Below, piece after piece: positions 1-58,063 of a stretch of DNA of 58,063 nt; position 1 is the first letter of the stretch; each line of letters begins with the position of its first letter. The notes beneath the pieces were generated by a model. That model was not told where the DNA came from and did no database searches. It worked only from the letters and a program-made list of their open reading frames with translations. The DNA comes from Gemmatimonadota bacterium. GTDB lineage: Bacteria > Gemmatimonadota > Gemmatimonadetes > Gemmatimonadales > Gemmatimonadaceae. The position numbers were made by a program, and so were the translations under genes. Where the stretch lies: assembly GCA_028287285.1 (NCBI GenBank), contig JAQBPY010000142.1, positions 1-58,063 on the forward strand, read 5' to 3'.

Positions 1-274
1 CGGGCACGCCGCGTTCACCACGTTCGCCGACAGGACCGACGACGCCGTCCGCTCCGCGCTCGCCTGCTGGGCCGACAAGGCCACTCTCACCGCGCTCGCC
101 CTGGAGTCCGCGTTCACCCTGGGGGCCGCTCTGTGCCGCGCGAGTGTGCAGCGCAGCAAGTGCAGAGCGACCCTCCTCGAGAAGACTGCGAGTCTCGCCC
201 GCGAGTGTGCCGAGACGCGATTCTACTGCGTCCATGAAACGTTGCATGGCGGCCAACACCGGGTCGTCGGTCAC
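1..274 (-). CDS. Collagen-like repeat phage structural protein (partial)
   Basis: The frame starts with GTG at 274, overlapping the portal stop (GTGA), and stays open to the window edge, so the C-terminus is missing. The first ~48 residues are helical and charged (RFMDAVESRL, RSLLEEGRSALAALHTRAA), like a trimerising coiled coil. From about residue 50 the chain becomes strict Gly-X-Y triplets (GPQGERGLQGERGES, then GPAGERGADG and GPVGERGERG). Collagen triplets are known in phage tail fibres and in head or tail adaptors, where they form trimeric stalks. A position directly after the portal suggests a virion component, but the exact role (fibre, spike, minor head protein) is inference because the receptor-binding end lies outside the window. 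Confidence 0.8.
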   Translation of the reverse strand, partial: MTDDPVLAAMQRFMDAVESRLGTLAGETRSLLEEGRSALAALHTRAAQSGPQGERGLQGERGESGLVGPAGERGADGVVGPVGERGERGVP

Positions 275-1683
275 GCGGCGATCCTCAGCCTTGCGGCGTT
301 GATGTCGATGAGCGCGGCGAGGCGCGCCATCCGCTCGGTGGTGGCTGTCTCAGGCTCCCCTGCCGTGAGCTGCCTTTGCGGCTCTGGCGCGGGGAGAGCT
401 GGCGCGACAGCAGGTTTCGCAAATGGCTCGTTGCGGTCGCGCGCCGCGAGCGCTTCGAGCGAATAGTTTTGCTGCTGCATCCAGATGGAACCGCCTCCGG
501 GAACGGGCTTCTGATCCACCTTTTTCCGCGCTTCGTTGACCGATAACACCGAGCCGCCGACCGCCTTACCGAGCGTCTCCATCTGCGAGGCCATGTCCAT
601 GCGCAGGAGTCCGTCGAGGTCGAGCTCCACGCCCATCCACCGACCTTCGGTGGTGGTCGTGAACCCGAACGCCTCGTCCATACACAACTCCCACTGCTCG
701 ATCGGGCTCTGCAGGCAGTCCGAGTAGTAGGCTTGATTCGAGATTTCCGGCTTCGTGTACGCGGGCTGCGGACCGATGCCCACCTTCCATGGTGGGACAT
801 GGAAGGTCGAGCACACGGTTTCTGCGGTCCATCCGAGCTGCTCGATAGTTTGCGAATCCACCGCACTCATGCGCATCTGCTGGAAACTCAGCCCACCGCC
901 AAGCACCGCGACGCCCCCGGACTTGTCCTTGCCGAATCGCGCGTTCCACTGCTCGCTCAACTGCGCGGCCGTCTCGGGGGTGATCGAGAGAGTGCTCGAC
1001 AGAATGCCACTCGGGTTGGATCCGTTGGCGAAGAAGGCAGCGCTGTTCGTCTGGATTTGCAGCCCCATGTTGGCCGCGGCGCCGCACGCGAATATCGGCG
1101 ACGTACCGACCAGCGGGTGATAGAGACAGTTCATCCGGTCGTGGATGATGTCCTTGGCCGGAACGGCGAGCTTGTCCTGCTCGAACCCGGCGAGGTTGTC
1201 CGCCTTGAGCTGGTAGAACACCGCGCCGTCCGGCGAGACCAGCACGGTCACGCGCGTCGGATCGAGCACGTAGAACGCGCTCGGGACACCGCGGGCATCG
1301 CGCTCGATCAGGATGTAGGTGTTGCCGTGGGTGAGCTTGCTGATCGCCCACGACTCCTTGAACTGGATGTGGTTCTGGAAGCGATTGGGCCGGCGGAGTG
1401 CTGGCGAGTGCGCGGCATTCTCGATCTCGGTCCAGATGCCGTCCTCGTCACGCTCGACGAGCTTGGGGCGAAGCTTCCCAATGTCCTGCGAGATGCGCGT
1501 GATGCACGCATAGACCGCGTGGTGCGCGAGCACCGTATCGGTCGTCCACTCGATGTCGCGCTGCCACGCGCCCGCGAAGGCTTCGCGCACAACGGGCCAC
1601 CATCCGCCGCGATTGTCTGCGACCGATTGGAGACCCAAAGGGGCGCGCGTCGCAAGCGTGACGTCCAGCCCAAGGACTCTCAC
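271..1683 (-). CDS. HK97-type phage portal protein
   Basis: A 470-residue portal subunit, which as a dodecamer forms the DNA channel at one capsid vertex and docks terminase. Portal-family features include AVYACITRISQDIGKLRPKL near the N-terminus, the NRFQNHIQFKESWAIS block, GVPSAFYVLDPTRVTV, the NSAAFFANGSNPSGIL block, a GKDKSGGVAVLGGGLSF loop, and the C-terminal LLRMDMASQMETLGKAVGGSVLSVNEAR segment with KPVPGGG. The GTG at 1683 is chosen because it overlaps the upstream stop (GTGA); upstream residues in frame look random. Length fits the family. The gene lies downstream of the capsid gene, whereas HK97-like phages usually have it upstream. The last ~60 residues are a Pro/Ala-rich tail. Confidence 0.93.
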   Translation of the reverse strand: MRVLGLDVTLATRAPLGLQSVADNRGGWWPVVREAFAGAWQRDIEWTTDTVLAHHAVYACITRISQDIGKLRPKLVERDEDGIWTEIENAAHSPALRRPNRFQNHIQFKESWAISKLTHGNTYILIERDARGVPSAFYVLDPTRVTVLVSPDGAVFYQLKADNLAGFEQDKLAVPAKDIIHDRMNCLYHPLVGTSPIFACGAAANMGLQIQTNSAAFFANGSNPSGILSSTLSITPETAAQLSEQWNARFGKDKSGGVAVLGGGLSFQQMRMSAVDSQTIEQLGWTAETVCSTFHVPPWKVGIGPQPAYTKPEISNQAYYSDCLQSPIEQWELCMDEAFGFTTTTEGRWMGVELDLDGLLRMDMASQMETLGKAVGGSVLSVNEARKKVDQKPVPGGGSIWMQQQNYSLEALAARDRNEPFAKPAVAPALPAPEPQRQLTAGEPETATTERMARLAALIDINAARLRIAA

Positions 1684-1826
1684 GCGTGGTTCACATTCGA
1701 CACAGAGGCCGCGAGCGGCACGCGTAGCCAACGGGCAATACGCACCATGGCGCGTAGGCGCCACAGCGGTACAGTTGCGTCGTTCGCGACGACGGTGACG
1801 GATACTGTCAGGGTAGAGATGTTCAT
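1680..1826 (-). CDS. Small phage protein, 48 aa
   Basis: A short gene overlapping the previous stop (ATGA at 1826) and the portal start (GTGA at 1683), so it is held in a coupled chain. The N-terminal half is hydrophobic and beta-like (ISTLTVSVTVVANDATVPL) and the C-terminal half basic and hydrophobic (AMVRIARWLRVPLAASV). It could be a short membrane-associated or packing peptide. I recognise no family. Support rests on the double overlap. Confidence 0.5.
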   Translation of the reverse strand: MNISTLTVSVTVVANDATVPLWRLRAMVRIARWLRVPLAASVSNVNHA

Positions 1827-2026
1827 GATCCGTGCCGACGCTTGGCGCGCGCCTGCTGCGTCATCAGCGGCGCCTCGGGGGTGAGCAACGCGGCATCGCG
1901 GGTCGGCTCTGCAGCCTCCCGCGTCTCCTCGTCCTCGATCGGTTCGTAGAGCCACGGAACCAACGCCGTCACTTCGGACGGCGTCAGTTCTCGGACTTCA
2001 CGATTCGCCCGCGCGCGGTACTTCAC
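1823..2026 (-). CDS. Small phage head-region protein, 67 aa
   Basis: The start is taken as GTG at 2026 just after the preceding stop at 2029; residues upstream of it in frame belong to the antisense of the neighbour. The protein is polar with an acidic centre (LTPSEVTALVPWLYEPIEDEE) and a basic tail (QQARAKRRHGS). It sits between capsid-associated and portal genes, where head-completion or assembly helpers are common, but no motif shows this. Function unknown. Confidence 0.5.
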   Translation of the reverse strand: MKYRARANREVRELTPSEVTALVPWLYEPIEDEETREAAEPTRDAALLTPEAPLMTQQARAKRRHGS

Positions 2027-2028
2027 GC

Positions 2029-2514
2029 TCAGGTGGTGAAGGTTAGCGCGGGATAATCCGTGAACGTGGCGCTCGTCAGGTCGCTCGCCGCGGTCATGTC
2101 GTCCGTGTTGGCCGTCCACGTCGCCGCCTTCGCCGCGATGGCGATATAGCCCATCGCGACGTTGCCCGCGTCTGCAGTCGGCAGCGCCGCCAGCGCGAGC
2201 GCGGCGGTGTCATAGGCCTGCGTCGCGCCAGGAACTTTGGTCGAGACCGTGCCGGTGGGCGTGATCTGGACGAGGATGACGGCGAACTTGCTGGCCGTGA
2301 CCACATGCGCCGCGGTGAACGTCAGCGCAGTCGTTGCCGCCTTGCCGAACGTCTCGCCGTTCAGGCGACCGACGAACCGGAGCGTCGTCTTGAACTGTTC
2401 GGGCGTGGAGTGAATCGCCAACCCGGCAGGTGAGAGCACCCCGTTCGCCGTGAGCAGCCCGAGCGCAACCTTCCGGCTGCCGAGGGACTGTGATGCGCGC
2501 TTGAAGGCGGTCAT
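2029..2514 (-). CDS. Probable virion decoration or head protein, 161 aa
   Basis: The ATG at 2514 overlaps the preceding stop (ATGA). After a basic N-terminal segment (MTAFKRASQSLGSRKVALG) the protein is rich in Ala, Thr and Val in beta-strand-like runs (FTAAHVVTASKFAVILVQI, DAGNVAMGYIAIAAKAATWT) and almost free of charge. That composition is typical of secreted or virion-surface beta-sandwich proteins. Two genes after the major capsid protein, a capsid decoration or stabilisation protein is the best guess. The family is not recognised, so this is inference from composition and position. Confidence 0.65.
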   Translation of the reverse strand: MTAFKRASQSLGSRKVALGLLTANGVLSPAGLAIHSTPEQFKTTLRFVGRLNGETFGKAATTALTFTAAHVVTASKFAVILVQITPTGTVSTKVPGATQAYDTAALALAALPTADAGNVAMGYIAIAAKAATWTANTDDMTAASDLTSATFTDYPALTFTT

Positions 2515-2720
2515 TCCACACCCGCCGGCTTCTGCGGCGGCAGCGACTCACCGAGATCGGTACGGAACGTGTGCGCCGCGTCGGTGGAGGTGGCCACCGG
2601 CCCGACCGCCGTGTTCGACGCGGCCGCCTTCTTCTCGGTCGTCGTCTCGACAGGGATATCGGCCTTCGCCTCGTCGACTACCGGCTTCGCAGCGGGCGCG
2701 TTCTGATTATGTGCTTCCAT
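2511..2720 (-). CDS. Small phage protein downstream of capsid, 69 aa
   Basis: A polar, probably disordered protein (AAKPVVDEAKADIPVETTTEKKA) starting at ATG 2720, the first gene after the terminator hairpin that follows the capsid gene. Its stop overlaps the next ATG. Disordered Ala/Glu/Lys-rich proteins beside capsid genes can be scaffold or head-interaction peptides, but nothing specific is visible. Function unknown. Confidence 0.6.
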   Translation of the reverse strand: MEAHNQNAPAAKPVVDEAKADIPVETTTEKKAAASNTAVGPVATSTDAAHTFRTDLGESLPPQKPAGVE

Positions 2721-2745
2721 TGGACACCTTCGATGTGGAAGAAAC

Positions 2746-2778
2746 GAGTGGGGCTGGCTCGCGTGAGCAGCCCCACTC
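2746..2778 (-). terminator. Strong hairpin after the capsid gene
   Basis: Arms GAGTGGGGCTG and CAGCCCCACTC pair perfectly over 11 bp and the stem continues through GCTC/GAGC around a GCGT loop with one bulged G. Read on the minus strand it lies 10 nt after the capsid stop and is followed by a T-rich run (GTTTCTTCC), the layout of an intrinsic terminator. Partial termination here would make capsid transcripts more abundant than the genes downstream. Confidence 0.7.
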
Positions 2779-2788
2779 GCAGAGTTGG

Positions 2789-4678
2789 TTACGCGGCGTA
2801 GGCGGCGGAGGTGATGCGATCAACCGCGGTCGATCGAGCCTTGCCCCAGGTGATGTACCGCTCGACCTTGATGCCGACGAGATTTGCCTGCCAGAGCGAC
2901 GTCATCACGGCGGCGGCATCGGTCGGATCGGTCGGCGCCGAATCCAACTGCAATGACGCTTCGCGACTGATGTCGATCTCGACGCCGCCCTCGTCCGCGA
3001 GCAGGATCGAGGGGGCGTGCGCGAAGATGATCTGCGCGCCGACCGTCTCGGACGTGACAACCGGAATTCCGAGGATGGAGCCGCCGGCGATGCTGAGGCC
3101 AGGGAAGGCCGGCTGCCCAACCGAGTTGATCATCGTGCCGAGTGCGAACGCCTGCGATTCCGACATGAGAATCACGAGCCCATCGAGCCCGTACATCGCG
3201 ACCGCGAACGCCGTGACACGCGCGGAGATGTCCGACCGAGCGTCTGCGACGTCGGTGCCGGAAGCGGCCGTTCCCGTGACGCCGTTGGTGATCGACGCGG
3301 GATTGACATTCGCGACCGCAGCGATGGTCGAGTCGACGAACTGGCCGTCGAGGAACTGCACGATCCCCTTCACCATCTCGTCACGCACGGCTGTTTCTGC
3401 CGATGGCGTGGAGAGCCTCACCAGCTCCTCGGTGAGCACGATGATGCCGGCTGCCTTCGCGAAGCCGAGCGTCACGGACGCATACTGCGCGTTGGTCACA
3501 GGCTTCATTTTGCCCTGTCCGACCCACTTGTACGTGCCGCCGGCGGTCTGTGCCGGCATCGATACGTTGAACGGAACGCGGCGAAGTTTCGGAATGCGTC
3601 CGACCAGCGTGAGCGGACGAAGCAGCTCGAGGAACTCGTTTGCGTAGTTCGTGGTAACGAGTGGTGCCGCGAAGGTGGCCTGCGCCGTGGTGCCTGGTGC
3701 GACCGCCGTGCGGCTCATCAGCCCTTCGCGCAGACCGACTAGAACTTCGTTCGCCTGATCGCCCCACGTGCGCTTGGCGTACTCCGCGGCCTCGTACCTG
3801 TTGCCCTTGGAGACGGCAAGCGCCATGACGTGGCGCGCGAATCCGATACCCGGCTCTGTGTTGGAGCGGACGGTGACGATCGGCACGCCACTCCGCGACT
3901 GCGAGGCGGCGGTCGACGTGGCCGCGACGACGGGCGTGGCACGCGACTCGTTGTCGCGCCTGGCGCTCGCGAGACGCGAGAGATGCGCATCGGTGCTGCG
4001 GATCTCGTTGTCCAGTGTGTCGAACGTCTCGGCTTCACTCGCATCGAGCGTGCGGCCTTCGGCGGCAGAGCGCTCAAGCATGGCATCGCGCTGTGCGACC
4101 TTCGCGGCACGACTGTTCTCGTGCTGCGTGATCTGTTCCTGTATGGTCATGTGACGTCTCGGGGTAGGTGAGGTGCCCGTGACGCCGGGTCTTGGATGGG
4201 TTGGGGACTCGCCTAACGCGGCGAGTTGTGCCTGCGAGGTGGAGCGCACCAGGTCGATGGTGGCGCCGGGGGTGGAGGGGATCGTGACCAGAGACAACTC
4301 GCGCCAGTCCCACTCGACGAAGCGGTTCCCACTCGTCGTGAGCGGGAGGAAGCCGACGGACAGCCCGCGCACGAGCCCGTGCTTGACGTTCTGCCAAGCG
4401 CGGTCGAGGGTGTCCTTGACCGGGCCAGCCTCATCGATCTTGCGAATCTGGGCGCGGATGCGGATGCGGGCGTTCTCAATCGTGACCGAGAGAACGTTGC
4501 CGACCGGAGATCCGACGTCGTGCTGCCACAGGAGCGGCATGGGCAATTCATACTTCGCCCCACGCGGCTCTAAGACGGTGCCGTAAGTGTCGACGGCATC
4601 CGTGGACGCGACGCCTTCGATGATGCGAGCAGCATCATCGACCGCTCGAAACTGCAACACGGTAAAGGCTCTGTCCAA
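2789..4678 (-). CDS. Fused prohead protease and HK97-fold major capsid protein
   Basis: A 629-residue fusion. Residues 1-~150 are an S78 prohead protease: VLQFRAVDDAARIIEGVAST opening, His53 in LLWQHDVGSPVG, Ser107 in GLVRGLSVGF, and an acidic residue near 127 in WDWRELSLVTIP. From about 177 (MTIQEQITQHENS) comes a coiled-coil delta-type scaffold region, then the HK97 capsid fold from about 290 (GFARHVMALAVSKG, TTNYANEFLELLRPLTLVGRI, GGTYKWVGQGKMKPVTNAQY, the LDGLVILMSESQAFAL block and the LVGIKVERYITWGKAR end). The start is TTG at 4678 with AGGG seven bases upstream. Met177 (4150) could act as an internal start giving free capsid precursor. In most relatives the two proteins are separate genes. 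Confidence 0.93.
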   Translation of the reverse strand: MDRAFTVLQFRAVDDAARIIEGVASTDAVDTYGTVLEPRGAKYELPMPLLWQHDVGSPVGNVLSVTIENARIRIRAQIRKIDEAGPVKDTLDRAWQNVKHGLVRGLSVGFLPLTTSGNRFVEWDWRELSLVTIPSTPGATIDLVRSTSQAQLAALGESPTHPRPGVTGTSPTPRRHMTIQEQITQHENSRAAKVAQRDAMLERSAAEGRTLDASEAETFDTLDNEIRSTDAHLSRLASARRDNESRATPVVAATSTAASQSRSGVPIVTVRSNTEPGIGFARHVMALAVSKGNRYEAAEYAKRTWGDQANEVLVGLREGLMSRTAVAPGTTAQATFAAPLVTTNYANEFLELLRPLTLVGRIPKLRRVPFNVSMPAQTAGGTYKWVGQGKMKPVTNAQYASVTLGFAKAAGIIVLTEELVRLSTPSAETAVRDEMVKGIVQFLDGQFVDSTIAAVANVNPASITNGVTGTAASGTDVADARSDISARVTAFAVAMYGLDGLVILMSESQAFALGTMINSVGQPAFPGLSIAGGSILGIPVVTSETVGAQIIFAHAPSILLADEGGVEIDISREASLQLDSAPTDPTDAAAVMTSLWQANLVGIKVERYITWGKARSTAVDRITSAAYAA

Positions 4679-4748
4679 TCCGCATCCCTGAAAGGGTACG
4701 GATGGAGTATTGCAGGCTCTGCGGGTTCAGTCGCGTCCCCAAAAGTGA

Positions 4749-4952
4749 CTACGCCGCGCCGTCCACGTTCAGGAAGAACAGGCGGTGACGACGCGGCGTC
4801 TCGCCGGGGACCTTTGCGGCGATGCGCTCGATGTAGGTGCGGACCGTGTGCACGGAGATGCCCAATTCGTGGGCGATGGCCTTGTCGGGCTGGCCCTGCT
4901 TTACGCGCTGGAGAATTTCCGCTTGACGCCTCGAGAGTTCGGGGCGCGTCAT
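4749..4952 (-). CDS. Stand-alone LuxR/GerE-type HTH protein, 67 aa
   Basis: Residues 5-50 match the LuxR C-terminal DNA-binding domain: LSRRQAEILQRVKQGQPDKA, then AHELGISVHTVRTYIERI, with the characteristic turn and recognition helix. There is no receiver or ligand domain, so it is a minimal DNA-binding protein. Its ATG overlaps the previous stop, and it lies between terL and the capsid gene. A transcriptional regulator in the middle of a head-gene operon is unusual; it may tune late transcription, which is inference. Confidence 0.8.
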   Translation of the reverse strand: MTRPELSRRQAEILQRVKQGQPDKAIAHELGISVHTVRTYIERIAAKVPGETPRRHRLFFLNVDGAA

Positions 4953-5152
4953 TGATAACCCTCGCTGGCGAGGCCATACTTCGCATCATGGAAAGCGTCG
5001 ATAAGATTGAGCCTGCCGAGCCTACCGAGAATGAGCGCGAGGACGACGAAGCGGCCGCAGCGTCCGAAGAGTCGGACAACCAGCAGGCTGCTTGGGAGCT
5101 CAGCGAAGAAGGTAGAGCTGTCCTGCGTGACGATGGCCTTGCGTAGCATCAT
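4949..5152 (-). CDS. Small hydrophobic phage protein, 67 aa
   Basis: The ATG at 5152 overlaps the terL stop by one base (TGATG), and the stop overlaps the LuxR-type gene. A central hydrophobic stretch (RFVVLALILGRLGRLNLI) could be one membrane helix, flanked by a polar N-terminus (AIVTQDSSTFFAEL). No family recognised. A membrane peptide near the head genes might relate to lysis, but nothing shows this. Confidence 0.45.
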   Translation of the reverse strand: MMLRKAIVTQDSSTFFAELPSSLLVVRLFGRCGRFVVLALILGRLGRLNLIDAFHDAKYGLASEGYQ

Positions 5153-7041
5153 CACCGTCCGAAACTGAGGAAGGAGATGGACGGCGGCGGGGGCGCATCG
5201 GGCTCCACCATCAGTCGCGACAGTCCCATCAGCGACCCTACGACACCGTCGATGCGGCGCGAGGCGCGTTTGGGCTTCACCGGCCGGATGCGGCCCGCGT
5301 CGTCTTTCTTCACGGCGCAGTTCTCGACGTTCCACCGCAGCACGCGATTGCCATCGTGCCGAACGCGCTTTCCTTGGACCAACGCCTCAAACGTATATGC
5401 AGGTTCGGACATGTACTTGTAATTCTGCAGCACTTCGACCATGCGGAATCCGGCAGTTTGCAGGGCAAGCGCAATGTCGGTCGCGAACGCGGGGTCATAC
5501 CCAATCTCGGCACCCTTCAGCCGAGGAAAGCGATTGACGATAAACCCGCCCTTCGGCTCTGATAGCGTGCGCTGATCAGGACTCCGATTCACTCCGCTGA
5601 TGTCGTAGAAGATTTGGTCATAGTCGATGACATTTCCTTCCGTCGCGCGGAGCAATCCTTGGCGCTCCCACTCGCTGTACGGCACACGATCGTTCTTTTC
5701 GTGCGCGCGCATCGTGGCTTCGGGAATCCAGAAGAACGGTACCGTGATGATCTCATAGTTGAGCGAGATCGAGCGCTTTACCGCCTCACCGAACTCGTTT
5801 GTCCCGACCACCTCAACCGATGGGCCGGTATCTCCTAGCGGCATCTTGAACGTGAGCACGAGCGCCGCAAGATCATTCTTCTGCGCCATGTCGAGCCCAC
5901 CGGCGACCGACAGGTCTCGAAGTTGCGCGTCGCTCACGGGGCTTTCGCACGCATCCCACCAGTCGACCGGCATCCACGCCGACGCCGCGTTGACCCAGCG
6001 GTTCAGCGTGTAGCGCAGGAAGTCGTTGAGCTTCCGTGGTTCCGCTTTCGCCCGCTCGCACTCAGCCGCGATCGCTTCGTGCTGGACCGTGATCCCGTGG
6101 CCAGGGTTCACCTTCCGCCAAACATCCTCGCTCGCCCAGTCGTCGTCGTTCGAGGCCTCGAAGACCACCGGGAGCGTCGTCGGGTCATCGACCGTACCGG
6201 ACAGCACCCGCTTGGCGTACTCGTATTCCTCGTAGGCGATCCCCTCGTCATCCTCGCCGGCATGCGTGATGATGAGGAGTAGCGGCTGCCGGCGCTTCTT
6301 CATCGACTTCGTGAGCGCCTCGAAGAGGTTCCGGTCTTTCTGGTTGTGGATCTCGTCGAAGATGATCCCGTGCGGCCGGAACCCGTGCTTCGTCGACGCG
6401 TCGGAGCTCAGCACCTTGTAGGTCGAGCGCGAGCCCGGGTGGTAGATCGCGTCTCGTAGCACTTCGCACATCTCGAGCAGGTCGGGCGACTCTTCGACCA
6501 TGATCCGCGCATTGTCGTGGACCACGCGCGCTTGCTTTGTGTCGCCAGCGACCGCGTACACTTCGGCCGCCGCCTCGCCATCGCAGAGCGTTAGGTAAAG
6601 CCCTGTGCCTGCGCCCCACGGTGATTTGCCCGCCCCCTTTGGCAGGAAGGCGAACACTCGCTGGAACCGTCGTACGCCTGAGTCAACCCGCTTCCATCCG
6701 AATATCGGTCGCGTGAGCAGCAGTTCCTGGTACAGCATCGGCACGAACGGCTTCCCCGCGAAGTCGCCGATGTGATGCACCAGAAACACCGGGAAGAAGT
6801 CATACGCCTTGTCAGCCGCGGCTTGGTCGAAGTAGTACCGACCGCACGGGCTCTCCCATCGTTCGCCGGCCCAAACCCCTTCGAGTGGGATGGTGACACC
6901 GGGCCAACGGATCCATGGCGCGGCACCGTTGCCCCACCATCCATCGGTCGGCGGGCCACTGTCGCGATGCTGACCGGCCTTCCCCGATCTCGGCCGGCGT
7001 TTCTTGGCACTTGGCGCCTTCGCTGTCGCGACTGGTGTCAC
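5152..7041 (-). CDS. terL: Terminase large subunit
   Basis: A 629-residue packaging motor. Start GTG at 7041 overlaps the upstream stop (GTGA). The ATPase domain has Walker A in FLPKGAGKSPWGAG (about residue 134), the adenine-side motif GDTKQARVVHDNARIMV, and Walker B with catalytic Glu in GIIFDEIHN. A coupling motif follows (LLLIITHAGED). The nuclease domain starts near 375 with the acidic motif GGLDMAQKNDLAALV, includes YEIITVPFFWIPEA, and has GYDPAFATDIALAL as a further conserved acidic block. This is the Terminase_1 (P27-partner) family, agreeing with the P27-type small subunit upstream. It cuts concatemeric DNA and pumps it through the portal. Confidence 0.96.
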   Translation of the reverse strand: MTPVATAKAPSAKKRRPRSGKAGQHRDSGPPTDGWWGNGAAPWIRWPGVTIPLEGVWAGERWESPCGRYYFDQAAADKAYDFFPVFLVHHIGDFAGKPFVPMLYQELLLTRPIFGWKRVDSGVRRFQRVFAFLPKGAGKSPWGAGTGLYLTLCDGEAAAEVYAVAGDTKQARVVHDNARIMVEESPDLLEMCEVLRDAIYHPGSRSTYKVLSSDASTKHGFRPHGIIFDEIHNQKDRNLFEALTKSMKKRRQPLLLIITHAGEDDEGIAYEEYEYAKRVLSGTVDDPTTLPVVFEASNDDDWASEDVWRKVNPGHGITVQHEAIAAECERAKAEPRKLNDFLRYTLNRWVNAASAWMPVDWWDACESPVSDAQLRDLSVAGGLDMAQKNDLAALVLTFKMPLGDTGPSVEVVGTNEFGEAVKRSISLNYEIITVPFFWIPEATMRAHEKNDRVPYSEWERQGLLRATEGNVIDYDQIFYDISGVNRSPDQRTLSEPKGGFIVNRFPRLKGAEIGYDPAFATDIALALQTAGFRMVEVLQNYKYMSEPAYTFEALVQGKRVRHDGNRVLRWNVENCAVKKDDAGRIRPVKPKRASRRIDGVVGSLMGLSRLMVEPDAPPPPSISFLSFGR

Positions 7042-7268
7042 GAGTCTTCGTCATCCGGATAGACGGGCGGCAGTTCGTCGCGAGTGAGTTGCCGATCTTC
7101 GCGGAAACACTCCATCCGCGACAGACTCAGGCTGGCGGGAGCGACCGCCTCGACCGGCACCCGCCGTTGCTCAATCCGGAGCAGGCCAATCACGCACAGC
7201 GCGACCATGACGGCGCCCACTATCCCGCCGTAGTACAAGAGGGCGAATGCGGCAGGCGAACAACTCAC
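7038..7268 (-). CDS. Small single-pass membrane protein, 76 aa
   Basis: GTG at 7268 overlaps the terS stop and its own stop overlaps terL. One clear membrane helix (ALLYYGGIVGAVMVALCVIGLL) is followed by a basic turn (RIEQRR) and a soluble tail ending in acidic residues (PPVYPDDEDS). Topology is predicted N-out/C-in from the positive-inside rule. Function unknown. Confidence 0.6.
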   Translation of the reverse strand: MSCSPAAFALLYYGGIVGAVMVALCVIGLLRIEQRRVPVEAVAPASLSLSRMECFREDRQLTRDELPPVYPDDEDS

Positions 7269-7738
7269 GACGCCCCCGACCCAAAGAAGCGCTCACGCTT
7301 CATGGTGGCCGCGTCCTTTGCCGCGACCTTGACCGCCTTCACGCCAGAGCGGCTCGACGGCGTGAGTCCGATCGCGGCGGACTGTTGCGCCAACCGATTC
7401 CTGAGCTTCAGTAGGTAGTTGGCCATCTTGAGGCGCTTGTCCGTCCACGCCTTCATCGCCGACAGCTTCTGCTCGAGCGCATCCACCTCGCCGACGAGCT
7501 GACAGTATTGACGGAAGGCGTACATGTCTGCCGACGTCAGCACGCCTCGCTCGATCAGGATGTCGACATGCGCGTTCCACTCCGCGAGCGCCAAGCCGGC
7601 GAGCGCTCTCGGAGGTGCTTTCGCCGCGGTGGTCGGTGCTGGCAGATCCGGCTCGTCCGCGTTCACCGGGCGGTGACCAGGATTGCCGCGCTCGAGCTTG
7701 AGCGCCGTCGGCTGTGGTTTTGGTCCGCGGAGGCCCAT
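7265..7738 (-). CDS. terS: Terminase small subunit, P27 family
   Basis: The N-terminus MGLRGPKPQPTALKLERGNP followed by GHRPVN is the hallmark of P27-family small terminases. A helical middle (EWNAHVDILIERGVLTSADMYAFRQYC) and a basic C-terminus (VKAVKVAAKDAATMKRERFF) follow. It recognises the packaging site on phage DNA and loads TerL. The ATG at 7738 overlaps the preceding stop by one base (TAATG), which fixes the start; 157 residues is normal. A short membrane-protein gene separates it from terL. Confidence 0.93.
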   Translation of the reverse strand: MGLRGPKPQPTALKLERGNPGHRPVNADEPDLPAPTTAAKAPPRALAGLALAEWNAHVDILIERGVLTSADMYAFRQYCQLVGEVDALEQKLSAMKAWTDKRLKMANYLLKLRNRLAQQSAAIGLTPSSRSGVKAVKVAAKDAATMKRERFFGSGAS

Positions 7739-7938
7739 TACACCGATGCCCGAGGGTAGTACGTACCTGCCGGGAGCTCGGTAGTAGTCTGGTCGGGCAA
7801 CTCTGCGTCGAGCTCGAGCGGCATCACGAAGTGCCATTGGTTCCGGCAGGCCGCGACGGCTTTGTCCTCAGAGCTAAAAACGCCCTGAACCTCCCACTGG
7901 CCATGCCCGCGCACCTGACCGACAAGCCAGACCGGCAT
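7738..7938 (-). CDS. Small phage protein, 66 aa
   Basis: ATG at 7938 overlaps the HNH stop by one base. The sequence has the look of a small alpha/beta phage protein: a beta hairpin (VWLVGQVRGHGQWEVQGVF), a helix (SSEDKAVAACRNQWHFVMPLE), and a Pro-rich end with TYYPRA. It keeps the order HNH, small protein, terS, terL. Function unknown. Confidence 0.65.
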   Translation of the reverse strand: MPVWLVGQVRGHGQWEVQGVFSSEDKAVAACRNQWHFVMPLELDAELPDQTTTELPAGTYYPRASV

Positions 7939-8396
7939 CAGGCGAACCCCACCCAGGTCTTGGGGTCCGCGGGTTTTGCCGAAGCGTCAGGATTTTCAAA
8001 ACTTGCGGGCGTGCACGAAACGGGGACCGCCCCTCCCGCTGTCGATGTCGGCGAAAGTTTGCGAGCACCCCCCCCGGTGGGTGTCATGCGGCTCTCTGGC
8101 CGGTCATAGCGTCCGGTCTTGGCGCTATGACAGGAGTTCGTCATGGCCTGCCAGTTGGAGCGGCGCCAAAAGAGGTCGCGGTCACCCTTGTGCGGCACGA
8201 TGTGGTCGACCATCTGCGAGGGCGGGGCGTCGGGCTGACCTCTGTGCGTCGGGCACTCGCATCGAGGATGGCTGGCGAGGAACTCACGCCGGGCTTTATC
8301 CCATGCGGTGGTGTAGCCGAGCTTGCGCGGGGAGATTTGCTGGCGGGGCTTGGCCGGCTGGCCTTGAGCGTGCGCGCGCGGTGGGCGAGTAGGCAT
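7938..8396 (-). CDS. HNH endonuclease beside terminase
   Basis: An HNH nuclease with zinc-ligand Cys residues (HPRCECPTHRG), the metal/active-site strand MVDHIVPHKGD, and the NWQAMTNSCHSAKTGR segment that gives the Asn and final His. The core spans about residues 28-100; the rest is a low-complexity Pro/Ser tail. HNH proteins encoded next to terminase are known to assist genome-end cleavage in cos-type phages, so this placement suggests a packaging role. It begins a new gene block after a 48-bp gap. Confidence 0.9.
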   Translation of the reverse strand: MPTRPPRAHAQGQPAKPRQQISPRKLGYTTAWDKARREFLASHPRCECPTHRGQPDAPPSQMVDHIVPHKGDRDLFWRRSNWQAMTNSCHSAKTGRYDRPESRMTPTGGGARKLSPTSTAGGAVPVSCTPASFENPDASAKPADPKTWVGFA

Positions 8397-8438
8397 CCTG
8401 CATAGAGGATACGCCTACAGGCGAGCGCCGTTCATGTA

Positions 8439-8462
8439 GACCGTTCAGTCTGGGCAACGGTC
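8439..8462 (-). other. Stem-loop at the early/packaging gene boundary
   Basis: GACCGTT and AACGGTC form a perfect 7-bp inverted repeat around a 10-nt loop, overlapping the stop of the upstream frameshifted gene and lying 43 bases before the HNH start. There is no T-run, so it is not a classical terminator. It may be an RNA-processing or regulatory structure separating early from packaging genes. Confidence 0.35.
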
Positions 8463-8679
8463 AGGGCTTCTGTCGCCGCTCGGTCGGTAGTACGCGCCCT
8501 CTTGGTCTGTGGCTGCGCCTTCGGCTTCGTAGCCCTCGACTGAGAGCGCGCGAAGTGCGTTGGCCGCAGCCACCGTTCCGCCGACGAGGTACCACGCGCC
8601 ACCGAAGACGTCTGCGCGGCGAGCGTCGATCTCCATAACCTGCCCCGTCGCGCGGTCCGCCGAACAATTCAACGATCAT
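8445..8679 (-). pseudogene. Small phage protein interrupted by one extra G
   Basis: The frame from ATG 8679 begins MIVELFGGPRDG, a common start among small phage proteins, then turns into an Arg-rich random frame. The neighbouring frame continues sensibly from the same point (QVMEIDARRADVFGGAWYLV) to EGAYYRPSGDRSPD and a stop at 8445. The switch lies at four G (minus strand) at 8643-8646; three G would join both parts into one 77-residue protein. Either a sequencing or assembly indel or a real lesion. Function of the family is unknown. Confidence 0.7.
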
Positions 8680-8688
8680 TCAGCACCA

Positions 8689-8973
8689 TCATGCAGCCGC
8701 CGCTTCCGATGGCAAGCGGTACTTGAGCAGCACGGTGCGCACGCCGCGCCCGTCCTGGCTCACCACCTTGAGATAGCCACGGTCAATCAGCCAGTTGATT
8801 GCGTCGGAGGCGCTACCGGTGCTCACCCGCGCGAGGGTCGCAACGGCGTCCACCTTGAGCGGCTTTGCATCCTCGAAGTCGAGGTGCGGTGGCTGGATGG
8901 TCAGGTACACGCCCCAGCGAATCGGTGTGCGCTCCGAGTCATTCCATAATGTCTCCATGGCGGGGTAACTCAT
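8689..8973 (-). CDS. Small winged-helix-like protein, 94 aa
   Basis: ATG at 8973 overlaps the previous stop. Residues 35-75 (DAKPLKVDAVATLARVSTGS, then SDAINWLIDRGYLKVV) read like a helix-turn-helix plus wing: an adaptor-type AVATLARVSTGSASDAI turn and a C-terminal beta hairpin (GRGVRTVLLKYRLP). This suggests nucleic-acid binding in the early operon. No specific family assigned. Confidence 0.7.
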   Translation of the reverse strand: MSYPAMETLWNDSERTPIRWGVYLTIQPPHLDFEDAKPLKVDAVATLARVSTGSASDAINWLIDRGYLKVVSQDGRGVRTVLLKYRLPSEAAAA

Positions 8974-9269
8974 GACCGGACTCCGTGAAGCGCCCTTGCG
9001 CCGCGCGTCTTGAGGTCAGCCCACGGCCAAAGGATCCAGTCTTCCGCGCAAGCGTGTAACCATTCGACGAGACGGTAGCGATGGGGGTCGCGGACGGTCA
9101 GGATGCCAGCGGCGCTGGCGGTGATGCGGCGCCGTCCGGATTCGTCCATGCCCTTAGCAGTCCCGGACGTTGTGGCTGCGAACGAGGGCATGCCCTGGAA
9201 CGAGATATAGTCGCCGCGGCGGAAGCCGGGTTCCGTGAATGCAGTGGAGACGGAGATGCTGCTGCTCAC
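8970..9269 (-). CDS. Small phage protein, 99 aa
   Basis: GTG at 9269 overlaps the previous stop (GTGA) and its stop overlaps the next ATG. The N-terminal half is Ser/Thr-rich and the C-terminal half Trp-rich (LVEWLHACAEDWILWPWADL). Not recognised. Confidence 0.55.
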   Translation of the reverse strand: MSSSISVSTAFTEPGFRRGDYISFQGMPSFAATTSGTAKGMDESGRRRITASAAGILTVRDPHRYRLVEWLHACAEDWILWPWADLKTRGARALHGVRS

Positions 9270-9493
9270 GTGCCACCCCGCGCGCGGAATGTGACCGGGC
9301 TTCTCTTTCTGGCGCGTCGCTCAGCGGCACGTTGCGCGCGCATGATCGTGCCAAGCCGCGCGAATGCCTGCGTGACGTCGGCCAAGACGGTATTGAGCTT
9401 CTCTATCGCGACAGCCAGCGGATGCGTCCGAAATGACTCAGCGTCTCGGCGCGCCTCAAATTGGGTGGCGTCGTCGTGCCATGGTTCGGTCAT
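9266..9493 (-). CDS. Small helical phage protein, 75 aa
   Basis: ATG at 9493 overlaps the previous stop. A long amphipathic helix (AVAIEKLNTVLADVTQAFARL) precedes a very basic stretch (RAQRAAERRARKRSP), which could contact nucleic acid. No family recognised. Confidence 0.55.
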   Translation of the reverse strand: MTEPWHDDATQFEARRDAESFRTHPLAVAIEKLNTVLADVTQAFARLGTIMRAQRAAERRARKRSPVTFRARGGT

Positions 9494-9819
9494 GGAAGTT
9501 CAGGAGGGAGGTAGGATTCCAACGCGTCGGCTATCTCATTGGCGCACAACGCGCCTGCTCCTGCACCCGCGCGCTTGAGAATATCCGCCTCCGTGCGGAG
9601 CCATTCGATCCAATGCGATCGGAATTTTCGATCATCGGAGTCTGGGAGCGCGGCGTTGAGCACGGCAATCAGCGCGACACTGCACTCGTTATCTGAGCGC
9701 TCCTGCGATACGGTCGAACGAGAGATTTCGTCGAGTGCATACGCGGAGGACCCGATCTTGACGGACTGTAGCGCTCTCCACTCCTCAGCGCTCAGCGCTG
9801 GTTCTATGCGGTCGGTCAT
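9490..9819 (-). CDS. Phage protein of unknown function, 109 aa
   Basis: ATG at 9819 overlaps the previous stop. Mostly helical and mildly acidic, with LSAEEWRALQSVKIGSSAYA near the start and IADALESYLPPELP at the end. No motif identified; held in the coupled early operon. Confidence 0.6.
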   Translation of the reverse strand: MTDRIEPALSAEEWRALQSVKIGSSAYALDEISRSTVSQERSDNECSVALIAVLNAALPDSDDRKFRSHWIEWLRTEADILKRAGAGAGALCANEIADALESYLPPELP

Positions 9820-10166
9820 CGGCGCTCCAGCCAGAGGATGACTCGCGTGAACCCGCGCAGTGCCGCCACGAACGGGCGGCGGACTTCCACCATGATCGGC
9901 GCGGCAGCATCACGGACATCTAGGAGCGCTTCCTCCAGTGTCTTTGGTTGATGGCGGTCGGTCATCGCTCGCTCCGCCATGCGCTTCAGATGGCGGAGGG
10001 GCAGCCTGGCGTCCAGCGCCACCCGCGCGAGTCGTTCGTTGCCTTCGGCGCCGTCGATGAGGGCACGCACCTCGGCGTGAGAGTGCCTGTATTCCAGGCA
10101 GAGGCGAGCCGCGAGGGCATCGTCTGCGGCGGCCTGCACGTCTGATGTGGGGGTGCGGTCGATCAT
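9816..10166 (-). CDS. Helical phage protein, 116 aa
   Basis: ATG at 10166 overlaps the preceding stop. The middle (DDALAARLCLEYRHSHAEVR, then EGNERLARVALDARLPLRHL) is strongly helical; the C-terminus (VALRGFTRVILWLERR) is hydrophobic and basic, possibly membrane-peripheral. No family recognised. Confidence 0.6.
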   Translation of the reverse strand: MIDRTPTSDVQAAADDALAARLCLEYRHSHAEVRALIDGAEGNERLARVALDARLPLRHLKRMAERAMTDRHQPKTLEEALLDVRDAAAPIMVEVRRPFVAALRGFTRVILWLERR

Positions 10167-10360
10167 GAGTGTGGCCTCTGGTGCTTTGGGCGGAGCGTGA
10201 CGGCGTCCGTGTTGGCGCGCAATGCCTTGACGGCGACCGTGCTTGAAATGTAAGAATTCGTGAGTTGCAGTGCGACGACTTCTCCCACGCCATTCGCCTG
10301 TAGCGTGCGCAGGTAGAGCGCCGCAGCTTCGGCATCGTCAGTGATGTCGCGTTCGGTCAT
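10163..10360 (-). CDS. Small phage protein after rusA, 65 aa
   Basis: ATG at 10360 begins MTERDITDDAEAAALYLRTL. An 80-bp untranslated gap separates it from rusA, a break in an otherwise tightly packed operon, and no clear ribosome site is seen. The C-terminus is basic (VTLRPKHQRPHS). Function unknown. Confidence 0.5.
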   Translation of the reverse strand: MTERDITDDAEAAALYLRTLQANGVGEVVALQLTNSYISSTVAVKALRANTDAVTLRPKHQRPHS

Positions 10361-10439
10361 GATGTTGGGTGTGTGAAGTGTTTTCCCCTGTTTTCTGGCA
10401 CCCACCATCCGTTCAGTGCCGCTAGCGAGGGTTGCGGGG

Positions 10440-10982
10440 TCATGCCGCGAGGGGGCGAATGGTGAGCTCAGCCCGGGGTGCGTCGACATCCACGCCGGCC
10501 CGGTACCAGCGGGTGTCGTACAGCCACGCGTCTTTCGTGTAGACCACCGTCTCCAGGGCGTCGTGGGTTGCCTTGGCGAAATTGCACACGTCGTGAATGC
10601 GATGGTCCGGCACCCAGACCGCCCCCACGATACCGAGCGGGATGGCGGCGGGGGTTGGGGCGGGGAATCCAAGCGTCTGTTTTGCGCGGTCGCGGATCAG
10701 CCCCTTCGCCCGGGCGTACGGCGCACTGAGTGTGAGCGCGGGCGTACCATGGCGCAGGATGGGTATTTGGCGGGTGTTGTCGCTCGCGAGGTGGCTCCAG
10801 GGCAAGAGGATGCGGACCGGCCACTGGATACCGGGGGCCTCCTCGAGCGTCGGGGTTGGGGGAGCTTTCACGCGGGGTGAGGTGCCCTCGATGATCTGCT
10901 CGGCTTTCCGTCTGGCCGTGGTCTCGTCAAGGCCGTACTGAGACCGAAGGCCAGCCGTGATCTGATCAAGAGTGAGGGTCAT
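10440..10982 (-). CDS. rusA: RusA-type Holliday junction resolvase
   Basis: A 180-residue protein. Residues 1-60 are an extra N-terminal segment (LTLDQITAGLRSQYGLDETT) containing a small helical region. The RusA core follows: ILLPWSHLASDNTRQIPIL, a first strand pair, then the catalytic block HDVCNFAKATHDALETVVYT, carrying the conserved Asp, Asn, Lys and Asp pattern of RusA, then KDAWLYDTRWYRAG and a closing PRAELTIRPL strand. RusA dimers cut four-way junctions, letting phages resolve branched DNA before packaging. ATG at 10982 overlaps the cysH-like stop, so the resolvase is translationally linked to the CRISPR module upstream. Confidence 0.88.
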   Translation of the reverse strand: MTLTLDQITAGLRSQYGLDETTARRKAEQIIEGTSPRVKAPPTPTLEEAPGIQWPVRILLPWSHLASDNTRQIPILRHGTPALTLSAPYARAKGLIRDRAKQTLGFPAPTPAAIPLGIVGAVWVPDHRIHDVCNFAKATHDALETVVYTKDAWLYDTRWYRAGVDVDAPRAELTIRPLAA

Positions 10983-11779
10983 ATCGCCGCTTCCGAAGAA
11001 TGCGCGCGCGCACTCGCGTGGATGCGGCACGCCGCATCGTAGAGCGGAGCGACGTCAGGATAGTGCCGTCCGAGCCAGTCCCGGTATCCGCGACCGTCCG
11101 ACAACTCGCGCGGGTACCATGTCCCGTCGCGGAGATATTCAAGCGGCGGGGCGAGTTCGAGCTTGGTGTAGACGGGGTTCAGCGGGATTTGGTCCTTTGC
11201 GAGCAGGAATCCCACGACCTCGTCTGCCGTCCAGTGAATGAGTGGGGTGCATATCCGCATCCCGTCCGCGCGGCGATAGCACGCTCCGCGCACGCGATAG
11301 TTCGCTCGCCGTCCGACGCTCTCGGTGGCTCGCACCCCGAGTGCGAGTCCATCGACCCCGTCCTCACGCATCTGCGCCTCCATCGTCCTGACCTTTAGCA
11401 TCGCGGGGTAGCGAGTACGCCCGGCGAGTACGGACTCGACGTCCCACGGATACGGCACGGCGCGCCATTCCGAGGAGACGGCGCGTGCGAGCAGGCCCAC
11501 GTACGCGAGCCGATCCGGGAGCGGGTTCGGCGGATCGGCGCGATAGATCGGAATGCCTCCATCGACGGCGAGCGTCACGAGCAGGAGCGCCGAACTATCC
11601 TTGCCGCCGCCACACGCCACCGCTGGCCGAGTAACGACGGCCCGCCACGCCGCGACGGTCCGGAGTGCAAAATCAAATTTCCGGCGAAACGCCGCCGTGC
11701 GCGAGAGTGCGGCGAGCGATCTTACGCGCGACATGGCGGTCTCGGTGTGCGCGGCACGCATCTGGGCGAGCGAGGGCAT
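10979..11779 (-). CDS. cysH: CysH-like PP-loop protein of the type IV-B CRISPR module
   Basis: The sequence RPAVACGGGKDSSALLLVTL is a PP-loop of the PAPS reductase/CysH superfamily, followed by GIPIYRADPPNPLPDRLAYV and, later, ALGVRATESVGRRANY and CTPLIHWTADEVVGFLLAKD, which are typical of CysH-like phage and CRISPR-associated proteins. The usual first Ser of SGGKDS is Gly here. The start is uncertain: ATG 11779 (266 aa) or ATG 11734 (251 aa), both inside the end of csf3. CysH-like genes are the defining companion of type IV-B loci. Known family members act on adenylated sulfur compounds or modify nucleotides, but the role with Csf proteins is not established. Confidence 0.85.
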   Translation of the reverse strand: MPSLAQMRAAHTETAMSRVRSLAALSRTAAFRRKFDFALRTVAAWRAVVTRPAVACGGGKDSSALLLVTLAVDGGIPIYRADPPNPLPDRLAYVGLLARAVSSEWRAVPYPWDVESVLAGRTRYPAMLKVRTMEAQMREDGVDGLALGVRATESVGRRANYRVRGACYRRADGMRICTPLIHWTADEVVGFLLAKDQIPLNPVYTKLELAPPLEYLRDGTWYPRELSDGRGYRDWLGRHYPDVAPLYDAACRIHASARAHSSEAAI

Positions 11780-12464
11780 GGAGAAGTGGGAAGAGGGAGG
11801 GATTGAGCGCGCAACGCGTCCCTGCGCGAACGATGGCGTCGGTCGTGCGCGCAGGATGCCAGTACGGGGGCCTGAGCGGGCCGGTCTCAGTGGAGTCTGC
11901 CCACTCGACCCAGCTCGCGGGGATGTGGCGCTGCGCCACGTCGGTGAGCGTGAGAACCGCCGCCGCGTCGGCGTCCTCGGGGAGATAGGCCGCCTCCCAT
12001 GTCGCGACGACCCCGTAGCCAGCACTCCGCCAGCCACCGAGATGCGTCAGTCGCCGGGCGAGCCGGAGCAGCGGACGTCGATCTCCAATGGCTAGCCACG
12101 ACACCGTTGGTGTAATGATCGTCGGGAGGCGATGCATGCGGTTTTTGCCGGGGCCAAGGCCAAGGTGGATCGACCGGCTCAGCGCCGCGATATCCTCCCC
12201 ATCCCGACGCTTAACGGTATGATCACTGGACAGGCGTGCGTCGTCCGCAAACGTCGCTACCGTCGCCAGAGCCACCGTCACGCCGCGAAAGGTTGCACTG
12301 GCAATCGGGAGCGGAGGCGTGACCAGGTCCCCGAGTGGTGTGCTCCGGTCGATGGGCGCGATGCGACAGTTCGGATGCGCCGACGCAAGGAGGCCGTCGA
12401 GGTGCAGGTCGTCGGTGATCACAATAGGCGCGGCCATCGTGGCCGTCAGTCGAATGACGCCCAC
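11673..12464 (-). CDS. csf3: Type IV CRISPR Cas5-type subunit Csf3
   Basis: A RAMP-fold protein that in type IV complexes caps the 5' end of the guide RNA. Family features: first strand and helix VIRLTATMAAPIVITDDLHLDG, the PIASATFRG strand, GLGPGKNRMHRLP, the glycine loop LGGWRSAGYGVVATWE, and PLRPPYWHPA near the C-terminus, a strong Csf3 signature. I chose GTG 12464 because the first RAMP strand (VGVIRLTAT) lies before the ATG at 12437. The last ~35 residues overlap the start of cysH. The gene begins 4 bases after csf2 ends. Confidence 0.85.
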   Translation of the reverse strand: MGVIRLTATMAAPIVITDDLHLDGLLASAHPNCRIAPIDRSTPLGDLVTPPLPIASATFRGVTVALATVATFADDARLSSDHTVKRRDGEDIAALSRSIHLGLGPGKNRMHRLPTIITPTVSWLAIGDRRPLLRLARRLTHLGGWRSAGYGVVATWEAAYLPEDADAAAVLTLTDVAQRHIPASWVEWADSTETGPLRPPYWHPARTTDAIVRAGTRCALNPSLFPLLHALARPDACRAHRDRHVARKIARRTLAHGGVSPEI

Positions 12465-12468
12465 CGCC

Positions 12469-13320
12469 TTACGCCATGCTTGCGGCAAGCGCGATGAGTG
12501 TCTCTCGCGCCGACTTGACAATCGTCGCATCCGACAACCATGCGTCGTATCCCTCGCTCGGACACTCATGCTGCACTTGTACCCGGCCAAATCCTGAGCC
12601 GGACTTGCCGCCCAGCGAGACGAGTTCATTCAGCGCGTAACCGAGCACGCCGACTTCGACGGGCGGCAGCGACTTCAGCGCGATCAGCGAGCCTTGCAGC
12701 ACCACGCCCGGGACCAGTGCCTCGATGGTCACCGGCATCGGCGTCACACCGCTCAGTGCGGGATTCTGCTGATCACGATCAATGTGCCGGACCTGGGAAA
12801 TCTCTGCGACCAGTTCCTCGGCGTCGTGCAGCGGCGCGCCTGGCTGCGCCGTGCACAATCCGGCGGCGACCGTTTCGGTGCACACGGGCCACAGCCACCC
12901 CACCGATACACGACCCGGCATCATATAGCTGTACAACGCCGCCCCGAAGACGCTCAGGGCTGGGATGGCGTGGCGCAACGCCCGTTGCGTAACCGGGTCC
13001 GTCTTGGTCTCTGCCTGCGTCAGATGGCCCCCATTGGCTAACGCGCCATACAGCCGATCCCACGCGATTGGCGGAACCTCAGCTGCCCCGACATGCAGCC
13101 CGCACCGCGTAAAGAGATCCCGCATCACGATCCGACGGAGCGCACCGCGAAGGGCGTTGCCGCTGACGGCAGGGACGCCGGGTGAGGCTGGAGACGCCGC
13201 GAGCGGGACGCGACGAAATAGCACGGCGTTTCCGGTATCGCCGCCGAAGGCACCGTGGTGGAGCGGCGCTTCGAGTGTCATTGTGATCGGATAGCGACTG
13301 GCATTCATTCGAGCACTCAT
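12469..13320 (-). CDS. csf2: Type IV CRISPR Cas7-type backbone subunit Csf2
   Basis: A 283-residue Cas7-like protein, which polymerises along the guide RNA. It shows YPITMTLEAPLHHGAFGGDT, then GNAVLFRRVPL, the PGVPAVSGNALRGALRRIVM block, and a C-terminal glycine-rich loop LGGKSGSGFGRVQV; these are hallmark Csf2 positions. The ATG at 13320 has a good ribosome site (AAGGA, 8 bases upstream) and the 42-bp gap from csf1 is one of the few in the operon, consistent with this abundant subunit being translated independently at high level. Confidence 0.9.
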   Translation of the reverse strand: MSARMNASRYPITMTLEAPLHHGAFGGDTGNAVLFRRVPLAASPASPGVPAVSGNALRGALRRIVMRDLFTRCGLHVGAAEVPPIAWDRLYGALANGGHLTQAETKTDPVTQRALRHAIPALSVFGAALYSYMMPGRVSVGWLWPVCTETVAAGLCTAQPGAPLHDAEELVAEISQVRHIDRDQQNPALSGVTPMPVTIEALVPGVVLQGSLIALKSLPPVEVGVLGYALNELVSLGGKSGSGFGRVQVQHECPSEGYDAWLSDATIVKSARETLIALAASMA

Positions 13321-13362
13321 GGGAATCGTCCTTGGTTGTTGGTTGGTCAGGGGCGGTGCGGA

Positions 13363-14430
13363 CTACGCGGCGTTGGGGCGAGCGAGTTTTGCGGCTTGCT
13401 GCTGGTCGTAGGCGAGCGCCACGAGCAGTTGCGTCCGTTCCCGGAGCGTCATCATGATGTTCGTCGCGTCAGCGTCATCTGTTTCGCGAACGAATTCGAC
13501 GACAGACAGCGCTCCGCTGCTGTGTGGCGCAACGCTCAAATCCGCGAGCATTCGGGCGACAAACACCGGGAGCACGCGGCCCGCGTGGCGCTGCACGCGG
13601 CGGGCAAAGACGCCTGCCCAGAACTCCTTTCCGTGCGTGCTGCGGTACCCACTGTCTTTGGCGAGCCGCACGAGGAGGTCGGCAGCACGCGCATCGGTCG
13701 GGTCAATCATTGATTGGAATGTCTCGGAGAAGGGGGAAAGGACGCGCGGATCATCCGTCGGGGCATGCGCCACGAGAAGATCGAGCACGGGATCGCCGCG
13801 CCGTGGCGCGATGATTGCTTCGCAAGCCGTCCACGCGGACGCGCCGCGTGCAATCGCCGCCGGGCGATACCGGCCAGAGAGAATGTCATCCCGCGCGCAC
13901 CAGCCGAAACCCTTAGCGTCGACTGTGCGGAGCGTGGCGACAGCGAGCGACAGCGGCGCGTCGCGCGATGGAATGAACGTGATCGTCCCCTGATCGCTGC
14001 CGATGCGAAGGTGCGTAGGCGTGCACGGCTCGGCGTACAGGATGTGATGCCGCTGCTTTGATGTCGCCCACGACAGGATTGAGAGTCCCTGCGGGGGATC
14101 AACAAGCAGGCCCCACACGTCGGCGTAGTCGAGGACCAGGAGCGCGCCTTCCACTACAGCAAGTGACCGAGTCCGCGGCGGCGGCGGCACGTCTCCCGGG
14201 CGACCTCCGAGCAGTCGTGCGCAACCAGTGCAGAGATCGGGGGCGGTCGGAGCCTCGCACGCCGCCCAGTCGCTGAATCCAATACCGAGCGCCTTCTTGC
14301 GAGGGCCGGCGCCATCGAAAGGAGAATCTCCGCAGACGCAACACGAGCAGCCTGCGCCAAGCCGCACGCCGAGGGCGGTCGCAAGAATCTCCCTGGCACG
14401 AGAGCGTGGCGTTCGTTCGGTTGTGGTCAT
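13363..14430 (-). CDS. csf1: Type IV CRISPR large subunit Csf1, possibly fused to Cas11
   Basis: The N-terminal ~100 residues hold a four-cysteine zinc finger (CCVCGDS and LCTGCARLLGG) around KALGIGFSDWAAC, as in Csf1. Next comes the PPQGLSILSWATSKQRHHIL block, matching the Csf1 'PP...K-H' region. At 355 residues it is much longer than most Csf1 proteins (about 200-250). The extra C-terminal ~130 residues are helical (ARAADLLVRLAKDSGY, FWAGVFARRVQRHAGRVLPV, MMTLRERTQLLVALAYDQQQ), like the small subunit Cas11, which has no separate gene here. The ATG at 14430 overlaps the preceding stop. It would recognise or stabilise the 5' side of the ribonucleoprotein. Confidence 0.85.
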   Translation of the reverse strand: MTTTERTPRSRAREILATALGVRLGAGCSCCVCGDSPFDGAGPRKKALGIGFSDWAACEAPTAPDLCTGCARLLGGRPGDVPPPPRTRSLAVVEGALLVLDYADVWGLLVDPPQGLSILSWATSKQRHHILYAEPCTPTHLRIGSDQGTITFIPSRDAPLSLAVATLRTVDAKGFGWCARDDILSGRYRPAAIARGASAWTACEAIIAPRRGDPVLDLLVAHAPTDDPRVLSPFSETFQSMIDPTDARAADLLVRLAKDSGYRSTHGKEFWAGVFARRVQRHAGRVLPVFVARMLADLSVAPHSSGALSVVEFVRETDDADATNIMMTLRERTQLLVALAYDQQQAAKLARPNAA

Positions 14431-14561
14431 GAGCTCCACTGAAAGAGTGAGAAGAAGTTGTCGCTATGCACTGGTGCTCTATTGATGAGGCCCAGCCCAA
14501 TGCGCCCGGTCACCGCAGGAGGGGCAGGGGTGCCGATGGTGTCCAGGTCGTCGCGGGTCAT
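14427..14561 (-). CDS. Micro-protein upstream of csf1, 44 aa
   Basis: A 44-residue gene starting MTRDDLDTIGTPAPPA and ending with an aromatic tail (SDNFFSLFQWSS). Both ends overlap neighbours (ATGA at 14561 and 14430), so its translation couples into csf1. Unknown family. It may serve mainly to pass ribosomes on to the CRISPR module. Confidence 0.5.
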   Translation of the reverse strand: MTRDDLDTIGTPAPPAVTGRIGLGLINRAPVHSDNFFSLFQWSS

Positions 14562-14833
14562 GGTGTCCCGTCCAGCGTAGCAAGGACAGCAGCGCGGGAG
14601 ACGTATTCTCCGTTCCGAGTAATTCGCATTTCTGCCTTGAATGTGGATAAGGATGTCTCTTCCAAGCTGGGCGAGCACCGCCGCAGCGCCGCTATCCTCT
14701 CCCGCAAGTGTCGATGCCGGACGTAGTCCAACAACGCCATCGCCTCCTCAAGGGCTGGCGCCGTGACCTCGCAATAGTTCGTGGCGAGGCCGCTGTGCTC
14801 GATGCGGACGGTGACGGATGCGTCTGCGCTCAT
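14558..14833 (-). CDS. Small phage protein, 91 aa
   Basis: ATG at 14833 overlaps the preceding stop. It opens with a beta pattern (VTVRIEHSGLATNYCEVTAP), then a helix (ALEEAMALLDYVRHRHLRER) and a final pair (FKAEMRITRNGEYVSRAAVL). Compact alpha/beta layout, unknown function. Confidence 0.6.
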   Translation of the reverse strand: MSADASVTVRIEHSGLATNYCEVTAPALEEAMALLDYVRHRHLRERIAALRRCSPSLEETSLSTFKAEMRITRNGEYVSRAAVLATLDGTP

Positions 14834-15171
14834 TCCCGCACCCGCAGTGCCTGGATTCCAGTGTAGAGGCGGTCCAACTCCGCGTTCAGGCGGCGCATCT
14901 CGACGCGGGCGGCGTTGAGCTGGCGGAGCAGGCGTCCTTCCTCCTCGTCGTGGCTGACGCGCTCGCGCTCCACCCCTTCTCTGTGGCCGTGCATGTACGC
15001 CGCCGCGAAGCGCGGGTCGTTGCGAATGAGGTGCGTAAGCGTGGCGGCGGGGAACCAGTCCGTCTGCCGCACGCGCTTGCACTTGCCCTCACCATGCGCC
15101 GCCTCTCCAAACCCGCAGTTCGCGCACATCTCCGCAACCGCGAGCGCTGATCCTTCTGTCGCTCCGCTCAT
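14830..15171 (-). CDS. Zinc-site and coiled-coil protein, 113 aa
   Basis: ATG at 15171 overlaps the preceding stop. The N-terminal part has a small Cys/His cluster (CANCGFGEAAHGEGKCKRV) that could bind zinc. The C-terminal half is a clear coiled coil (GRLLRQLNAARVEMRRLNAE). Probably a nucleic-acid or protein adaptor, by inference. No family identified. Confidence 0.62.
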   Translation of the reverse strand: MSGATEGSALAVAEMCANCGFGEAAHGEGKCKRVRQTDWFPAATLTHLIRNDPRFAAAYMHGHREGVERERVSHDEEEGRLLRQLNAARVEMRRLNAELDRLYTGIQALRVRE

Positions 15172-15419
15172 AGCTTCAGCTCCGGCGCACGAGCCACGCA
15201 GGCGTCTTCGCGCGCGAGGTATTCGCCGCCGCGACGGTCGCAATTGGTCTTGCCACGAACCGCAATGACCGCGACGATGATCAGCACGACGATCACCGTA
15301 AGCAGGATCGCTACCTCAGCCCCTGTCGTTTCGCCGCGGTGTCTCATGGTGTGGCTCCTGTGAGGGGACTGGGCGATCTCGTGGGCGTCGGGCTCCCATC
15401 CTCCGGTGGTGAGGCTCAT
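15168..15419 (-). CDS. Small single-pass membrane protein, 83 aa
   Basis: One strong membrane helix (EVAILLTVIVVLIIVAVIAV) followed by a basic, Cys-containing soluble tail (GKTNCDRRGGEYLAREDACV). The ATG at 15419 overlaps the previous stop; an inner ATG at residue 25 would give a shorter protein with the same helix. Unknown function. Confidence 0.6.
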   Translation of the reverse strand: MSLTTGGWEPDAHEIAQSPHRSHTMRHRGETTGAEVAILLTVIVVLIIVAVIAVRGKTNCDRRGGEYLAREDACVARAPELKL

Positions 15420-15673
15420 TGGGGAGCCCCGGAGACGGCAGGCGCGGCGTCTACTTCATCTGCGAGCGCGCTACAGTACAACGTCATCGCCGCCATGAGG
15501 ACGTCGCGCGACGCGGGTGTCAGGATCAGCGCCGCGCCGTCTTGTGTATACCGGAGGGCCTGCTGGAGTTCGTCGGCCAGCGTGACCTTCGCCGCCATCG
15601 TCGACTCGCCATCTCGCTCGAATCGGACGGTCTGGAGAGCACCGCGCTCAGTTCGTATCGCCCTGATGGTCAT
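15416..15673 (-). CDS. Small phage protein, 85 aa
   Basis: ATG at 15673 overlaps the preceding stop. Residues 26-70 are helical (AAKVTLADELQQALRYTQDG, RDVLMAAMTLYCSALADEV). No family recognised. Confidence 0.6.
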   Translation of the reverse strand: MTIRAIRTERGALQTVRFERDGESTMAAKVTLADELQQALRYTQDGAALILTPASRDVLMAAMTLYCSALADEVDAAPAVSGAPQ

Positions 15674-16392
15674 GGGTGTGGTTCCTCCTGTGAGGACGCG
15701 GCGCGGCGTCCGTCGCTCTCCGCTGCCCGCTGCATCTTTGCAAGTGCGGCAGCCAGCGAGTCGGCAGGCTGCGCACCATGCGGATCCGTGTTCGTGATCC
15801 AGTCGCTCTCATTCGGGTACTCGGTGTTGCGCTCGATTCCGATGCTCTTGAGCGCGTCGAGCACGTACTGTGGCGGTTCCGGTTCCCCTGTAGGAGCGAC
15901 GGGCTGAGAGCGCAATGCCTCTGCATTGCCGTGTACGTCCGCACAGCAGCAGTCAACGCCATGGCAGCGGTCGTCATGATGCGGACAGGCCAGCGTGCTG
16001 TCGCGAACGAGCGGCTCTGCCGCGATGCCGAGTAACGACGCTGGCCCGACGAGGCGCTCTCGCAGAGAGGTGATTTCCTCAACCGCGTCGGCCATTGTCT
16101 CGACAAAGCGCGCGTAATCGTCCCCGCGCTCGCTGAGGTCCTTCAGGTCATCGCACAGCCTTTGAACAAGCAAATCGGGTGCGGGTTGCGGCGCTCCCTG
16201 CTCGGCGTGGTTTTCTAGGACGTTCTCCACGATCGCAGCCAGCTCGTCAGTCGTGCATGCCACCATGGTTTCCGCGTCGAATGCTTCCGGCATGTTGTAC
16301 GGGAGCTCGCACACGGCCTGCGCAACCGCGCCTGCGATGAGTTTTCGGTATGTCGCTCCCTGCTCGGGGGAGGCGGCAGTGTCGGCGCTCAT
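15670..16392 (-). CDS. Phage protein of unknown function, 240 aa
   Basis: ATG at 16392 overlaps the previous stop. A helical first half (RKLIAGAVAQAVCELPYNMP, DELAAIVENVLENHAEQG, DDLKDLSERGDDYARFVETM) is followed by a Cys/His-rich spot (CPHHDDRCHGVDCCCADVHG) that may bind metal and a polar, disordered tail. The Cys/His spot resembles the one in the next upstream gene, hinting at shared ancestry. Function unknown. Confidence 0.62.
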   Translation of the reverse strand: MSADTAASPEQGATYRKLIAGAVAQAVCELPYNMPEAFDAETMVACTTDELAAIVENVLENHAEQGAPQPAPDLLVQRLCDDLKDLSERGDDYARFVETMADAVEEITSLRERLVGPASLLGIAAEPLVRDSTLACPHHDDRCHGVDCCCADVHGNAEALRSQPVAPTGEPEPPQYVLDALKSIGIERNTEYPNESDWITNTDPHGAQPADSLAAALAKMQRAAESDGRRAASSQEEPHP

Positions 16393-17231
16393 TTCACATC
16401 CTCCGGATACTCGTAGTAGCCGACGACCTCGGTCATCAGTAGGATCAGGTCAAGCGAGTGTTCCGCCACCTTGTCGGTCTGGTAAATCGTCTCACCACAT
16501 GTAATCTCGTGGGCGACGACGAAACCGCGCATCAAGCTCCAGAGTCGCCGCATCTGGTCCGGGTGCGGACCGTCCGGCGATGTCGTCTCATCTAGGGAGG
16601 ATGACACAGGAGCGCGACGATTCCACGCAAGCATTCGCGCGAGTGCCGCCTCGTTTTCAGTGAGCGCAATGAGATGTTGTTCATCACCAGACCGAGCCCA
16701 CGCCTCGCAGTTGGTGCGGTAGTCGTTCAGCAGGGTCAGGAGCTCGCGCGTCATGATAGCCTCGGTTGGCTGGTGTATGTAGCGACGCTTGTCTGACGCA
16801 ATCCAGTCCTGAACCTCGGAATGCTCTGCGGGCGTCAGCGGCGGTGTTGGCGGTGCTGTGTCTGCTACGGAGACAGTGGGGGCACCTTCGCAGCGCGGAC
16901 AGAAACCTTGGCTAGCGTACTCGCAATCACGCGGCGCGAGACAGCCGGTCGAGTCGGCGTCGGAATGCGGCCGCTTCGCGCACTGACAGAGCAGAGCAGG
17001 AATCGCGCAATCGGGACACGTCGCTGACTCTCCAGCAAGTATTGCAGGGGCGGGGGCCGGCTCGTCGTAATTCCGTGCGGCGAGTTCGGCGTCTGAGGGA
17101 CGCGAGCGCATCGGTATGTCTGGCGCTGCTTCTCTAGCGGGCATTGCAGGGGCGGGGGCGACTGGTGTTTTCGGGCCAGTCGTAGCCTCAACGGTTCGCC
17201 CCGCAAGTCCTTCGATTGTCGCGTCATCCAT
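16389..17231 (-). CDS. Cysteine-cluster phage protein, 280 aa
   Basis: ATG at 17231 overlaps the preceding stop by 8 bases. A disordered Pro/Ala-rich N-terminus leads to two Cys clusters (CPDCAIPALLCQC and CLAPRDCEYASQGFCPRCEG) likely to bind zinc. The C-terminal half is helical (TRELLTLLNDYRTNCEAWAR, ALTENEAALARMLAWN, DQMRRLWSLMRGFVVA). Could be a DNA-binding or scaffold protein; family unknown. Confidence 0.62.
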   Translation of the reverse strand: MDDATIEGLAGRTVEATTGPKTPVAPAPAMPAREAAPDIPMRSRPSDAELAARNYDEPAPAPAILAGESATCPDCAIPALLCQCAKRPHSDADSTGCLAPRDCEYASQGFCPRCEGAPTVSVADTAPPTPPLTPAEHSEVQDWIASDKRRYIHQPTEAIMTRELLTLLNDYRTNCEAWARSGDEQHLIALTENEAALARMLAWNRRAPVSSSLDETTSPDGPHPDQMRRLWSLMRGFVVAHEITCGETIYQTDKVAEHSLDLILLMTEVVGYYEYPEDVK

Positions 17232-17598
17232 CCTCAGGCACCTCCACAATCGGGGTTGTGAGCACGGTGGCGATGGCGGCGGCTCGACCAGTGGCGACAC
17301 CAAGGTTGATCGCGCTGATCCAGCGCGGATTGAATCGGTCTGGCGAGAGGTATTCCAGATGGTCGCCGTTGACCCGCCAAGTGAAGCCGCCGTCGTCGGT
17401 CTGCTCGTTAGGGATCCTCTTGAGTGGGAGAGGGAACAGACCACAAATCGCCTTCTCGGTGGCGTCGTAGATCGTGACGCGGCCATGCGCCGACCGCACA
17501 TACGTCCGCACGGCTTCGCGCTGTGCGAGTATCAGGTCCCGCGTCGCCGTTTCCCTCTCTGGTGATTCGGAGGGGATGGAATCCTGGGTGTCACTCAT
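17224..17598 (-). CDS. Phage protein of unknown function, 124 aa
   Basis: ATG at 17598 overlaps the preceding stop. Alpha/beta pattern with HGRVTIYDATEKAICGLFPL, then TWRVNGDHLEYLSPDRFNP, and a hydrophobic C-terminal stretch (AINLGVATGRAAAIATVL). No family identified. Confidence 0.6.
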   Translation of the reverse strand: MSDTQDSIPSESPERETATRDLILAQREAVRTYVRSAHGRVTIYDATEKAICGLFPLPLKRIPNEQTDDGGFTWRVNGDHLEYLSPDRFNPRWISAINLGVATGRAAAIATVLTTPIVEVPEDG

Positions 17599-17906
17599 GA
17601 CTTTGCCTTGGCTCGCTGTTTGGTGATGCGCTTCACTTCGCGTGGCTTGCTATCGGTGCGGAAGTCCACGCCGTTGTTGAATCGGACGCTGTCATTCTCC
17701 ATCTCCAGCGCGTTGTGCCACTGTGCGAGGTGCTTGCCCAGCGCGACGGGAATCTCCTTGTTCGTGCGTAACAGCTCGTCGACGGCGGCGAGATAGAGCA
17801 ACACCGACTCCGTCAGGCGTTTGATGTGCTTGTCGCGCCGCGAGATCATCCGCCGCAATTGCGCGTGCTCACATGTCGGGGTGCCGCCCTCTGGTGGGGC
17901 GCTCAC
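17595..17906 (-). CDS. Helical basic phage protein, 103 aa
   Basis: The GTG at 17906 overlaps the preceding stop (GTGA), which sets the start; the frame is open further upstream but those residues are antisense or another gene. Helical heart (LTESVLLYLAAVDELLRTNK) and a strongly basic C-terminus (KPREVKRITKQRAKAKS), suggesting nucleic-acid contact. No family. Confidence 0.55.
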   Translation of the reverse strand: MSAPPEGGTPTCEHAQLRRMISRRDKHIKRLTESVLLYLAAVDELLRTNKEIPVALGKHLAQWHNALEMENDSVRFNNGVDFRTDSKPREVKRITKQRAKAKS

Positions 17907-18160
17907 GCGAACTCTCCGGCAATTGGCTCGCGAACGGTGAAGGCTGGATCGGTCATATGCTGGAAGCGAGCTGCCGTCGCCATCGCGGCCGCCTGCTCGC
18001 GACGAATCTGCCGGAGCGATGCAGCGAGTTTTGCCTTCGCGCGGCCGCCCGCGTAGCCAATCCAAGTGCCGTTGCTGTCGCGCTCCACGAGCGCAGGCTT
18101 CTTGTCCAGCGTGTGCATGTACATCATGCGAGGCTTGGCCTTCTTTGGTGTTGCGCTCAT
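17903..18160 (-). CDS. Small phage protein, 85 aa
   Basis: ATG at 18160 overlaps the stop of the frame before it. Basic N-terminus (MSATPKKAKPRMMYMHTLDK), then KPALVERDSNGTWIGYAGGR, which looks like a small beta hairpin, and a helix (LAASLRQIRREQAAAMATAA). Unknown function. Confidence 0.6.
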   Translation of the reverse strand: MSATPKKAKPRMMYMHTLDKKPALVERDSNGTWIGYAGGRAKAKLAASLRQIRREQAAAMATAARFQHMTDPAFTVREPIAGEFA

Positions 18161-18345
18161 GGCTGTGCGGGATGGGGGGAGCGGACGATTGCTTTGCTAA
18201 GAGATGAACGACGAGGGATAGACCAAGAACGGTCAACAGCAAGAACCACAGATGTCGGGACGCCACTATTGGCGATGGCCGACAACGCCGCGTGCTCTCT
18301 TCCCATCTCACGCGGCGCTGTCCCGTTGGCGCGGTTAGTCGGCAT
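18157..18345 (-). CDS. Doubtful small gene; possible frameshifted membrane protein
   Basis: As read, ATG 18345 gives a 62-residue, Ser/Pro-rich protein (MPTNRANGTAPREMGREHAA) without clear structure, whose stop overlaps the next ATG. In the adjacent frame the same DNA encodes a convincing membrane helix (LWFLLLTVLGLSLVVHLLA). That frame would reach the same TGA if the six-G run (plus strand) near 18174-18179 were seven. I therefore suspect a base missing from the run and that the real gene is the membrane protein. Confidence 0.35.
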   Translation of the reverse strand: MPTNRANGTAPREMGREHAALSAIANSGVPTSVVLAVDRSWSIPRRSSLSKAIVRSPHPAQP

Positions 18346-18362
18346 CGCTGTCCTTGCCGGGC

Positions 18363-18491
18363 CTACTCGTTGTTCTCGCTATTGCCGTCGCCGCTGTACG
18401 ACGAGTCGCCAACGCAGGCGAACTTCACCGACTCCTGCGTGCCCGATCCCTCGACGGAACGCACCGTCATCTTCGCGCGCATGCTTCGCAT
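18363..18491 (-). CDS. Truncated phage micro-protein, 42 aa
   Basis: The frame begins MRSMRAKMTVRSVEGSG and runs to GDGNSENNE before TAG. A TGAGGA ribosome site lies about nine bases before ATG 18491. The pattern (AKM.V..V, then E.V.FA.V, then DGNSENNE) resembles a widespread small phage protein that normally continues with Tyr-Ala-Lys/Arg and another ~35 residues. Here TAG falls where that Tyr would be. Family match is from memory, so the truncation is tentative. Confidence 0.5.
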   Translation of the reverse strand: MRSMRAKMTVRSVEGSGTQESVKFACVGDSSYSGDGNSENNE

Positions 18492-18573
18492 AGCTGTATA
18501 TCCTCAGTGGTGGTTGGTCCTGCTGGCCGGACTCTCATTCGGGAGCCTCGGCGTCGAATCCGGCAAGCCTTTT

Positions 18574-18765
18574 TTACTCGCCATGGGGTGCGCTCTCTTG
18601 AATGAGCCGCGCGGGCTCAAGCGCCACTCGTATTGGCATGTCGTGACGCTCAGCCGCCGCTTCTATCTCCGCACGGATGCACTCCCAGGAACCCCGCCGC
18701 CATACTTCAGGATCGTTCGCAATCGCCTTCAGCTTATTCTCGCGCCCTGCTTCGAGTGCGCTCAT
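18574..18765 (-). CDS. Small phage protein, 63 aa
   Basis: ATG at 18765 overlaps the preceding stop. Charged and helical (RENKLKAIANDPEVWRRGSW, ECIRAEIEAAAERHDMPIRV). No family recognised. An 82-bp gap follows before the next start. Confidence 0.55.
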   Translation of the reverse strand: MSALEAGRENKLKAIANDPEVWRRGSWECIRAEIEAAAERHDMPIRVALEPARLIQESAPHGE

Positions 18766-19172
18766 GTGTTGCCGTCTCCGCGAGGAGCCGCGACAGGCGC
18801 TTCGGGCTGTAGCAATGCAAGCACGGACGCGCGGCGCTCTGGTGACATTGCCGCGAGACGGCGGTCAAGGTATGACTGCATCTTCTTGATGTCGCCCTGC
18901 GCGCGATAGTGCCCGCACGGCTCAGTGTAGACGCAGCGGCCAACCTGCCTGAGCGTGACGCCGCGTCCGCATTGTTTGCAGTGCCCGAGTGCGCGAAGAT
19001 CCGCCTCGTCGTCGTCCTTGCGCAGGTAGTCGCTCGCCCATCCGTGCGCGTCATCCGGCCTACGCTTCGCGCCAATCTTCAGTAACGGAGCAAGCCATTC
19101 TTCCCATTCGGCTGACCCGAAGTTGCCCGGCACGACGTCCGCGAGTCGCCATCCTTCCGGTGTCGTACTCAT
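18762..19172 (-). CDS. Zinc-finger-like phage protein, 136 aa
   Basis: ATG at 19172 overlaps the preceding stop. The middle carries paired Cys/His ligands (HCKQCGRG and CVYTEPCGHY), a likely zinc ribbon. A helical C-terminus (DIKKMQSYLDRRLAAMSPER) and Trp-rich N-terminus (AEWEEWLAPLL) flank it. Function unknown; a nucleic-acid-binding adaptor is plausible. Confidence 0.62.
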   Translation of the reverse strand: MSTTPEGWRLADVVPGNFGSAEWEEWLAPLLKIGAKRRPDDAHGWASDYLRKDDDEADLRALGHCKQCGRGVTLRQVGRCVYTEPCGHYRAQGDIKKMQSYLDRRLAAMSPERRASVLALLQPEAPVAAPRGDGNT

Positions 19173-19795
19173 GCCGTCCGCCCTCCAGAAGCAGGGATCT
19201 CACGCACGAGCTCACGCACGCTGTCGGGATAGCGGTAGCAGACGAAGGCATCGCCGTCAGCCTCGAACGCGCCGTCCGTGGCACAGCGACACGACGGGCC
19301 ACACGGTGTCGTCATTACATGCTCGATGAGCACGCCACACTTCACGGCCGTGTCTTGCATCCATCCGCCGTCCAAGTCTGCCAGCTCGCGGCGGCTCTCG
19401 ATCAGGCAGCGAGCGCCGAACGTCGCCAGTTTTGTCAGCGTGTCGCGACCGGCGGCTACCGCCTTTGCCGCATCCTCCGGAATGTCGTAAAGCGAACGGA
19501 ACATGGCATCCGGGATTGGCTGGAACGTCGCGCCGCTTTCAGTGCAGATGACCCAGTCACCCATTACAGCGTGCAGGTCGCCACGGTCCGATCGGATGGT
19601 GAGTTGGCCGTAGTAGTACGTCACGGGAGGATCGGTCAGCATGTCCCGCGTCCATCCCGCCTTCGCGTTCATCCACGAGAGAATGCGTTCGGCGTTGTCG
19701 TAAGTGGCGAGGAACTGCATCGCCTCGCACTGGACTGGTTTGCGCGTTACCGTGATTGTCGCGAGTGCCGCCGCTGGTGTGGTGGAGGGAGTCAT
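19169..19795 (-). CDS. Phage protein with 'GDW-I' domain, 208 aa
   Basis: ATG at 19795 overlaps the preceding stop. Residues 15-105 resemble a very common small phage domain: basic opening TVTRKPVQCEAMQFLATYDN, a strand LTIRSDRGDLHAVMGDWVIC, then PIPDAMFRSLYDIPED. The remainder is an added C-terminal part with Cys residues (CGPSCRCATDG) and HVMTTPCGPS. The biochemical function of the domain is unknown despite its abundance. Confidence 0.7.
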   Translation of the reverse strand: MTPSTTPAAALATITVTRKPVQCEAMQFLATYDNAERILSWMNAKAGWTRDMLTDPPVTYYYGQLTIRSDRGDLHAVMGDWVICTESGATFQPIPDAMFRSLYDIPEDAAKAVAAGRDTLTKLATFGARCLIESRRELADLDGGWMQDTAVKCGVLIEHVMTTPCGPSCRCATDGAFEADGDAFVCYRYPDSVRELVREIPASGGRTA

Positions 19796-20112
19796 GAGCG
19801 GGCACCTGAGTCCATCTGCATTTCGGCGCGGTTGCGCAGTTTGGTGATGACGCCGCGAAGGGCGCGCACCACATTGACTAGCCGCGCCACGTCACGCTTC
19901 CGCGACTCTTGCTCCTGCTCGTACCAGCGCTTGTAGCGGTCACGCTCGCTGGTCAGCGTTGCCCAATTCGCGGCCATCTTCTCACCGGCCGTGGCGCTGC
20001 GCTCACACGCGTCGGCAATGCGCTGGAGCGAGCCTGTGTTGATCTCCGGTTCCGTCGCATTCCATGCCCGTATGGTATAGACGTCGCGGGATGCCTCGCG
20101 GTGTGTGGTCAT
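19792..20112 (-). CDS. Coiled-coil phage protein, 106 aa
   Basis: ATG at 20112 overlaps the preceding stop; upstream residues in the same frame are antisense. Contains heptad-like helices (SLQRIADACERSATAGEKMA, RLVNVVRALRGVITKLRNRA) with a charged linker rich in Arg and Glu. No family recognised. Confidence 0.58.
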   Translation of the reverse strand: MTTHREASRDVYTIRAWNATEPEINTGSLQRIADACERSATAGEKMAANWATLTSERDRYKRWYEQEQESRKRDVARLVNVVRALRGVITKLRNRAEMQMDSGARS

Positions 20113-20549
20113 GTGTTGGTCTGGGTATCCCCGTGGGAGGCGGAAAGGGCGGCTGGCAGCGCGTCGAGCAGTTCTTCCAGCGTCTCGTATTGCGGCGGAA
20201 TGTCTGCGTCCGGATCGATGGAATCGAGCATGTACCCATCGAACTGCATGGGCGGGTAGATGAGTGCCTCCCCGTTGGTCTCCATCCACGCCGCCAGTTT
20301 TGCGATTCGTGCTGCGTCTGCTGCTCCCTGAAGGCGCAAGCGGGAGAGCTCGTCCAGCACAGCCACGAGCGTTGGGCCCATGACTAGGGACGTCCATCGG
20401 CCAACAACCCGCGATGCATTGACCAGCGCGGCGTCCGACCTTTCCGCGGCGAGTCGCTCTGTGGCAGCAATCAGTTCTTCCGTGGCGGTCCGCAGCTCTG
20501 TGATGCGCTCATCTGAGAGCGGGACGGGGGTGTCTGATATGGGGGTCAT
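20109..20549 (-). CDS. Helical phage protein, 146 aa
   Basis: ATG at 20549 overlaps the preceding stop. Two helical stretches (ERITELRTATEELIAATERL, LVAVLDELSRLRLQGAADAA) precede an acidic segment (LDSIDPDADIPPQYETLEEL). Similar in layout to phage proteins that carry coiled-coil N-termini, but the function is unknown. Confidence 0.6.
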   Translation of the reverse strand: MTPISDTPVPLSDERITELRTATEELIAATERLAAERSDAALVNASRVVGRWTSLVMGPTLVAVLDELSRLRLQGAADAARIAKLAAWMETNGEALIYPPMQFDGYMLDSIDPDADIPPQYETLEELLDALPAALSASHGDTQTNT

Positions 20550-20794
20550 GCCGACACCTGCTTAGCGCGCTGGGCCCGGCGAAACCGCTTGTTCAGCGCG
20601 GACTCAATGCGCCGCGACTGCTCGTGCAGGCTCCCACGCTTGAGGGGGTTGTTTCTTGCAGCGCGGCGTTCGTCCTCGCCCATTGGGTCCGCTTCGCCGG
20701 ATGACGCCATGGAGCGGGGGGATGCACCATCAGCAACCGCGCCGAGCATGGCCGTGAGCGCGAGTGCGTTGCTGTGTCGTCTTGTGCTTTCCAT
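20546..20794 (-). CDS. Basic small phage protein, 82 aa
   Basis: ATG at 20794 follows a 73-bp gap. The C-terminal half is highly basic (EQSRRIESALNKRFRRAQRA), suggesting nucleic-acid contact; the N-terminal half is Ala/Ser-rich. Its stop overlaps the next ATG. No family recognised. Confidence 0.5.
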   Translation of the reverse strand: MESTRRHSNALALTAMLGAVADGASPRSMASSGEADPMGEDERRAARNNPLKRGSLHEQSRRIESALNKRFRRAQRAKQVSA

Positions 20795-20867
20795 GCGGGA
20801 GCCTCGGTTTCTTGCGTTTGATTAGTGAGCGAAGCGAACGACTTCTCGGTCTATCCCTGCTGGTGTG

Positions 20868-21074
20868 TCACGAACGCGGCTCGTGGAGAATCCGGATCGG
20901 TCCGGGGGCTCGACGGCTGGCGCTCAGGCGTTTCATCTTCCGGCGACCACCCCGTGTCTTTCCGTGATCGATTGCGAGCAGGGTGTTGAGCGCTCGCTTT
21001 GCGTCAAGCATTACCGCCTCGCTGCGTGCCGCGCGTTTGGTGCGCTCGTAGGCGACGTGTTCGGCGGGGGTCAT
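20868..21074 (-). CDS. Basic small phage protein, 68 aa
   Basis: ATG at 21074 overlaps the preceding stop. Helical and basic (HVAYERTKRAARSEAVMLDA, TRGGRRKMKRLSASRR). Possibly DNA-binding. No family recognised. Confidence 0.52.
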   Translation of the reverse strand: MTPAEHVAYERTKRAARSEAVMLDAKRALNTLLAIDHGKTRGGRRKMKRLSASRRAPGPIRILHEPRS

Positions 21075-21319
21075 GCAGCCGCCTGGGTTGGATATTTCTC
21101 GGCCAGCCACTGCGTGAACGTGGGGAAGCCCGCCGCTGCGCCAGCGAGTTGCGCGGGGAGCGCCATGCGGCGACGGAATCCCCCGAGCTCACCGCTGTAC
21201 GAGGCGGTGGCATCAGCGGCCAGTTGCTTGAACTCGTCCACGTGCTCGCAGATCCAGACATCGCCTGCGTGTTCCATCGCGATGGCGTAGAACTCGGCGT
21301 CCTGCTCGTAGGTGGTCAT
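21071..21319 (-). CDS. Small phage protein downstream of helicase, 82 aa
   Basis: ATG at 21319 overlaps the helicase stop (ATGA). Sequence opens MTTYEQDAEFYAIAMEHAGD and ends FTQWLAEKYPTQAAA; largely helical and acidic. Its coupling to the helicase hints at a replication accessory role, but no motif shows it. Confidence 0.58.
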   Translation of the reverse strand: MTTYEQDAEFYAIAMEHAGDVWICEHVDEFKQLAADATASYSGELGGFRRRMALPAQLAGAAAGFPTFTQWLAEKYPTQAAA

Positions 21320-22341
21320 CCCATTTTCCTCGGGTAGCGTCCTGCTGTTGCCCACTGGTCGCGCTCCTCGAGGGGCAGGACGCGCCCATGCCGTACCGCG
21401 AGCAGGGCCTTGGCGCCCTCCCGTGAGCCGTAGTTGCGAAGCTTCATGGCAGACACGCCCATCGTGTTTGGCTCAAGCATCGCCGACACATCCCCCGTAC
21501 CGGCGCGCGCTGCGCGAACGGCCTGCTGGTACTCCTCGTCCGATTCGTCGTAGAGCTTGCCGCGCATTGGTCGAAAGAGCCCGATCATTCCAGTGGCGTT
21601 GCGCTGCTTGAGCGAGCCGAACGCCACGTGGTCCACTTTCGGCGGCAGGAACTTCGCGAGATAATCCCCTTTGCTCGCGGACATGTTGAGCTGCGACGTG
21701 AATACCAGGAGCAGGTCATTGTCCTGCGCCATGCGCAATGCGCCGTCGTTGACGTGCTTGGCGGCGTCGTAGAGGGTCTTTTTCTCGTCGCCCTCGATGT
21801 GGTCGATGTGATCCACGATCACCACGTCTGCCTTGAACGCCTTCGCTTCCTTGAGGCCGGTTTCGAGGCCGCGCATGTTGATGGCGCGAGCGCCGCTCAC
21901 CATGACTCGCTCCACGAATGGCGAACGACCCTGAGAGAGCAGTTCGGCCTTCAGCAGCTCGCGCTGCGCGCCGCCGTCCGGAAGCGTGCGCAACTGGCCG
22001 GAGAGCGCATCGCCGGGGTGCACGCCGGTCGCCATGCACGCGAGATAGGTGCGGAATTCATGCGGACGCGTCTCCAGCGCCATCACGTAGACCCGCTTGC
22101 CCTGCAACTGCCAGAGATCAACGATGCTGGAGACGAACGTCGTCTTGCCGCCGCCGGATGTCGCGCAGACAAACCAGATGTTGCCCGGGGCCATGGGTCC
22201 AGTAAGGGCATCCAGCTTGGGGAATGGCCACCGCACGAAAATGTCAGGATGGCGGTCGAGCATCGCCATGGCATCGCAGATTTGATCCGACGCCAGGACG
22301 GTCGGATGAATCGCCGGGAGTTCCTCGTCGCCGTGTGTCAT
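21316..22341 (-). CDS. dnaB: DnaB-like replicative helicase (RecA-fold ATPase)
   Basis: A 341-residue RecA-fold helicase. Walker A is ATSGGGKTTFVSS (about residue 60), the strand RVYVMALETRPHEFRTYLAC holds the DnaB-type catalytic Glu region, Walker B is ADVVIVDHIDHI, and LLLVFTSQLNMSA matches the sensor strand with Gln. The N-terminal DnaB domain is absent, so this is a short phage form comparable to gp4-type helicases without a primase. It unwinds phage DNA at the fork. ATG at 22341 overlaps the stop of the replication initiator gene. Confidence 0.85.
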   Translation of the reverse strand: MTHGDEELPAIHPTVLASDQICDAMAMLDRHPDIFVRWPFPKLDALTGPMAPGNIWFVCATSGGGKTTFVSSIVDLWQLQGKRVYVMALETRPHEFRTYLACMATGVHPGDALSGQLRTLPDGGAQRELLKAELLSQGRSPFVERVMVSGARAINMRGLETGLKEAKAFKADVVIVDHIDHIEGDEKKTLYDAAKHVNDGALRMAQDNDLLLVFTSQLNMSASKGDYLAKFLPPKVDHVAFGSLKQRNATGMIGLFRPMRGKLYDESDEEYQQAVRAARAGTGDVSAMLEPNTMGVSAMKLRNYGSREGAKALLAVRHGRVLPLEERDQWATAGRYPRKMG

Positions 22342-23126
22342 GCGGCGTTCACCTTGCCCGGCCGGGTGACCCGCTCGCCGTACTCCGTCAGCACCCCGAA
22401 TTCATCGACAATCGCGGGCGTGACCTTCGCAGCCAGTGCGCGGAATGTGTCAATGGCGCCGTTGTCCTTGAGCACCCACGCGAGTTCGTGCTTGTTGCGC
22501 TTGACGTTCCAATCGTCCGTCGCGTTGCCGATGAGCGCCTCGCACAGTTCCGTGGCGGAGTAGTGCTTCAGGGCCCGGGCGACGAGCTTGCGCGCTTTCT
22601 CGTCCGGTCGGCGGCTCGGGTGCAATTCGAGGTATTTCGCAATGACCGTTTCGACGTCGTCAGACAAAGCAGTTATTGCTTTACCTTCTTTACCTTCTTC
22701 TCTCTTGTGCCCTTGCTGTGCCCTTGCTGTGCCCTTGGCTGTGCCCTTTCCGTCGGACGCCGCAGTCCCGTCAAGCTGGTAAGCGTCATAGTTGACAATG
22801 AGATAGACGATTCCAGCGGGTGTCTCTCGCTGTGCCCTTATCCGTGCCCCTTTTTGGCATGTTCCCACCCATCCGCGGACCGACTTCAAGCTCCACATGA
22901 AGTCCGCCGCCAGCTTGCGGAGCGACACCACCAACTCGCCACGCTCCAGGTCAACCGGACCGAAAGCGGTCTGGTATCTGCGTGGGGCGAACGACGCCAG
23001 CTGGATCAGGTAGACCCACGCTTCCCACCGAGAAAGGACGCGTCGCTCGTGCCAAAACGCGTCGCCCTGATCGGCGTCGAACGCTTTTCGCGAGAGCTTG
23101 ATATAGCCAAATGGCGTCTCGATCAT
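22338..23126 (-). CDS. Phage replication initiator, O-like winged-helix protein
   Basis: A 262-residue protein. Residues 5-115 match the winged-helix N-terminus of phage replication proteins: GYIKLSRKAFDADQGD, RWEAWVYLIQLASFAPRRYQ, LERGELVVSLRKLAADFMWS, then VRGWVGTCQKGARI and VYLIVNYDAYQ. A Gly/Lys-rich linker leads to a helical C-terminus (DVETVIAKYLELHPSRRPDE, ELAWVLKDNGAIDTFRAL), likely the helicase-loading part. It would bind the origin and recruit the helicase encoded next. ATG at 23126 overlaps the previous stop. Confidence 0.82.
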   Translation of the reverse strand: MIETPFGYIKLSRKAFDADQGDAFWHERRVLSRWEAWVYLIQLASFAPRRYQTAFGPVDLERGELVVSLRKLAADFMWSLKSVRGWVGTCQKGARIRAQRETPAGIVYLIVNYDAYQLDGTAASDGKGTAKGTARAQQGHKREEGKEGKAITALSDDVETVIAKYLELHPSRRPDEKARKLVARALKHYSATELCEALIGNATDDWNVKRNKHELAWVLKDNGAIDTFRALAAKVTPAIVDEFGVLTEYGERVTRPGKVNAA

Positions 23127-23320
23127 GCCGCGCGTATCTCCGCGACAGCGCGTTCCGCGCTCGCGAGTTGCACAGCACGCTCAAACGCAACAGCGATTTC
23201 TGAGAACTCATCGTGCGAGAGCGTGACGCTCGGCGCGCCATTGGACTGAATCGCCCGCAGGCATAACGCACTGGATGAGCGATCGGCGGCGGCGAGAAAG
23301 TTGGCGTCATCTTTCGTCAT
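23123..23320 (-). CDS. First gene of the early operon, 65 aa
   Basis: ATG at 23320 lies about 24 bases after the expected start of transcription from the strong promoter at 23351-23379. A GAAGGACC ribosome site is about 9 bases upstream. The protein is helical (DDANFLAAADRSSSALCLRA, VAFERAVQLASAERAVAEI). Being first in the operon and small, it could be an anti-repressor or early regulator, but no motif shows this. Confidence 0.65.
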   Translation of the reverse strand: MTKDDANFLAAADRSSSALCLRAIQSNGAPSVTLSHDEFSEIAVAFERAVQLASAERAVAEIRAA

Positions 23321-23350
23321 ACGCTTCGGTCCTTCTACGGGTACGCTCGC

Positions 23351-23379
23351 ATTATAACATAGTGTTGAATCGTTGTAAA
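23351..23379 (-). promoter_or_regulatory. Near-consensus early promoter (PL-like)
   Basis: On the minus strand: -35 TTTACA (23379-23374), a 17-bp spacer, then -10 TATAAT (23356-23351). Predicted transcription starts near 23344 and reads into the 65-aa gene, replication genes and on through the CRISPR module. It is the best sigma-70-like promoter in the phage part. Confidence 0.8.
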
Positions 23380-23398
23380 GCGAATCGTTGTACACTAT
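23359..23398. promoter_or_regulatory. Candidate repressor operator cluster
   Basis: Two direct copies of GAATCGTTGTA (23367-23377 and 23382-23392, 15 bp apart) overlap and flank the shared -35 region. An outer inverted pair ATAGTGT (23359-23365) and ACACTAT (23392-23398) is centred on the same point. The layout suits cooperative binding of the XRE protein encoded at 23408 to shut one promoter while leaving the other controllable. Confidence 0.6.
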
Positions 23399-23401
23399 CA
23401 T
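23373..23401 (+). promoter_or_regulatory. Candidate repressor promoter giving a leaderless transcript
   Basis: TTGTAA (23373-23378), 17-bp spacer, TATCAT (23396-23401). Start of transcription would be near 23408, which is the A of the repressor ATG, and no ribosome site precedes that ATG. Its -35 lies on the same bases as the opposing early promoter's -35, so the two should be mutually exclusive. Confidence 0.5.
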
Positions 23402-23407
23402 TGAATC

Positions 23408-23632
23408 ATGAACGTTCGGTGGGATGTGAAGGCGCGGGCGATCGAGAAGGGCTGGGTGAATGCCCACCAGCTCGCCGCGCGCGCGGGGATCAGCTACCCC
23501 GTCGCCAAACGCATCTGGGACGAGGAGGAGATGCCGGACCGCATCGACTTCGACACGCTCGGCAAACTCGCCAAGACGTTTGGGTGCAAGCGCAACCCGT
23601 GGAAGCTGCTCAAGATCGTTTCGCACGACTAA
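23408..23632 (+). CDS. XRE/Cro-type repressor, 74 aa
   Basis: A single-domain helix-turn-helix protein: VKARAIEKGWVNAHQLAARA, then GISYPVAKRIWDEEEMPDRI, then FDTLGKLAKTFGCKRNPWKLL, matching the Cro/CI family. No dimerisation or self-cleavage domain follows, so it is not an SOS-cleavable CI. It is the only plus-strand phage gene, divergent from the early promoter and convergent with the genes ending at 23641. Most likely it maintains lysogeny by repressing the early promoter, possibly with autoregulation through the operators between 23359 and 23398. Confidence 0.85.
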   Translation: MNVRWDVKARAIEKGWVNAHQLAARAGISYPVAKRIWDEEEMPDRIDFDTLGKLAKTFGCKRNPWKLLKIVSHD

Positions 23633-23640
23633 GCGCCTAC

Positions 23641-23922
23641 TCACGACTCCACCTCCACCACCAGCACCACGGCCCGGCCTCGCGCGGTGTTCCGGCGCAC
23701 CGCACGGAGGGTGAATCGCTGTGCCCCGAGCCGGAGATAGGCGGTGCGGCTGTCGTCCTGCCGGAACGCGTACCCACCCGCGCCCACCATCGAGAGCGAC
23801 GCGAGGGGTGCCATGGGCGGCTCGTCCTGGGTCGCGCGGTAGGCGCGCTCGAGTCCAATGAGTCGGGCGGCGTGCTCGTCTCTGAGGCGCTGGATGATGG
23901 CCTCGTGGTCAGAGCGCTTCAT
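23641..23922 (-). CDS. Small phage protein, 93 aa
   Basis: ATG at 23922 overlaps the preceding stop. N-terminal helix (MKRSDHEAIIQRLRDEHAAR) then beta-rich part (GAGGYAFRQDDSRTAYLRLG, RAVVLVVEVES). Last gene of the right-hand unit, ending 8 bases from the convergent repressor gene; antisense interference is possible. No family recognised. Confidence 0.6.
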   Translation of the reverse strand: MKRSDHEAIIQRLRDEHAARLIGLERAYRATQDEPPMAPLASLSMVGAGGYAFRQDDSRTAYLRLGAQRFTLRAVRRNTARGRAVVLVVEVES

Positions 23923-24845
23923 GCGTCCACCGGTTTCGAAGCGTCGGGGCGTGCGCTCTCGGGTAGTCCGTAGCGACCGCCGTAGATGTTTAGCAGAGAG
24001 GCGGCGCGCTGCATGGCTTCCGTCCAGTCGTATTTGCATCCCATCGCTTTCAGGATGGTTGGAAAGCTCGGGATTAGGGGCGTGCGAGTTGCCTTGCGCG
24101 CCTGTCGCTGATTCGGGAGGCATTCGTGGACGTCGTAGTACGCCGACAATGCCTCAAGAACCATGTCGCGCGTTATCTCCTTACGACTGTGGCCGCGCTT
24201 GTATTGGTCAAGCCCGAAGCGGGCTTTCGCGGCGTTCCACGTTCCATAAACCGCAATGACCTGCCCCGCGAACCCCTCGCCAATCAATGATCGCGCTTCG
24301 GACACTGTTGGCGAACGACCGATTTGGTTTTGCAGGTCAATGAGCGCGTGACGCATCTGGGCTTCGCAGCGATTGGTGAGATTGCGAAGTCCCGCAGACT
24401 TATACACAATCTTCTTTGTCTGCTCCGCGCGGACGCGCACGTCGCGCTTGTGCGCCGCGCCAGCGTTGGTTGCACGAGCGCGGGCGAGAATGGCCAGCCC
24501 GTCCCCCCTTCGCGCGGCAAATTCAGCGATCTTCGCCTGTCGATACGACTGACTCGCGAGCGGCGTCGAGCGAGGGATCTCCATCATGTCGCGCACGCCG
24601 TTCGCACCGCCAACGTCCGCGTGCACGGTCGTGATGTGCGACGACAGCATGTGCCGATAGACGCCGCAACCCCGCACCGGACACCGCAGCCCCTTCTCGG
24701 TGTCCTCAAACAGCGCGCCGAGGCCGATTGTTAAAGTCGGGTCGATGACGTCCTGAACGGTCAACGGAATATCCGTCATCGGCGGTAGCGCGCCGTTGTT
24801 CATCGCCTGCTTGAGGCGGACGAGAGAGGTGTACAGCTCGCTCAT
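23919..24845 (-). CDS. Zinc-finger protein with HNH-associated repeats
   Basis: A 308-residue protein starting at ATG 24845 (overlaps previous stop). Around residues 45-75 lies CPVRGCGVYRHMLSSHITTV with a following His, a MucR/Ros-like zinc finger. A central helical region (RNLTNRCEAQMRHALIDLQN) leads to two homing-endonuclease-associated repeat motifs: GRSPTVSEARSLIGEGF with VYGTWNAAKARFGL, and CLPNQRQARKATRTPL with FPTILKAMGCKYDW. These repeats are DNA-binding modules usually attached to HNH nucleases; no nuclease domain is present here. Probably a sequence-specific DNA-binding protein. Confidence 0.75.
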   Translation of the reverse strand: MSELYTSLVRLKQAMNNGALPPMTDIPLTVQDVIDPTLTIGLGALFEDTEKGLRCPVRGCGVYRHMLSSHITTVHADVGGANGVRDMMEIPRSTPLASQSYRQAKIAEFAARRGDGLAILARARATNAGAAHKRDVRVRAEQTKKIVYKSAGLRNLTNRCEAQMRHALIDLQNQIGRSPTVSEARSLIGEGFAGQVIAVYGTWNAAKARFGLDQYKRGHSRKEITRDMVLEALSAYYDVHECLPNQRQARKATRTPLIPSFPTILKAMGCKYDWTEAMQRAASLLNIYGGRYGLPESARPDASKPVDA

Positions 24846-25342
24846 GGCTCGATCCCTCGGCGTGCACACTCAGCCAGCCACCGGGCCTGCACTAACGCAC
24901 AGCGCGCGATCAATGCCTCCCGGAGAGCCAGTTCATCGAACGGGTTTAACCATCGGTCGAAGCGGCGGTGTGCCTCGGCACTCAGCGGGACGATCTGGTC
25001 GTAGTTCGCCTTCATGCGCGCGGCCTTGCCTTCGTCCCCGACGTGCGCGTTCTGGCTCGGACGCTCCTCGGTGGGAATCGTGCCGTATGCCTCGCAGGGC
25101 TGCGCCTTCATCCACTCGACGCGTGCCACACTCCCGTAGGTGCGCTCGAATTCGCGTGACCGCCGCTCGGCGTTGCGCTTCTTGACGGGTGTGCGGGGTG
25201 GCGGGCCGCTTGCGAGTAGCTCCGTCGCTTTCTTCTTGGAGACGCGGGGAATGCGTGCCGTTGGGGGTGGCAACGGCTTTGGGGCTTTCTTCTCGCGCGG
25301 TGCGGGAAGTGGGGCAGGGCAAAAGGATTCTTCGAGGTTCAT
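24842..25342 (-). CDS. HNH-like phage protein (DUF968/Ref type)
   Basis: A 166-residue protein. The N-terminal half is Lys/Pro-rich and disordered. From ~70 the pattern REFERTYGSVARVEWMKAQP, CEAYGTI, QNAHVGDEGKAARM, YDQIVPLSAEAHRRFD follows phage HNH-like proteins, in which CxxC, HV and HxxxH normally bind metal. Here the CxxC pair is reduced to one Cys, so metal binding is doubtful. Its relatives are involved in phage recombination. ATG at 25342 overlaps the frame-corrected stop of the methyltransferase. Confidence 0.7.
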   Translation of the reverse strand: MNLEESFCPAPLPAPREKKAPKPLPPPTARIPRVSKKKATELLASGPPPRTPVKKRNAERRSREFERTYGSVARVEWMKAQPCEAYGTIPTEERPSQNAHVGDEGKAARMKANYDQIVPLSAEAHRRFDRWLNPFDELALREALIARCALVQARWLAECARRGIEP

Positions 25343-26488
25343 GCGGCACCGCCAAGGTCCAGCGACGGCGTGAACGCCTGCGCGTGATGGGCAATGCGCG
25401 CCTCAGCGATGGCCGCGTATTCCGCCTCACGCTCGATGCCGATGAATCCGAATCCCTCACGCATCGCCGCGCACCCGGTTGAACCCGATCCGGTGAATGG
25501 ATCGAGGATCAGCCCCCCCCCGTGGCGTAACCAGCCTACAGAGCCAGCGCATGAGCGAGAGCGGCTTTACGCACGGATGGAAATTGACCGCAGTCTTGTC
25601 CGTGCCTTCGCTCTGGAAGCTTCCGGGATTCTGCGTGCCGGAGCTCCAGTTGATGGCCCTACGCTCGCCAGTCAGCCCTTCATCACGCTCGCTCCGGCTC
25701 GCCTTCGCGCAGTAGAAGAAGCGCGAGGCGCCGCCACTGTCGCCAGTCGCTCCGCGCTCTGATTGCATGCCGTGAGCGAACGCTCCGTAGATGCCGTCAG
25801 TTTTTGGAGTATTGCGCTGGCCGTTCCACCGGCCGCTTGTGAGCACGCCGCTCTGCTCGTCCAACTCCGCGGCGGCGTCCTCGTCGAGCACGACATTCGC
25901 GGGCCAGCGTCCCCCATCCGCGCGACTCGTGGCGCGAGCAACCGCCGTCGCGTGGAAGGGTCGCGCATTCTGGCCGCCAAACGCATACGGCGGCATACCG
26001 CTGCCACTGAGCGAGTCGGTTGTCTCGAGCCTGCAGGCGTCGATATTGAGTGGAGATGCCTTCGGCGCCTTCTTCCACGCAACGACGATCGGTTCCCAGC
26101 CCGGCTTGAGCTTGCTCTTGTGCTTCGGGAAGCCTGAGCCGTACAGCCAGGATATCGAGTCGTGGATCTGCCAGCCTGCATCCTCGATTGCGCACGTCAG
26201 GCGGTGGTATGTCCGCGTGCCACCGAAGGCGAGCAGGTACGCGCCCGGCGTCGCCACCCGCAAGGCCTCCGCCCAGAACGGCGCGCCCGGCACGCCATGA
26301 TCCCAAACCTTGCCCATGAAGCCGAGGCCGTAGGGCGGATCGCAAATCACGGCGTCGGAGCTATTCGCCTCGAGCGTTGGCATCACCGTAAGACAATCCC
26401 CGACGATGACTCTCGCCGTTGGCTTCGTGTCCTCTGGGATAGCTACTGGGGATGTCGCACACAGCGCTATTTCGCCGCTGGCGCTCAC
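25339..26488 (-). pseudogene. DNA methyltransferase frameshifted in a 9-G run
   Basis: A phage-type N4/N6 methyltransferase. ARVIVGDCLTVMPTLEANSS, then AVICDPPYGLGFMGKVWDH gives the catalytic DPPY motif; HDSISWLYGSGFPKHKSKLK and VNFHPCVKPLSLMRWLCRLV are further family blocks. The SAM-binding motif (LILDPFTGSGSTG) is out of frame: nine G at 25521-25513 shift it, whereas eight G restore LILDPFTGSGST, then CAAMREGFGFIGIEREAEYA and an end at TGA 25339 that overlaps the next ATG. The corrected protein is 382 residues. Start GTG 26488 has GAGGGGAG upstream. As read, translation stops at 25457 without the SAM motif, so it would be inactive. Confidence 0.88.
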
Positions 26489-26531
26489 GGCTGGCTCCCC
26501 TCTACCGTGACACCCGAAAACAGGGATGCAC

Positions 26532-26861
26532 TCACGCGGCGTGCTCCGTCAGCGCGGTTATGCGGTCGCGCGCTGCTTCGAGTTCCTGTTCCTGTTTCCG
26601 GAAGCGCGCAGAGTACTCCAACTCGACTTCTTCGCGTACTTCTTCGACGAGCTCTTCGCGCGCTTCGCGAGCCTCTTCCAAGCGGCCCGCGTCATGTCCG
26701 GCATCGTAGCCTTCGTCGTGAGCGGCTTCCTTCGCTTCCTCGATCAAGTCGGTGATGTCGGACGGCTCGTCGCTGTTCAGCGGCAGGTCTGGGCGGTAGC
26801 CCGCTGGATGCGGTGCGTCGGCACACACGCCGACGAGGTGGTTCTCGAATGTGGATGGCAT
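26532..26861 (-). CDS. Acidic coiled-coil phage protein, 109 aa
   Basis: ATG at 26861 overlaps the clamp stop by one base (TAATG). The region from ~35 on is a long, strongly charged coiled coil (ITDLIEEAKEAAHDEGYDAG, ARRLEEAREARE-like heptads, FRKQEQELEAARDRITALTE). It may be a partner of the clamp, since the two are translated together. No family recognised. Confidence 0.65.
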   Translation of the reverse strand: MPSTFENHLVGVCADAPHPAGYRPDLPLNSDEPSDITDLIEEAKEAAHDEGYDAGHDAGRLEEAREAREELVEEVREEVELEYSARFRKQEQELEAARDRITALTEHAA

Positions 26862-28024
26862 TAGACGATCCTCAGTGGCATGACGAGAGTGAGGGACGCG
26901 TCGGCGGCGTCGGGATTCGTGAGGTGCATGGGGCGGTTGGGATACTGGACGGCGAGCTGCACGTCATTCGAGGTGAGCGCGTTCAGGCACAGCAGGACGA
27001 GGGCGGCGTTGAACTCGATGGCGAACGACGCATCGGACTCGCCCGAGCCCGCCGTGAGGTGAGAGCTCACCGCGATCTCGTCGTGCCCGGTCCCCTCTTG
27101 GCTGGCGGCGGACAACGCGAGCGCATCTCGGGTGATGGTGAAGCGGACGCGGCGCGGTGGTGGCAGGAGCCGGCCGGCCTCGACACTCGCTTCTTGGGCC
27201 GAGGGCGAGACCAGTGAGACGCGCCGCACGCTCGCGAGCAGGGCCACACGATCCACGATCAGCGTGTGCGTTGGCGTCAGGCTCAGCACCCCGCGATAGG
27301 GCGGGAACTGGGCTTCCACGACCCGCACGTCGACGACGACGCCTGTCGAGGCAAACCGGACGCGCGCATCATCGGGCGTGATCGAGAGATGCCCGTCGTG
27401 ATCCCCGAACAGCTTGGCCAGGCGCCGCACATCGGAGCGGTGCACGGAGAACGATGCCGGCGACGTGCTGGCCGTGCCCACTGGCAGCATCGCGAATGCA
27501 TGGCCGTTTGTCGACACGACGCCAAGCGCACCGTCCGCGAATTCCAGGTGGACGGTGTTCAGCGCGGGCCGCGACTCCTCGCCGGACGCGAGCGGTTCGC
27601 ACCGGGCCGCGGCAGCAATGAACGCCCGGGCGTCCACAAGCGTCGGCGTGCCGCGACTGGCGGGCATCGGTGGCATTTCGCTTTGTGCGATCCCCGATAC
27701 CTCGAACCGCGATTTGCCCGCCTTAATCGTCGTGCGCATCCCGAGGCAGAGCGTCACCACGCCGGACGGCAGGTTGCCGACGATGTCCGTCAACCGTCCC
27801 GCCGGCACGAGCGCGGTGGCATCGCCCTCGGAGTCACACGGGACGGTCACCCGCACAAAGGCGTCGAAATTCGTCGCGGACAGCGTTAGCTCGTCGCCCC
27901 GCACCTCGAGCAGCACATGCGCGGCGACGGCCAGCGTTTTTTTGGTCGCGTCGATCACCCCTGCGATTTTCGTCAAGGCCCCGCGCAAGGACTCGCGCGC
28001 AATGGTCAGCGTCGGGGCGCTCAC
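26861..28024 (-). CDS. dnaN: Phage-encoded DNA polymerase sliding clamp (beta subunit)
   Basis: A 387-residue three-domain clamp. It opens SAPTLTIARESLRGALTKIA and then GDELTLSATNFDAFVRVTVP, the classic first-domain pattern; ALVPAGRLTDIVGNLPSGVV follows, and domain two starts with ARAFIAAAARCEPLA and LNTVHLEFADGALGVVSTNG. Domain three ends VQYPNRPMHLTNPDAAD then LTLVMPLRIV, close to the usual MPMR-type C-terminus. GTG at 28024 overlaps the upstream stop (GTGA). A ring of two such subunits tethers polymerase to DNA. No phage polymerase is visible here, so it may recruit the host polymerase. The bacterial clamp would normally sit near dnaA, so this is a phage copy. Confidence 0.88.
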   Translation of the reverse strand: MSAPTLTIARESLRGALTKIAGVIDATKKTLAVAAHVLLEVRGDELTLSATNFDAFVRVTVPCDSEGDATALVPAGRLTDIVGNLPSGVVTLCLGMRTTIKAGKSRFEVSGIAQSEMPPMPASRGTPTLVDARAFIAAAARCEPLASGEESRPALNTVHLEFADGALGVVSTNGHAFAMLPVGTASTSPASFSVHRSDVRRLAKLFGDHDGHLSITPDDARVRFASTGVVVDVRVVEAQFPPYRGVLSLTPTHTLIVDRVALLASVRRVSLVSPSAQEASVEAGRLLPPPRRVRFTITRDALALSAASQEGTGHDEIAVSSHLTAGSGESDASFAIEFNAALVLLCLNALTSNDVQLAVQYPNRPMHLTNPDAADASLTLVMPLRIV

Positions 28025-28149
28025 AACCCACCATCCATCGCATCCGCGACAGCCGTCAAGCCAGAGACAACCCGGGCAACTACCCACACAACCAGCGCAA
28101 TCAGGATCAGGGAGACAATCCAGGCGCCGGCTTTGGCGGCGGGGCTCAC
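28021..28149 (-). CDS. Membrane micro-protein upstream of the clamp, 42 aa
   Basis: A short protein with one clear membrane helix (AWIVSLILIALVVWVVARVV) and an acidic end (ADAMDGGL). GTG at 28149 is preferred because of AGG about 10 bases upstream; the frame is open to 28287 but those residues are Cys/Arg-rich and unlikely. Its stop overlaps the clamp start. First gene of the right-hand phage unit. Function unknown. Confidence 0.55.
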   Translation of the reverse strand: MSPAAKAGAWIVSLILIALVVWVVARVVSGLTAVADAMDGGL

Positions 28150-28287
28150 AATCCCCAACCTGGCGCAGTCTCGTGCGCACTCGCAAAACGATAGGGCGAG
28201 GCGTCGCGCGAGTTGCCCGCCTCTGTGGCGTTTATTGTGGCGTTGTCGCGGGCAGGTATGTGAGAAGCGACAATCTCGGGGGCCCAA

Positions 28288-28463
28288 CTTACCGAAAACC
28301 CGCGCGTCTCACTGGGTAGAACGTGGTGTGAATCGTCAGGCGCGACGCTGGCGGCTACATGGACATCATATTTGGCTATTTCTACTAATGGGCGGTTTCT
28401 AAAATACGGTGCGCCCTGCGCGCGGCCAAGGACTTGTTTTCATGCGGGAGTACAACACACAGG
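28288..28463. other. Phage/host junction candidate with AT-rich island
   Basis: No gene is visible. Bases 28361-28407 form an unusually AT-rich island in high-GC surroundings (with TTTCTA repeated at 28380 and 28396), between the last phage gene and the first host gene, a likely place for the attachment core. A weak minus-strand promoter-like pair is possible (TATGAT at the island), but no good -35 fits. I see no terminator between the host ABC gene and the phage unit, although both read in the same direction. Confidence 0.4.
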
Positions 28464-30368
28464 CTAACGATAGCCTTGCGCCTGCATCTCGAATAGTTCT
28501 GCGTACAGGCCACCAGCTGCGACAAGCGATGCGTGGGTACCTGACTCCACCACCTTACCGCCTGCTAACACGACGATGCGATCCGCCATCCGTACCGTCG
28601 AGAAACGGTGCGAGATGACCACTGCCATTCGCCCCGCCATCAACTGATTGAAGCGGACGAACACTTCGTACTCGGCGCGTGCATCAAGCGCCGCGGTGGG
28701 CTCGTCCAGGATGAGCAACTGCGCTGAACGCATGTAGGCGCGCGCGAGCGCGATCTTCTGCCACTCTCCGCCGGACAGGTCGACGCCGTCATCGAACCGG
28801 CGCCCAAGCATCTGCCGGTAGCCATCCGCGAACCTCGGTAAAAGGCTCGAGGCAAGGGAGCGGTCGGTCGCCTCGATCACGGATTCCGGCGGCGCCGCCG
28901 CATCGGCCGGCTTCACATCTCGCACCTCGGCGAGGTAACCCGTCACGCTTTCAATCTCGCCCACGCCCACGTTCTCGTCGAAGCGCATGTCGTAGCGAAC
29001 GAAGTCCTGAAAAATGACGCCGATTGCCTCGCGCAATGAGGCGAGATCGTACTCGCGCAGGTCGACACCGTCCAGCAGGATGCGTCCCTCGCTCGGGTCG
29101 TAGAGGCGCGCGAGCAGCTTCGTGATCGTCGTCTTGCCTGCACCGTTTTCACCAACGAGTGCGATGCGCTCACCAGGTGAGATCACCAGGTCCACATGCC
29201 GGATGGCCCAGCGGTCGCTGCCTGGATACTGGAAGCCGACGTCCTCGAACACGAAACCCTGCTCGAGGGGATTGGGCACGCGCGGCGCGCCCATGCGTGA
29301 GCTGATGGACGGCTGCATCTCGAAGAACACGAACAGGTCCTTCAGGTACAGGCTCTGCTCATAGATGTCACTCGCCGAGAGTAACAGCCGCTGGATGAGA
29401 TCCCGGCTGCGGCTGAACGCGGCGGCAAGAAAGGTCAGCGTACCCAGCGTGATGAGGCCCGCGACGGCGCGCAGGAGGATGGTGACGTATGCACCGTAGT
29501 ACCCGATGGTGCCCACGAGCGACAGCAGCGCGCTCACGATGCCTTTCTTGATGCTGAGCTTCTTGTTCTCCTCGTAATACTTGAGCGCGAGCGCCGCGTA
29601 GCGATCGCTCAGCCATCCGGCGAGACCGAACATCTGCACTTCCTTCGCGGTCTTGTCGCTCGCACCCACATAGCGCAGGTAGTCCAGCTCGCGGCGCTCC
29701 GGCGTGCGGCTGAAGAGCAGTGAATAGCTCAGCGCGGCAAAGTGCGTTTCACCAAGAAAGCTCGGCAAAATCGCGATGGTCAGCAGGAGTAGCAGCCACG
29801 GATTGTGAACGATGAGTGCGGCGGCAAGGGTACCAAGAGTGAGGAGGTCCTGCGTCATCGAGAGCAGCATGGCGATGAGGCCGATGCGTGCGGTGGTCTG
29901 TCGTCGCGCGCGCTCGAGGTGATCGTAGAATTCCGGATCCTCGAACTGTGCGAGATCGAGCGTGGCCGCGTGGCGCATGAGGCGCACGCTCATGGCGTTC
30001 GAGAAGAGGTCGCCGAGCAGCGATTCAACGAGCGCCGAGGCTCGCGCGAGGAATTCGCCGGCGATCACCACCGCCAACTCGAGTGCCACCACGCGCCACA
30101 GCGGCGTGAGTGAGGCGCCCGGCGTCTTGGCGAGCATGACCACGTGATCGATGATCAGCTTCGCGGCCCACAGTGCGGCAACCGGTATCACCGATCGCAC
30201 GAGCCGCAGGGCGATCATCGTGACCGTGTAGGTGCGGTGCGTTTCCCAGACGAGGCGTAGCAGCGACGGCACGTAGCGCAATGCGGCCAGCCGCTCGCGC
30301 CATCCCTTTGGGCGTTGGTCGTCGGGAATCGGAGCGGCGCGGGATTGCAGTCTCAGGGCTGACGTCAT
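28464..30368 (-). CDS. ABC exporter, fused membrane and ATPase domains
   Basis: A 634-residue half-transporter. Residues ~45-340 hold six membrane helices (VTMIALRLVRSVIPVAALWA, LWRVVALELAVVIAGEFLA, NPWLLLLLTIAILPSFLG, GIVSALLSLVGTIGYYGAYV among them). The ATPase follows: Walker A GENGAGKTT (~405), Q-loop VIFQDFVRYDM, signature LSGGEWQKIA (~530), Walker B LLILDEPTAALD and switch His in VISHRFSTVR. An insertion between Q-loop and signature (LAEVRDVKPADAAAPPES) is somewhat long. Lipid, peptide or drug export is likely; the substrate cannot be read. This is the first clearly host gene. Confidence 0.9.
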   Translation of the reverse strand: MTSALRLQSRAAPIPDDQRPKGWRERLAALRYVPSLLRLVWETHRTYTVTMIALRLVRSVIPVAALWAAKLIIDHVVMLAKTPGASLTPLWRVVALELAVVIAGEFLARASALVESLLGDLFSNAMSVRLMRHAATLDLAQFEDPEFYDHLERARRQTTARIGLIAMLLSMTQDLLTLGTLAAALIVHNPWLLLLLTIAILPSFLGETHFAALSYSLLFSRTPERRELDYLRYVGASDKTAKEVQMFGLAGWLSDRYAALALKYYEENKKLSIKKGIVSALLSLVGTIGYYGAYVTILLRAVAGLITLGTLTFLAAAFSRSRDLIQRLLLSASDIYEQSLYLKDLFVFFEMQPSISSRMGAPRVPNPLEQGFVFEDVGFQYPGSDRWAIRHVDLVISPGERIALVGENGAGKTTITKLLARLYDPSEGRILLDGVDLREYDLASLREAIGVIFQDFVRYDMRFDENVGVGEIESVTGYLAEVRDVKPADAAAPPESVIEATDRSLASSLLPRFADGYRQMLGRRFDDGVDLSGGEWQKIALARAYMRSAQLLILDEPTAALDARAEYEVFVRFNQLMAGRMAVVISHRFSTVRMADRIVVLAGGKVVESGTHASLVAAGGLYAELFEMQAQGYR

Positions 30369-30390
30369 CCGTGAAACGTAGTCGGTAAGA

Positions 30391-30466
30391 GCAGGTCCTT
30401 CGCCCTGCTCAGGACGACCGCAGTTCAGCAGCTATTTTGTCGTCCTGAGCTGAGCGAAGGACCTGC
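30391..30466. repeat. 28-bp inverted repeat, interspersed element
   Basis: Left arm 30391-30418 (GCAGGTCCTTCGCCCTGCTC then AGGACGAC) and right arm 30439-30466 (GTCGTCCTGAGCTGAGCGAA then GGACCTGC) match at 26 of 28 positions around a 20-base loop. The right arm recurs at 51594-51622. It resembles short mobile or REP-like repeats found between genes; it may also act as a terminator for the BlaI-family operon. Confidence 0.75.
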
Positions 30467-30478
30467 TTCATGCGACGA

Positions 30479-31237
30479 TCAATCCGCCCGCTGCGGCGTT
30501 TGCGGCGCAGCATCCGGGTGCCAACCCAGATACGAGTCGACATGAATCACCGTTGGCCTCGCAGTGGGAGTGGGCTCACGCGATACCTCGATCACCGGCT
30601 CCGCGGACGTCTCCGCGTCGAGCAGGTGATCGAGGACACGTGCGTCGCAGTCTTTCGCGATCGCAACGCGCAGACGTCGAAGGTGAAACCAGAGCGGCAT
30701 GTTCCACGGCATCAGTGCCACGGCGCCCATGGCGAACGCAATGAGTGTGTGATCACCTGCTTCAAGATGCTCCGCTTCGCGGAGCACGATCGACCTGCGC
30801 TGGCCGTCCGGCGCCCGCAACACCCAGCGCGGCATTGCGATGACCGGCCGAAAGAGGCCCACGACCGCCGGCCCGAGTCCATCCGTGACCAGCACGTCGA
30901 CGTCATCTACTCGCGCCATTGTCCAGCGCCTGCGCCGCAGGCGCAAATTTTCGGCGGACAGGAGCAGCACGGCGGCGACGCCTGCGGACGCCAGCACCCA
31001 GAGCGCCTGCAGTGCGCGCGTGACCTGCGGGCTCGAGACGGCCGCGAACGATGGCGGCGCCGCTGGTGCGGCCATGGTCCAGAGGACGGCGCTCGCCGCG
31101 AACGTGGCCGCCAGCGACCCTGCCCAGATCCATCGCCTCGGCAGCAGCCACCGGTTTGCCGCGTGCTCCGCGGTGAGCGCGACGAGGGCGAACACGAGTC
31201 CGACGACCACCGAGTACGACATCCGGAGCAGCATCAT
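30479..31237 (-). CDS. M56 (BlaR1/MecR1-like) membrane protein with degenerate active site
   Basis: A 252-residue membrane protein encoded right after a BlaI-family repressor (ATGA overlap at 31237). Membrane helices: SYSVVVGLVFALVALTAEHA, IWAGSLAATFAASAVLWTMA, ALWVLASAGVAAVLLLSAEN, and IAFAMGAVALMPWNMPLWFH. The M56 zinc-protease region is recognisable (VGLFRPVIAMPRWVL, then VLREAEHLEAGDHTL, and ALMPWNMPLWF), but HExxH reads RExxH. BlaR1 normally senses a ligand and cleaves its repressor. There is no extracellular sensor domain after the protease. It may be a non-catalytic sensor, or act by another mechanism. Confidence 0.8.
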   Translation of the reverse strand: MMLLRMSYSVVVGLVFALVALTAEHAANRWLLPRRWIWAGSLAATFAASAVLWTMAAPAAPPSFAAVSSPQVTRALQALWVLASAGVAAVLLLSAENLRLRRRRWTMARVDDVDVLVTDGLGPAVVGLFRPVIAMPRWVLRAPDGQRRSIVLREAEHLEAGDHTLIAFAMGAVALMPWNMPLWFHLRRLRVAIAKDCDARVLDHLLDAETSAEPVIEVSREPTPTARPTVIHVDSYLGWHPDAAPQTPQRAD

Positions 31238-31611
31238 CGATTCTCCTCGGGAAGGTGAAGGTCCAGCAGGTTTCGCATCCGTCGGATGTGGTCCGTGCTC
31301 ACGCCGCCCTGCGCCACGAGCTGGCTGAGCAAAAGCTCCGGAGATCCGCCGCACAGCTTCGCCAACAACCGCCTGAGTGCGCTCTGGCTCGCTTCATCGC
31401 GTGCGACCAGCGGGAAATACCGGTGAAAGCGCCCTTCCTCTTCCGTCTTTACAAATCCCTTGCTCACGAGCGTGCGCAGCACCGTTTGCACGGTCGTGTA
31501 TGCCAGATCGTCGGCAATCCGCACGCGGGCCTCGGGCACCGTTGCGGATCCGAGCTCCCAGAGCACGGCCATGACATCCAGTTCCCGGTCCGTGAATTGG
31601 GCTTCGACCAT
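31234..31611 (-). CDS. blaI: BlaI/MecI-family transcriptional repressor
   Basis: A 125-residue winged helix: FTDRELDVMAVLWELGSATV, PEARVRIADDLAYTTVQTVL and RTLVSKGFVKTEEEGRFHRY give the DNA-binding domain, followed by FPLVARDEASQSALRRLLAK and ELLLSQLVAQGGVS for the dimerisation helices. Family members repress their own operon and are inactivated by cleavage by the partner membrane protease. Here the partner gene follows directly, and a striking operator array lies upstream. Confidence 0.93.
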   Translation of the reverse strand: MVEAQFTDRELDVMAVLWELGSATVPEARVRIADDLAYTTVQTVLRTLVSKGFVKTEEEGRFHRYFPLVARDEASQSALRRLLAKLCGGSPELLLSQLVAQGGVSTDHIRRMRNLLDLHLPEENR

Positions 31612-31621
31612 TCTCCACTCT

Positions 31622-31678
31622 GTACTAGAACTTACGTACTAGCAAGAGCGTACTAGACTATTAGTACGCCTCAGTACG
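31622..31678 (-). promoter_or_regulatory. BlaI-type operator array, GTAC every 14 bp
   Basis: GTAC cores at 31622, 31636, 31650 and 31664 are exactly 14 bp apart, with a fifth at 31674. Three are GTACTAG in one direction and 31662-31668 is TAGTACG in the other; 31649-31668 is a perfect dyad (CGTACTA, 6 bp, TAGTACG). TACTA/TAGTA-type dyads are typical of BlaI/MecI operators. The array begins 10 bases before the repressor ATG at 31611, consistent with autoregulation. Confidence 0.7.
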
Positions 31679-31752
31679 TCAAAGGTCAAGGACGAGTTTG
31701 TCAGCCTCCGGTAACGACGCGGAGATCACAAATGGAACGCCAGTGCGAATGG

Positions 31753-33039
31753 CTACTGCACAGGGCGCGCGACCACGCCTCCCTTCATGACGAATGTCAC
31801 GTCGCGCACCGAGTGCATGTCGGTGAGCGGATTGCCACGGAGCGCAACCAGATCGGCCCACAGGCCGGGCTTTACCGAGCCAATCTGATTTTCCATGTGG
31901 AGCAGGCGCGCATTGGTGCTGGTCGCTGCCCTGAGGACGGCGAGCGGAGCGATGCCATATTCGGCGAGCAACTCGAGCTCGCGACCTTCCTCGCCGTGCG
32001 TAAAGACGCCGACGTCGCTGCCGCTGCACAATGTCACACCCGCATCCATGGCCGCCTTGAGGCTCGCTTTCTTTTCGGTGACGCGCGCTGGATCCGGGTC
32101 GCCCTTTTTGTAGCCGCGGTAGCGGAGAATCGCGTCGCCCGCGGCAACGGTGGGGCAAAGTGCGACGTTGTTTTCCTTCATCAGCCTGAACACTTCCGGC
32201 GTCCCCGAATCACCATGCTCGATCGTTTCGACGCCGCCGAGGGTCGCGCGCCGCATACCCTCCGGCGTGGAGGCATGCGCAACGACCGCACGCCCCGACG
32301 ACTTCGCGATCTCGACGATCTGCTTGATCTCGTCGAGCGTGAAGGTGGGCCGCGTCTCGCCATTTGGTCCCCACCGGTAGTCGGCGTAGATCTTGATCCA
32401 GTCCGCACCGCGGCCGATCTGGTCGCGCACGACGCGCGCGAGATTCGACCCGTCCGCCTCTTCCGCGCCTTGCGGCACATCCATTTCCGCGGTGAATCCG
32501 TGCGGACCGTAGCTGCCCGTCGCGACGATGGCGCGCGTGACCACGATCATGCGCGGTCCCGGAATGATGCCCTGGGCAATGGCGCGCTTGAGGCCGACGT
32601 CGGCGTAGCCTGCGCCTTCGGTGCCCAGGTCGCGGACGGTAGTGAACCCGTTGCGGAGTGTTTCGCGAGCGTGGTTCGTGGCACGCGCAATACGCATCGC
32701 GAGTGGCTCGTGCAGCACCTGGTCGTCCCACGTGGCTTCGTTGTACGGATGCAGCAGCATGTGCGAGTGCATCTCGATCAGACCCGGCATCAGGGTCATG
32801 CCTGCCAGGTCGATGCGCTTCGCATTCGCCGGCGCCGCAATGCCGCTCGTCGGGCCCGCGCTGGTAATCCGGTCACCCCGCACCAGGACGCTCCATCCCT
32901 CGTGCATCTCCATGCCATCGAAGACGCGCGCCGGCGTGAGCAACGTGACGGTGGTGTCGGCATTTCGGTTCTGTCCGCCTTGCGCGTCCAGTCGCGACGC
33001 GATGGCAAGGAGCAGCAGGGCAGGGAGCAAACGGCGCAT
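31753..33039 (-). CDS. Secreted metal-dependent amidohydrolase (imidazolonepropionase/prolidase type)
   Basis: A 428-residue enzyme with signal peptide (MRRLLPALLLLAIASRLDA). Metal ligands: LMPGLIEMHSHMLLHPYN (HxH), carboxylated-Lys region ADWIKIYADYRW, AVVAHASTPEGM (His), ETIEHGDSGTP (His) and CSGSDVGVFTHG (Asp). Typical of the periplasmic amidohydrolase family that includes Xaa-Pro dipeptidases and related amide hydrolases; the substrate is not determined. ATG at 33039 chosen since the signal peptide starts there. Ends 75 bp from the operator region of the BlaI pair. Confidence 0.88.
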   Translation of the reverse strand: MRRLLPALLLLAIASRLDAQGGQNRNADTTVTLLTPARVFDGMEMHEGWSVLVRGDRITSAGPTSGIAAPANAKRIDLAGMTLMPGLIEMHSHMLLHPYNEATWDDQVLHEPLAMRIARATNHARETLRNGFTTVRDLGTEGAGYADVGLKRAIAQGIIPGPRMIVVTRAIVATGSYGPHGFTAEMDVPQGAEEADGSNLARVVRDQIGRGADWIKIYADYRWGPNGETRPTFTLDEIKQIVEIAKSSGRAVVAHASTPEGMRRATLGGVETIEHGDSGTPEVFRLMKENNVALCPTVAAGDAILRYRGYKKGDPDPARVTEKKASLKAAMDAGVTLCSGSDVGVFTHGEEGRELELLAEYGIAPLAVLRAATSTNARLLHMENQIGSVKPGLWADLVALRGNPLTDMHSVRDVTFVMKGGVVARPVQ

Positions 33040-33161
33040 GCGGGTTGATTCCGTGAGAGGTCTGCGTGAAGATACGTTTGGAACACGCAGAGGCGAGTGG
33101 CCGTAGGGATTGAACGAACGCACTTTGAACTGTCGCAGCTGTCATCCTCGATACCTGTGTT

Positions 33162-33198
33162 GTCATCCCGCACGCGCTGTGCGCGTGTCGGGACATCC
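33162..33198. repeat. Intergenic hairpin repeat, type 2
   Basis: GTCATCCCGCACGCGC, a TGT loop and GCGCGTGTCGGGACATCC form an imperfect hairpin. A similar unit is at 38517-38543 (GTCATCCCGGCGAG, TGTCGGGAGATT). It lies in the 240-bp gap between divergent genes, otherwise without visible genes. Confidence 0.55.
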
Positions 33199-33278
33199 TG
33201 TACCGTTCGTTGCGCCAGACGTGCCGATAATTTCTGGTAGTTTCTCCCTTCATCATCACACACGCCAATAGCCCAAGC

Positions 33279-34091
33279 ATGCGCCGCACATCCGACGAAA
33301 TCGACTACGAGCTGATCGGCGACGACCTGCAAGCCGTGATCGTGACCCTCGACCCCGGCGAAACGGTCATTGCCGAGGCAGGTGCCATGATGTTCATGGA
33401 AAGCGGCATCGAGATGAACACCACGCTCGATCCCAACCGACAGGGCGGCGGCGTGCTCGGCAAACTGTTCGCCGGCGCACGTCGAGTCCTATCGGGCGAC
33501 ACGTTTTTCATTACCACCTTCATGAACGCCGGACGCGATCGCCGGCGCGTGGCGTTCTCGTCGCCATTCCCCGGCAAGATCAAGCCAGTGGACCTCCAGC
33601 AATGGGGCGGTACGATCATCGCGCAGAAGGATTCCTTCCTCTGCGCACCCAAGGGCACCAATGTCGACATTGCCTTCACGCGGAAGATCGGTGCGGGATT
33701 CTTTGGCGGCGAAGGGTTCATCCTCCAGCGCATCTCCGGCGACGGCGTTGCCGTGCTGCACGCCTCGGGCGCCATCTGGGAGACGACGCTCGACGCCGGC
33801 GAGACACTGCGCGTCGATACGGGTTGCATCGTGGCGATGGAGCAGACGGTGAATTACGACATCCAGATGGTGCCTGGCATCAAGACGGCCCTGTTCGGCG
33901 GCGAGGGGCTGTTCTTTGCCACGCTGGCGGGGCCGGGAAAGGTCATGCTGCAGACGATGCCGTTCTCGCGCCTGGCCGATCGCATCATCGCCGCGTCCCC
34001 TCGACATGGCGGACGTCACGAGCAGGAAGGCTCCGCGCTGGGTGTCCTTGGTGGTGCCGTGATGGGCGGCTTGCTGAGCAACAACGACTGA
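33279..34091 (+). CDS. AIM24-family protein
   Basis: A 270-residue beta-rich protein. Family sequence signs: DYELIGDDLQAVIVTLDPGE, TVIAEAGAMMFMESGIEMNT, LFAGARRVLSGDTFFITTFM, KGTNVDIAFTRKIGAGFFGG and ILQRISGDGVAVLHASGAIW. AIM24 (TIGR00266) proteins are widespread, related to a mitochondrial protein, and lack a defined biochemical role in bacteria. No signal peptide; presumably cytoplasmic. ATG at 33279 fits the family start. Confidence 0.88.
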   Translation: MRRTSDEIDYELIGDDLQAVIVTLDPGETVIAEAGAMMFMESGIEMNTTLDPNRQGGGVLGKLFAGARRVLSGDTFFITTFMNAGRDRRRVAFSSPFPGKIKPVDLQQWGGTIIAQKDSFLCAPKGTNVDIAFTRKIGAGFFGGEGFILQRISGDGVAVLHASGAIWETTLDAGETLRVDTGCIVAMEQTVNYDIQMVPGIKTALFGGEGLFFATLAGPGKVMLQTMPFSRLADRIIAASPRHGGRHEQEGSALGVLGGAVMGGLLSNND

Positions 34092-34128
34092 GTGTCGCGA
34101 CTGAGGGCCAGTCAATAGATTCGCAGCG

Positions 34129-35157
34129 GTGACCGCCATCTACACCGAAGGGCTGAGAAAAGTGTATCCACTCGCCGCGCCCAAGCGCGGAGGGCGGCCT
34201 GCCGGTACGCCATTTGGTCCGCCTGGCGCCGCCGCGCCGCCGGTGGCAGTGCCCGGCGGCGTCAGGGAGCTGGTGGCGCTCGAGGGACTCGACCTCCACA
34301 TCCAAGCCGGCGAATTCTTCGGCCTGCTCGGCCCCAATGGCGCCGGAAAGACCACGACCATCGGTATTCTCACCACCCGGGTCCTCGCGAGCGCGGGCCG
34401 AGCGACCGTTGCGGGCGCAGACGTCATCAATGATCCGGTTGCCGTTCGTCGACGCATTGGTGTCGTGCCGCAACGGGCGAATCCGGACCGCGGCCTCAAC
34501 GTCATCGAGAACCTCATCTTTCACTCGGCATACTTTGGCATCGGGCGCGCAGAGGCGACCACGCGCGCCACGGCACTGCTGGAACAGTTCGGCATGGGAG
34601 AAAAGGCGGCCGAGAAAGTCGACGCGCTTTCCGGAGGACAGCAGCAGCGGCTGATGATCGCGCGGGCGCTCATTCACCAGCCCGACGTCCTCTTCCTCGA
34701 TGAGCCCACGGTGGGTCTCGACCCCGCCGCGCGCCTCGCGCTCTGGGACGTGTTGCGTGCGTTGCACCGGCAGGGACGCACCATCGTGATGACAACGCAC
34801 TACATGGAAGAAGCAGATCAACTGTGCGACCGGCTCGCCATCATCGACCGGGGAAAGCTCCTCGCACTCGACACCACGACGGCGCTCAAGGCCAAGGCGC
34901 CTGGCGGCACGCTCATTGACCTGGACCTCGACGGGCCAGCCGCCGCCGCCGCGACGGCTGTTGCCGCGCTGCCGAATGTCAGCAAGGCAGAAGGGATTGG
35001 CGCGACGTTGCGTATTCAGAGCTCGGCTGGCGGCCGAATCATCTCCGCCGCCATTGAGGCGGTCGAAGGTGCGGGGCGCCACGTGAAGAACATCACGTTG
35101 AAGGAGCCAAGCCTTGAAACGTTGTTCATCGAGCTTACCGGGAGAAAGCTCGGATGA
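34129..35157 (+). CDS. ABC-2 transporter ATPase subunit
   Basis: A 342-residue ATPase starting at GTG 34129. An unusual Pro/Gly-rich insert (residues ~18-45) precedes the conserved core. Walker A LLGPNGAGKTTTI (~66), Q-loop VVPQRANPDRGLNV, signature LSGGQQQRLMIARAL, Walker B VLFLDEPTVGLDP and switch His in MTTHYMEEADQL. The C-terminal ~100 residues form the extra domain of DrrA/NodI-type ATPases. Coupled by an ATGA overlap to the permease downstream. Likely drug or polysaccharide efflux. Confidence 0.92.
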   Translation: MTAIYTEGLRKVYPLAAPKRGGRPAGTPFGPPGAAAPPVAVPGGVRELVALEGLDLHIQAGEFFGLLGPNGAGKTTTIGILTTRVLASAGRATVAGADVINDPVAVRRRIGVVPQRANPDRGLNVIENLIFHSAYFGIGRAEATTRATALLEQFGMGEKAAEKVDALSGGQQQRLMIARALIHQPDVLFLDEPTVGLDPAARLALWDVLRALHRQGRTIVMTTHYMEEADQLCDRLAIIDRGKLLALDTTTALKAKAPGGTLIDLDLDGPAAAAATAVAALPNVSKAEGIGATLRIQSSAGGRIISAAIEAVEGAGRHVKNITLKEPSLETLFIELTGRKLG

Positions 35158-35945
35158 GCGAGATTCCATCCGTGCGCGTGACCACGGTATTCGTCGCCCT
35201 GCTGCGCCGGGACATTCGTGTCGCCATGAAGGAGCTGCCATTTTTCCTGCTCCGCACCGTGATGCAGCCGGTGCTGTTCCTCATCGTGTTCGGATTCCTC
35301 ATGCCGAAGATGGGGATGATGCGCGGCGGCTATCAGACCACGCTGCTGCCGGGAATTCTCGCGGTGAGTCTCGCACTTTCGGCAATTCAGTCCGTCGCGC
35401 TGCCCATGGTGCAGGATTTCGGCTGGACGAAAGAGATTGAGGATCGTCTGCTCGCACCTGTGCCCACCTGGATCATTGCCGCCGAAAAGATCGTGTCGGG
35501 TGTCATTCAGGGCGTGATCGCCGCGCTGTTCGTGCTTCCGCTTGCACGCCTCATCATGGGACCCATTCCGAACCTCACCTTCGGCCACCTGGGCGACATC
35601 CTCGTCATCACGCTGCTCGGCGCCACGACCTTTTCCGCCCTCGGCATGTGGTTGGGTACCGGCATTGCGCCGCAGCAGATCGGCTTGATGTTCAGTGCCA
35701 TCATCGCGCCAATGATGTTCTTCGGATGCGCGTATTATCCCTGGCGTGGGCTCGATGCCGTACCGGTGCTCAAGTACATCGTGCTCGTGAATCCGCTGGT
35801 GTACGTGGCGGAAGGAATGCGAGGCGCGCTCACTCCCGAGGTACCGCACATGCCGTTGCCTGCGTCGATAGGAGCGTTGCTCGCGATTTCCGCACTTTTC
35901 TGGGCGGCAGGGTTGCGCAGCTTTCGCAAGCGGGCCGTTGGATGA
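35154..35945 (+). CDS. ABC-2 type permease
   Basis: A 263-residue membrane protein with six predicted helices (LFLIVFGFLMPKMGM, LLPGILAVSLALSAIQSVAL, VSGVIQGVIAALFVLPLARL, ILVITLLGATTFSALGMWLG, IIAPMMFFGCAYYPWRGLDA, IGALLAISALFWAAGLRSF). Pattern and length are typical of DrrB/NodJ-type permeases. It pairs with the ATPase upstream. Its stop overlaps the pdxH start (ATGA at 35942). Confidence 0.92.
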   Translation: MSEIPSVRVTTVFVALLRRDIRVAMKELPFFLLRTVMQPVLFLIVFGFLMPKMGMMRGGYQTTLLPGILAVSLALSAIQSVALPMVQDFGWTKEIEDRLLAPVPTWIIAAEKIVSGVIQGVIAALFVLPLARLIMGPIPNLTFGHLGDILVITLLGATTFSALGMWLGTGIAPQQIGLMFSAIIAPMMFFGCAYYPWRGLDAVPVLKYIVLVNPLVYVAEGMRGALTPEVPHMPLPASIGALLAISALFWAAGLRSFRKRAVG

Positions 35946-36544
35946 GCGGCATTGCCCCGCACGAGGAACCGTTTGCACGGTTTGCAGAGCTGTTGGCCGA
36001 CGCAAAGGCCGTTGATCGCTCCAAGCTTCCGGAGCCCACGGCATTTTCTCTGGGTACCGTTGGCGCAAACGGACAGCCCGCCGTGCGAATTGTCCTGCTC
36101 AAGAGTGTGGACGAGCGCGGCTTCGTGTTCTACACGAACCACGAGAGCCGGAAGGGCAGGGAGCTTCTTGCGCACGCGCAGGCCGCGATGTGCTTTCACT
36201 GGCAACCGATGGAGCGTCAGGTCCGTGTCGAAGGGCTCGCCACCATCGTGAGCGCGGAGGAAGCGGACGCCTACTTCGCGAGCCGGGAACGGGGTAGTCA
36301 AATTGGCGCGTGGGCGTCGCAGCAGAGTGCGGAGATTGCGCAGGAAGGCGATTTCGAGGCACGGCAGTTCGTGATTGAGCGGCGATTCGAGGGCATGCTC
36401 GTGCCGCGCCCACCTCATTGGTCGGGCTTCCGGATCGTACCGCACCGCATCGAATTCTGGCGCGGCATGCCGAGCCGGCTGCATGAGCGCACCGTGTACA
36501 TCCGCGTTGAGAACGGTTGGCGGACGTCGACGCTCTACCCCTGA
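35942..36544 (+). CDS. pdxH: Pyridoxamine 5'-phosphate oxidase
   Basis: A 200-residue FMN enzyme that oxidises pyridoxine or pyridoxamine phosphate to PLP, the cofactor used by SpeA next door and the aminotransferase at 51.6 kb. Motifs: AFSLGTVGANGQPAVRIVLL, FVFYTNHESRKGRELL, AMCFHWQPMERQVRVEGLAT, GSQIGAWASQQSAEI, and the C-terminal VPRPPHWSGFRIVPHRIEFW with GMPSRLHER. The ATG at 35942 is fixed by the overlap with the permease stop. Confidence 0.95.
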   Translation: MSGIAPHEEPFARFAELLADAKAVDRSKLPEPTAFSLGTVGANGQPAVRIVLLKSVDERGFVFYTNHESRKGRELLAHAQAAMCFHWQPMERQVRVEGLATIVSAEEADAYFASRERGSQIGAWASQQSAEIAQEGDFEARQFVIERRFEGMLVPRPPHWSGFRIVPHRIEFWRGMPSRLHERTVYIRVENGWRTSTLYP

Positions 36545-36574
36545 TTGACGTCGCATTCTGCTATCTTTTCCAGC

Positions 36575-38503
36575 ATGGCAACCGAGAATTCCGACTGGAC
36601 TGTCGAAAAGGCGCGCGCGCTCTACAACATCGAGGGCTGGGGTGGTGGTTTCTTCGATATCGACAAGCGCGGCCACGTGGTGGTGCGCCCCGACAAGGAG
36701 CATCCCGAGCGCCAGCTGAGTCTTCATGATCTCGCGAATGATCTGGAAGAGCAGGGTGTCGCCCTTCCGGTGCTCCTGCGCTTTTCCGACATCCTGCGCT
36801 CGCGCATCGAAGCACTGAGCGAGCGATTCGCGAACGCGATTCAGGAGTACGAGTACACGGGCGGCTACACGACGGTGTACCCCATCAAGGTCAATCAGCA
36901 GCGCCACGTGGTCGAGGAGATCGTGCAGTTTGGCGCCAAGCACGGCGTGGGGCTCGAGTGCGGCTCCAAGCCCGAGCTGCAGGCGGTGCTCGGCCTCTCT
37001 GAAAGCACCGAGCATCTCATCGTCTGCAACGGCTACAAGGACGAGGAGTTCATGCGTCTGGCCCTCATGGGGCAGAAGCTTGGCCATCAGGTGTTCATCG
37101 TCATCGAGCAGTTGAGCGAGATCGACGTCCTGCTTGCGGCGGCGGAGGAGCTCGATGTTACGCCAACGGCGGGCATCAGGATCAAGCTGGCGTCCACGGG
37201 TTATGGCCGCTGGAAGGAAAGCGGCGGCGAAAAGTCCAAGTTCGGCCTCAATGCCGCGCAGCTCATGGAGGCAGTGGACAAGCTGCGCGCCGCGGGAAAG
37301 CTCGACATCGTCAAGCTCATCCATTTCCACCTTGGCTCGCAGATCACGGACATCCGCTACATCAAGGCGGGGCTCCAGGAGGTCGCGCGCTTCTATGCGG
37401 AATTGCGCGCCCTGGGTGTGGACGTCACGCACGTGGACGTGGGCGGAGGGCTTGGCGTTGACTACGACGGCAGCAACTCCACATCTAACGCGAGCGTTAA
37501 CTACTCGCTCCAGGAGTACGCTAACGACGTCATTTACACGCTCGCCGAAAGCTGCCGGGATCTCGACCTGCCCATGCCGCATGTCATCAGCGAGTCGGGG
37601 CGTGCGCTCACGGCACACCATGCGTTGCTGCTGCTCAAGGTCATCGACGTCGAATCCGTCGTGGAGGTGCCGGTTCCAACGCTCAACGACGACGATCACG
37701 CCATCCTGCACGAGATGGCGGAGGACAACGTCGCGATCGCGAAGTCCAAGGTATCGCGCCGCAAGGTGAACGAGATCTTCCACGACGTGACGTTCGACAA
37801 GGAGCGTGCGCAGCAGCTCTTCGCGAGCGGCGTGTTGCAGCTGCGTGGCAGGGCCGTGGCGGAGCAGATGTACCTGGCCACGATCAATGCCATCGCGCGC
37901 ATCGTGCAGAAGGACCGCGAGAACTATCCGGAAATCCTCACCGATCTCGAGGCCGTGCTCGTGGATCGATATTTCTGCAATTTCTCGCTGTTCCAGTCAC
38001 TGCCCGACAGCTGGGCCATTGATCAGCTGTTTCCCATTCTGCCCATCCATCGCCTGGACGAAGAGCCCACGCGCCGAGGTACGCTGCAGGACGTCAGCTG
38101 TGATTCGGACGGCAAGATCGACCGGTTCATCGGCGGCAAGGAGGGCAAGCCGTCGCTCGAGCTGCATGAGTGGCGTGACGGTGAGAGTTATATCCTTGGC
38201 GTGTTCCTGACTGGTGCGTATCAGGAAATCCTGGGCGACCTGCACAATCTCTTTGGCGACACGAATGCGGTGCACATCCGTCTGTCCGAGAAAGGGTATG
38301 AAATTACCGATCTCGTGCATGGCGATACGGTGACCGAGGTACTGAACTACGTGCAGTTCCGCGCGTCGGACCTGTTGCAGACGTTCCGCCGGAAGGTGAC
38401 GCAGGTGAAGCACCTGAGCCGGGCGGATGCGAATGCGTTCATTGCGGATTACGTCGCCGGCCTCGAAGGCTATACCTATCTCGAGGGAGAGGCGGCGCAG
38501 TAG
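36575..38503 (+). CDS. speA: Biosynthetic arginine decarboxylase
   Basis: A 642-residue PLP enzyme converting arginine to agmatine, the first step of an alternative polyamine pathway. N-terminal WTVEKARALYNIEGWGGGFF, PLP lysine in TVYPIKVNQQRHVVEEI (~104), HFHLGSQITDI, the DVGGGLGVDYDGS phosphate-binding loop, ISESGRALTAHHA, and C-terminal DVSCDSDGKIDRFIGG with the cysteine of the second active-site half. Length matches the family. The ATG at 36575 is preferred; an upstream in-frame ATG at 36545 is less likely. Confidence 0.96.
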   Translation: MATENSDWTVEKARALYNIEGWGGGFFDIDKRGHVVVRPDKEHPERQLSLHDLANDLEEQGVALPVLLRFSDILRSRIEALSERFANAIQEYEYTGGYTTVYPIKVNQQRHVVEEIVQFGAKHGVGLECGSKPELQAVLGLSESTEHLIVCNGYKDEEFMRLALMGQKLGHQVFIVIEQLSEIDVLLAAAEELDVTPTAGIRIKLASTGYGRWKESGGEKSKFGLNAAQLMEAVDKLRAAGKLDIVKLIHFHLGSQITDIRYIKAGLQEVARFYAELRALGVDVTHVDVGGGLGVDYDGSNSTSNASVNYSLQEYANDVIYTLAESCRDLDLPMPHVISESGRALTAHHALLLLKVIDVESVVEVPVPTLNDDDHAILHEMAEDNVAIAKSKVSRRKVNEIFHDVTFDKERAQQLFASGVLQLRGRAVAEQMYLATINAIARIVQKDRENYPEILTDLEAVLVDRYFCNFSLFQSLPDSWAIDQLFPILPIHRLDEEPTRRGTLQDVSCDSDGKIDRFIGGKEGKPSLELHEWRDGESYILGVFLTGAYQEILGDLHNLFGDTNAVHIRLSEKGYEITDLVHGDTVTEVLNYVQFRASDLLQTFRRKVTQVKHLSRADANAFIADYVAGLEGYTYLEGEAAQ

Positions 38504-38516
38504 GTCTTGGTCGGTT

Positions 38517-38543
38517 GTCATCCCGGCGAGTGTCGGGAGATTC
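38517..38543. repeat. Intergenic hairpin repeat, type 2 (second copy)
   Basis: GTCATCCCGGCGAG and TGTCGGGAGATT follow the speA stop by 13 bases; related to the copy at 33162-33198 (shared GTCATCCCG and TGTCGGGA). Possibly part of a terminator or a REP-like element. Confidence 0.5.
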
Positions 38544-38573
38544 TACCCTCGTCCCTATATCCTACTGGCCACC

Positions 38574-38732
38574 ATGATGTGTACCGCAAATCGCTGCGCC
38601 CAGTTCTTCGTGCGGAACGATGCCCGGTGGGGTGTTGTCGTCAACAAAAAGGATGGGCTTGCGTACGTGAACGACTTCAACTGCGGCCTGTGGGCGGTGC
38701 GTATCGAGCCGAAGCCAAAGCAAATCCCGTAA
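38574..38732 (+). pseudogene. Remnant of a repeat-propeller protein, 52 aa
   Basis: A short frame from ATG 38574 ends with LAYVNDFNCGLWAVRIEPKP before its stop. That ending resembles the C-terminus of LVIVD-type propeller proteins (pattern Y-V-N-D-F-N-x-G-L-W-x-V-R). The upstream residues (CAQFFVRNDARWGVVVNKKD) look less regular. It is probably the tail of a decayed gene, between speA and sod. Confidence 0.4.
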
Positions 38733-38772
38733 GGGGCGCTCGCCTGTCGAGCGAGCGCCAGCGCGCGACCCG

Positions 38773-39375
38773 TCAGCCCAGCCGCTTCGCCACTTCCCCC
38801 CAATTCACCACATTCCACCACGCCTTCATGTAATCCGGCCGGCGGTTCTGGTACTTGAGGTAGTACGCATGCTCCCACACGTCGAGCCCGAGAATGGGAT
38901 CGGGCTTGCCGTCCATGAGCGGGTTGTCCTGATTCGGCGAGCTCGAGATGGAAAGCGTGCCGCCATCATTGTTGAGCCACACCCAGCCAGAGCCGAATCG
39001 GCCGGCACCCGCGGCGGCAAACTGCTCCTTGAACTTCTCGAAGTCGCCGAACGCGCTGTTGATCGCGTCGGCGAGCTTGCCCTCGGGAGCGCCGCCGGCA
39101 TCCGGACCCATCACCTGCCAGAAGAGTGAGTGATTCCAGTGTCCGCCACCGTTGTTGCGGACCGCTCCGCGGATGGCGTCCGGAACGCTGCTCAGGTCAC
39201 GCAGCAATGCGTCGAGCGGTTTGTCCGCCAACTCCGGCGCCTTCTCGAGCGCTGCGTTCAGGTTAGTGACATACGCGTTGTGGTGCTTCCCGTGATGAAT
39301 CTCCATCGTCTGCGCATCGATGTGCGGCTCGAGGGCGTTCGATGCGTAGGGAAGGGGCGGAAGTGTGTGCGCCAT
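38773..39375 (-). CDS. sodA: Iron/manganese superoxide dismutase
   Basis: A 200-residue enzyme that dismutates superoxide. Metal ligands: His in [13 protein letters not shown], His in [12 protein letters not shown], and Asp/His in [32 protein letters not shown] and [15 protein letters not shown] are usual. No signal peptide, so cytoplasmic. ATG at 39375 gives the standard start ([20 protein letters not shown]). Confidence 0.97.
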
Positions 39376-39422
39376 GCGGGTCTCCAGGTTAGTTCGATCT
39401 CAAGGCGTGCGACGCAGCGTCG

Positions 39423-40055
39423 TCACGCGGTTTTCGCCTTCATGCGCTCACGCTGCCAGGAAATGAGGCCCGGCAGCAGCGAGAGGAAGATCACCACGAG
39501 AATGACTTTTTCGATGTGGCCCGCAATGCCGGGAAAGGCGCGTCCCACGAAATAGCCGATGAACAGCATCGACCAGATCCACGACACCGCTCCCAGCACG
39601 TTGTAGGCCGTGTAGCTCCGGAAATTCATTTTGGCCATTCCGGCCACCACAGGGACGAACGTCCGCACGATCGGCATGAAACGCGCAATGACGAGCGTCT
39701 TGCCGCCATGCTTCTCGTAGAACTCCTGTGCGCGAAACAAATGTTTCTTCTTGAACAACAGCGAATCATCGCGCGTGAACAGCTTGGGGCCCGTGTAATG
39801 CCCAATGGCGTAACCCACCGAATTGCCGACGATCGCGGCCACCGTGAGTATTGCGCCGAGGACCCACATGTTCAGCCCGAACTGTGATTGTGATGCGAGC
39901 AAGCCGGCCGTGACGAGCAGCGAATCGCCCGGAAGAAAGAAACCGACGAGCAACCCCGTCTCGGCGAAGATAATGGCGGCCAGGCCGATGTATCCGCCAA
40001 CCTGCACCAGATGGCGGACGTCCGTGAGCTGATGGAAAAGATCGAGAAGCGATTG
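39423..40055 (-). CDS. DedA-family membrane protein
   Basis: A 210-residue membrane protein. LAAIIFAETGLLVGFFLPGD and SLLVTAGLLASQSQFGL, then RFMPIVRTFVPVVAGMAKMN and the YTAYNVLGAVSWIWSMLFIG helix are hallmarks of DedA proteins, now known as lipid scramblase-like or flippase-related transporters important for membrane homeostasis. ATG at 40055 (MQSLLDLFHQLTDVRHLV) is the start; it overlaps the N-terminus of the divergent gene at 40011 by about 45 bases. Confidence 0.9.
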   Translation of the reverse strand, partial: QSLLDLFHQLTDVRHLVQVGGYIGLAAIIFAETGLLVGFFLPGDSLLVTAGLLASQSQFGLNMWVLGAILTVAAIVGNSVGYAIGHYTGPKLFTRDDSLLFKKKHLFRAQEFYEKHGGKTLVIARFMPIVRTFVPVVAGMAKMNFRSYTAYNVLGAVSWIWSMLFIGYFVGRAFPGIAGHIEKVILVVIFLSLLPGLISWQRERMKAKTA

Positions 40056-41186
40056 CATTGGCGTCGGCGGAAGAAAGACGGCGAGAGCGAGGGAAGTTCG
40101 ACACACGCTCAGGTCGGGTCAACGGGCGCGCTTCTCGTTTTCGCAACGAAAGTGGTGCTGGTGCTCCTCGTGGTGGGGTGGATGTGGACCATTGCGACCA
40201 CGGGAAGCCGCACCGCCGGCGCCAGTGAGCCAGGCGCGGCCGCGAAAATTGCGTCGGCGCTCACCAATACCGACGCGCCCACAGCCGCCTTTCTCACCGA
40301 CGCCTCCCTGCGCGCGCTCAGCGGCGAGCTGCGAGGCGCGAGCGGCAAGCTGCGCGCCCAGATCAAGCCTGCCGGCGAGCCGCTGGCGACGGATTCGACG
40401 TCGGCCGAAGGTGCAGTGAAGGTCGCGGAGTCGGATTCAAGCGGCTCCTCGGTGGCGCCGAGGGCCGGTGTCTGGAAGCTTGCCGTCGCCGTGGGAAATG
40501 CGCTTCGCCCAATCTCCGATTTCAGCCTGATCAGCATGCGCCCGCGCAGCGACAAACAGAACGGCCGGCTCGGCCAATATCTGCTCGGCAGCTGGCCCGG
40601 CGAAAATGGCCCGGTAAAGGCGCCAGCAAAGGCGCCCGGGTCGCGCTATCAGCCGCCGTCGGGCTTCATCGAGGTCACGCAGGACAATCAGGATACGCGC
40701 ATCTCGGACCACTTCAAGCTGCGCGATTTTCTCACGCACGATCAGGCGAACGTCTGGCCCAAGTATCTCGTGATCGAGATGCGCAACGTGGACAAGCTGG
40801 AGCTCGTGCTCTCCGACCTCGCGTCCCACGGCATCGACGTGAGCGGGGTGCGCGTCATGAGCGGCTTCCGCACGCCGCAATACAACAAGTCCGGCGGCGA
40901 CCCGAGCGGTCGAGCCGGTCTCAGCAGGCACATGTACGGAGATGCCGCCGACATCTACATCGACAACGACAGCAACGGCGCGATGGATGATCTGGATCAC
41001 GACGGGCGCGTGAGCATCAGTGACGCCCGGGTAATTCTCGCAGCGGTGGACCGGGTGGAGACGGCGCATCCCGAGCTCGTCGGGGGTGCAGGCGTGTATC
41101 CGGCCGAGTCTGGGCACGGACCTTTCATACATATCGACTCGCGCGGCTATCACGCCCGCTGGATCGGTTCAGGAGGAGGATCATGA
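40011..41186 (+). CDS. Membrane-anchored M15-type peptidase with EF-hand-like insert
   Basis: A 391-residue protein. After a basic cytoplasmic segment (KRLHWRRRKKDGESEG) comes one helix (LLVFATKVVLVLLVVGWMWT), then a ~170-residue low-complexity stem, then the peptidase domain (FKLRDFLTHDQANVWPKYLV, RVMSGFRTPQYNKSGGD, LSRHMYGDAADIYID with Zn ligands, and HGPFIHIDSRGYHARW with the last His). Between these sits an acidic loop (DNDSNGAMDDLDHDGRVSIS) resembling EF-hand or dockerin calcium sites. Related to DacB/YcbK-type peptidoglycan enzymes. ATG 40011 overlaps the divergent gene; a later start (ATG 40032 or TTG 40053) is possible. Confidence 0.8.
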   Translation: MADVRELMEKIEKRLHWRRRKKDGESEGSSTHAQVGSTGALLVFATKVVLVLLVVGWMWTIATTGSRTAGASEPGAAAKIASALTNTDAPTAAFLTDASLRALSGELRGASGKLRAQIKPAGEPLATDSTSAEGAVKVAESDSSGSSVAPRAGVWKLAVAVGNALRPISDFSLISMRPRSDKQNGRLGQYLLGSWPGENGPVKAPAKAPGSRYQPPSGFIEVTQDNQDTRISDHFKLRDFLTHDQANVWPKYLVIEMRNVDKLELVLSDLASHGIDVSGVRVMSGFRTPQYNKSGGDPSGRAGLSRHMYGDAADIYIDNDSNGAMDDLDHDGRVSISDARVILAAVDRVETAHPELVGGAGVYPAESGHGPFIHIDSRGYHARWIGSGGGS

Positions 41187-41617
41187 GCGAACATCGGCGG
41201 ACACAGGACGCGGCAGCAGCGGCGCCAGCGCGGAACCCCATCAATCGCATCGGACAGGCACTCGCGGACGACGTCATCGAGATTCCCGGCATTCGGCAGA
41301 GCGATCTCGAGCCGTACGTCGGCCTTCGGTATCTCTCCAAGCTGTTCAAGCTGATGGGCGTCATTCTCCTCCTGCTGCTGCTCGCGGAGGTCGTCACGGG
41401 GATGATGGCGCAGGGCACCGCGGCCATTGCCACCCTGCTGGGTGAGGCGAGCCGGCTCATCGTGCTCGCGGGCCTGCTCTGGGGCGTGGGCGACCTTGCC
41501 ATCCTCCTCATCGACGTCGGCCATGACGTTCGGGCGGGCCGCATCCTGCTCGCACGACAGACGCGGGAGCTGCACGGACCGTCCGTCGAAACAGAAATAC
41601 CAGGCTCGTCGCGGTAG
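41183..41617 (+). CDS. Membrane protein of unknown function, 144 aa
   Basis: The ATG at 41183 overlaps the peptidase stop (ATGA), so both are co-translated. Two membrane helices (LFKLMGVILLLLLLAEVVTG, LIVLAGLLWGVGDLAILLID) follow an N-terminal soluble part (IGQALADDVIEIPGIRQSDL). Possibly an accessory of the envelope peptidase. Family not recognised. Confidence 0.75.
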   Translation: MSEHRRTQDAAAAAPARNPINRIGQALADDVIEIPGIRQSDLEPYVGLRYLSKLFKLMGVILLLLLLAEVVTGMMAQGTAAIATLLGEASRLIVLAGLLWGVGDLAILLIDVGHDVRAGRILLARQTRELHGPSVETEIPGSSR

Positions 41618-41695
41618 CATTTCGCCCGTTGGGTACGATCGTTGCCTTGAGGGCGGCCGTAGAGACGTACCACACTCTCATCGAGGGACTCAATC

Positions 41696-41845
41696 ATGCT
41701 TTTCACCATCGCGATTATCCTGCTCATTCTGTGGCTGCTCGGCTTCCTCGTGTTCCCGGTCGCGGGCGGACTCATTCACATCCTGCTCGTCATCGCCCTG
41801 ATCATCATCGTGTATCGTCTGGTCACCGGGCAAAAGGTCACCTGA
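41696..41845 (+). CDS. Lmo0937-type small membrane protein, 49 aa
   Basis: A 49-residue protein that is almost entirely two membrane helices (MLFTIAIILLILWLLGFLVF, VAGGLIHILLVIALIIIVYR) joined by a PVAGG turn, matching the widespread lmo0937 family. GAGGG about nine bases before the ATG supports translation. Function unknown; often induced by stress in other bacteria. Confidence 0.8.
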   Translation: MLFTIAIILLILWLLGFLVFPVAGGLIHILLVIALIIIVYRLVTGQKVT

Positions 41846-41928
41846 CGGTGACCGCATCTCGCATCGGCCCGCGCGTGGGAGCACGCGGGCCGTTGCGCTG
41901 ACGTCGCAAGGCAGGCACACTCCGGCGC

Positions 41929-44517
41929 ATGACTGCGCGCCTGGACGAAATCCTTGTCGTTACCCACACGCACTGGGATCGCGAGTGGTATCACGCTGCC
42001 GAACGGTTTCGGCAGCGTTTGGTACGTCTGGTGGACGAGCTACTCGATGATCCGCCCACGAGCGGAGAGAGCTTTCTCCTCGATGGGCAGGCGGTACTGA
42101 TCGAGGACTACCTCGGCGTTCGTCCGGAGCGTGCGGCCGAGCTTTCATCATTGCTGCGCGACGGACGGCTCGAGGCCGGTCCGTGGTATGTGCTTGCCGA
42201 CGAGTTGATTCCGAGCGGCGAAGCGCTCGTGCGGAATCTGTCACTTGGCCGCGAAACCCTGGCGCGCCTGCGCGCAGACGCGCCGCCCGTGCTCTATTGT
42301 CCCGATTCGTTTGGCCATCCCGCCATTCTCCCGGAGCTTGCCGCCGGTTTTGGCTGTGAGCTGATTGTGCTCTGGCGCGGGTTTGGCGGCGCACGGTCTC
42401 CCGCCTGGGACGTCGTGCGCTGGCGCGGCCCGTCGGGCACAACGGTGCTCGTGTACCATTTACCCCCCGACGGATACGAATTCGGCAGTAGTTTACCGGT
42501 AAAGCAATCCGAAGCCGCTGGCAGATGGAGGAACATCGCGGAGACGTTGGCGCCGCGCGCCATGACGGGAACGGCACTGCTGCTCAACGGCGCCGATCAT
42601 CATGCCCGCCAGCGCGACCTTGGCGCTGCGATTGCCGCAGGCGGGCCGCGCGTGAAGACGGTCTCGCTTCGGAGTGCCGCTCGCTCGATCGTCAGCGCTG
42701 CTGCAGCGAGCACCCTCGAAGAGATCTCCGGCGAGCTGCGTGACTCTTACGGCTACGCGTGGACGCTGCAAGGTACGCTCGCCACTCGCGCTGCCCGGAA
42801 GCGGCGCAATGCACAGGCAGAGCGGGCGCTGGTCAACGATCTCGAGCCGTGGCTTGCGCTGTCCAATGATCGTGCGTCGCGCGCCTTGCTCGATGGCGCA
42901 TGGCGAACGCTCTTGCAGGCACATCCGCACGATACCTTGTGTGGGACCTCCGTTGACGCCGTGGCCGATGCCTTCGACATGCGGCTCGCGTCCGTGGAGG
43001 CGCAGGTTGACGAACTCCGGCGATATACGGTGCAGGCGTTGCTGAATCATGACGTCGATCGCGCTCGCACCACGCCGGCGGAATGGAAGCCTGCCGTCGT
43101 CGTCCGCAATGCGTCCGCCCGCCCGCGTGGTGGTGTTGTGGAGCTGGCACTCACGCACACGGCCGCGGACGTCGCCGTAGGGCCAGGGTCGGGCAACCGG
43201 CAGGGCGAGCGCCGGCCGGTTCCGGAATGGCGCGTGAATGATATGGCCATCCAGGTGCTTTCCACGAGTGAGCAGGTGGCGCTCACCGAGTCGCCGCGCG
43301 CGTATCCCGACGCCGACATTGTCACGGCGGCGCGCGCTGTTGGTTGGATACGACCGCTCGGCGCGTTCACGGTCTCCTCACATTTGCACGGCGGCACGCA
43401 CGTCGGCGCGATACCGAATCCTGTTAACGCAGCCGGGTTAACGGTCGACAACGGTCTTGTCCGCGTAAGCGTCAGCGAATCCGGGAATGTTCTGTTTGAA
43501 GATATCGAACGCGCTCGTCGTATCGAGCATGCCGTAACACTGGAGCGCGCGCGCGACGTGGGCGATCTCTACACGCCGGCCATTCGTGAGTCATTCACAC
43601 CACCAATTGTTCGACGTGTGCATCTCGTGCACCGTGGACCATTGCGCGCGGAAATCGCACTGGACTTCGACGTGAGCAGCGAGGGTGGCTCCTGTTGTGT
43701 GGCGGTACAGCTCGACGCTGACTCACGCGCCGTGAAAGTCGTGGTGACTGGCGACAACCGGGAGCGCGACCATCGCCTACGCGTCCGATTTGCCACCGGC
43801 CTGGGCGAAGCCGCTACCCTCGCCGATGCCGCGTTCCTGCCAGTCGAGCGTTCTCCACTTTCTGTGCGCGCAGAGGATCAAGCAATGGAGCATGTCGTTC
43901 CCGCCGCACCGTTGCACCGGTGGGTCGCGCGCTTCGCCGATGATGGGGGAGCCGTGCTCATTTCGGACGGCCTCGCCGAATATGAAAGCCTGGCTGGCGG
44001 AAGCATTGCCGTTACACTCGTGCGTGCCGTGGGGGAGCTCTCCCGCGCCGATTTGCCCGAGCGTCCGGGACATGCCGGCTGGCCGTCTCCAACCCCGCAG
44101 GCGCAGTCCATTGGATCATACGAGGCGCGCTTCGCATTGCAGCTGACAGGTCCTGATTCGCACGGTGTGCGCGACGAAATCAATCGCCTTGCAGAAGATG
44201 TACTCGTCCCCCTGGTTGGCGAAACGCTGCGCTCCAATCTTCGCGATGCATCTCTCGCTGGTGGACTCGAGCTCCGCGGCCCCGGTCTGCGCTTCAGTGC
44301 CGCCGCTCCCGCTCGGCGCGACGGCTGGCGTTTACTGCGATGCGTAAACATTCGCGACCACGATGTTCACGGCTCCTGGCATCTTGCGCGCCCAGTCGTT
44401 GAAGCCCAAAAAACACGTCTCGACGAGTGCACCATCTCGCCGCTCGAGGTTGTCGACAACGTCATTCATTTCTCTGCTGGCCCTCACGAGATCGTGACGG
44501 TCCTGCTGCGCTACTAG
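41929..44517 (+). CDS. GH38 alpha-mannosidase
   Basis: An 862-residue glycoside hydrolase family 38 enzyme. Zinc and active-site signature THTHWDREWYHAAERF at residue ~12; catalytic nucleophile Asp in VLYCPDSFGHPAILP (~126); LPPDGYEFG and ALLLNGADHHAR are further conserved points; later beta-domains (HRWVARFADDGGAVLISDG) are present. It removes alpha-mannose from oligosaccharides or glycoproteins. No signal peptide, so probably intracellular, acting on imported glycans. Converges on the dpp-type permeases. Confidence 0.93.
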   Translation: MTARLDEILVVTHTHWDREWYHAAERFRQRLVRLVDELLDDPPTSGESFLLDGQAVLIEDYLGVRPERAAELSSLLRDGRLEAGPWYVLADELIPSGEALVRNLSLGRETLARLRADAPPVLYCPDSFGHPAILPELAAGFGCELIVLWRGFGGARSPAWDVVRWRGPSGTTVLVYHLPPDGYEFGSSLPVKQSEAAGRWRNIAETLAPRAMTGTALLLNGADHHARQRDLGAAIAAGGPRVKTVSLRSAARSIVSAAAASTLEEISGELRDSYGYAWTLQGTLATRAARKRRNAQAERALVNDLEPWLALSNDRASRALLDGAWRTLLQAHPHDTLCGTSVDAVADAFDMRLASVEAQVDELRRYTVQALLNHDVDRARTTPAEWKPAVVVRNASARPRGGVVELALTHTAADVAVGPGSGNRQGERRPVPEWRVNDMAIQVLSTSEQVALTESPRAYPDADIVTAARAVGWIRPLGAFTVSSHLHGGTHVGAIPNPVNAAGLTVDNGLVRVSVSESGNVLFEDIERARRIEHAVTLERARDVGDLYTPAIRESFTPPIVRRVHLVHRGPLRAEIALDFDVSSEGGSCCVAVQLDADSRAVKVVVTGDNRERDHRLRVRFATGLGEAATLADAAFLPVERSPLSVRAEDQAMEHVVPAAPLHRWVARFADDGGAVLISDGLAEYESLAGGSIAVTLVRAVGELSRADLPERPGHAGWPSPTPQAQSIGSYEARFALQLTGPDSHGVRDEINRLAEDVLVPLVGETLRSNLRDASLAGGLELRGPGLRFSAAAPARRDGWRLLRCVNIRDHDVHGSWHLARPVVEAQKTRLDECTISPLEVVDNVIHFSAGPHEIVTVLLRY

Positions 44518-44575
44518 TGGGCTGTTACGCAAGTTGTGATAGCGCGCAGGACGACAACGTGACAATCCACCGTCG

Positions 44576-45400
44576 TTATCGTTCTCCCGCCAGCCGGTCT
44601 CGCCACGCGTCGCCAAGAATGGTCGTGGCAAGAACAGTGACGACCAGGGCAATACCTGGCGCCAGCGATACCCACGGCGCAACCACGAGCAGGTCTCGTC
44701 CCCCGGCAATCATGTTTCCCCAACTCGGTGCCGGCGGCTGGATGCCGAGCCCCAGGAACGACAGCCCGCTCTCCAGCAGGATCGCGTTTCCCACGCCAAG
44801 TGTCGTGGCAACCAATGCGGGTCCAATGGCATTTGGAATGACGTGACGAAAGAGGACGCGCGTGGAGCTTGCACCAAGTGCCGTTGCCGCCGGCACAAAT
44901 GGCCGGTGTCGCACGGCGATGACGTCCGCGCGAACCAGGCGGGCAATGCCCATCCACCCTGTGAGCGCGAGCACCACGAGAATCGTGGAGAAACCAGGTT
45001 GCCACAGCGCTACACCAACGAGTAACAACACGAGCCGCGGCAGCGCGAGGAGGACGTCGGCTGCACTCGTAACGGCACGGTCGACGAATCCACCCCGCCA
45101 GCCCGCAAACGCTCCGAGCACCGTACCCAGCAGGCCCGCCACCACAGAGCCAAGGAAGCCGACGAGCAGTGACAGACGCCCCGCGAGCATCATTCGCACG
45201 AGAAGGTCACGCCCGAATCTGTCCGTGCCGAGCAGGTGGAATTCTCCATGGAGGTCCCGTGCGAACGGCGCAATGAGGCGACGGGCGACGACATCATCGA
45301 TGCGCAGCGGGTCCCGGGACGCGAGCGCCGGTACCAGCACGACTGCCGTTGCGAGCGTGACCAGCACAACGAGCGCTGCGCGCTCGCTGCGCTTGCTCAC
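44576..45400 (-). CDS. Dpp/Opp-type ABC permease, second subunit
   Basis: A 274-residue permease. GTG at 45400 overlaps the stop of the first permease (GTGA). The N-terminal segment (HLLGTDRFGRDLLVRMMLAG) is the DppC/OppC signature; the EAA-like loop lies in ALGASSTRVLFRHVIPNAIG, and helices such as LLVGFLGSVVAGLLGTVLG are typical. The substrate (peptide or oligosaccharide) is not evident. No ATPase genes lie near. Confidence 0.9.
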   Translation of the reverse strand: MSKRSERAALVVLVTLATAVVLVPALASRDPLRIDDVVARRLIAPFARDLHGEFHLLGTDRFGRDLLVRMMLAGRLSLLVGFLGSVVAGLLGTVLGAFAGWRGGFVDRAVTSAADVLLALPRLVLLLVGVALWQPGFSTILVVLALTGWMGIARLVRADVIAVRHRPFVPAATALGASSTRVLFRHVIPNAIGPALVATTLGVGNAILLESGLSFLGLGIQPPAPSWGNMIAGGRDLLVVAPWVSLAPGIALVVTVLATTILGDAWRDRLAGER

Positions 45401-46398
45401 GCTCGCACCCGCGGGTCCGCCCACGGAAGCAGCGCTTCCGCGGCGAGGTTCGCGACGATCACCAGCGCCGCGAACATCGCCGCGCATCCCATCACCACCG
45501 GATAGTCTCGCGCGACAATCGACGTCACCATCAGCCGCCCCATGCCGGGCCACGCGAAGATCGTCTCCACGAACACCGAGCCCGCCACTGTGCCTGGCAA
45601 CGAAAGCGCGAACAGGGTAAGAATGGGCGCCCGTAGATTCGCGAGCAGGTGGTGCCGGTATACGCGTCCCTCACCCGCACCCTTCGCACGTGCCGTGCGC
45701 ATCCAGTCGGTGCCGCCGGCGTCGAGCGCGCTGGTGCGGACGTAGCGCGCCACCCCCCCGGCACCAATCGCCGCCAGCAGCGTAACGGGCAGGATGGAGT
45801 GCCGGACAAGGTCGGAGAGATGCGCCACGCCGTGAAGGTCGGCACCCGGAGTGGTCATGCCGATCGCCGGCAATCGCATCATGAGCGGCAGGCTCCACGA
45901 TGACGCGAGGTACGTGAAACAGGCAATCGCACCAAGTCCCAGCCAGTAGGCGGGTGATGCAGCGAGCAGCACGCTCGCGACAGTCAGCGTCGCGTCGAGG
46001 CGCGAGCCTCGTCGCGCGGCCTGGATCAGGCCAGCTGCAATGCCGATGAGGAACGACAGGAGGAGCGACGCACCGCCCAGTGCCACCGAGACCGGCAGCG
46101 CGTCTCCGATAGCCGATCGCACCGGCCGGCCATTGACGAAGCTTCCACCGAGATCGCCGTGCAGCAACGCACCGAGCCAGCGTGCATATTGCACGCCAGT
46201 TGACTGGTCGAGTCCGAGCTCCGCGCGCATGCGCACGGCATCGCTCGCACCGGCGCCGGCTGGAATCAGGAATGTGGTAGGATCACCCGGCGCGAGCCGG
46301 AGGAGCGCGAACGTGAGCGAGAGCACACACCAGAAGAGCAGCATGGCGCGACCGAACGCGCGCAACAGGGCAGGGGATCGCACGCGGTGATATCGCAT
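45397..46398 (-). CDS. Dpp/Opp-type ABC permease, first subunit
   Basis: A 333-residue permease. FGRAMLLFWCVLSLTFALLR and LAPGDPTTFLIPAGAGAS match the DppB N-terminus; GLDQSTGVQYARWLGALLHG and DLGGSFVNGRPVRSAIGDAL follow the family; the EAA-like loop lies in ARAKGAGEGRVYRHHLLANL. ATG 46398 overlaps the divergent binding-protein gene by 12 bases, so its start and that gene's start share sequence. Confidence 0.92.
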   Translation of the reverse strand: MRYHRVRSPALLRAFGRAMLLFWCVLSLTFALLRLAPGDPTTFLIPAGAGASDAVRMRAELGLDQSTGVQYARWLGALLHGDLGGSFVNGRPVRSAIGDALPVSVALGGASLLLSFLIGIAAGLIQAARRGSRLDATLTVASVLLAASPAYWLGLGAIACFTYLASSWSLPLMMRLPAIGMTTPGADLHGVAHLSDLVRHSILPVTLLAAIGAGGVARYVRTSALDAGGTDWMRTARAKGAGEGRVYRHHLLANLRAPILTLFALSLPGTVAGSVFVETIFAWPGMGRLMVTSIVARDYPVVMGCAAMFAALVIVANLAAEALLPWADPRVRA

Positions 46399-47997
46399 CG
46401 CGCGCGAGCGGCGTCAACGTCCGCGCTGCAGGTCCTCGTGGCGGCGCTCCTGATACTTGGCGTCGCGTCCTGCATCGCTCCGCAACGCGCGGGCGGAGTG
46501 CTCGTCATGGCCTCCGGTGCAGATCTCGAATCGGCAAATCCGTTGATCACGGTCCATCCATTGTCGCGCCAGGTGCAGCGCTACGCACTCTTCGTCACCC
46601 TCCTGCGCTACGATTCGGCCCTCACCCTGCAGCCATACCTGGCCAGGGACTGGTCTCTCGCTGCAAGTGGCATGCAACTCATGCTTCATCTATCGCATGA
46701 CCTTCAGTGGCACGACGGCCACGCTACGACCGCGCGCGACGCCGCGTTTACCCTTCTCGCCGCAAAGGATCCGCGCACCGGCTTTCCCCGTGCCTCCGAC
46801 CTTGCCACGCTCGACACAGCGATAGCGCTTGACGATACCACGCTTCTCCTTCGGTTTGCCGCAAGGCAAACGCGGATCCCGCTGATTCTCGCCGAGCTTC
46901 CATTGGTTCCGGCGCATCTATTGTCTGGTATTGCGCGCCGCGACATGCGTACGGCGCCATTCAATGATGCACCCGTCGGCAACGGCCCTTTCCGCTTCGT
47001 CTCGCGCCAGCGGGGCAGCCGGTGGACGTTCGCTCGCAACGCCAATTTCCCCGCGAGCCTCGGCGGTCCGCCCCTTTTGCCCGGTTTCGTCGTGGCCGTC
47101 GTTGATGAAGCGACCACGAAATTTGCGGGACTCGCGAGCGGCGAGCTCGACGTCGCTGGAATTTCGCCCACCATGGCCTCGCTCACGCAGCGGGACAAGA
47201 CGCTCGCATTGCTTTCGTATCCCGTGCTTTTCGGTACGGCGCTCTGCTTCAACACCACCCGTCCCCCATTCGACGACGTCAGGGTCAGGCGCGCCGTTGC
47301 GCGCTCCATCGACCGTGCACGCATCGTCAACATCGCGCTCGAGGGCTATGGGACTCCGGCAAGCAGTCCGGTCTCGCCCGACAATCCCGTTTCGTGGACG
47401 AGCGGTGCGCGGCCCGACACCATCGAAGCGGACGCACTACTTGATGCCGCGGGATGGCTGCGGGGCGCCGATGGAAAGCGCACGAAAGCGGGCAAGCCCC
47501 TTGCCGTCGAATTGCTCACCGTTGGCAGCGGAGACAACATCGCCGAGCAATTTGTGCAAAGCGATCTGGCCGCACGCGGTATCCGCATCACGGTTCGCCA
47601 AACGGAGATGGGCGCGTTCCTGACAGCGGCTCGTGCCACGAACAAGACGTTTGATGTCATGATAGCAGGCATTCCGGGTGACCTGTCGCTATCCTATGTG
47701 AGCGGAATGTTCAGCTCGTCGCAACGCGGCGGTACGCTCGATTACACAGGTTTTCATTCGCCGCTGCTCGACACCCTTCTCGCCACCGCCGCTTCGGCGC
47801 CGGATGGTCCGCCGCGCGATGCTGCGTGGAAGGACGTGCAGGTCATGCTGGATTCACTCGCCCCCGCCACGTGGCTCTACCACTCGCGCGGCGTTCAGGG
47901 ACTTTCTCGTCGCATACTCGGTGTGCACATGGATCTTCGCGGTGAGCTGGCCACACTTCATGATTGGCATTTCGCACCGCGAGGAGCGGGTCTGTGA
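46387..47997 (+). CDS. Family 5 solute-binding lipoprotein
   Basis: A 536-residue peptide/oligosaccharide-binding protein. Lipobox in LLILGVASCIAPQRAGG, so it is anchored outside the membrane. Family signs: GADLESANPLITVHPLSRQV, DLQWHDGHATTARDAAFTLL, APVGNGPFRFV, TTKFAGLASGELDVAGI, FNTTRPPFDDVRVRRAVARS. GTG at 46387. It would deliver ligand to the two divergently encoded permeases. Known relatives bind peptides or, in some thermophiles, sugars; the neighbouring GH38 and lyase genes make glycans a candidate. Confidence 0.88.
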   Translation: MISHRARAASTSALQVLVAALLILGVASCIAPQRAGGVLVMASGADLESANPLITVHPLSRQVQRYALFVTLLRYDSALTLQPYLARDWSLAASGMQLMLHLSHDLQWHDGHATTARDAAFTLLAAKDPRTGFPRASDLATLDTAIALDDTTLLLRFAARQTRIPLILAELPLVPAHLLSGIARRDMRTAPFNDAPVGNGPFRFVSRQRGSRWTFARNANFPASLGGPPLLPGFVVAVVDEATTKFAGLASGELDVAGISPTMASLTQRDKTLALLSYPVLFGTALCFNTTRPPFDDVRVRRAVARSIDRARIVNIALEGYGTPASSPVSPDNPVSWTSGARPDTIEADALLDAAGWLRGADGKRTKAGKPLAVELLTVGSGDNIAEQFVQSDLAARGIRITVRQTEMGAFLTAARATNKTFDVMIAGIPGDLSLSYVSGMFSSSQRGGTLDYTGFHSPLLDTLLATAASAPDGPPRDAAWKDVQVMLDSLAPATWLYHSRGVQGLSRRILGVHMDLRGELATLHDWHFAPRGAGL

Positions 47998-50720
47998 GTC
48001 TGCTCGTTACCGCCGAGTATCTCCAGACGCGCAGTGCCGTTGCCCTTGATTCACTTTCCGCCCTGACCGCCGGGCTGCGCAGCGAGCTCACGCCGCTGCT
48101 GGAGCTTGCCGCGCTTGGCGCCGAGCTGCCGGTGGTTCCGCGCGAGAAAGCGCTGCTCAGCCGGTCGGGCGGACGATGTACCATCGACGGTGCACTGCTT
48201 CGCTTCGACCCGTTCGATCCGCGGCATGTGTGCCCGGTGTGCAATCGCGAATATGCCGGCGGGCTGCACGATCGGTTTCGCCTGTACTGGTATCAGCTGT
48301 GGCTCGCTGAACGGGTCGTCCACGCCGCGCTGCTGGGCGTCCTGACCAACGACGAATCCTGTCGCGATGGCGCTGCCGCATTGCTCAACCAGATATCCGA
48401 GCAATATCTGCGCTATCCCAACGCGGACAACGTGCTGGGTCCATCTCGGCCATTTTTCAGCACGTACCTCGAGTCGATCTGGCTGCTGCAGTTGATGATC
48501 GCACTGGACCTGCTCGAGACGGGAGCGCCCTCCGCGGAGCTTGCGTCGCTTGGGGCTCGAGTTCGTGACCGTCTCATTGCGCCAAGTGCGGCGTTGATCG
48601 GCTCGTTCGACGAAGGCAAGTCCAACCGGCAGGTATGGAACAACGCCGCACTCCTGGCTGCGGCACGGATGCTCGACGATCGGGTCTGCTTCGACAAGGC
48701 ATTGCACGGCAAGAGCGGCCTGCACTCGCACCTTGGCAACGCACTTCTGGCCGACGGAAGCTGGTTCGAGGGCGAGAACTACCACCTGTTTGCGCATCGT
48801 GGCCTGTGGTACGGTGCGATGCTCGCATCGGCGGCAGGCCATCCGCTGCCCACCCTGCTCGAGGATCGTTTTTGTGAGGGATTTGCGGCGCCCTTTCGCA
48901 CACTGCTTCCCGATCTCACGCATCCGTCGCGGCGCGATTCGCAGCATTGCGTGAGCGTGCGGCAACCGCGTTTTGCCGAATCGTGTGAGCTTGGTCTCGC
49001 CCGCCGCGATGACGTGCGTCTCGTGAGCATGCTGGCCCGCCTCTACGATCCGTCCATTCCGCGCCGCGATACCGGACGCCCGTCGTCCTCCGCCGACGTC
49101 GAGCGCAACCTTCCACCTACGGGCCTTGCTCGCAGCGATCTGTCGTGGAGAGCGCTGCTCTGCGCGCGTGAGGCGTTGTCGCTGGTCGCACAGCCCTTCG
49201 TCTCCGATCTGTTGCCCGCACAGGGCCTCGGCATTCTCCGGCGTGACGGCGGCAGGGTTTACGTCTCGCTCGACTATGGACATTCCGGTGGCGGACACGG
49301 TCATCCCGATCGCCTGAACCTCACGCTGATAGACGGAGAGCATCGCTTCTTCGACGATCCGGGCACGGGCTCCTATGTCGATCCCATTCTGCACTGGTAT
49401 CGCAGCACGCTCGCGCACAACGCACCGCTCGTGGATGGACATTCGCAGCCGCGGGTGCACGGCGCGTTGCAGGCGTACGACGACGAGAAGCGCGCCGGAT
49501 GGGTGAGCGCGCACGCACAGCTGGCACCCGATCTCGACGTCCGCCGCACCATCGTGGTGCTCGATCACTACATCGTGGACGAGCTGCGCTGGCACGGCAG
49601 CGACTCGCACGAAGTGGCGCTCCCTTTCCACGGCGTTCACCTCGTCACGGAGGGCGCGGTTCCGGCGCCGATGGATGGCGGTGGTGGTCACGAGGATGGC
49701 TTTGAGTTCCTGGCCGATACCGCGCGCCTCACCCTCGCCAAGGGCGAGCAGTTCGAGATGATCGGGCAGGGCAGGGGGGGCGAGCGGCTGCGCGGACGTA
49801 CCGTGGCACCAGCAGGAGCAACCGTATGGTCTGCCACTGCCCCCGCGCCGCCCGGATCACCGGGCCGCGATCCATTGGTTCTCGTCCGCAAGTCGTCACG
49901 TAACGGCACCTACATTACCGTATGGAGCTGGACGGATGCTGTTGCATCCATCGAGCGCGACGGCGACGAAATTCTCGTGGAGCTCCGCGACGGTGCTCGT
50001 CATCGCCACAGCCGTCGCACCCACGGCTGGTGCATCGAAGCCATTCATGCCGGTGTGCGGGATGTCATCGACCTCCGCGGCACCGTGCCGCGCGGTTCCG
50101 ATATCGCCCCACGTCTCACCCCCGTTTCGGGAACGCATTGGGTCGTTCCTGCGGCCTCCACGTTGCCTGCGACCTTCGAGCTCGGTGAGCACCACTATCG
50201 CCGGTCGGAGTTCACCTGGCAGGGCGCAGGTGCACCACGCGCCACCGTCACCGTGTCTCGGCCCACACCAGGAAAGGTGTTCGTCGAAATCGACGTGCCT
50301 GCATCGCACCGGCTCTTCGTGCCGCTCACGACGGAGAACCAGCTCGACAATGAGCCCGCATCCATCAATGGCGACAGTGTGCAGCTGTACGCCATGGCCG
50401 GCGCGCGCACGGCCGGCGTGTTGCTCGTGCCCGACGGCGCGCACCTCAGCATGCGTCCCATTGCTGGATGGACGAATGACCTTGCCGTCGACGCGCGCTG
50501 GCGCATGACGTCCGAGGGTTATCACGTGGAAGCCACGCTGCACATCGATGGACGCACCCCCGAATTCGCCCTCGACGTCCTCGTCAACGAGGTCGTCCCT
50601 GGGCGAGCTCGGCGGCGTGGACAGCTGGTGCTGTCCGGCGGCGAGGGAGAATTCGTCTATCTTCGTGGAGACCGTCATGATCCCGCACGATTGATTCGTT
50701 TCGCCCTCGTGAATGTCTGA
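47994..50720 (+). CDS. Heparinase II/III-like polysaccharide lyase
   Basis: A 908-residue protein. GTG at 47994 overlaps the preceding stop (GTGA). An N-terminal alpha/alpha toroid (RFRLYWYQLWLAERVVHAAL, YLESIWLLQLMIALDLLETG) carries a Cys pair (CPVCNREYAGG). The core motif GHSGGGHGHPDRLNLTLID, then GTGSYVDPILHWYRSTLAHN, is characteristic of heparinase II/III proteins, which eliminate uronic-acid-containing polysaccharides. C-terminal beta domains follow. No signal peptide is clear, so location is uncertain. Its coupling to the binding lipoprotein suggests uptake and breakdown of acidic glycans. Confidence 0.88.
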   Translation: MSLLVTAEYLQTRSAVALDSLSALTAGLRSELTPLLELAALGAELPVVPREKALLSRSGGRCTIDGALLRFDPFDPRHVCPVCNREYAGGLHDRFRLYWYQLWLAERVVHAALLGVLTNDESCRDGAAALLNQISEQYLRYPNADNVLGPSRPFFSTYLESIWLLQLMIALDLLETGAPSAELASLGARVRDRLIAPSAALIGSFDEGKSNRQVWNNAALLAAARMLDDRVCFDKALHGKSGLHSHLGNALLADGSWFEGENYHLFAHRGLWYGAMLASAAGHPLPTLLEDRFCEGFAAPFRTLLPDLTHPSRRDSQHCVSVRQPRFAESCELGLARRDDVRLVSMLARLYDPSIPRRDTGRPSSSADVERNLPPTGLARSDLSWRALLCAREALSLVAQPFVSDLLPAQGLGILRRDGGRVYVSLDYGHSGGGHGHPDRLNLTLIDGEHRFFDDPGTGSYVDPILHWYRSTLAHNAPLVDGHSQPRVHGALQAYDDEKRAGWVSAHAQLAPDLDVRRTIVVLDHYIVDELRWHGSDSHEVALPFHGVHLVTEGAVPAPMDGGGGHEDGFEFLADTARLTLAKGEQFEMIGQGRGGERLRGRTVAPAGATVWSATAPAPPGSPGRDPLVLVRKSSRNGTYITVWSWTDAVASIERDGDEILVELRDGARHRHSRRTHGWCIEAIHAGVRDVIDLRGTVPRGSDIAPRLTPVSGTHWVVPAASTLPATFELGEHHYRRSEFTWQGAGAPRATVTVSRPTPGKVFVEIDVPASHRLFVPLTTENQLDNEPASINGDSVQLYAMAGARTAGVLLVPDGAHLSMRPIAGWTNDLAVDARWRMTSEGYHVEATLHIDGRTPEFALDVLVNEVVPGRARRRGQLVLSGGEGEFVYLRGDRHDPARLIRFALVNV

Positions 50721-51537
50721 ATCCCGTCTCTCACGGATTTCCGTCGTCCTGTTCGAGCCGCAGAACCCCATCAACATCGGCGCCACCGTGCGCGCGATGA
50801 AGAACATGGGGTGCTCGTCGCTGCGGCTGGTTCGGCCATGCGCCTATGATCCCGTGCGCCTCGAGGGCATTGCGCACGACACGTGGGACATCATTCACGG
50901 TATCCAGCACTTCGGTGATTTCGACTCGGCCGTCGCCGACTGCGTTCGTCTCGTCGGCTTTACCGCACGTCGTCGCGCTGCCAAGTGGAGGATCCTCGAT
51001 CCCAGGCAGGCCGCCGAGGACGCGCTCGCCTACACCGACGCCGGACGGGTAGGCATCGTGTTTGGCCGCGAAGACCATGGCCTGCCCAATGAAGTGCTCG
51101 ATCGCCTGCACGCAGCGGTCACGATTCCGACCACCACGCACGCGTCACTCAATCTTGCGCAGGCCGTGTTGATCGCATTGTACGAGCTGCACCTCGCCGC
51201 CGGCGACGCCACCCGCGTCCTCAGGGGCCCGCGCAAGGAGGCGCCGCCCGCAACGGCCGATTTGTTCGAGCGCTATTTCGGCGAAATTCAGCACATGCTG
51301 GATTCCGTGCAATTCTTCAAGACGCGGTATCCCGAGCACATCATGCGCTCCATTCGGGCCATCACCTATCGTTCCGAGCCCGACGACCGCGAGCTGTCCC
51401 TGCTGCGCGCCATGGCCCTGGAGGTCGTCCGTTTTCTCGAGCGTACCGGCAAGGTCGAGCGTACCATTTCCGATGATGTCTCTCCTCGTCCCCCGCGCCA
51501 CGTAACCGGTCGCGATACGAGCCGCGAAAAGTTGTAA
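50713..51537 (+). CDS. SPOUT-family RNA methyltransferase (TrmH/TrmJ type)
   Basis: A 274-residue SPOUT enzyme. Knot motifs: VLFEPQNPINIGATVRAMKN with the Arg, GRVGIVFGREDHGLPNE, and IPTTTHASLNLAQAVLIALY. These bind SAM through the knot. The C-terminal ~100 residues are a helical extension as in TrmJ, which 2'-O-methylates tRNA position 32, but LasT-like or rRNA targets are possible. ATG 50713 overlaps the lyase stop by 8 bases. Confidence 0.85.
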   Translation: MSESRLSRISVVLFEPQNPINIGATVRAMKNMGCSSLRLVRPCAYDPVRLEGIAHDTWDIIHGIQHFGDFDSAVADCVRLVGFTARRRAAKWRILDPRQAAEDALAYTDAGRVGIVFGREDHGLPNEVLDRLHAAVTIPTTTHASLNLAQAVLIALYELHLAAGDATRVLRGPRKEAPPATADLFERYFGEIQHMLDSVQFFKTRYPEHIMRSIRAITYRSEPDDRELSLLRAMALEVVRFLERTGKVERTISDDVSPRPPRHVTGRDTSREKL

Positions 51538-51551
51538 CTACACTTGTAGTT
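51536..51551 (+). terminator. Weak hairpin after the methyltransferase
   Basis: AACTAC and GTAGTT pair around ACTT, starting within the stop codon region and followed by TTTG. The stem is short and AT-rich, so termination is only possible, not likely. It precedes the repeat at 51575. Confidence 0.3.
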
Positions 51552-51574
51552 TTGCCGGTCGTGGTTGAACTGTT

Positions 51575-51625
51575 GTCGTCCTGAGCAACTTTTGTCGTCC
51601 TGAGCTGAAGCGAAGGACCTGCTTT
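51575..51625. repeat. Interspersed repeat, second copy
   Basis: GTCGTCCTGAGC appears twice (51575-51586 and 51594-51605) and continues as TGAAGCGAAGGACCTGCTTTT, matching the right arm of the inverted repeat at 30439-30466. It lies 22 bases before the ATG of the aminotransferase gene, so it may form part of the leader. Confidence 0.7.
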
Positions 51626-51646
51626 TCACGAGGATAGAAATAAGCG

Positions 51647-52966
51647 ATGGCATTCAAGAGTTTTTTCGGCCGCGGCCGCGACGAGGCCCCCACGCCTTCC
51701 ATAGAAGAGCCGGATGACGTCGGCGCAGCCGACGACCTCGACATCGTCACCGAGCCCGAAGTGGCACCCCAGCGCACCTGGCAAGACCGCGCCGAGCTCG
51801 TCTTGCCAACCGGCGCATCCACCGGAAGCAAACGCGCAGCCGCCCTCTACGCCGAATCCGCCGCCGACGACCTCCCAACGCACTTTGCCTCGGCGGTGGG
51901 CGCTATGCTCACCGACGCCAACGGATTCCAGTACTACGACTGCACCATGGCACTCGGTGCGGTCGCACTTGGCTACGCCGAGCCGCGCGTCACGCAGGCG
52001 GTGATCGAAGCCGCGCAGCAGGGTAATGTTGCCGGCCTTTCCAACTGGCGCGAAGTCGAAGTCGCCGAACGTCTCTGCGCGATGATCCCGTGCGCCGAAC
52101 GTGCGCAATTGCTCAAGTCCGGCGCCGAAGCCGTCTCCGCGGCCATCAGGCTCGCCCGCGCGTATACGGGACGCGAGCACATCATCGCCTGCGGCTACTT
52201 CGGGTGGCATGATTGGGCATCAAACGCACCCGGCGTTCCCGCGAGCACCAAAGCCCTCGTGACGCGCGTGCCGTTCGACGACATCGCGGCCCTCGAAGCG
52301 GCCGTCACCAACGCCGGCACCGCCCTTGCCGCCATCGTGCTGGAGCCCGTTGTCGAACGCGCGCCGTCGCAGGCATGGCTGGAGCGGGCGCGCGCCTTGT
52401 GCGACGCGAGCGGCAGCATCCTCGTCTTTGACGAGTTGAAGACAGGATTTCGCGTTGCCCCAGGCGGATATCAGGAAGTCTGCCGCGTTACGCCGGATCT
52501 TGCCGCCTTTGGCAAGGCCATGGCCAACGGATATCCACTCGCCGCAGTGGTGGGACGCGAGGCCATCATGAACGCAGCGCGCGATTCGTGGATCTCCTCC
52601 ACGCTCGCAAGTGAATCAACGGCGCTCGCCGCCGCACTCGCCGTGTTCGACTGGCACGACGAAGCCGACATCTGCGCCACACTCGCCGACACCGGACGCG
52701 AAATGCGTGCGGCCGTGGAGCGAGGCATGGCCGCCAGCGGTATCACCGGCGTATCCATCCACGGCCTCGACCAGATGTGGATGATGCAGTGGTCCGATCC
52801 GCTGCACGAGTCGCGCTTTATCGCCGAAGCCATGCGCGAAGGCGTGCTCTTCAAGCGCGGCGCGTACAACTACTCCGCTATTGCGCACGACGAATCCGTG
52901 ATCCTCGAGATCGAGCGCGCCGCCAGTGCCGCGTTCGTCTCGTTACGCGAGGACAACCAGGCGTGA
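51647..52966 (+). CDS. Class III aminotransferase (glutamate-1-semialdehyde aminomutase-like)
   Basis: A 439-residue PLP enzyme. The N-terminal ~65 residues are an acidic, disordered extension (PSIEEPDDVGAADDLDIV). The catalytic part follows: DANGFQYYDCTMALGAVALG, LLKSGAEAVSAAIRLARAYT, GYFGWHDWAS, ILVFDELKTGFRVAPGG with the Asp, and the Schiff-base Lys in AAFGKAMANGYPLAAVV. It resembles GSA aminomutase and sugar- or amino-acid-aminotransferases in the same family. Overlaps the next gene (GTGA), so it probably acts with the two amidohydrolases downstream. Confidence 0.88.
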   Translation: MAFKSFFGRGRDEAPTPSIEEPDDVGAADDLDIVTEPEVAPQRTWQDRAELVLPTGASTGSKRAAALYAESAADDLPTHFASAVGAMLTDANGFQYYDCTMALGAVALGYAEPRVTQAVIEAAQQGNVAGLSNWREVEVAERLCAMIPCAERAQLLKSGAEAVSAAIRLARAYTGREHIIACGYFGWHDWASNAPGVPASTKALVTRVPFDDIAALEAAVTNAGTALAAIVLEPVVERAPSQAWLERARALCDASGSILVFDELKTGFRVAPGGYQEVCRVTPDLAAFGKAMANGYPLAAVVGREAIMNAARDSWISSTLASESTALAAALAVFDWHDEADICATLADTGREMRAAVERGMAASGITGVSIHGLDQMWMMQWSDPLHESRFIAEAMREGVLFKRGAYNYSAIAHDESVILEIERAASAAFVSLREDNQA

Positions 52967-53808
52967 CCGCGGGTGCGCCACTCGGCGGCACCGCTCCACT
53001 CATCGATGCGCATGCGCACTTCTATCATGCACACGCCGGCCGGTCCGACTGGCAGCGTGTCAACGACGCACGGTTTCGCGCGGGCGCTCGCATTGGCGTG
53101 ACTTACCACGTGGCCAGCGTGCTCGGCTCGTACGGCCACACCTCGCCCACGTATTTTCCGTCGCCGGAAGACGCATCGCGCGGCAACGATGCAATGGCTG
53201 ACATCGCCGGCGCGAATGCAGAGACCGTACGCTGGTACGTCACCGTCAATCCGAACCATGCGCAGCATGCGCTCGCGGAAATTGCACGCGGTGTGGCAAG
53301 GGGATGTGCCGGCATCAAGCTCCTCGCCAGTCGTCGCGCGGACGACGCGCTCAACGACGCCATCTGCGAGCGTGCCGCGGCGCACCATCTTCCCATCCTG
53401 CATCACATCTGGCAGCATCGCACCCGCGAGTGGCCCAACCAGGAAATCTCCGACGGTATCGATCTGGGCCGGCTCGCGACGCGTCACTCCAACGTGAATT
53501 TCGTCCTCGCGCACATAGGCGGTGGCGGAGATTGGGCGCACACACTTCCCGCCGTGCGCGACCTGGCCAACGTCTATCCGGATCTCTCCGGCAGCGGCGT
53601 CGATCGCGGTATGCTCGATGCCGCCATCGATGCACTGGGTGCGGAGCGCCTGCTGTGGGCGTGCGACCTCACCATGGAAACGGGCCTCGCCAAGCTTCGC
53701 GCGCTCGACGTGGTTGGGTTGAGCGCTGACGAGGTCTCCGACATTCGCTGGAGAAACGCCGCGCGCATTTTTCCGCCGCACACGTTTCCGCGATGTGAGG
53801 ACGCATGA
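52963..53808 (+). CDS. Amidohydrolase (TIM-barrel, metal site intact)
   Basis: A 281-residue amidohydrolase-2-type enzyme. Metal ligands: LIDAHAHFYHAHAG (HxH), ILHHIWQHRT, NVNFVLAHIGGGGDWAHT (His), and LLWACDLTMETG (Asp). GTG 52963 overlaps the aminotransferase stop. Cytoplasmic by lack of a signal peptide. Substrate unknown; family members hydrolyse or decarboxylate cyclic amides and acids. Confidence 0.85.
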   Translation: MTAGAPLGGTAPLIDAHAHFYHAHAGRSDWQRVNDARFRAGARIGVTYHVASVLGSYGHTSPTYFPSPEDASRGNDAMADIAGANAETVRWYVTVNPNHAQHALAEIARGVARGCAGIKLLASRRADDALNDAICERAAAHHLPILHHIWQHRTREWPNQEISDGIDLGRLATRHSNVNFVLAHIGGGGDWAHTLPAVRDLANVYPDLSGSGVDRGMLDAAIDALGAERLLWACDLTMETGLAKLRALDVVGLSADEVSDIRWRNAARIFPPHTFPRCEDA

Positions 53809-54584
53809 TCGACGTCGCCGCATTCATCGGACCGTATCCCTTCAGGCACCTGCCACATCCGGATCCCGACGTCCTCGCGCGCGTGCTCCAGCGAGAAGGG
53901 CTTTCAGGCGCATGGGTCGGATACCTGCCATCTCCCTGGCAGCGTGACCCCACGCCGGGCAACGAGGCCCTGTTCCAGGCGCTCGGCCCATATCCCACCC
54001 TCAGGTTCGCACCAGTCGTGAGGCCCAATTGGCCTTCGTGGGAACATACGCTGCGGCAATGTGTCGACGCCGGCGCCGCTGCCATTCGCGCCTACCCCAT
54101 GCACTGGGGCCTCGGCCCGCATGATCCCTCGATGCAGGCATTGGCTGGTGCCTGTGGCGAGATCGGCATCCCGCTCGTGTTGATGGTACGGTTCGAGGAC
54201 CTGCGCCAGCGCTCTGCGCTCGACGTCGCCGGAGACCTCACCGCAGCCCACATTCGTGCGCTCGCTCGTTCCGGCAACGCAAAGCTCGTGGTGACCGGTG
54301 CGGGCCGCGAGTTGCTCGAGGAAACACATTGGGGGCTCACGCCTGCCGAACAAGCGCGCGTGCACTGGGACTTCGCGTGGATCTGGGGACCTCCGGAAGA
54401 TCACTTCGCGCACCTCATTCGAACCATCGGCGCGGAGCGCTTCGTCTATGGTACGCACTGGCCATTGCGCCTCACGCAGAATGCGCGCGCAAATCTCGAT
54501 CTGCTCCCCGACGAGCTACGCAATGCATCGATCACCGACGCGGAGTCGCTGGCGACACCGCGTGTCGGGAAAACACTGACATGA
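53805..54584 (+). CDS. Amidohydrolase-like protein lacking metal ligands
   Basis: A 259-residue relative of the previous protein. It begins MIDVAAFIGPYPFRHLPHPD, where the family HxH would be, and the usual GSD near the end is FVYGTHWPLRL, so the metal site appears lost; GAGRELLEETHWGL and WIWGPPEDHF keep the barrel. It may be a regulatory or structural partner in a complex. ATG 53805 overlaps the previous stop (ATGA). Confidence 0.78.
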   Translation: MIDVAAFIGPYPFRHLPHPDPDVLARVLQREGLSGAWVGYLPSPWQRDPTPGNEALFQALGPYPTLRFAPVVRPNWPSWEHTLRQCVDAGAAAIRAYPMHWGLGPHDPSMQALAGACGEIGIPLVLMVRFEDLRQRSALDVAGDLTAAHIRALARSGNAKLVVTGAGRELLEETHWGLTPAEQARVHWDFAWIWGPPEDHFAHLIRTIGAERFVYGTHWPLRLTQNARANLDLLPDELRNASITDAESLATPRVGKTLT

Positions 54585-54646
54585 TTCACGCATCCAGTAC
54601 CTTGCTTCTTCACCCGCCCCCGACCAAATTCACCGGCGGTAAGTGG

Positions 54647-54668
54647 GCTTGTGAATTCGTTCACAAGC
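54647..54668 (+). terminator. Stem-loop with TTCG tetraloop before the act operon
   Basis: Arms GCTTGTGAA and TTCACAAGC pair perfectly (9 bp) around TTCG, an especially stable loop in RNA. A T5 run lies ~14 bases after the stem, so it could be a terminator of the preceding operon or a structured leader for actA, which starts 35 bases later. Confidence 0.5.
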
Positions 54669-54702
54669 ACCTGACTCCCCGTTTTTCCTCGACCCCATCG
54701 CG

Positions 54703-55473
54703 ATGACGCAGCGAAGGAAGTGGACCGCGATCCCAGGATTGTTCCTGCTGGCGATCGGTGCTGTCGTACTCTCGGCCTATAGCGGCGCCTCGTCGTCGCA
54801 GGGCAATGGACCGGAACAGCCCATCAAGTTTCCCCATCCCAAACACGCCGGCTCGGTGGCCAAGGGTGGACTGGGGCTGAACTGCCTCTACTGCCACAAC
54901 AACGCCAACAAGTCCGCAGACGTGGGCATGCCCGCCGTGAACACCTGCATGGGCTGTCATGCCTCGGTCACGGGTACGACAGAGCAGGGCAAGGCCGAGA
55001 TCAAGAAGATCGTGCAGTATGCAGATTATGCCGGCATGGGCAAGAACGCGAAGCCCATTCCGTGGGTGCGCATCCACAAGGTGCCCGAGTACGTCCATTT
55101 CCCGCACGTGCGTCACGTGAATGCCGGCGTCACCTGCCAGTCCTGTCACGGACCGGTGCAGGACATGACCAAGGTCTATCAGTACTCGTCGCTCAACATG
55201 GGGTGGTGCGTCAACTGCCACGTCAACGGCTACGATCCCAAGGAAGGCCAGAAGGCCGCGGGATACGACAGCGTTCCACCCGCGCACTATTCGGGCGGCG
55301 TTCCGTACGGCACACCCGGCTCCTTTGCCGGCATCATGACGACGGGCGCCACGAAGCCGACGTCCGCCAGCGATTCACCAGCTCAGGCGCCCGGTGCCCC
55401 ATCAACCGCCGCCACGACGCCGTCCTCGGAGCGCCGACGCGCCCGATATGACTGCGCCGCATGTCACTACTAG
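54703..55473 (+). CDS. actA: Alternative complex III pentaheme cytochrome ActA
   Basis: A 256-residue multiheme cytochrome. N-terminal helix (AIPGLFLLAIGAVVLSAYSG) acts as signal or anchor. Five CxxCH sites: CLYCH, CMGCH, CQSCH, CVNCH and CAACH at the very C-terminus. Extra His residues (HPKHAGSV, HFPHVRHVN) can be axial ligands. A Thr/Ser/Pro linker (ATKPTSASDSPAQAPG) separates the last heme. Alternative complex III oxidises quinol and passes electrons to cytochrome c or oxidase; ActA is its heme subunit, outside the cytoplasmic membrane. The next gene encodes ActB. Confidence 0.92.
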   Translation: MTQRRKWTAIPGLFLLAIGAVVLSAYSGASSSQGNGPEQPIKFPHPKHAGSVAKGGLGLNCLYCHNNANKSADVGMPAVNTCMGCHASVTGTTEQGKAEIKKIVQYADYAGMGKNAKPIPWVRIHKVPEYVHFPHVRHVNAGVTCQSCHGPVQDMTKVYQYSSLNMGWCVNCHVNGYDPKEGQKAAGYDSVPPAHYSGGVPYGTPGSFAGIMTTGATKPTSASDSPAQAPGAPSTAATTPSSERRRARYDCAACHY

Positions 55474-55495
55474 ATCGCCTGAGGACGAGCCGCAC

Positions 55496-58063
55496 ATGAG
55501 CAACGACACGGAGTCGAAGGGCGTCAAGCGCCGCGACTTCCTCAAGGTGCTCGGCGTCGCAAGCGCCACCGTTGGTACGGTGGGCTGCAGCTCCGAGAAG
55601 ATTGGAAATCTCATTCCGTACGTGGTCCATCCGGAGCAGACCGTTTCCGGGGTGTCCACGTACTACGCCACCACGTGCCGGGAGTGCGCTGCAGCGTGCG
55701 GTCTCATTGCAGAGACCCGCGACGGCCGCACCACGAAGCTCGAGGGCAACCCCGAGCACCCCATGAACAAGGGTGCACTGTGCGCGCGCGGCCAGTCTGC
55801 ATTGCAGGGCCTCTACAATCCCGATCGTCTCCGCGGCCCTATGGTCAAGGAGAACGGCGCATGGAAGGCCATCGAGTGGGACGCGGCCCTTACGCTGCTG
55901 AGCAGCAAGCTCGGCGAAGCGCGGAGCCGTGGCACCGCTGGCAACGCGGTGTTCTTCAACCAGCACGAAACGGGCAGCTTCCCCGGCTTCCTCGATTCAT
56001 GGCTCGCAGGCTTCGGCATGAAGCCGCACCTGAGCGTGGACTTCGAGGCCGACAGCGGCGTCATCGAGGCGAACCGGCAGAGCTATGGTGTCTCGTGGCC
56101 AAAGCTGTCCTTCTCCGATGCCAGGCTCATCGTCTCCTTTGGTGCTGACTTCCTCGAGACGTGGGGCCTCTCCGTTCCGCAGCAGCTCGACTTTGCCGAC
56201 GCCCGCGCGAAGATCGAGAATGCCCCGCGCTTCATCTACATTGGACCACGCCGCTCACTCACCGGGCTGAATGCCGATCAATGGATCGCGTGCAAGCCCG
56301 GCACCGAGCTCACCATCGCCAGCGCATTGGCCGGCGTCGGATCCATCGCCGACGCTGCGCGCGTGAGTGGCGTGGCGGAAGCCACCTTGACTCGCCTGCA
56401 GCAGGAGCTGGCGGCAGCAAAGCCGGCACTCGTCCTTGCTGGGTCCACCACGGCGGACGGTCGCGAGCTCGGACTCGCGGCCGCCACGCTGAACAAGGCC
56501 AGCGGCGCCATCGGCACCACCGTTCGCCCCGCAGAGGGATCCGGCGCATTCGACGGCATGTCGCACTTCAGCGATGTCGTGGCGGCAACGGAGCGCATGG
56601 CCGCTGGGCAGGTGCCCATCGCCTTCGTGCGCGGCGTCAACCCCGCGTACAGCCTTCCTGCATCCGCAAAGTTTGCCGATGCATTCAGCAAGGTCGCCTA
56701 CAAGGTGAGCTTTTCGCTCTACCCCGACGAGACGACCGAGCTGTGCGATCTCATCCTGCCCGATCTGCATTCCCTCGAGTCATGGGGTGATGCCGACGGC
56801 GGCAAGGGTGTGATCTCCATGCAGCAGCCGTCCATGGACCCCGTATTTCCGGGACCGCGCGGCACGGCTGAAATCCTCATGCAGCTCGCGCAAAAAGATC
56901 CGTCCAATGCGGCGAAGTATCCCAACAAGGACTATCGGAGCTGGTTGATCGGCAAGTTCTCCGGCGGCATGGGCGCGTTCACGACGGCTACGCAAAAGGG
57001 AATTGCCGCCGGCTCCATCACGCCGCGTGTGGTTGCTCCGGCCGCACCGGCAAAGACACTGCCGGCCATGGCATCGACGACTGGCGATTTCTTCCTCGTC
57101 ACGTACCTCTCGCCGGTCCTCGGCGACGGGCGCGGCGCGAACAAGCCCTGGCTGCTCGAGCTGCCGGATCCGGTCACCAAGGTGTTGTGGAGCTCGTGGG
57201 TGGAGATCCATCCCGAGACCGCGAACAAGATGGGCATCGAGCGCGGCGACATCATCGAGGTCAAGACGGCAAATGGCACCGTCAAGGCGCCCGCCTATCT
57301 GTATCTCGGCATTCGCACCGATACCATTGCCCTCGCCATCGGTCAGGGACACTCGTCCGTGGCCAAGCTCGCGGAGCATGATGGCAAGAACGTGAAGTCC
57401 ATGCCCATGCAGTGGGGTTACGGGCGCTACGCACGCAATCTGGGTGTTCGCGCCCACGATCTGCTGGCGGTCGGCACCAACACCGCGGGCGGCTTCTCGT
57501 TCACGAGTACCAGGGCGTCCATTGCAAAGACGGTCGATCACGAGACGCTCGTTTCCACCGAAGGCTCCGCGCGTCAGCACGGCCGCGGTATCGCGCAGGC
57601 GATTCCGATTGCCGAGCTGCTCGAGGAGCGAGAGGGGAAGGGCAAGAAGGAGCACGAGGAGCACGTCTCCGGCGAGGCGAGTCACGCGTTTCTTCCCGGC
57701 CTCCGCTCGCCTGTTGCGGCCGATGCGCAGGGTCAGCTCGGTGCGCCAACCTCCGAAGATCACGGCAAGGACAAGGGCATGTACGCGCCCAATCACTGGT
57801 CCGGCATGGCCAGTCGCCGCTGGGCCATGACCATCGACCTCGCGCGCTGCACCGGCTGTTCCGCGTGCGTCACGGCATGTTATGCCGAGAACAACATTCC
57901 AACCGTCGGTGCGTCGTGGCAAAATGCGACCATCTACGCCGTGGCCAAGCCGGGCTTCAACATCACCCGCGGCCGAGAGATGAACTGGCTGCGCCTCGAG
58001 CGGTACTTCGAGGGCGCGGACGAAGGGCAGTTGACGGAAGATTTCGAGGCCCGCTTCGTTCCG
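55496..58063 (+). CDS. actB: Alternative complex III iron-sulfur/molybdopterin-like subunit ActB (partial)
   Basis: ATG 55496 follows a TGAGGA site; the frame is open to the window edge (856 codons). KRRDFLKVLGVASATVGTVG is a twin-arginine signal. The first ~740 residues resemble molybdopterin oxidoreductases (TTCRECAAACGLIAETRDGR, KLEGNPEHPMNKGALCARGQ), which in ActB form a structural domain thought to lack the cofactor. The second part starts ~760: MTIDLARCTGCSACVTACYA and ENNIPTVG begin the four-cluster iron-sulfur domain that passes electrons from quinol to ActA hemes. The other act genes are expected to the right. Confidence 0.93.
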   Translation, partial: MSNDTESKGVKRRDFLKVLGVASATVGTVGCSSEKIGNLIPYVVHPEQTVSGVSTYYATTCRECAAACGLIAETRDGRTTKLEGNPEHPMNKGALCARGQSALQGLYNPDRLRGPMVKENGAWKAIEWDAALTLLSSKLGEARSRGTAGNAVFFNQHETGSFPGFLDSWLAGFGMKPHLSVDFEADSGVIEANRQSYGVSWPKLSFSDARLIVSFGADFLETWGLSVPQQLDFADARAKIENAPRFIYIGPRRSLTGLNADQWIACKPGTELTIASALAGVGSIADAARVSGVAEATLTRLQQELAAAKPALVLAGSTTADGRELGLAAATLNKASGAIGTTVRPAEGSGAFDGMSHFSDVVAATERMAAGQVPIAFVRGVNPAYSLPASAKFADAFSKVAYKVSFSLYPDETTELCDLILPDLHSLESWGDADGGKGVISMQQPSMDPVFPGPRGTAEILMQLAQKDPSNAAKYPNKDYRSWLIGKFSGGMGAFTTATQKGIAAGSITPRVVAPAAPAKTLPAMASTTGDFFLVTYLSPVLGDGRGANKPWLLELPDPVTKVLWSSWVEIHPETANKMGIERGDIIEVKTANGTVKAPAYLYLGIRTDTIALAIGQGHSSVAKLAEHDGKNVKSMPMQWGYGRYARNLGVRAHDLLAVGTNTAGGFSFTSTRASIAKTVDHETLVSTEGSARQHGRGIAQAIPIAELLEEREGKGKKEHEEHVSGEASHAFLPGLRSPVAADAQGQLGAPTSEDHGKDKGMYAPNHWSGMASRRWAMTIDLARCTGCSACVTACYAENNIPTVGASWQNATIYAVAKPGFNITRGREMNWLRLERYFEGADEGQLTEDFEARFVP

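Follow-up and report, generated by a model that had tools for sequence, protein, structure and literature searches.

Type IV-B systems are, to our knowledge, among the least understood CRISPR subtypes, with no guide and no nuclease. The locus described here raises the question of how a type IV-B module of four genes, carried by a prophage, supplies its subunits and what it may do for the phage. The window, that is, the whole stretch of DNA that was analysed, comprises 58,063 nucleotides from a Gemmatimonadota bacterium.

Identity of the module

10979-14430, minus strand: type IV-B module csf1-csf2-csf3-cysH, inside a prophage, between a DnaB-like helicase gene and rusA
13363..14430, minus strand: csf1::cas11 fusion gene, 355 aa; Csf1 at about residues 1-230, a low-confidence linker, Cas11-like domain at 241-352
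12469..13320, minus strand: csf2 (Cas7), 283 aa; PADLOC typeIV_Cas7 1.2e-36
11673..12464, minus strand: csf3 (Cas5), 263 aa; PADLOC typeIV_Cas5 1.1e-29; GTG start inferred by alignment
10979..11779, minus strand: cysH-like PP-loop gene, 266 aa, start inferred; Pfam PAPS_reduct (PF01507) 2e-9

All four genes were present where the original prediction had placed them, and these features it had read in them were recovered: the Cys4 zinc finger of Csf1, with C30, C33, C67 and C70 invariant in eight homologues, the SGNALRGALRR motif of Csf2 and the PLRPPYW and LGGWRSAGYG motifs of Csf3. Profile searches assigned all four proteins to type IV Csf or CysH families. Csf1 matched PADLOC typeIV_Cas8 (Csf1_0_IV) at 3.3e-11 over residues 28-226 and NCBIfam cas8u_csf1 at 1.9e-5, Csf2 matched NCBIfam cas7_csf2 at 4.8e-8, and the nearest PDB relative of an eight-row Csf2 profile was the solved type IV-B Csf2 7jhy_e (7.8e-18). 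Because the NCBIfam scores of the three proteins (24-33 bits) lie far below the curated cut-offs of 130-140, these are divergent members of their families; judged by their profile matches, Csf2 and Csf3 are type IV Cas7 and Cas5 proteins. Chance open reading frames were rejected in view of the profile matches and of eight homologous loci.

The csf2 gene is of the type IV branch, with csf1 and csf3 adjoining it. For subtype IV-B, the CysH-like gene is present and array, cas6 and dinG were not found, as the original prediction had emphasized. Its definition of IV-B by this gene set and these absences left out cas11, which is a regular IV-B component (PMC8175902, PMC7937560); a separate cas11 gene was not found at the phage module. 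Since a Cas11-like domain is fused to Csf1 instead, we treat the phage module as a IV-B variant. Subtype IV-A was rejected, dinG, cas6 and an array not being found and the IV-A Csf2 8rc3 matching at only E 0.44; type III was rejected as well, Csm3-type matches being far weaker than those of type IV.

Phage neighbourhood and distribution

10440..10982, minus strand: rusA-like resolvase gene; PF05866 at 23.2 bits against a cut-off of 22.8, PHROG RusA-like 1.5e-5
21316..22341, minus strand: DnaB-like helicase gene, upstream and in the same direction; phrog_19 4.3e-23, PF03796
22338..23126, minus strand: DnaD-like helicase loader gene; phrog_2514 6.4e-11
23351..23379, minus strand: promoter-like TTTACA-17-TATAAT, candidate early promoter; consensus only, 11/12 sigma-70-like
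23408..23632, plus strand: Cro/C1-type HTH gene, divergent candidate repressor; PF13443 1.1e-6

The type IV-B identity and the phage location are both supported. A DnaB-like helicase lies upstream and rusA comes right after the module, as predicted, the rusA ATG overlapping the cysH stop (4 nt); cysH also overlaps csf3 by 107 nt. The proposed control by a repressible promoter would fit a candidate site beside the HTH gene, but such sites were not more numerous than in shuffles (3 vs 1.9, sd 1.5). A terminator-like site at chance level (22188, minus strand) lies between the candidate promoter and the module. No PADLOC match was obtained for the ten window ORFs neighbouring the module, and the position of the module differs from phage to phage.

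The pattern GVTPMPVT occurred in nine stretches of viral contigs; L008, L009 and L011 were excluded, having no Csf2 match, and L010 and L012, 99.9% identical over 13.5 kb, were treated as one locus. The pattern scan of genome contigs gave 46 stretches, 0 with a Csf2 HMM match, and a search of INPHARED phages with two Csf2 queries (E 1e-5 and 1e-3) found nothing. The phylum around the L016 genome (Nonomuraea) yielded matches in 0/396 genomes at E 1e-5, a set without a positive genome and hence uninformative. A Csf2 match in L006 (G095; E 8e-4 over 37 residues) was judged to be chance, csf1, csf3 and cysH having no match in its 2.4 kb. Among 395 genomes of the window's phylum, a clear Csf2 was found in the window's own genome only. 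Such rarity would suit a decaying or chance cassette without function; this reading is hardly credible, however, given that open frames and invariant residues are kept across eight phage loci with Csf2 identities of 41-60% to the window.

In the tree, the eight phage Csf2 stood apart from 13 plasmid Csf2 with support of 100/99. The IV-B loci of JS623 and actinobacterial plasmids likewise have csf1, csf2, csf3 and a CysH-like gene, with no cas6, dinG or array found. However, the plasmid comparators (nine actinobacterial, four archaeal) have a separate ORF of 131-153 aa before csf2 in 13/13 loci, the Cas11 candidate, whereas the window belongs to a phage-borne clade with cas11 fused into csf1 in 8/8. 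The IV-B of Fuxiviridae, viruses of Bathyarchaeia, is described as likewise virus-encoded, with CysH adjoining csf3 and no adaptation module; it differs in belonging to an archaeal virus, in a two-repeat mini-array and in Cas11 and Csf1 being handled as separate proteins (PMC10848311), whereas the window module belongs to bacterial (pro)phages and has fused subunits. The original prediction had called this occurrence little described. That fails for type IV as such, whose presence in prophages, in lytic phages and in a family of archaeal viruses is, like that in plasmids, already in print (PMC10848311, PMC11656645); the rest of the remark holds.

Fusion of Cas11 to Csf1

By profile comparison, Csf1 carries the small subunit Cas11 as a fused domain at its C-terminus, a point that had been missed. 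AlphaFold2 modelled the whole fusion protein with a mean pLDDT of 86.9 and a pTM of 0.60, residues 231-240 falling below 50; modelled alone, the C-domain reached a pLDDT of 94.1 and a pTM of 0.86 with seven predicted helices. The last 115 residues are predicted to be an independent helical domain. Foldseek of the Csf1 model gave IV-A Csf1 chains as best matches (8rc3_G, E 2.3e-4; 7xg1_A, E 2.8e-4), while Foldseek of the C-domain gave nothing at E 0.001 or better, with IV-B Cas11 not among the 27 matches listed.

The C-terminus of Csf1 is homologous to Cas11. An eight-row C-domain profile matched the 13 separate plasmid Cas11 candidates with an hhalign probability of 94.5 and E 8.2e-8, against E 0.49 for the control comparison with Csf1. 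On the phage Csf1 alignment, hhalign placed the profile of 11 comparator Csf1 at columns 21-216 (E 7.5e-13) and the profile built from the 13 Cas11 comparators at columns 253-336 (E 2.7e-6). In a search of eight sequences, the best domain of the Cas11 HMM was the C-terminal part in 8/8 phage Csf1 (E 1.1e-6 to 1.5; 0.009 in the window copy). PADLOC on the eight C-domains matched Cas11_0_IV in three (best 6.2e-5), Cas11_1_IV in one (3.8e-6) and a IV-A small-subunit model in one (6.3e-4), the sole other family being a control protein in one (0.029); the window's own C-domain matched no PADLOC family, and with whole proteins Cas11 models were matched in L081 and L082 only. An hhalign comparison with the first four Cas11 sequences, too divergent a set, gave a probability of 3.9 and E 0.011, and the reverse HMM failed to place the L083 and L087 Cas11 candidates ahead of Csf1. 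PDB sequence searches with the Csf1 profile, the C-domain profile and the L082 domain returned no meaningful relative. An assembly chimera was rejected as the source of the fusion, which is carried by seven further viruses from seven different metagenome numbers.

An internal start codon within csf1

13363..13710, minus strand: nested cas11 frame, 115 aa, beginning at the internal ATG (residue 241) and sharing the stop of csf1
13711..13740, minus strand: linker codons leading up to the internal ATG; the window copy lacks a 4-nt Shine-Dalgarno core

In 8/8 phage loci the domain boundary is marked by a start codon (seven ATG, one TTG), which follows a variable linker. In the automatic alignment the start is Met in 5/8 rows; it is one codon off in L082, follows an insertion in L002 and is Leu in L081, whose TTG is not telling because TTG makes up 7/42 Leu codons of its csf1. 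A Shine-Dalgarno core was found in 6/8 loci, where the background averages 12.7% (P 8e-5), being absent in the window and L014, and against synonymous recoding this signal shrinks to P 0.03. In the duplex-energy test L081 and L082 alone stood out (combined P 0.002), and the weak RNA structure seen within genes (P 1e-4) was fully explained under synonymous recoding (P 0.61). Because all eight loci have the boundary start codon and six have the core, free Cas11 is probably made by internal initiation within csf1, as a gene within a gene.

The Cas11 domain might instead exist only within Csf1, one per Csf1 and without a separate product. The two loci lacking a Shine-Dalgarno core agree with this, as does the linker amino-acid content, which accounts for much of the initiation signal. 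We regard it as unlikely, though worth serious attention: the boundary start codon persists in every locus despite the variable linker, and in the published IV-B structure five Cas11 accompany six Csf2 (PMC7937560), a ratio from which we infer that one fused copy per Csf1 would be too little. We found no report of a nested cas11 in type IV in the literature.

In type I-C, Cas11 reportedly comes from internal translation of cas8. In type I-B, cas8 likewise has Cas11 in frame at its 3' end with an internal Met start, and an internally translated Cas11 of type I-D is also named (PMC11899642). Nested type I Cas11 works with crRNAs, whereas in phage type IV no array or nuclease was found and internal initiation is predicted. 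In Cas7-11 of III-E and III-I, Cas11 is also a fused domain (PMC12669027, PMC11127173), but it is joined there to Cas7 domains and in the window to the large subunit.

Guides and the CysH-like gene

The window and eight records of seven viruses (13.8 of 38 kb for L082) were scanned for exact 16-mer repeats 40-110 nt apart. No CRISPR array with at least three repeats was found in the sequence scanned; because six isolated pairs of 17-21 nt were seen (four in the L014 contig, one each in L082 and the window), a two-repeat mini-array is still strictly possible. The DinG family (PF13307) matched in 0/7 viral records, and once in the host MAG, on another contig (C7). Cas6 (PF10040) matched in 0/7 viral records and not in the host MAG, a weak test in which PF10040 detects 4/14 controls. 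The host MAG, which is 84% complete, gave no Cas1 match, and a search of it for 16S found none either; Cas1 was present in 14/148 genomes of the host family and in 1/9 other same-genus genomes listed. The guide-loaded attack on rivals envisaged in the original prediction thus found no guide source in an array, Cas6 or Cas1, although guides may still be involved.

For array-less type IV it has been proposed that the complex borrows guides (PMC8175902, PMC7937560), here by loading host-made crRNAs and repressing rival phages or plasmids. The Cas1 of the single same-genus genome would fit, but the host MAG has no Cas1 or Cas6 match and Cas1 is infrequent in the family, and we consider this very unlikely. 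The filament could also act in counter-defence by sequestering small guide RNAs of the host, whether crRNAs or others, a hypothesis stated in a review (PMC8175902) and in keeping with the heterogeneous RNA bound by the studied IV-B complex (PMC7937560). This seems rather improbable: few genomes of the host family have CRISPR adaptation genes, and the CysH-like gene would be left unexplained, yet a PP-loop gene follows csf3 in 7/7 phage loci reaching that far (two of them divergent). Its residues G59, K60, D61, S62, R150, E153 and S154 are invariant in 13 rows; a PDB sequence search with the window CysH returned no meaningful relative.

Proposed function

The explanation that we favour, and consider likely as a whole, is a IV-B effector of a phage lineage with fused Csf1-Cas11 and additional free Cas11, non-CRISPR RNA, a CysH partner and a benefit in conflict. 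The csf1 gene would yield a large subunit carrying the Cas11 domain, its internal start codon would supply extra free Cas11, and Csf2 and Csf3 would complete the Csf ribonucleoprotein. By analogy with the published IV-B complex and reviews, this complex perhaps assembles as a filament on RNAs other than CRISPR RNAs; the CysH-like protein may be its partner, probably using ATP to modify a nucleic acid or a small molecule, and the likely benefit may lie in phage-host or phage-rival conflict during early infection or lysogeny. We put forward tentatively, and with some doubt, a bolder reading in which the phage clade came to nest its Cas11 as some type I systems do, but independently of them; its four genes would then give an RNA-coating filament of five proteins, which would serve the phage without crRNA as a weapon or shield and have a PP-loop enzyme for its effector.

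The compact four-gene phage operon would be a natural minimal IV-B, whose subunit stoichiometry is testable at one codon. It suggests that fusion of large and small subunits occurred in type IV, as nesting did in type I, and in this phage setting infection assays could show what type IV-B does.

Identity and genomic context of the module

The original prediction had placed csf1, csf2, csf3 and a CysH-like PP-loop gene of a type IV-B system at 10979-14430, and the ORFs of the window bore out the coordinates of all four genes, which are on the minus strand. Profile searches (PADLOC, NCBIfam, Pfam) assigned all four proteins to Csf and CysH families. In PADLOC, Csf1 matched Csf1_0_IV (3.3e-11), Csf2 matched Csf2_0_IV (1.2e-36) and Csf3 matched Csf3_0_IV (1.1e-29); the NCBIfam matches of csf1 (1.9e-5), csf2 (4.8e-8) and csf3 (9.7e-7) were all under the curated cut-offs, and the CysH-like protein matched PAPS_reduct in Pfam (2e-9). 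Csf2 and Csf3 also matched PHROGs families of unknown function (phrog_22746, 9.3e-17; phrog_34599, 6.2e-5), indicating that related viral proteins had been catalogued before without a name. When a Csf2 profile of eight phage loci was searched against the PDB, the solved IV-B Csf2 (7jhy) ranked first at 7.8e-18 and Cas7c (11fs) second at 3.2e-17, while the IV-A Csf2 8rc3 appeared at 0.44. The AlphaFold2 model of Csf1 (pLDDT 86.9, pTM 0.60) found its best structural matches in the IV-A Csf1 chains 8rc3_G (2.3e-4) and 7xg1_A (2.8e-4), with probability 1.0 and a target-normalised TM of 0.48.

Contig C204, the window, belongs to a 6.1-Mb genome (441 contigs, 84% complete, 3.8% contaminated), which we take to be a metagenome-assembled genome (MAG). 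The prophage spans position 1 to about 28 kb, is truncated by the contig edge and encodes portal, major head protein/protease, terminase subunits, HNH, helicase, helicase loader, methyltransferase and processivity factor; beyond it, the ORFs read as bacterial chromosome. The module follows the helicase and lies just before rusA, inside a run of mostly minus-strand ORFs. A promoter-like site at 23.4 kb, adjoining a divergent Cro/C1-type gene, was the sole minus-strand one between 24 and 10.4 kb; the scan's count of such sites was at chance level, as was the single minus-strand terminator-like site at 22188. The protein at 23919-24869 weakly matched a homing-endonuclease-associated repeat (PF18780, below cut-off).

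Related loci in other phages

Scans of viral contigs yielded seven more viruses (L001, L002, L012, L014, L007, L081 and L082). L012 and L010, which carry different metagenome numbers in IMG/VR, share 13.5 kb at 99.9% identity and are one virus. The window and all further viruses but L081, seven of eight loci in total, carry csf1, csf2, csf3 and a PP-loop gene in this order; in L081 the contig end falls within csf3. The location of the module varies: unlike in the window, it adjoins an integrase in L001, is one gene away from one in L014, sits between portal and head protease in L002 and follows the large terminase gene in L081. Upstream of terminase and csf1, L081 also carries a QueD-like and a radical-SAM gene (3180-4267), the latter presumably QueE-like, which suggests a 7-deazaguanine-type modification.

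In the Csf2 tree, the eight phage proteins stood apart from those of 13 plasmid comparators (support 100/99). With scoring limited to the top five or six candidates of each genome, Csf2 matched at E <=0.001 in 2 of 395 genomes of the host phylum, namely the window's own and one with a 37-residue match that we judged to be chance, and Csf1 matched only in the window's own genome. No Csf2 match was found among INPHARED phages, and a plasmid search with two phage queries returned five distant records per query. Earlier studies have reported type IV systems in prophages, in lytic phages and in one family of archaeal viruses (PMC10848311, PMC11656645).

A Cas11-like domain fused to phage Csf1

All 13 comparator plasmid loci (L083-L095; nine actinobacterial, four archaeal) had a separate ORF of 131-153 residues immediately 5' of csf2; its position and the published layout of Cas11 led us to regard it as cas11. 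Their Csf1 candidates (n=11, none being picked in L086 and L091) had 214-241 residues, whereas phage Csf1, with csf2 directly 3', had 333-376. In L083, a Thermococcus nautili plasmid, the gene at 4827-5570 is publicly annotated as Cas6; it follows csf2, has the PPYW motif and looks like Csf3.

Coverage by Csf1_0_IV ended at residue 215-226 in all eight phage proteins. The C-terminal part beyond the linker matched Cas11_0_IV in three of eight (best 6.2e-5), Cas11_1_IV in one (3.8e-6) and a IV-A small-subunit model in one (6.3e-4); that of the window, searched alone in PADLOC, matched no type IV Cas11 model. With an HMM built from the 13 separate ORFs, the best domain was the C-terminal part in 8/8 phage Csf1 (E values 1.1e-6 to 1.5 in a tiny search space). 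In the reverse search, the nine actinobacterial ORFs ranked over every Csf1 and those of L083 and L087 did not. An initial profile comparison with four divergent Cas11 rows was weak. Profile-profile comparison of the C-terminal domain gave probability 94.5 (E 8.2e-8) against Cas11 and 0.1 (E 0.49) against Csf1 as control, and in the whole phage Csf1 profile columns 21-216 aligned with Csf1 and columns 253-336 with Cas11. The AlphaFold2 model showed two domains, with pLDDT <50 only at residues 1-3, 231-240 and 353-355. Modelled alone, the C-terminal domain formed seven helices (pLDDT 94.1, pTM 0.86); Foldseek found no significant match for it in the PDB, which is neutral for the Cas11 identity.

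The accessible text of the papers retrieved, including PMC12669027, PMC11127173, PMC11519345 and PMC8175902, mentioned neither a fusion of Csf1 with Cas11 nor a nested cas11 for type IV; a csf1-csf3 fusion is listed among the known variants in PMC8175902. Such a fusion of Csf1 with Cas11, or a nested cas11, may already have been described in the type IV surveys of Pinilla-Redondo 2020 and Moya-Beltran 2021.

A probable internal start of cas11

A start codon stood at the domain boundary in all eight loci (ATG in seven, TTG in one), those of L082, L002 and L081 being placed by hand. Five rows of the automatic alignment (A5) shared a Met column; L082 was one codon off, L002 had its Met after a 10-residue insertion and L081 had Leu (TTG). 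A Shine-Dalgarno core, defined as 4 nt within -15 to -4, preceded six of the eight starts, where the background averaged 12.7% (P 8e-5), and was absent in the window and L014; given the amino acids, the expectation was 4.2/8 (P 0.03). The duplex-energy test gave a combined P of 0.002, with only L081 and L082 standing out. Around this codon the RNA had less structure than elsewhere in the gene (combined P 1e-4), an effect of amino-acid content, as synonymous recoding gave P 0.61. It is likely that cas11 is nested within csf1. A stoichiometric argument comes from the solved IV-B complex, which contains six Csf2 and five Cas11 (PMC7937560). Cas11 production by internal translation is described for type I (PMC11899642).

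The CysH-like gene

In two phages, a divergent PP-loop protein (20% identity to that of the window, SWGKDS loop, PAPS_reduct retained) replaces the usual CysH beside the same csf core:

L073 (contig in which L007 was read), 13313-14176, divergent PP-loop protein
L082, 4352-5131, divergent PP-loop protein

Annotated CysH was visible in some comparator stretches, not in all. Among 13 aligned CysH rows, the PP-loop signature and R..ES were conserved and no Cys was invariant, in agreement with a review stating that IV-B CysH has no catalytic Cys (PMC8175902). csf3 and cysH overlap by 107 nt in the window (11673-11779) and by 38 nt in L082; for L001, L002, L012 and L014, the inferred starts give overlaps of ~77-131 nt; in L073 a 17-nt gap separates them by the frame used.

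Possible function

Neither Cas1 nor Cas6 was matched in the MAG; Cas1 occurred in 14 of 148 genomes of the host family, including 1 of the 9 further genomes listed from the same genus, and the phage sequences had no array with at least three repeats. For these hosts, borrowing or sponging of crRNAs is therefore no obvious use of the module, although the evidence is not decisive, as the MAG is incomplete. The Mycobacterium IV-B complex assembles on heterogeneous RNA of ~55-60 nt and crRNAs were not enriched (PMC7937560). We favour a model in which the Csf proteins would form an RNA-coating filament, partnered by the CysH-like protein as an ATP-dependent enzyme, and in which filament and enzyme together would serve the phage in conflict.
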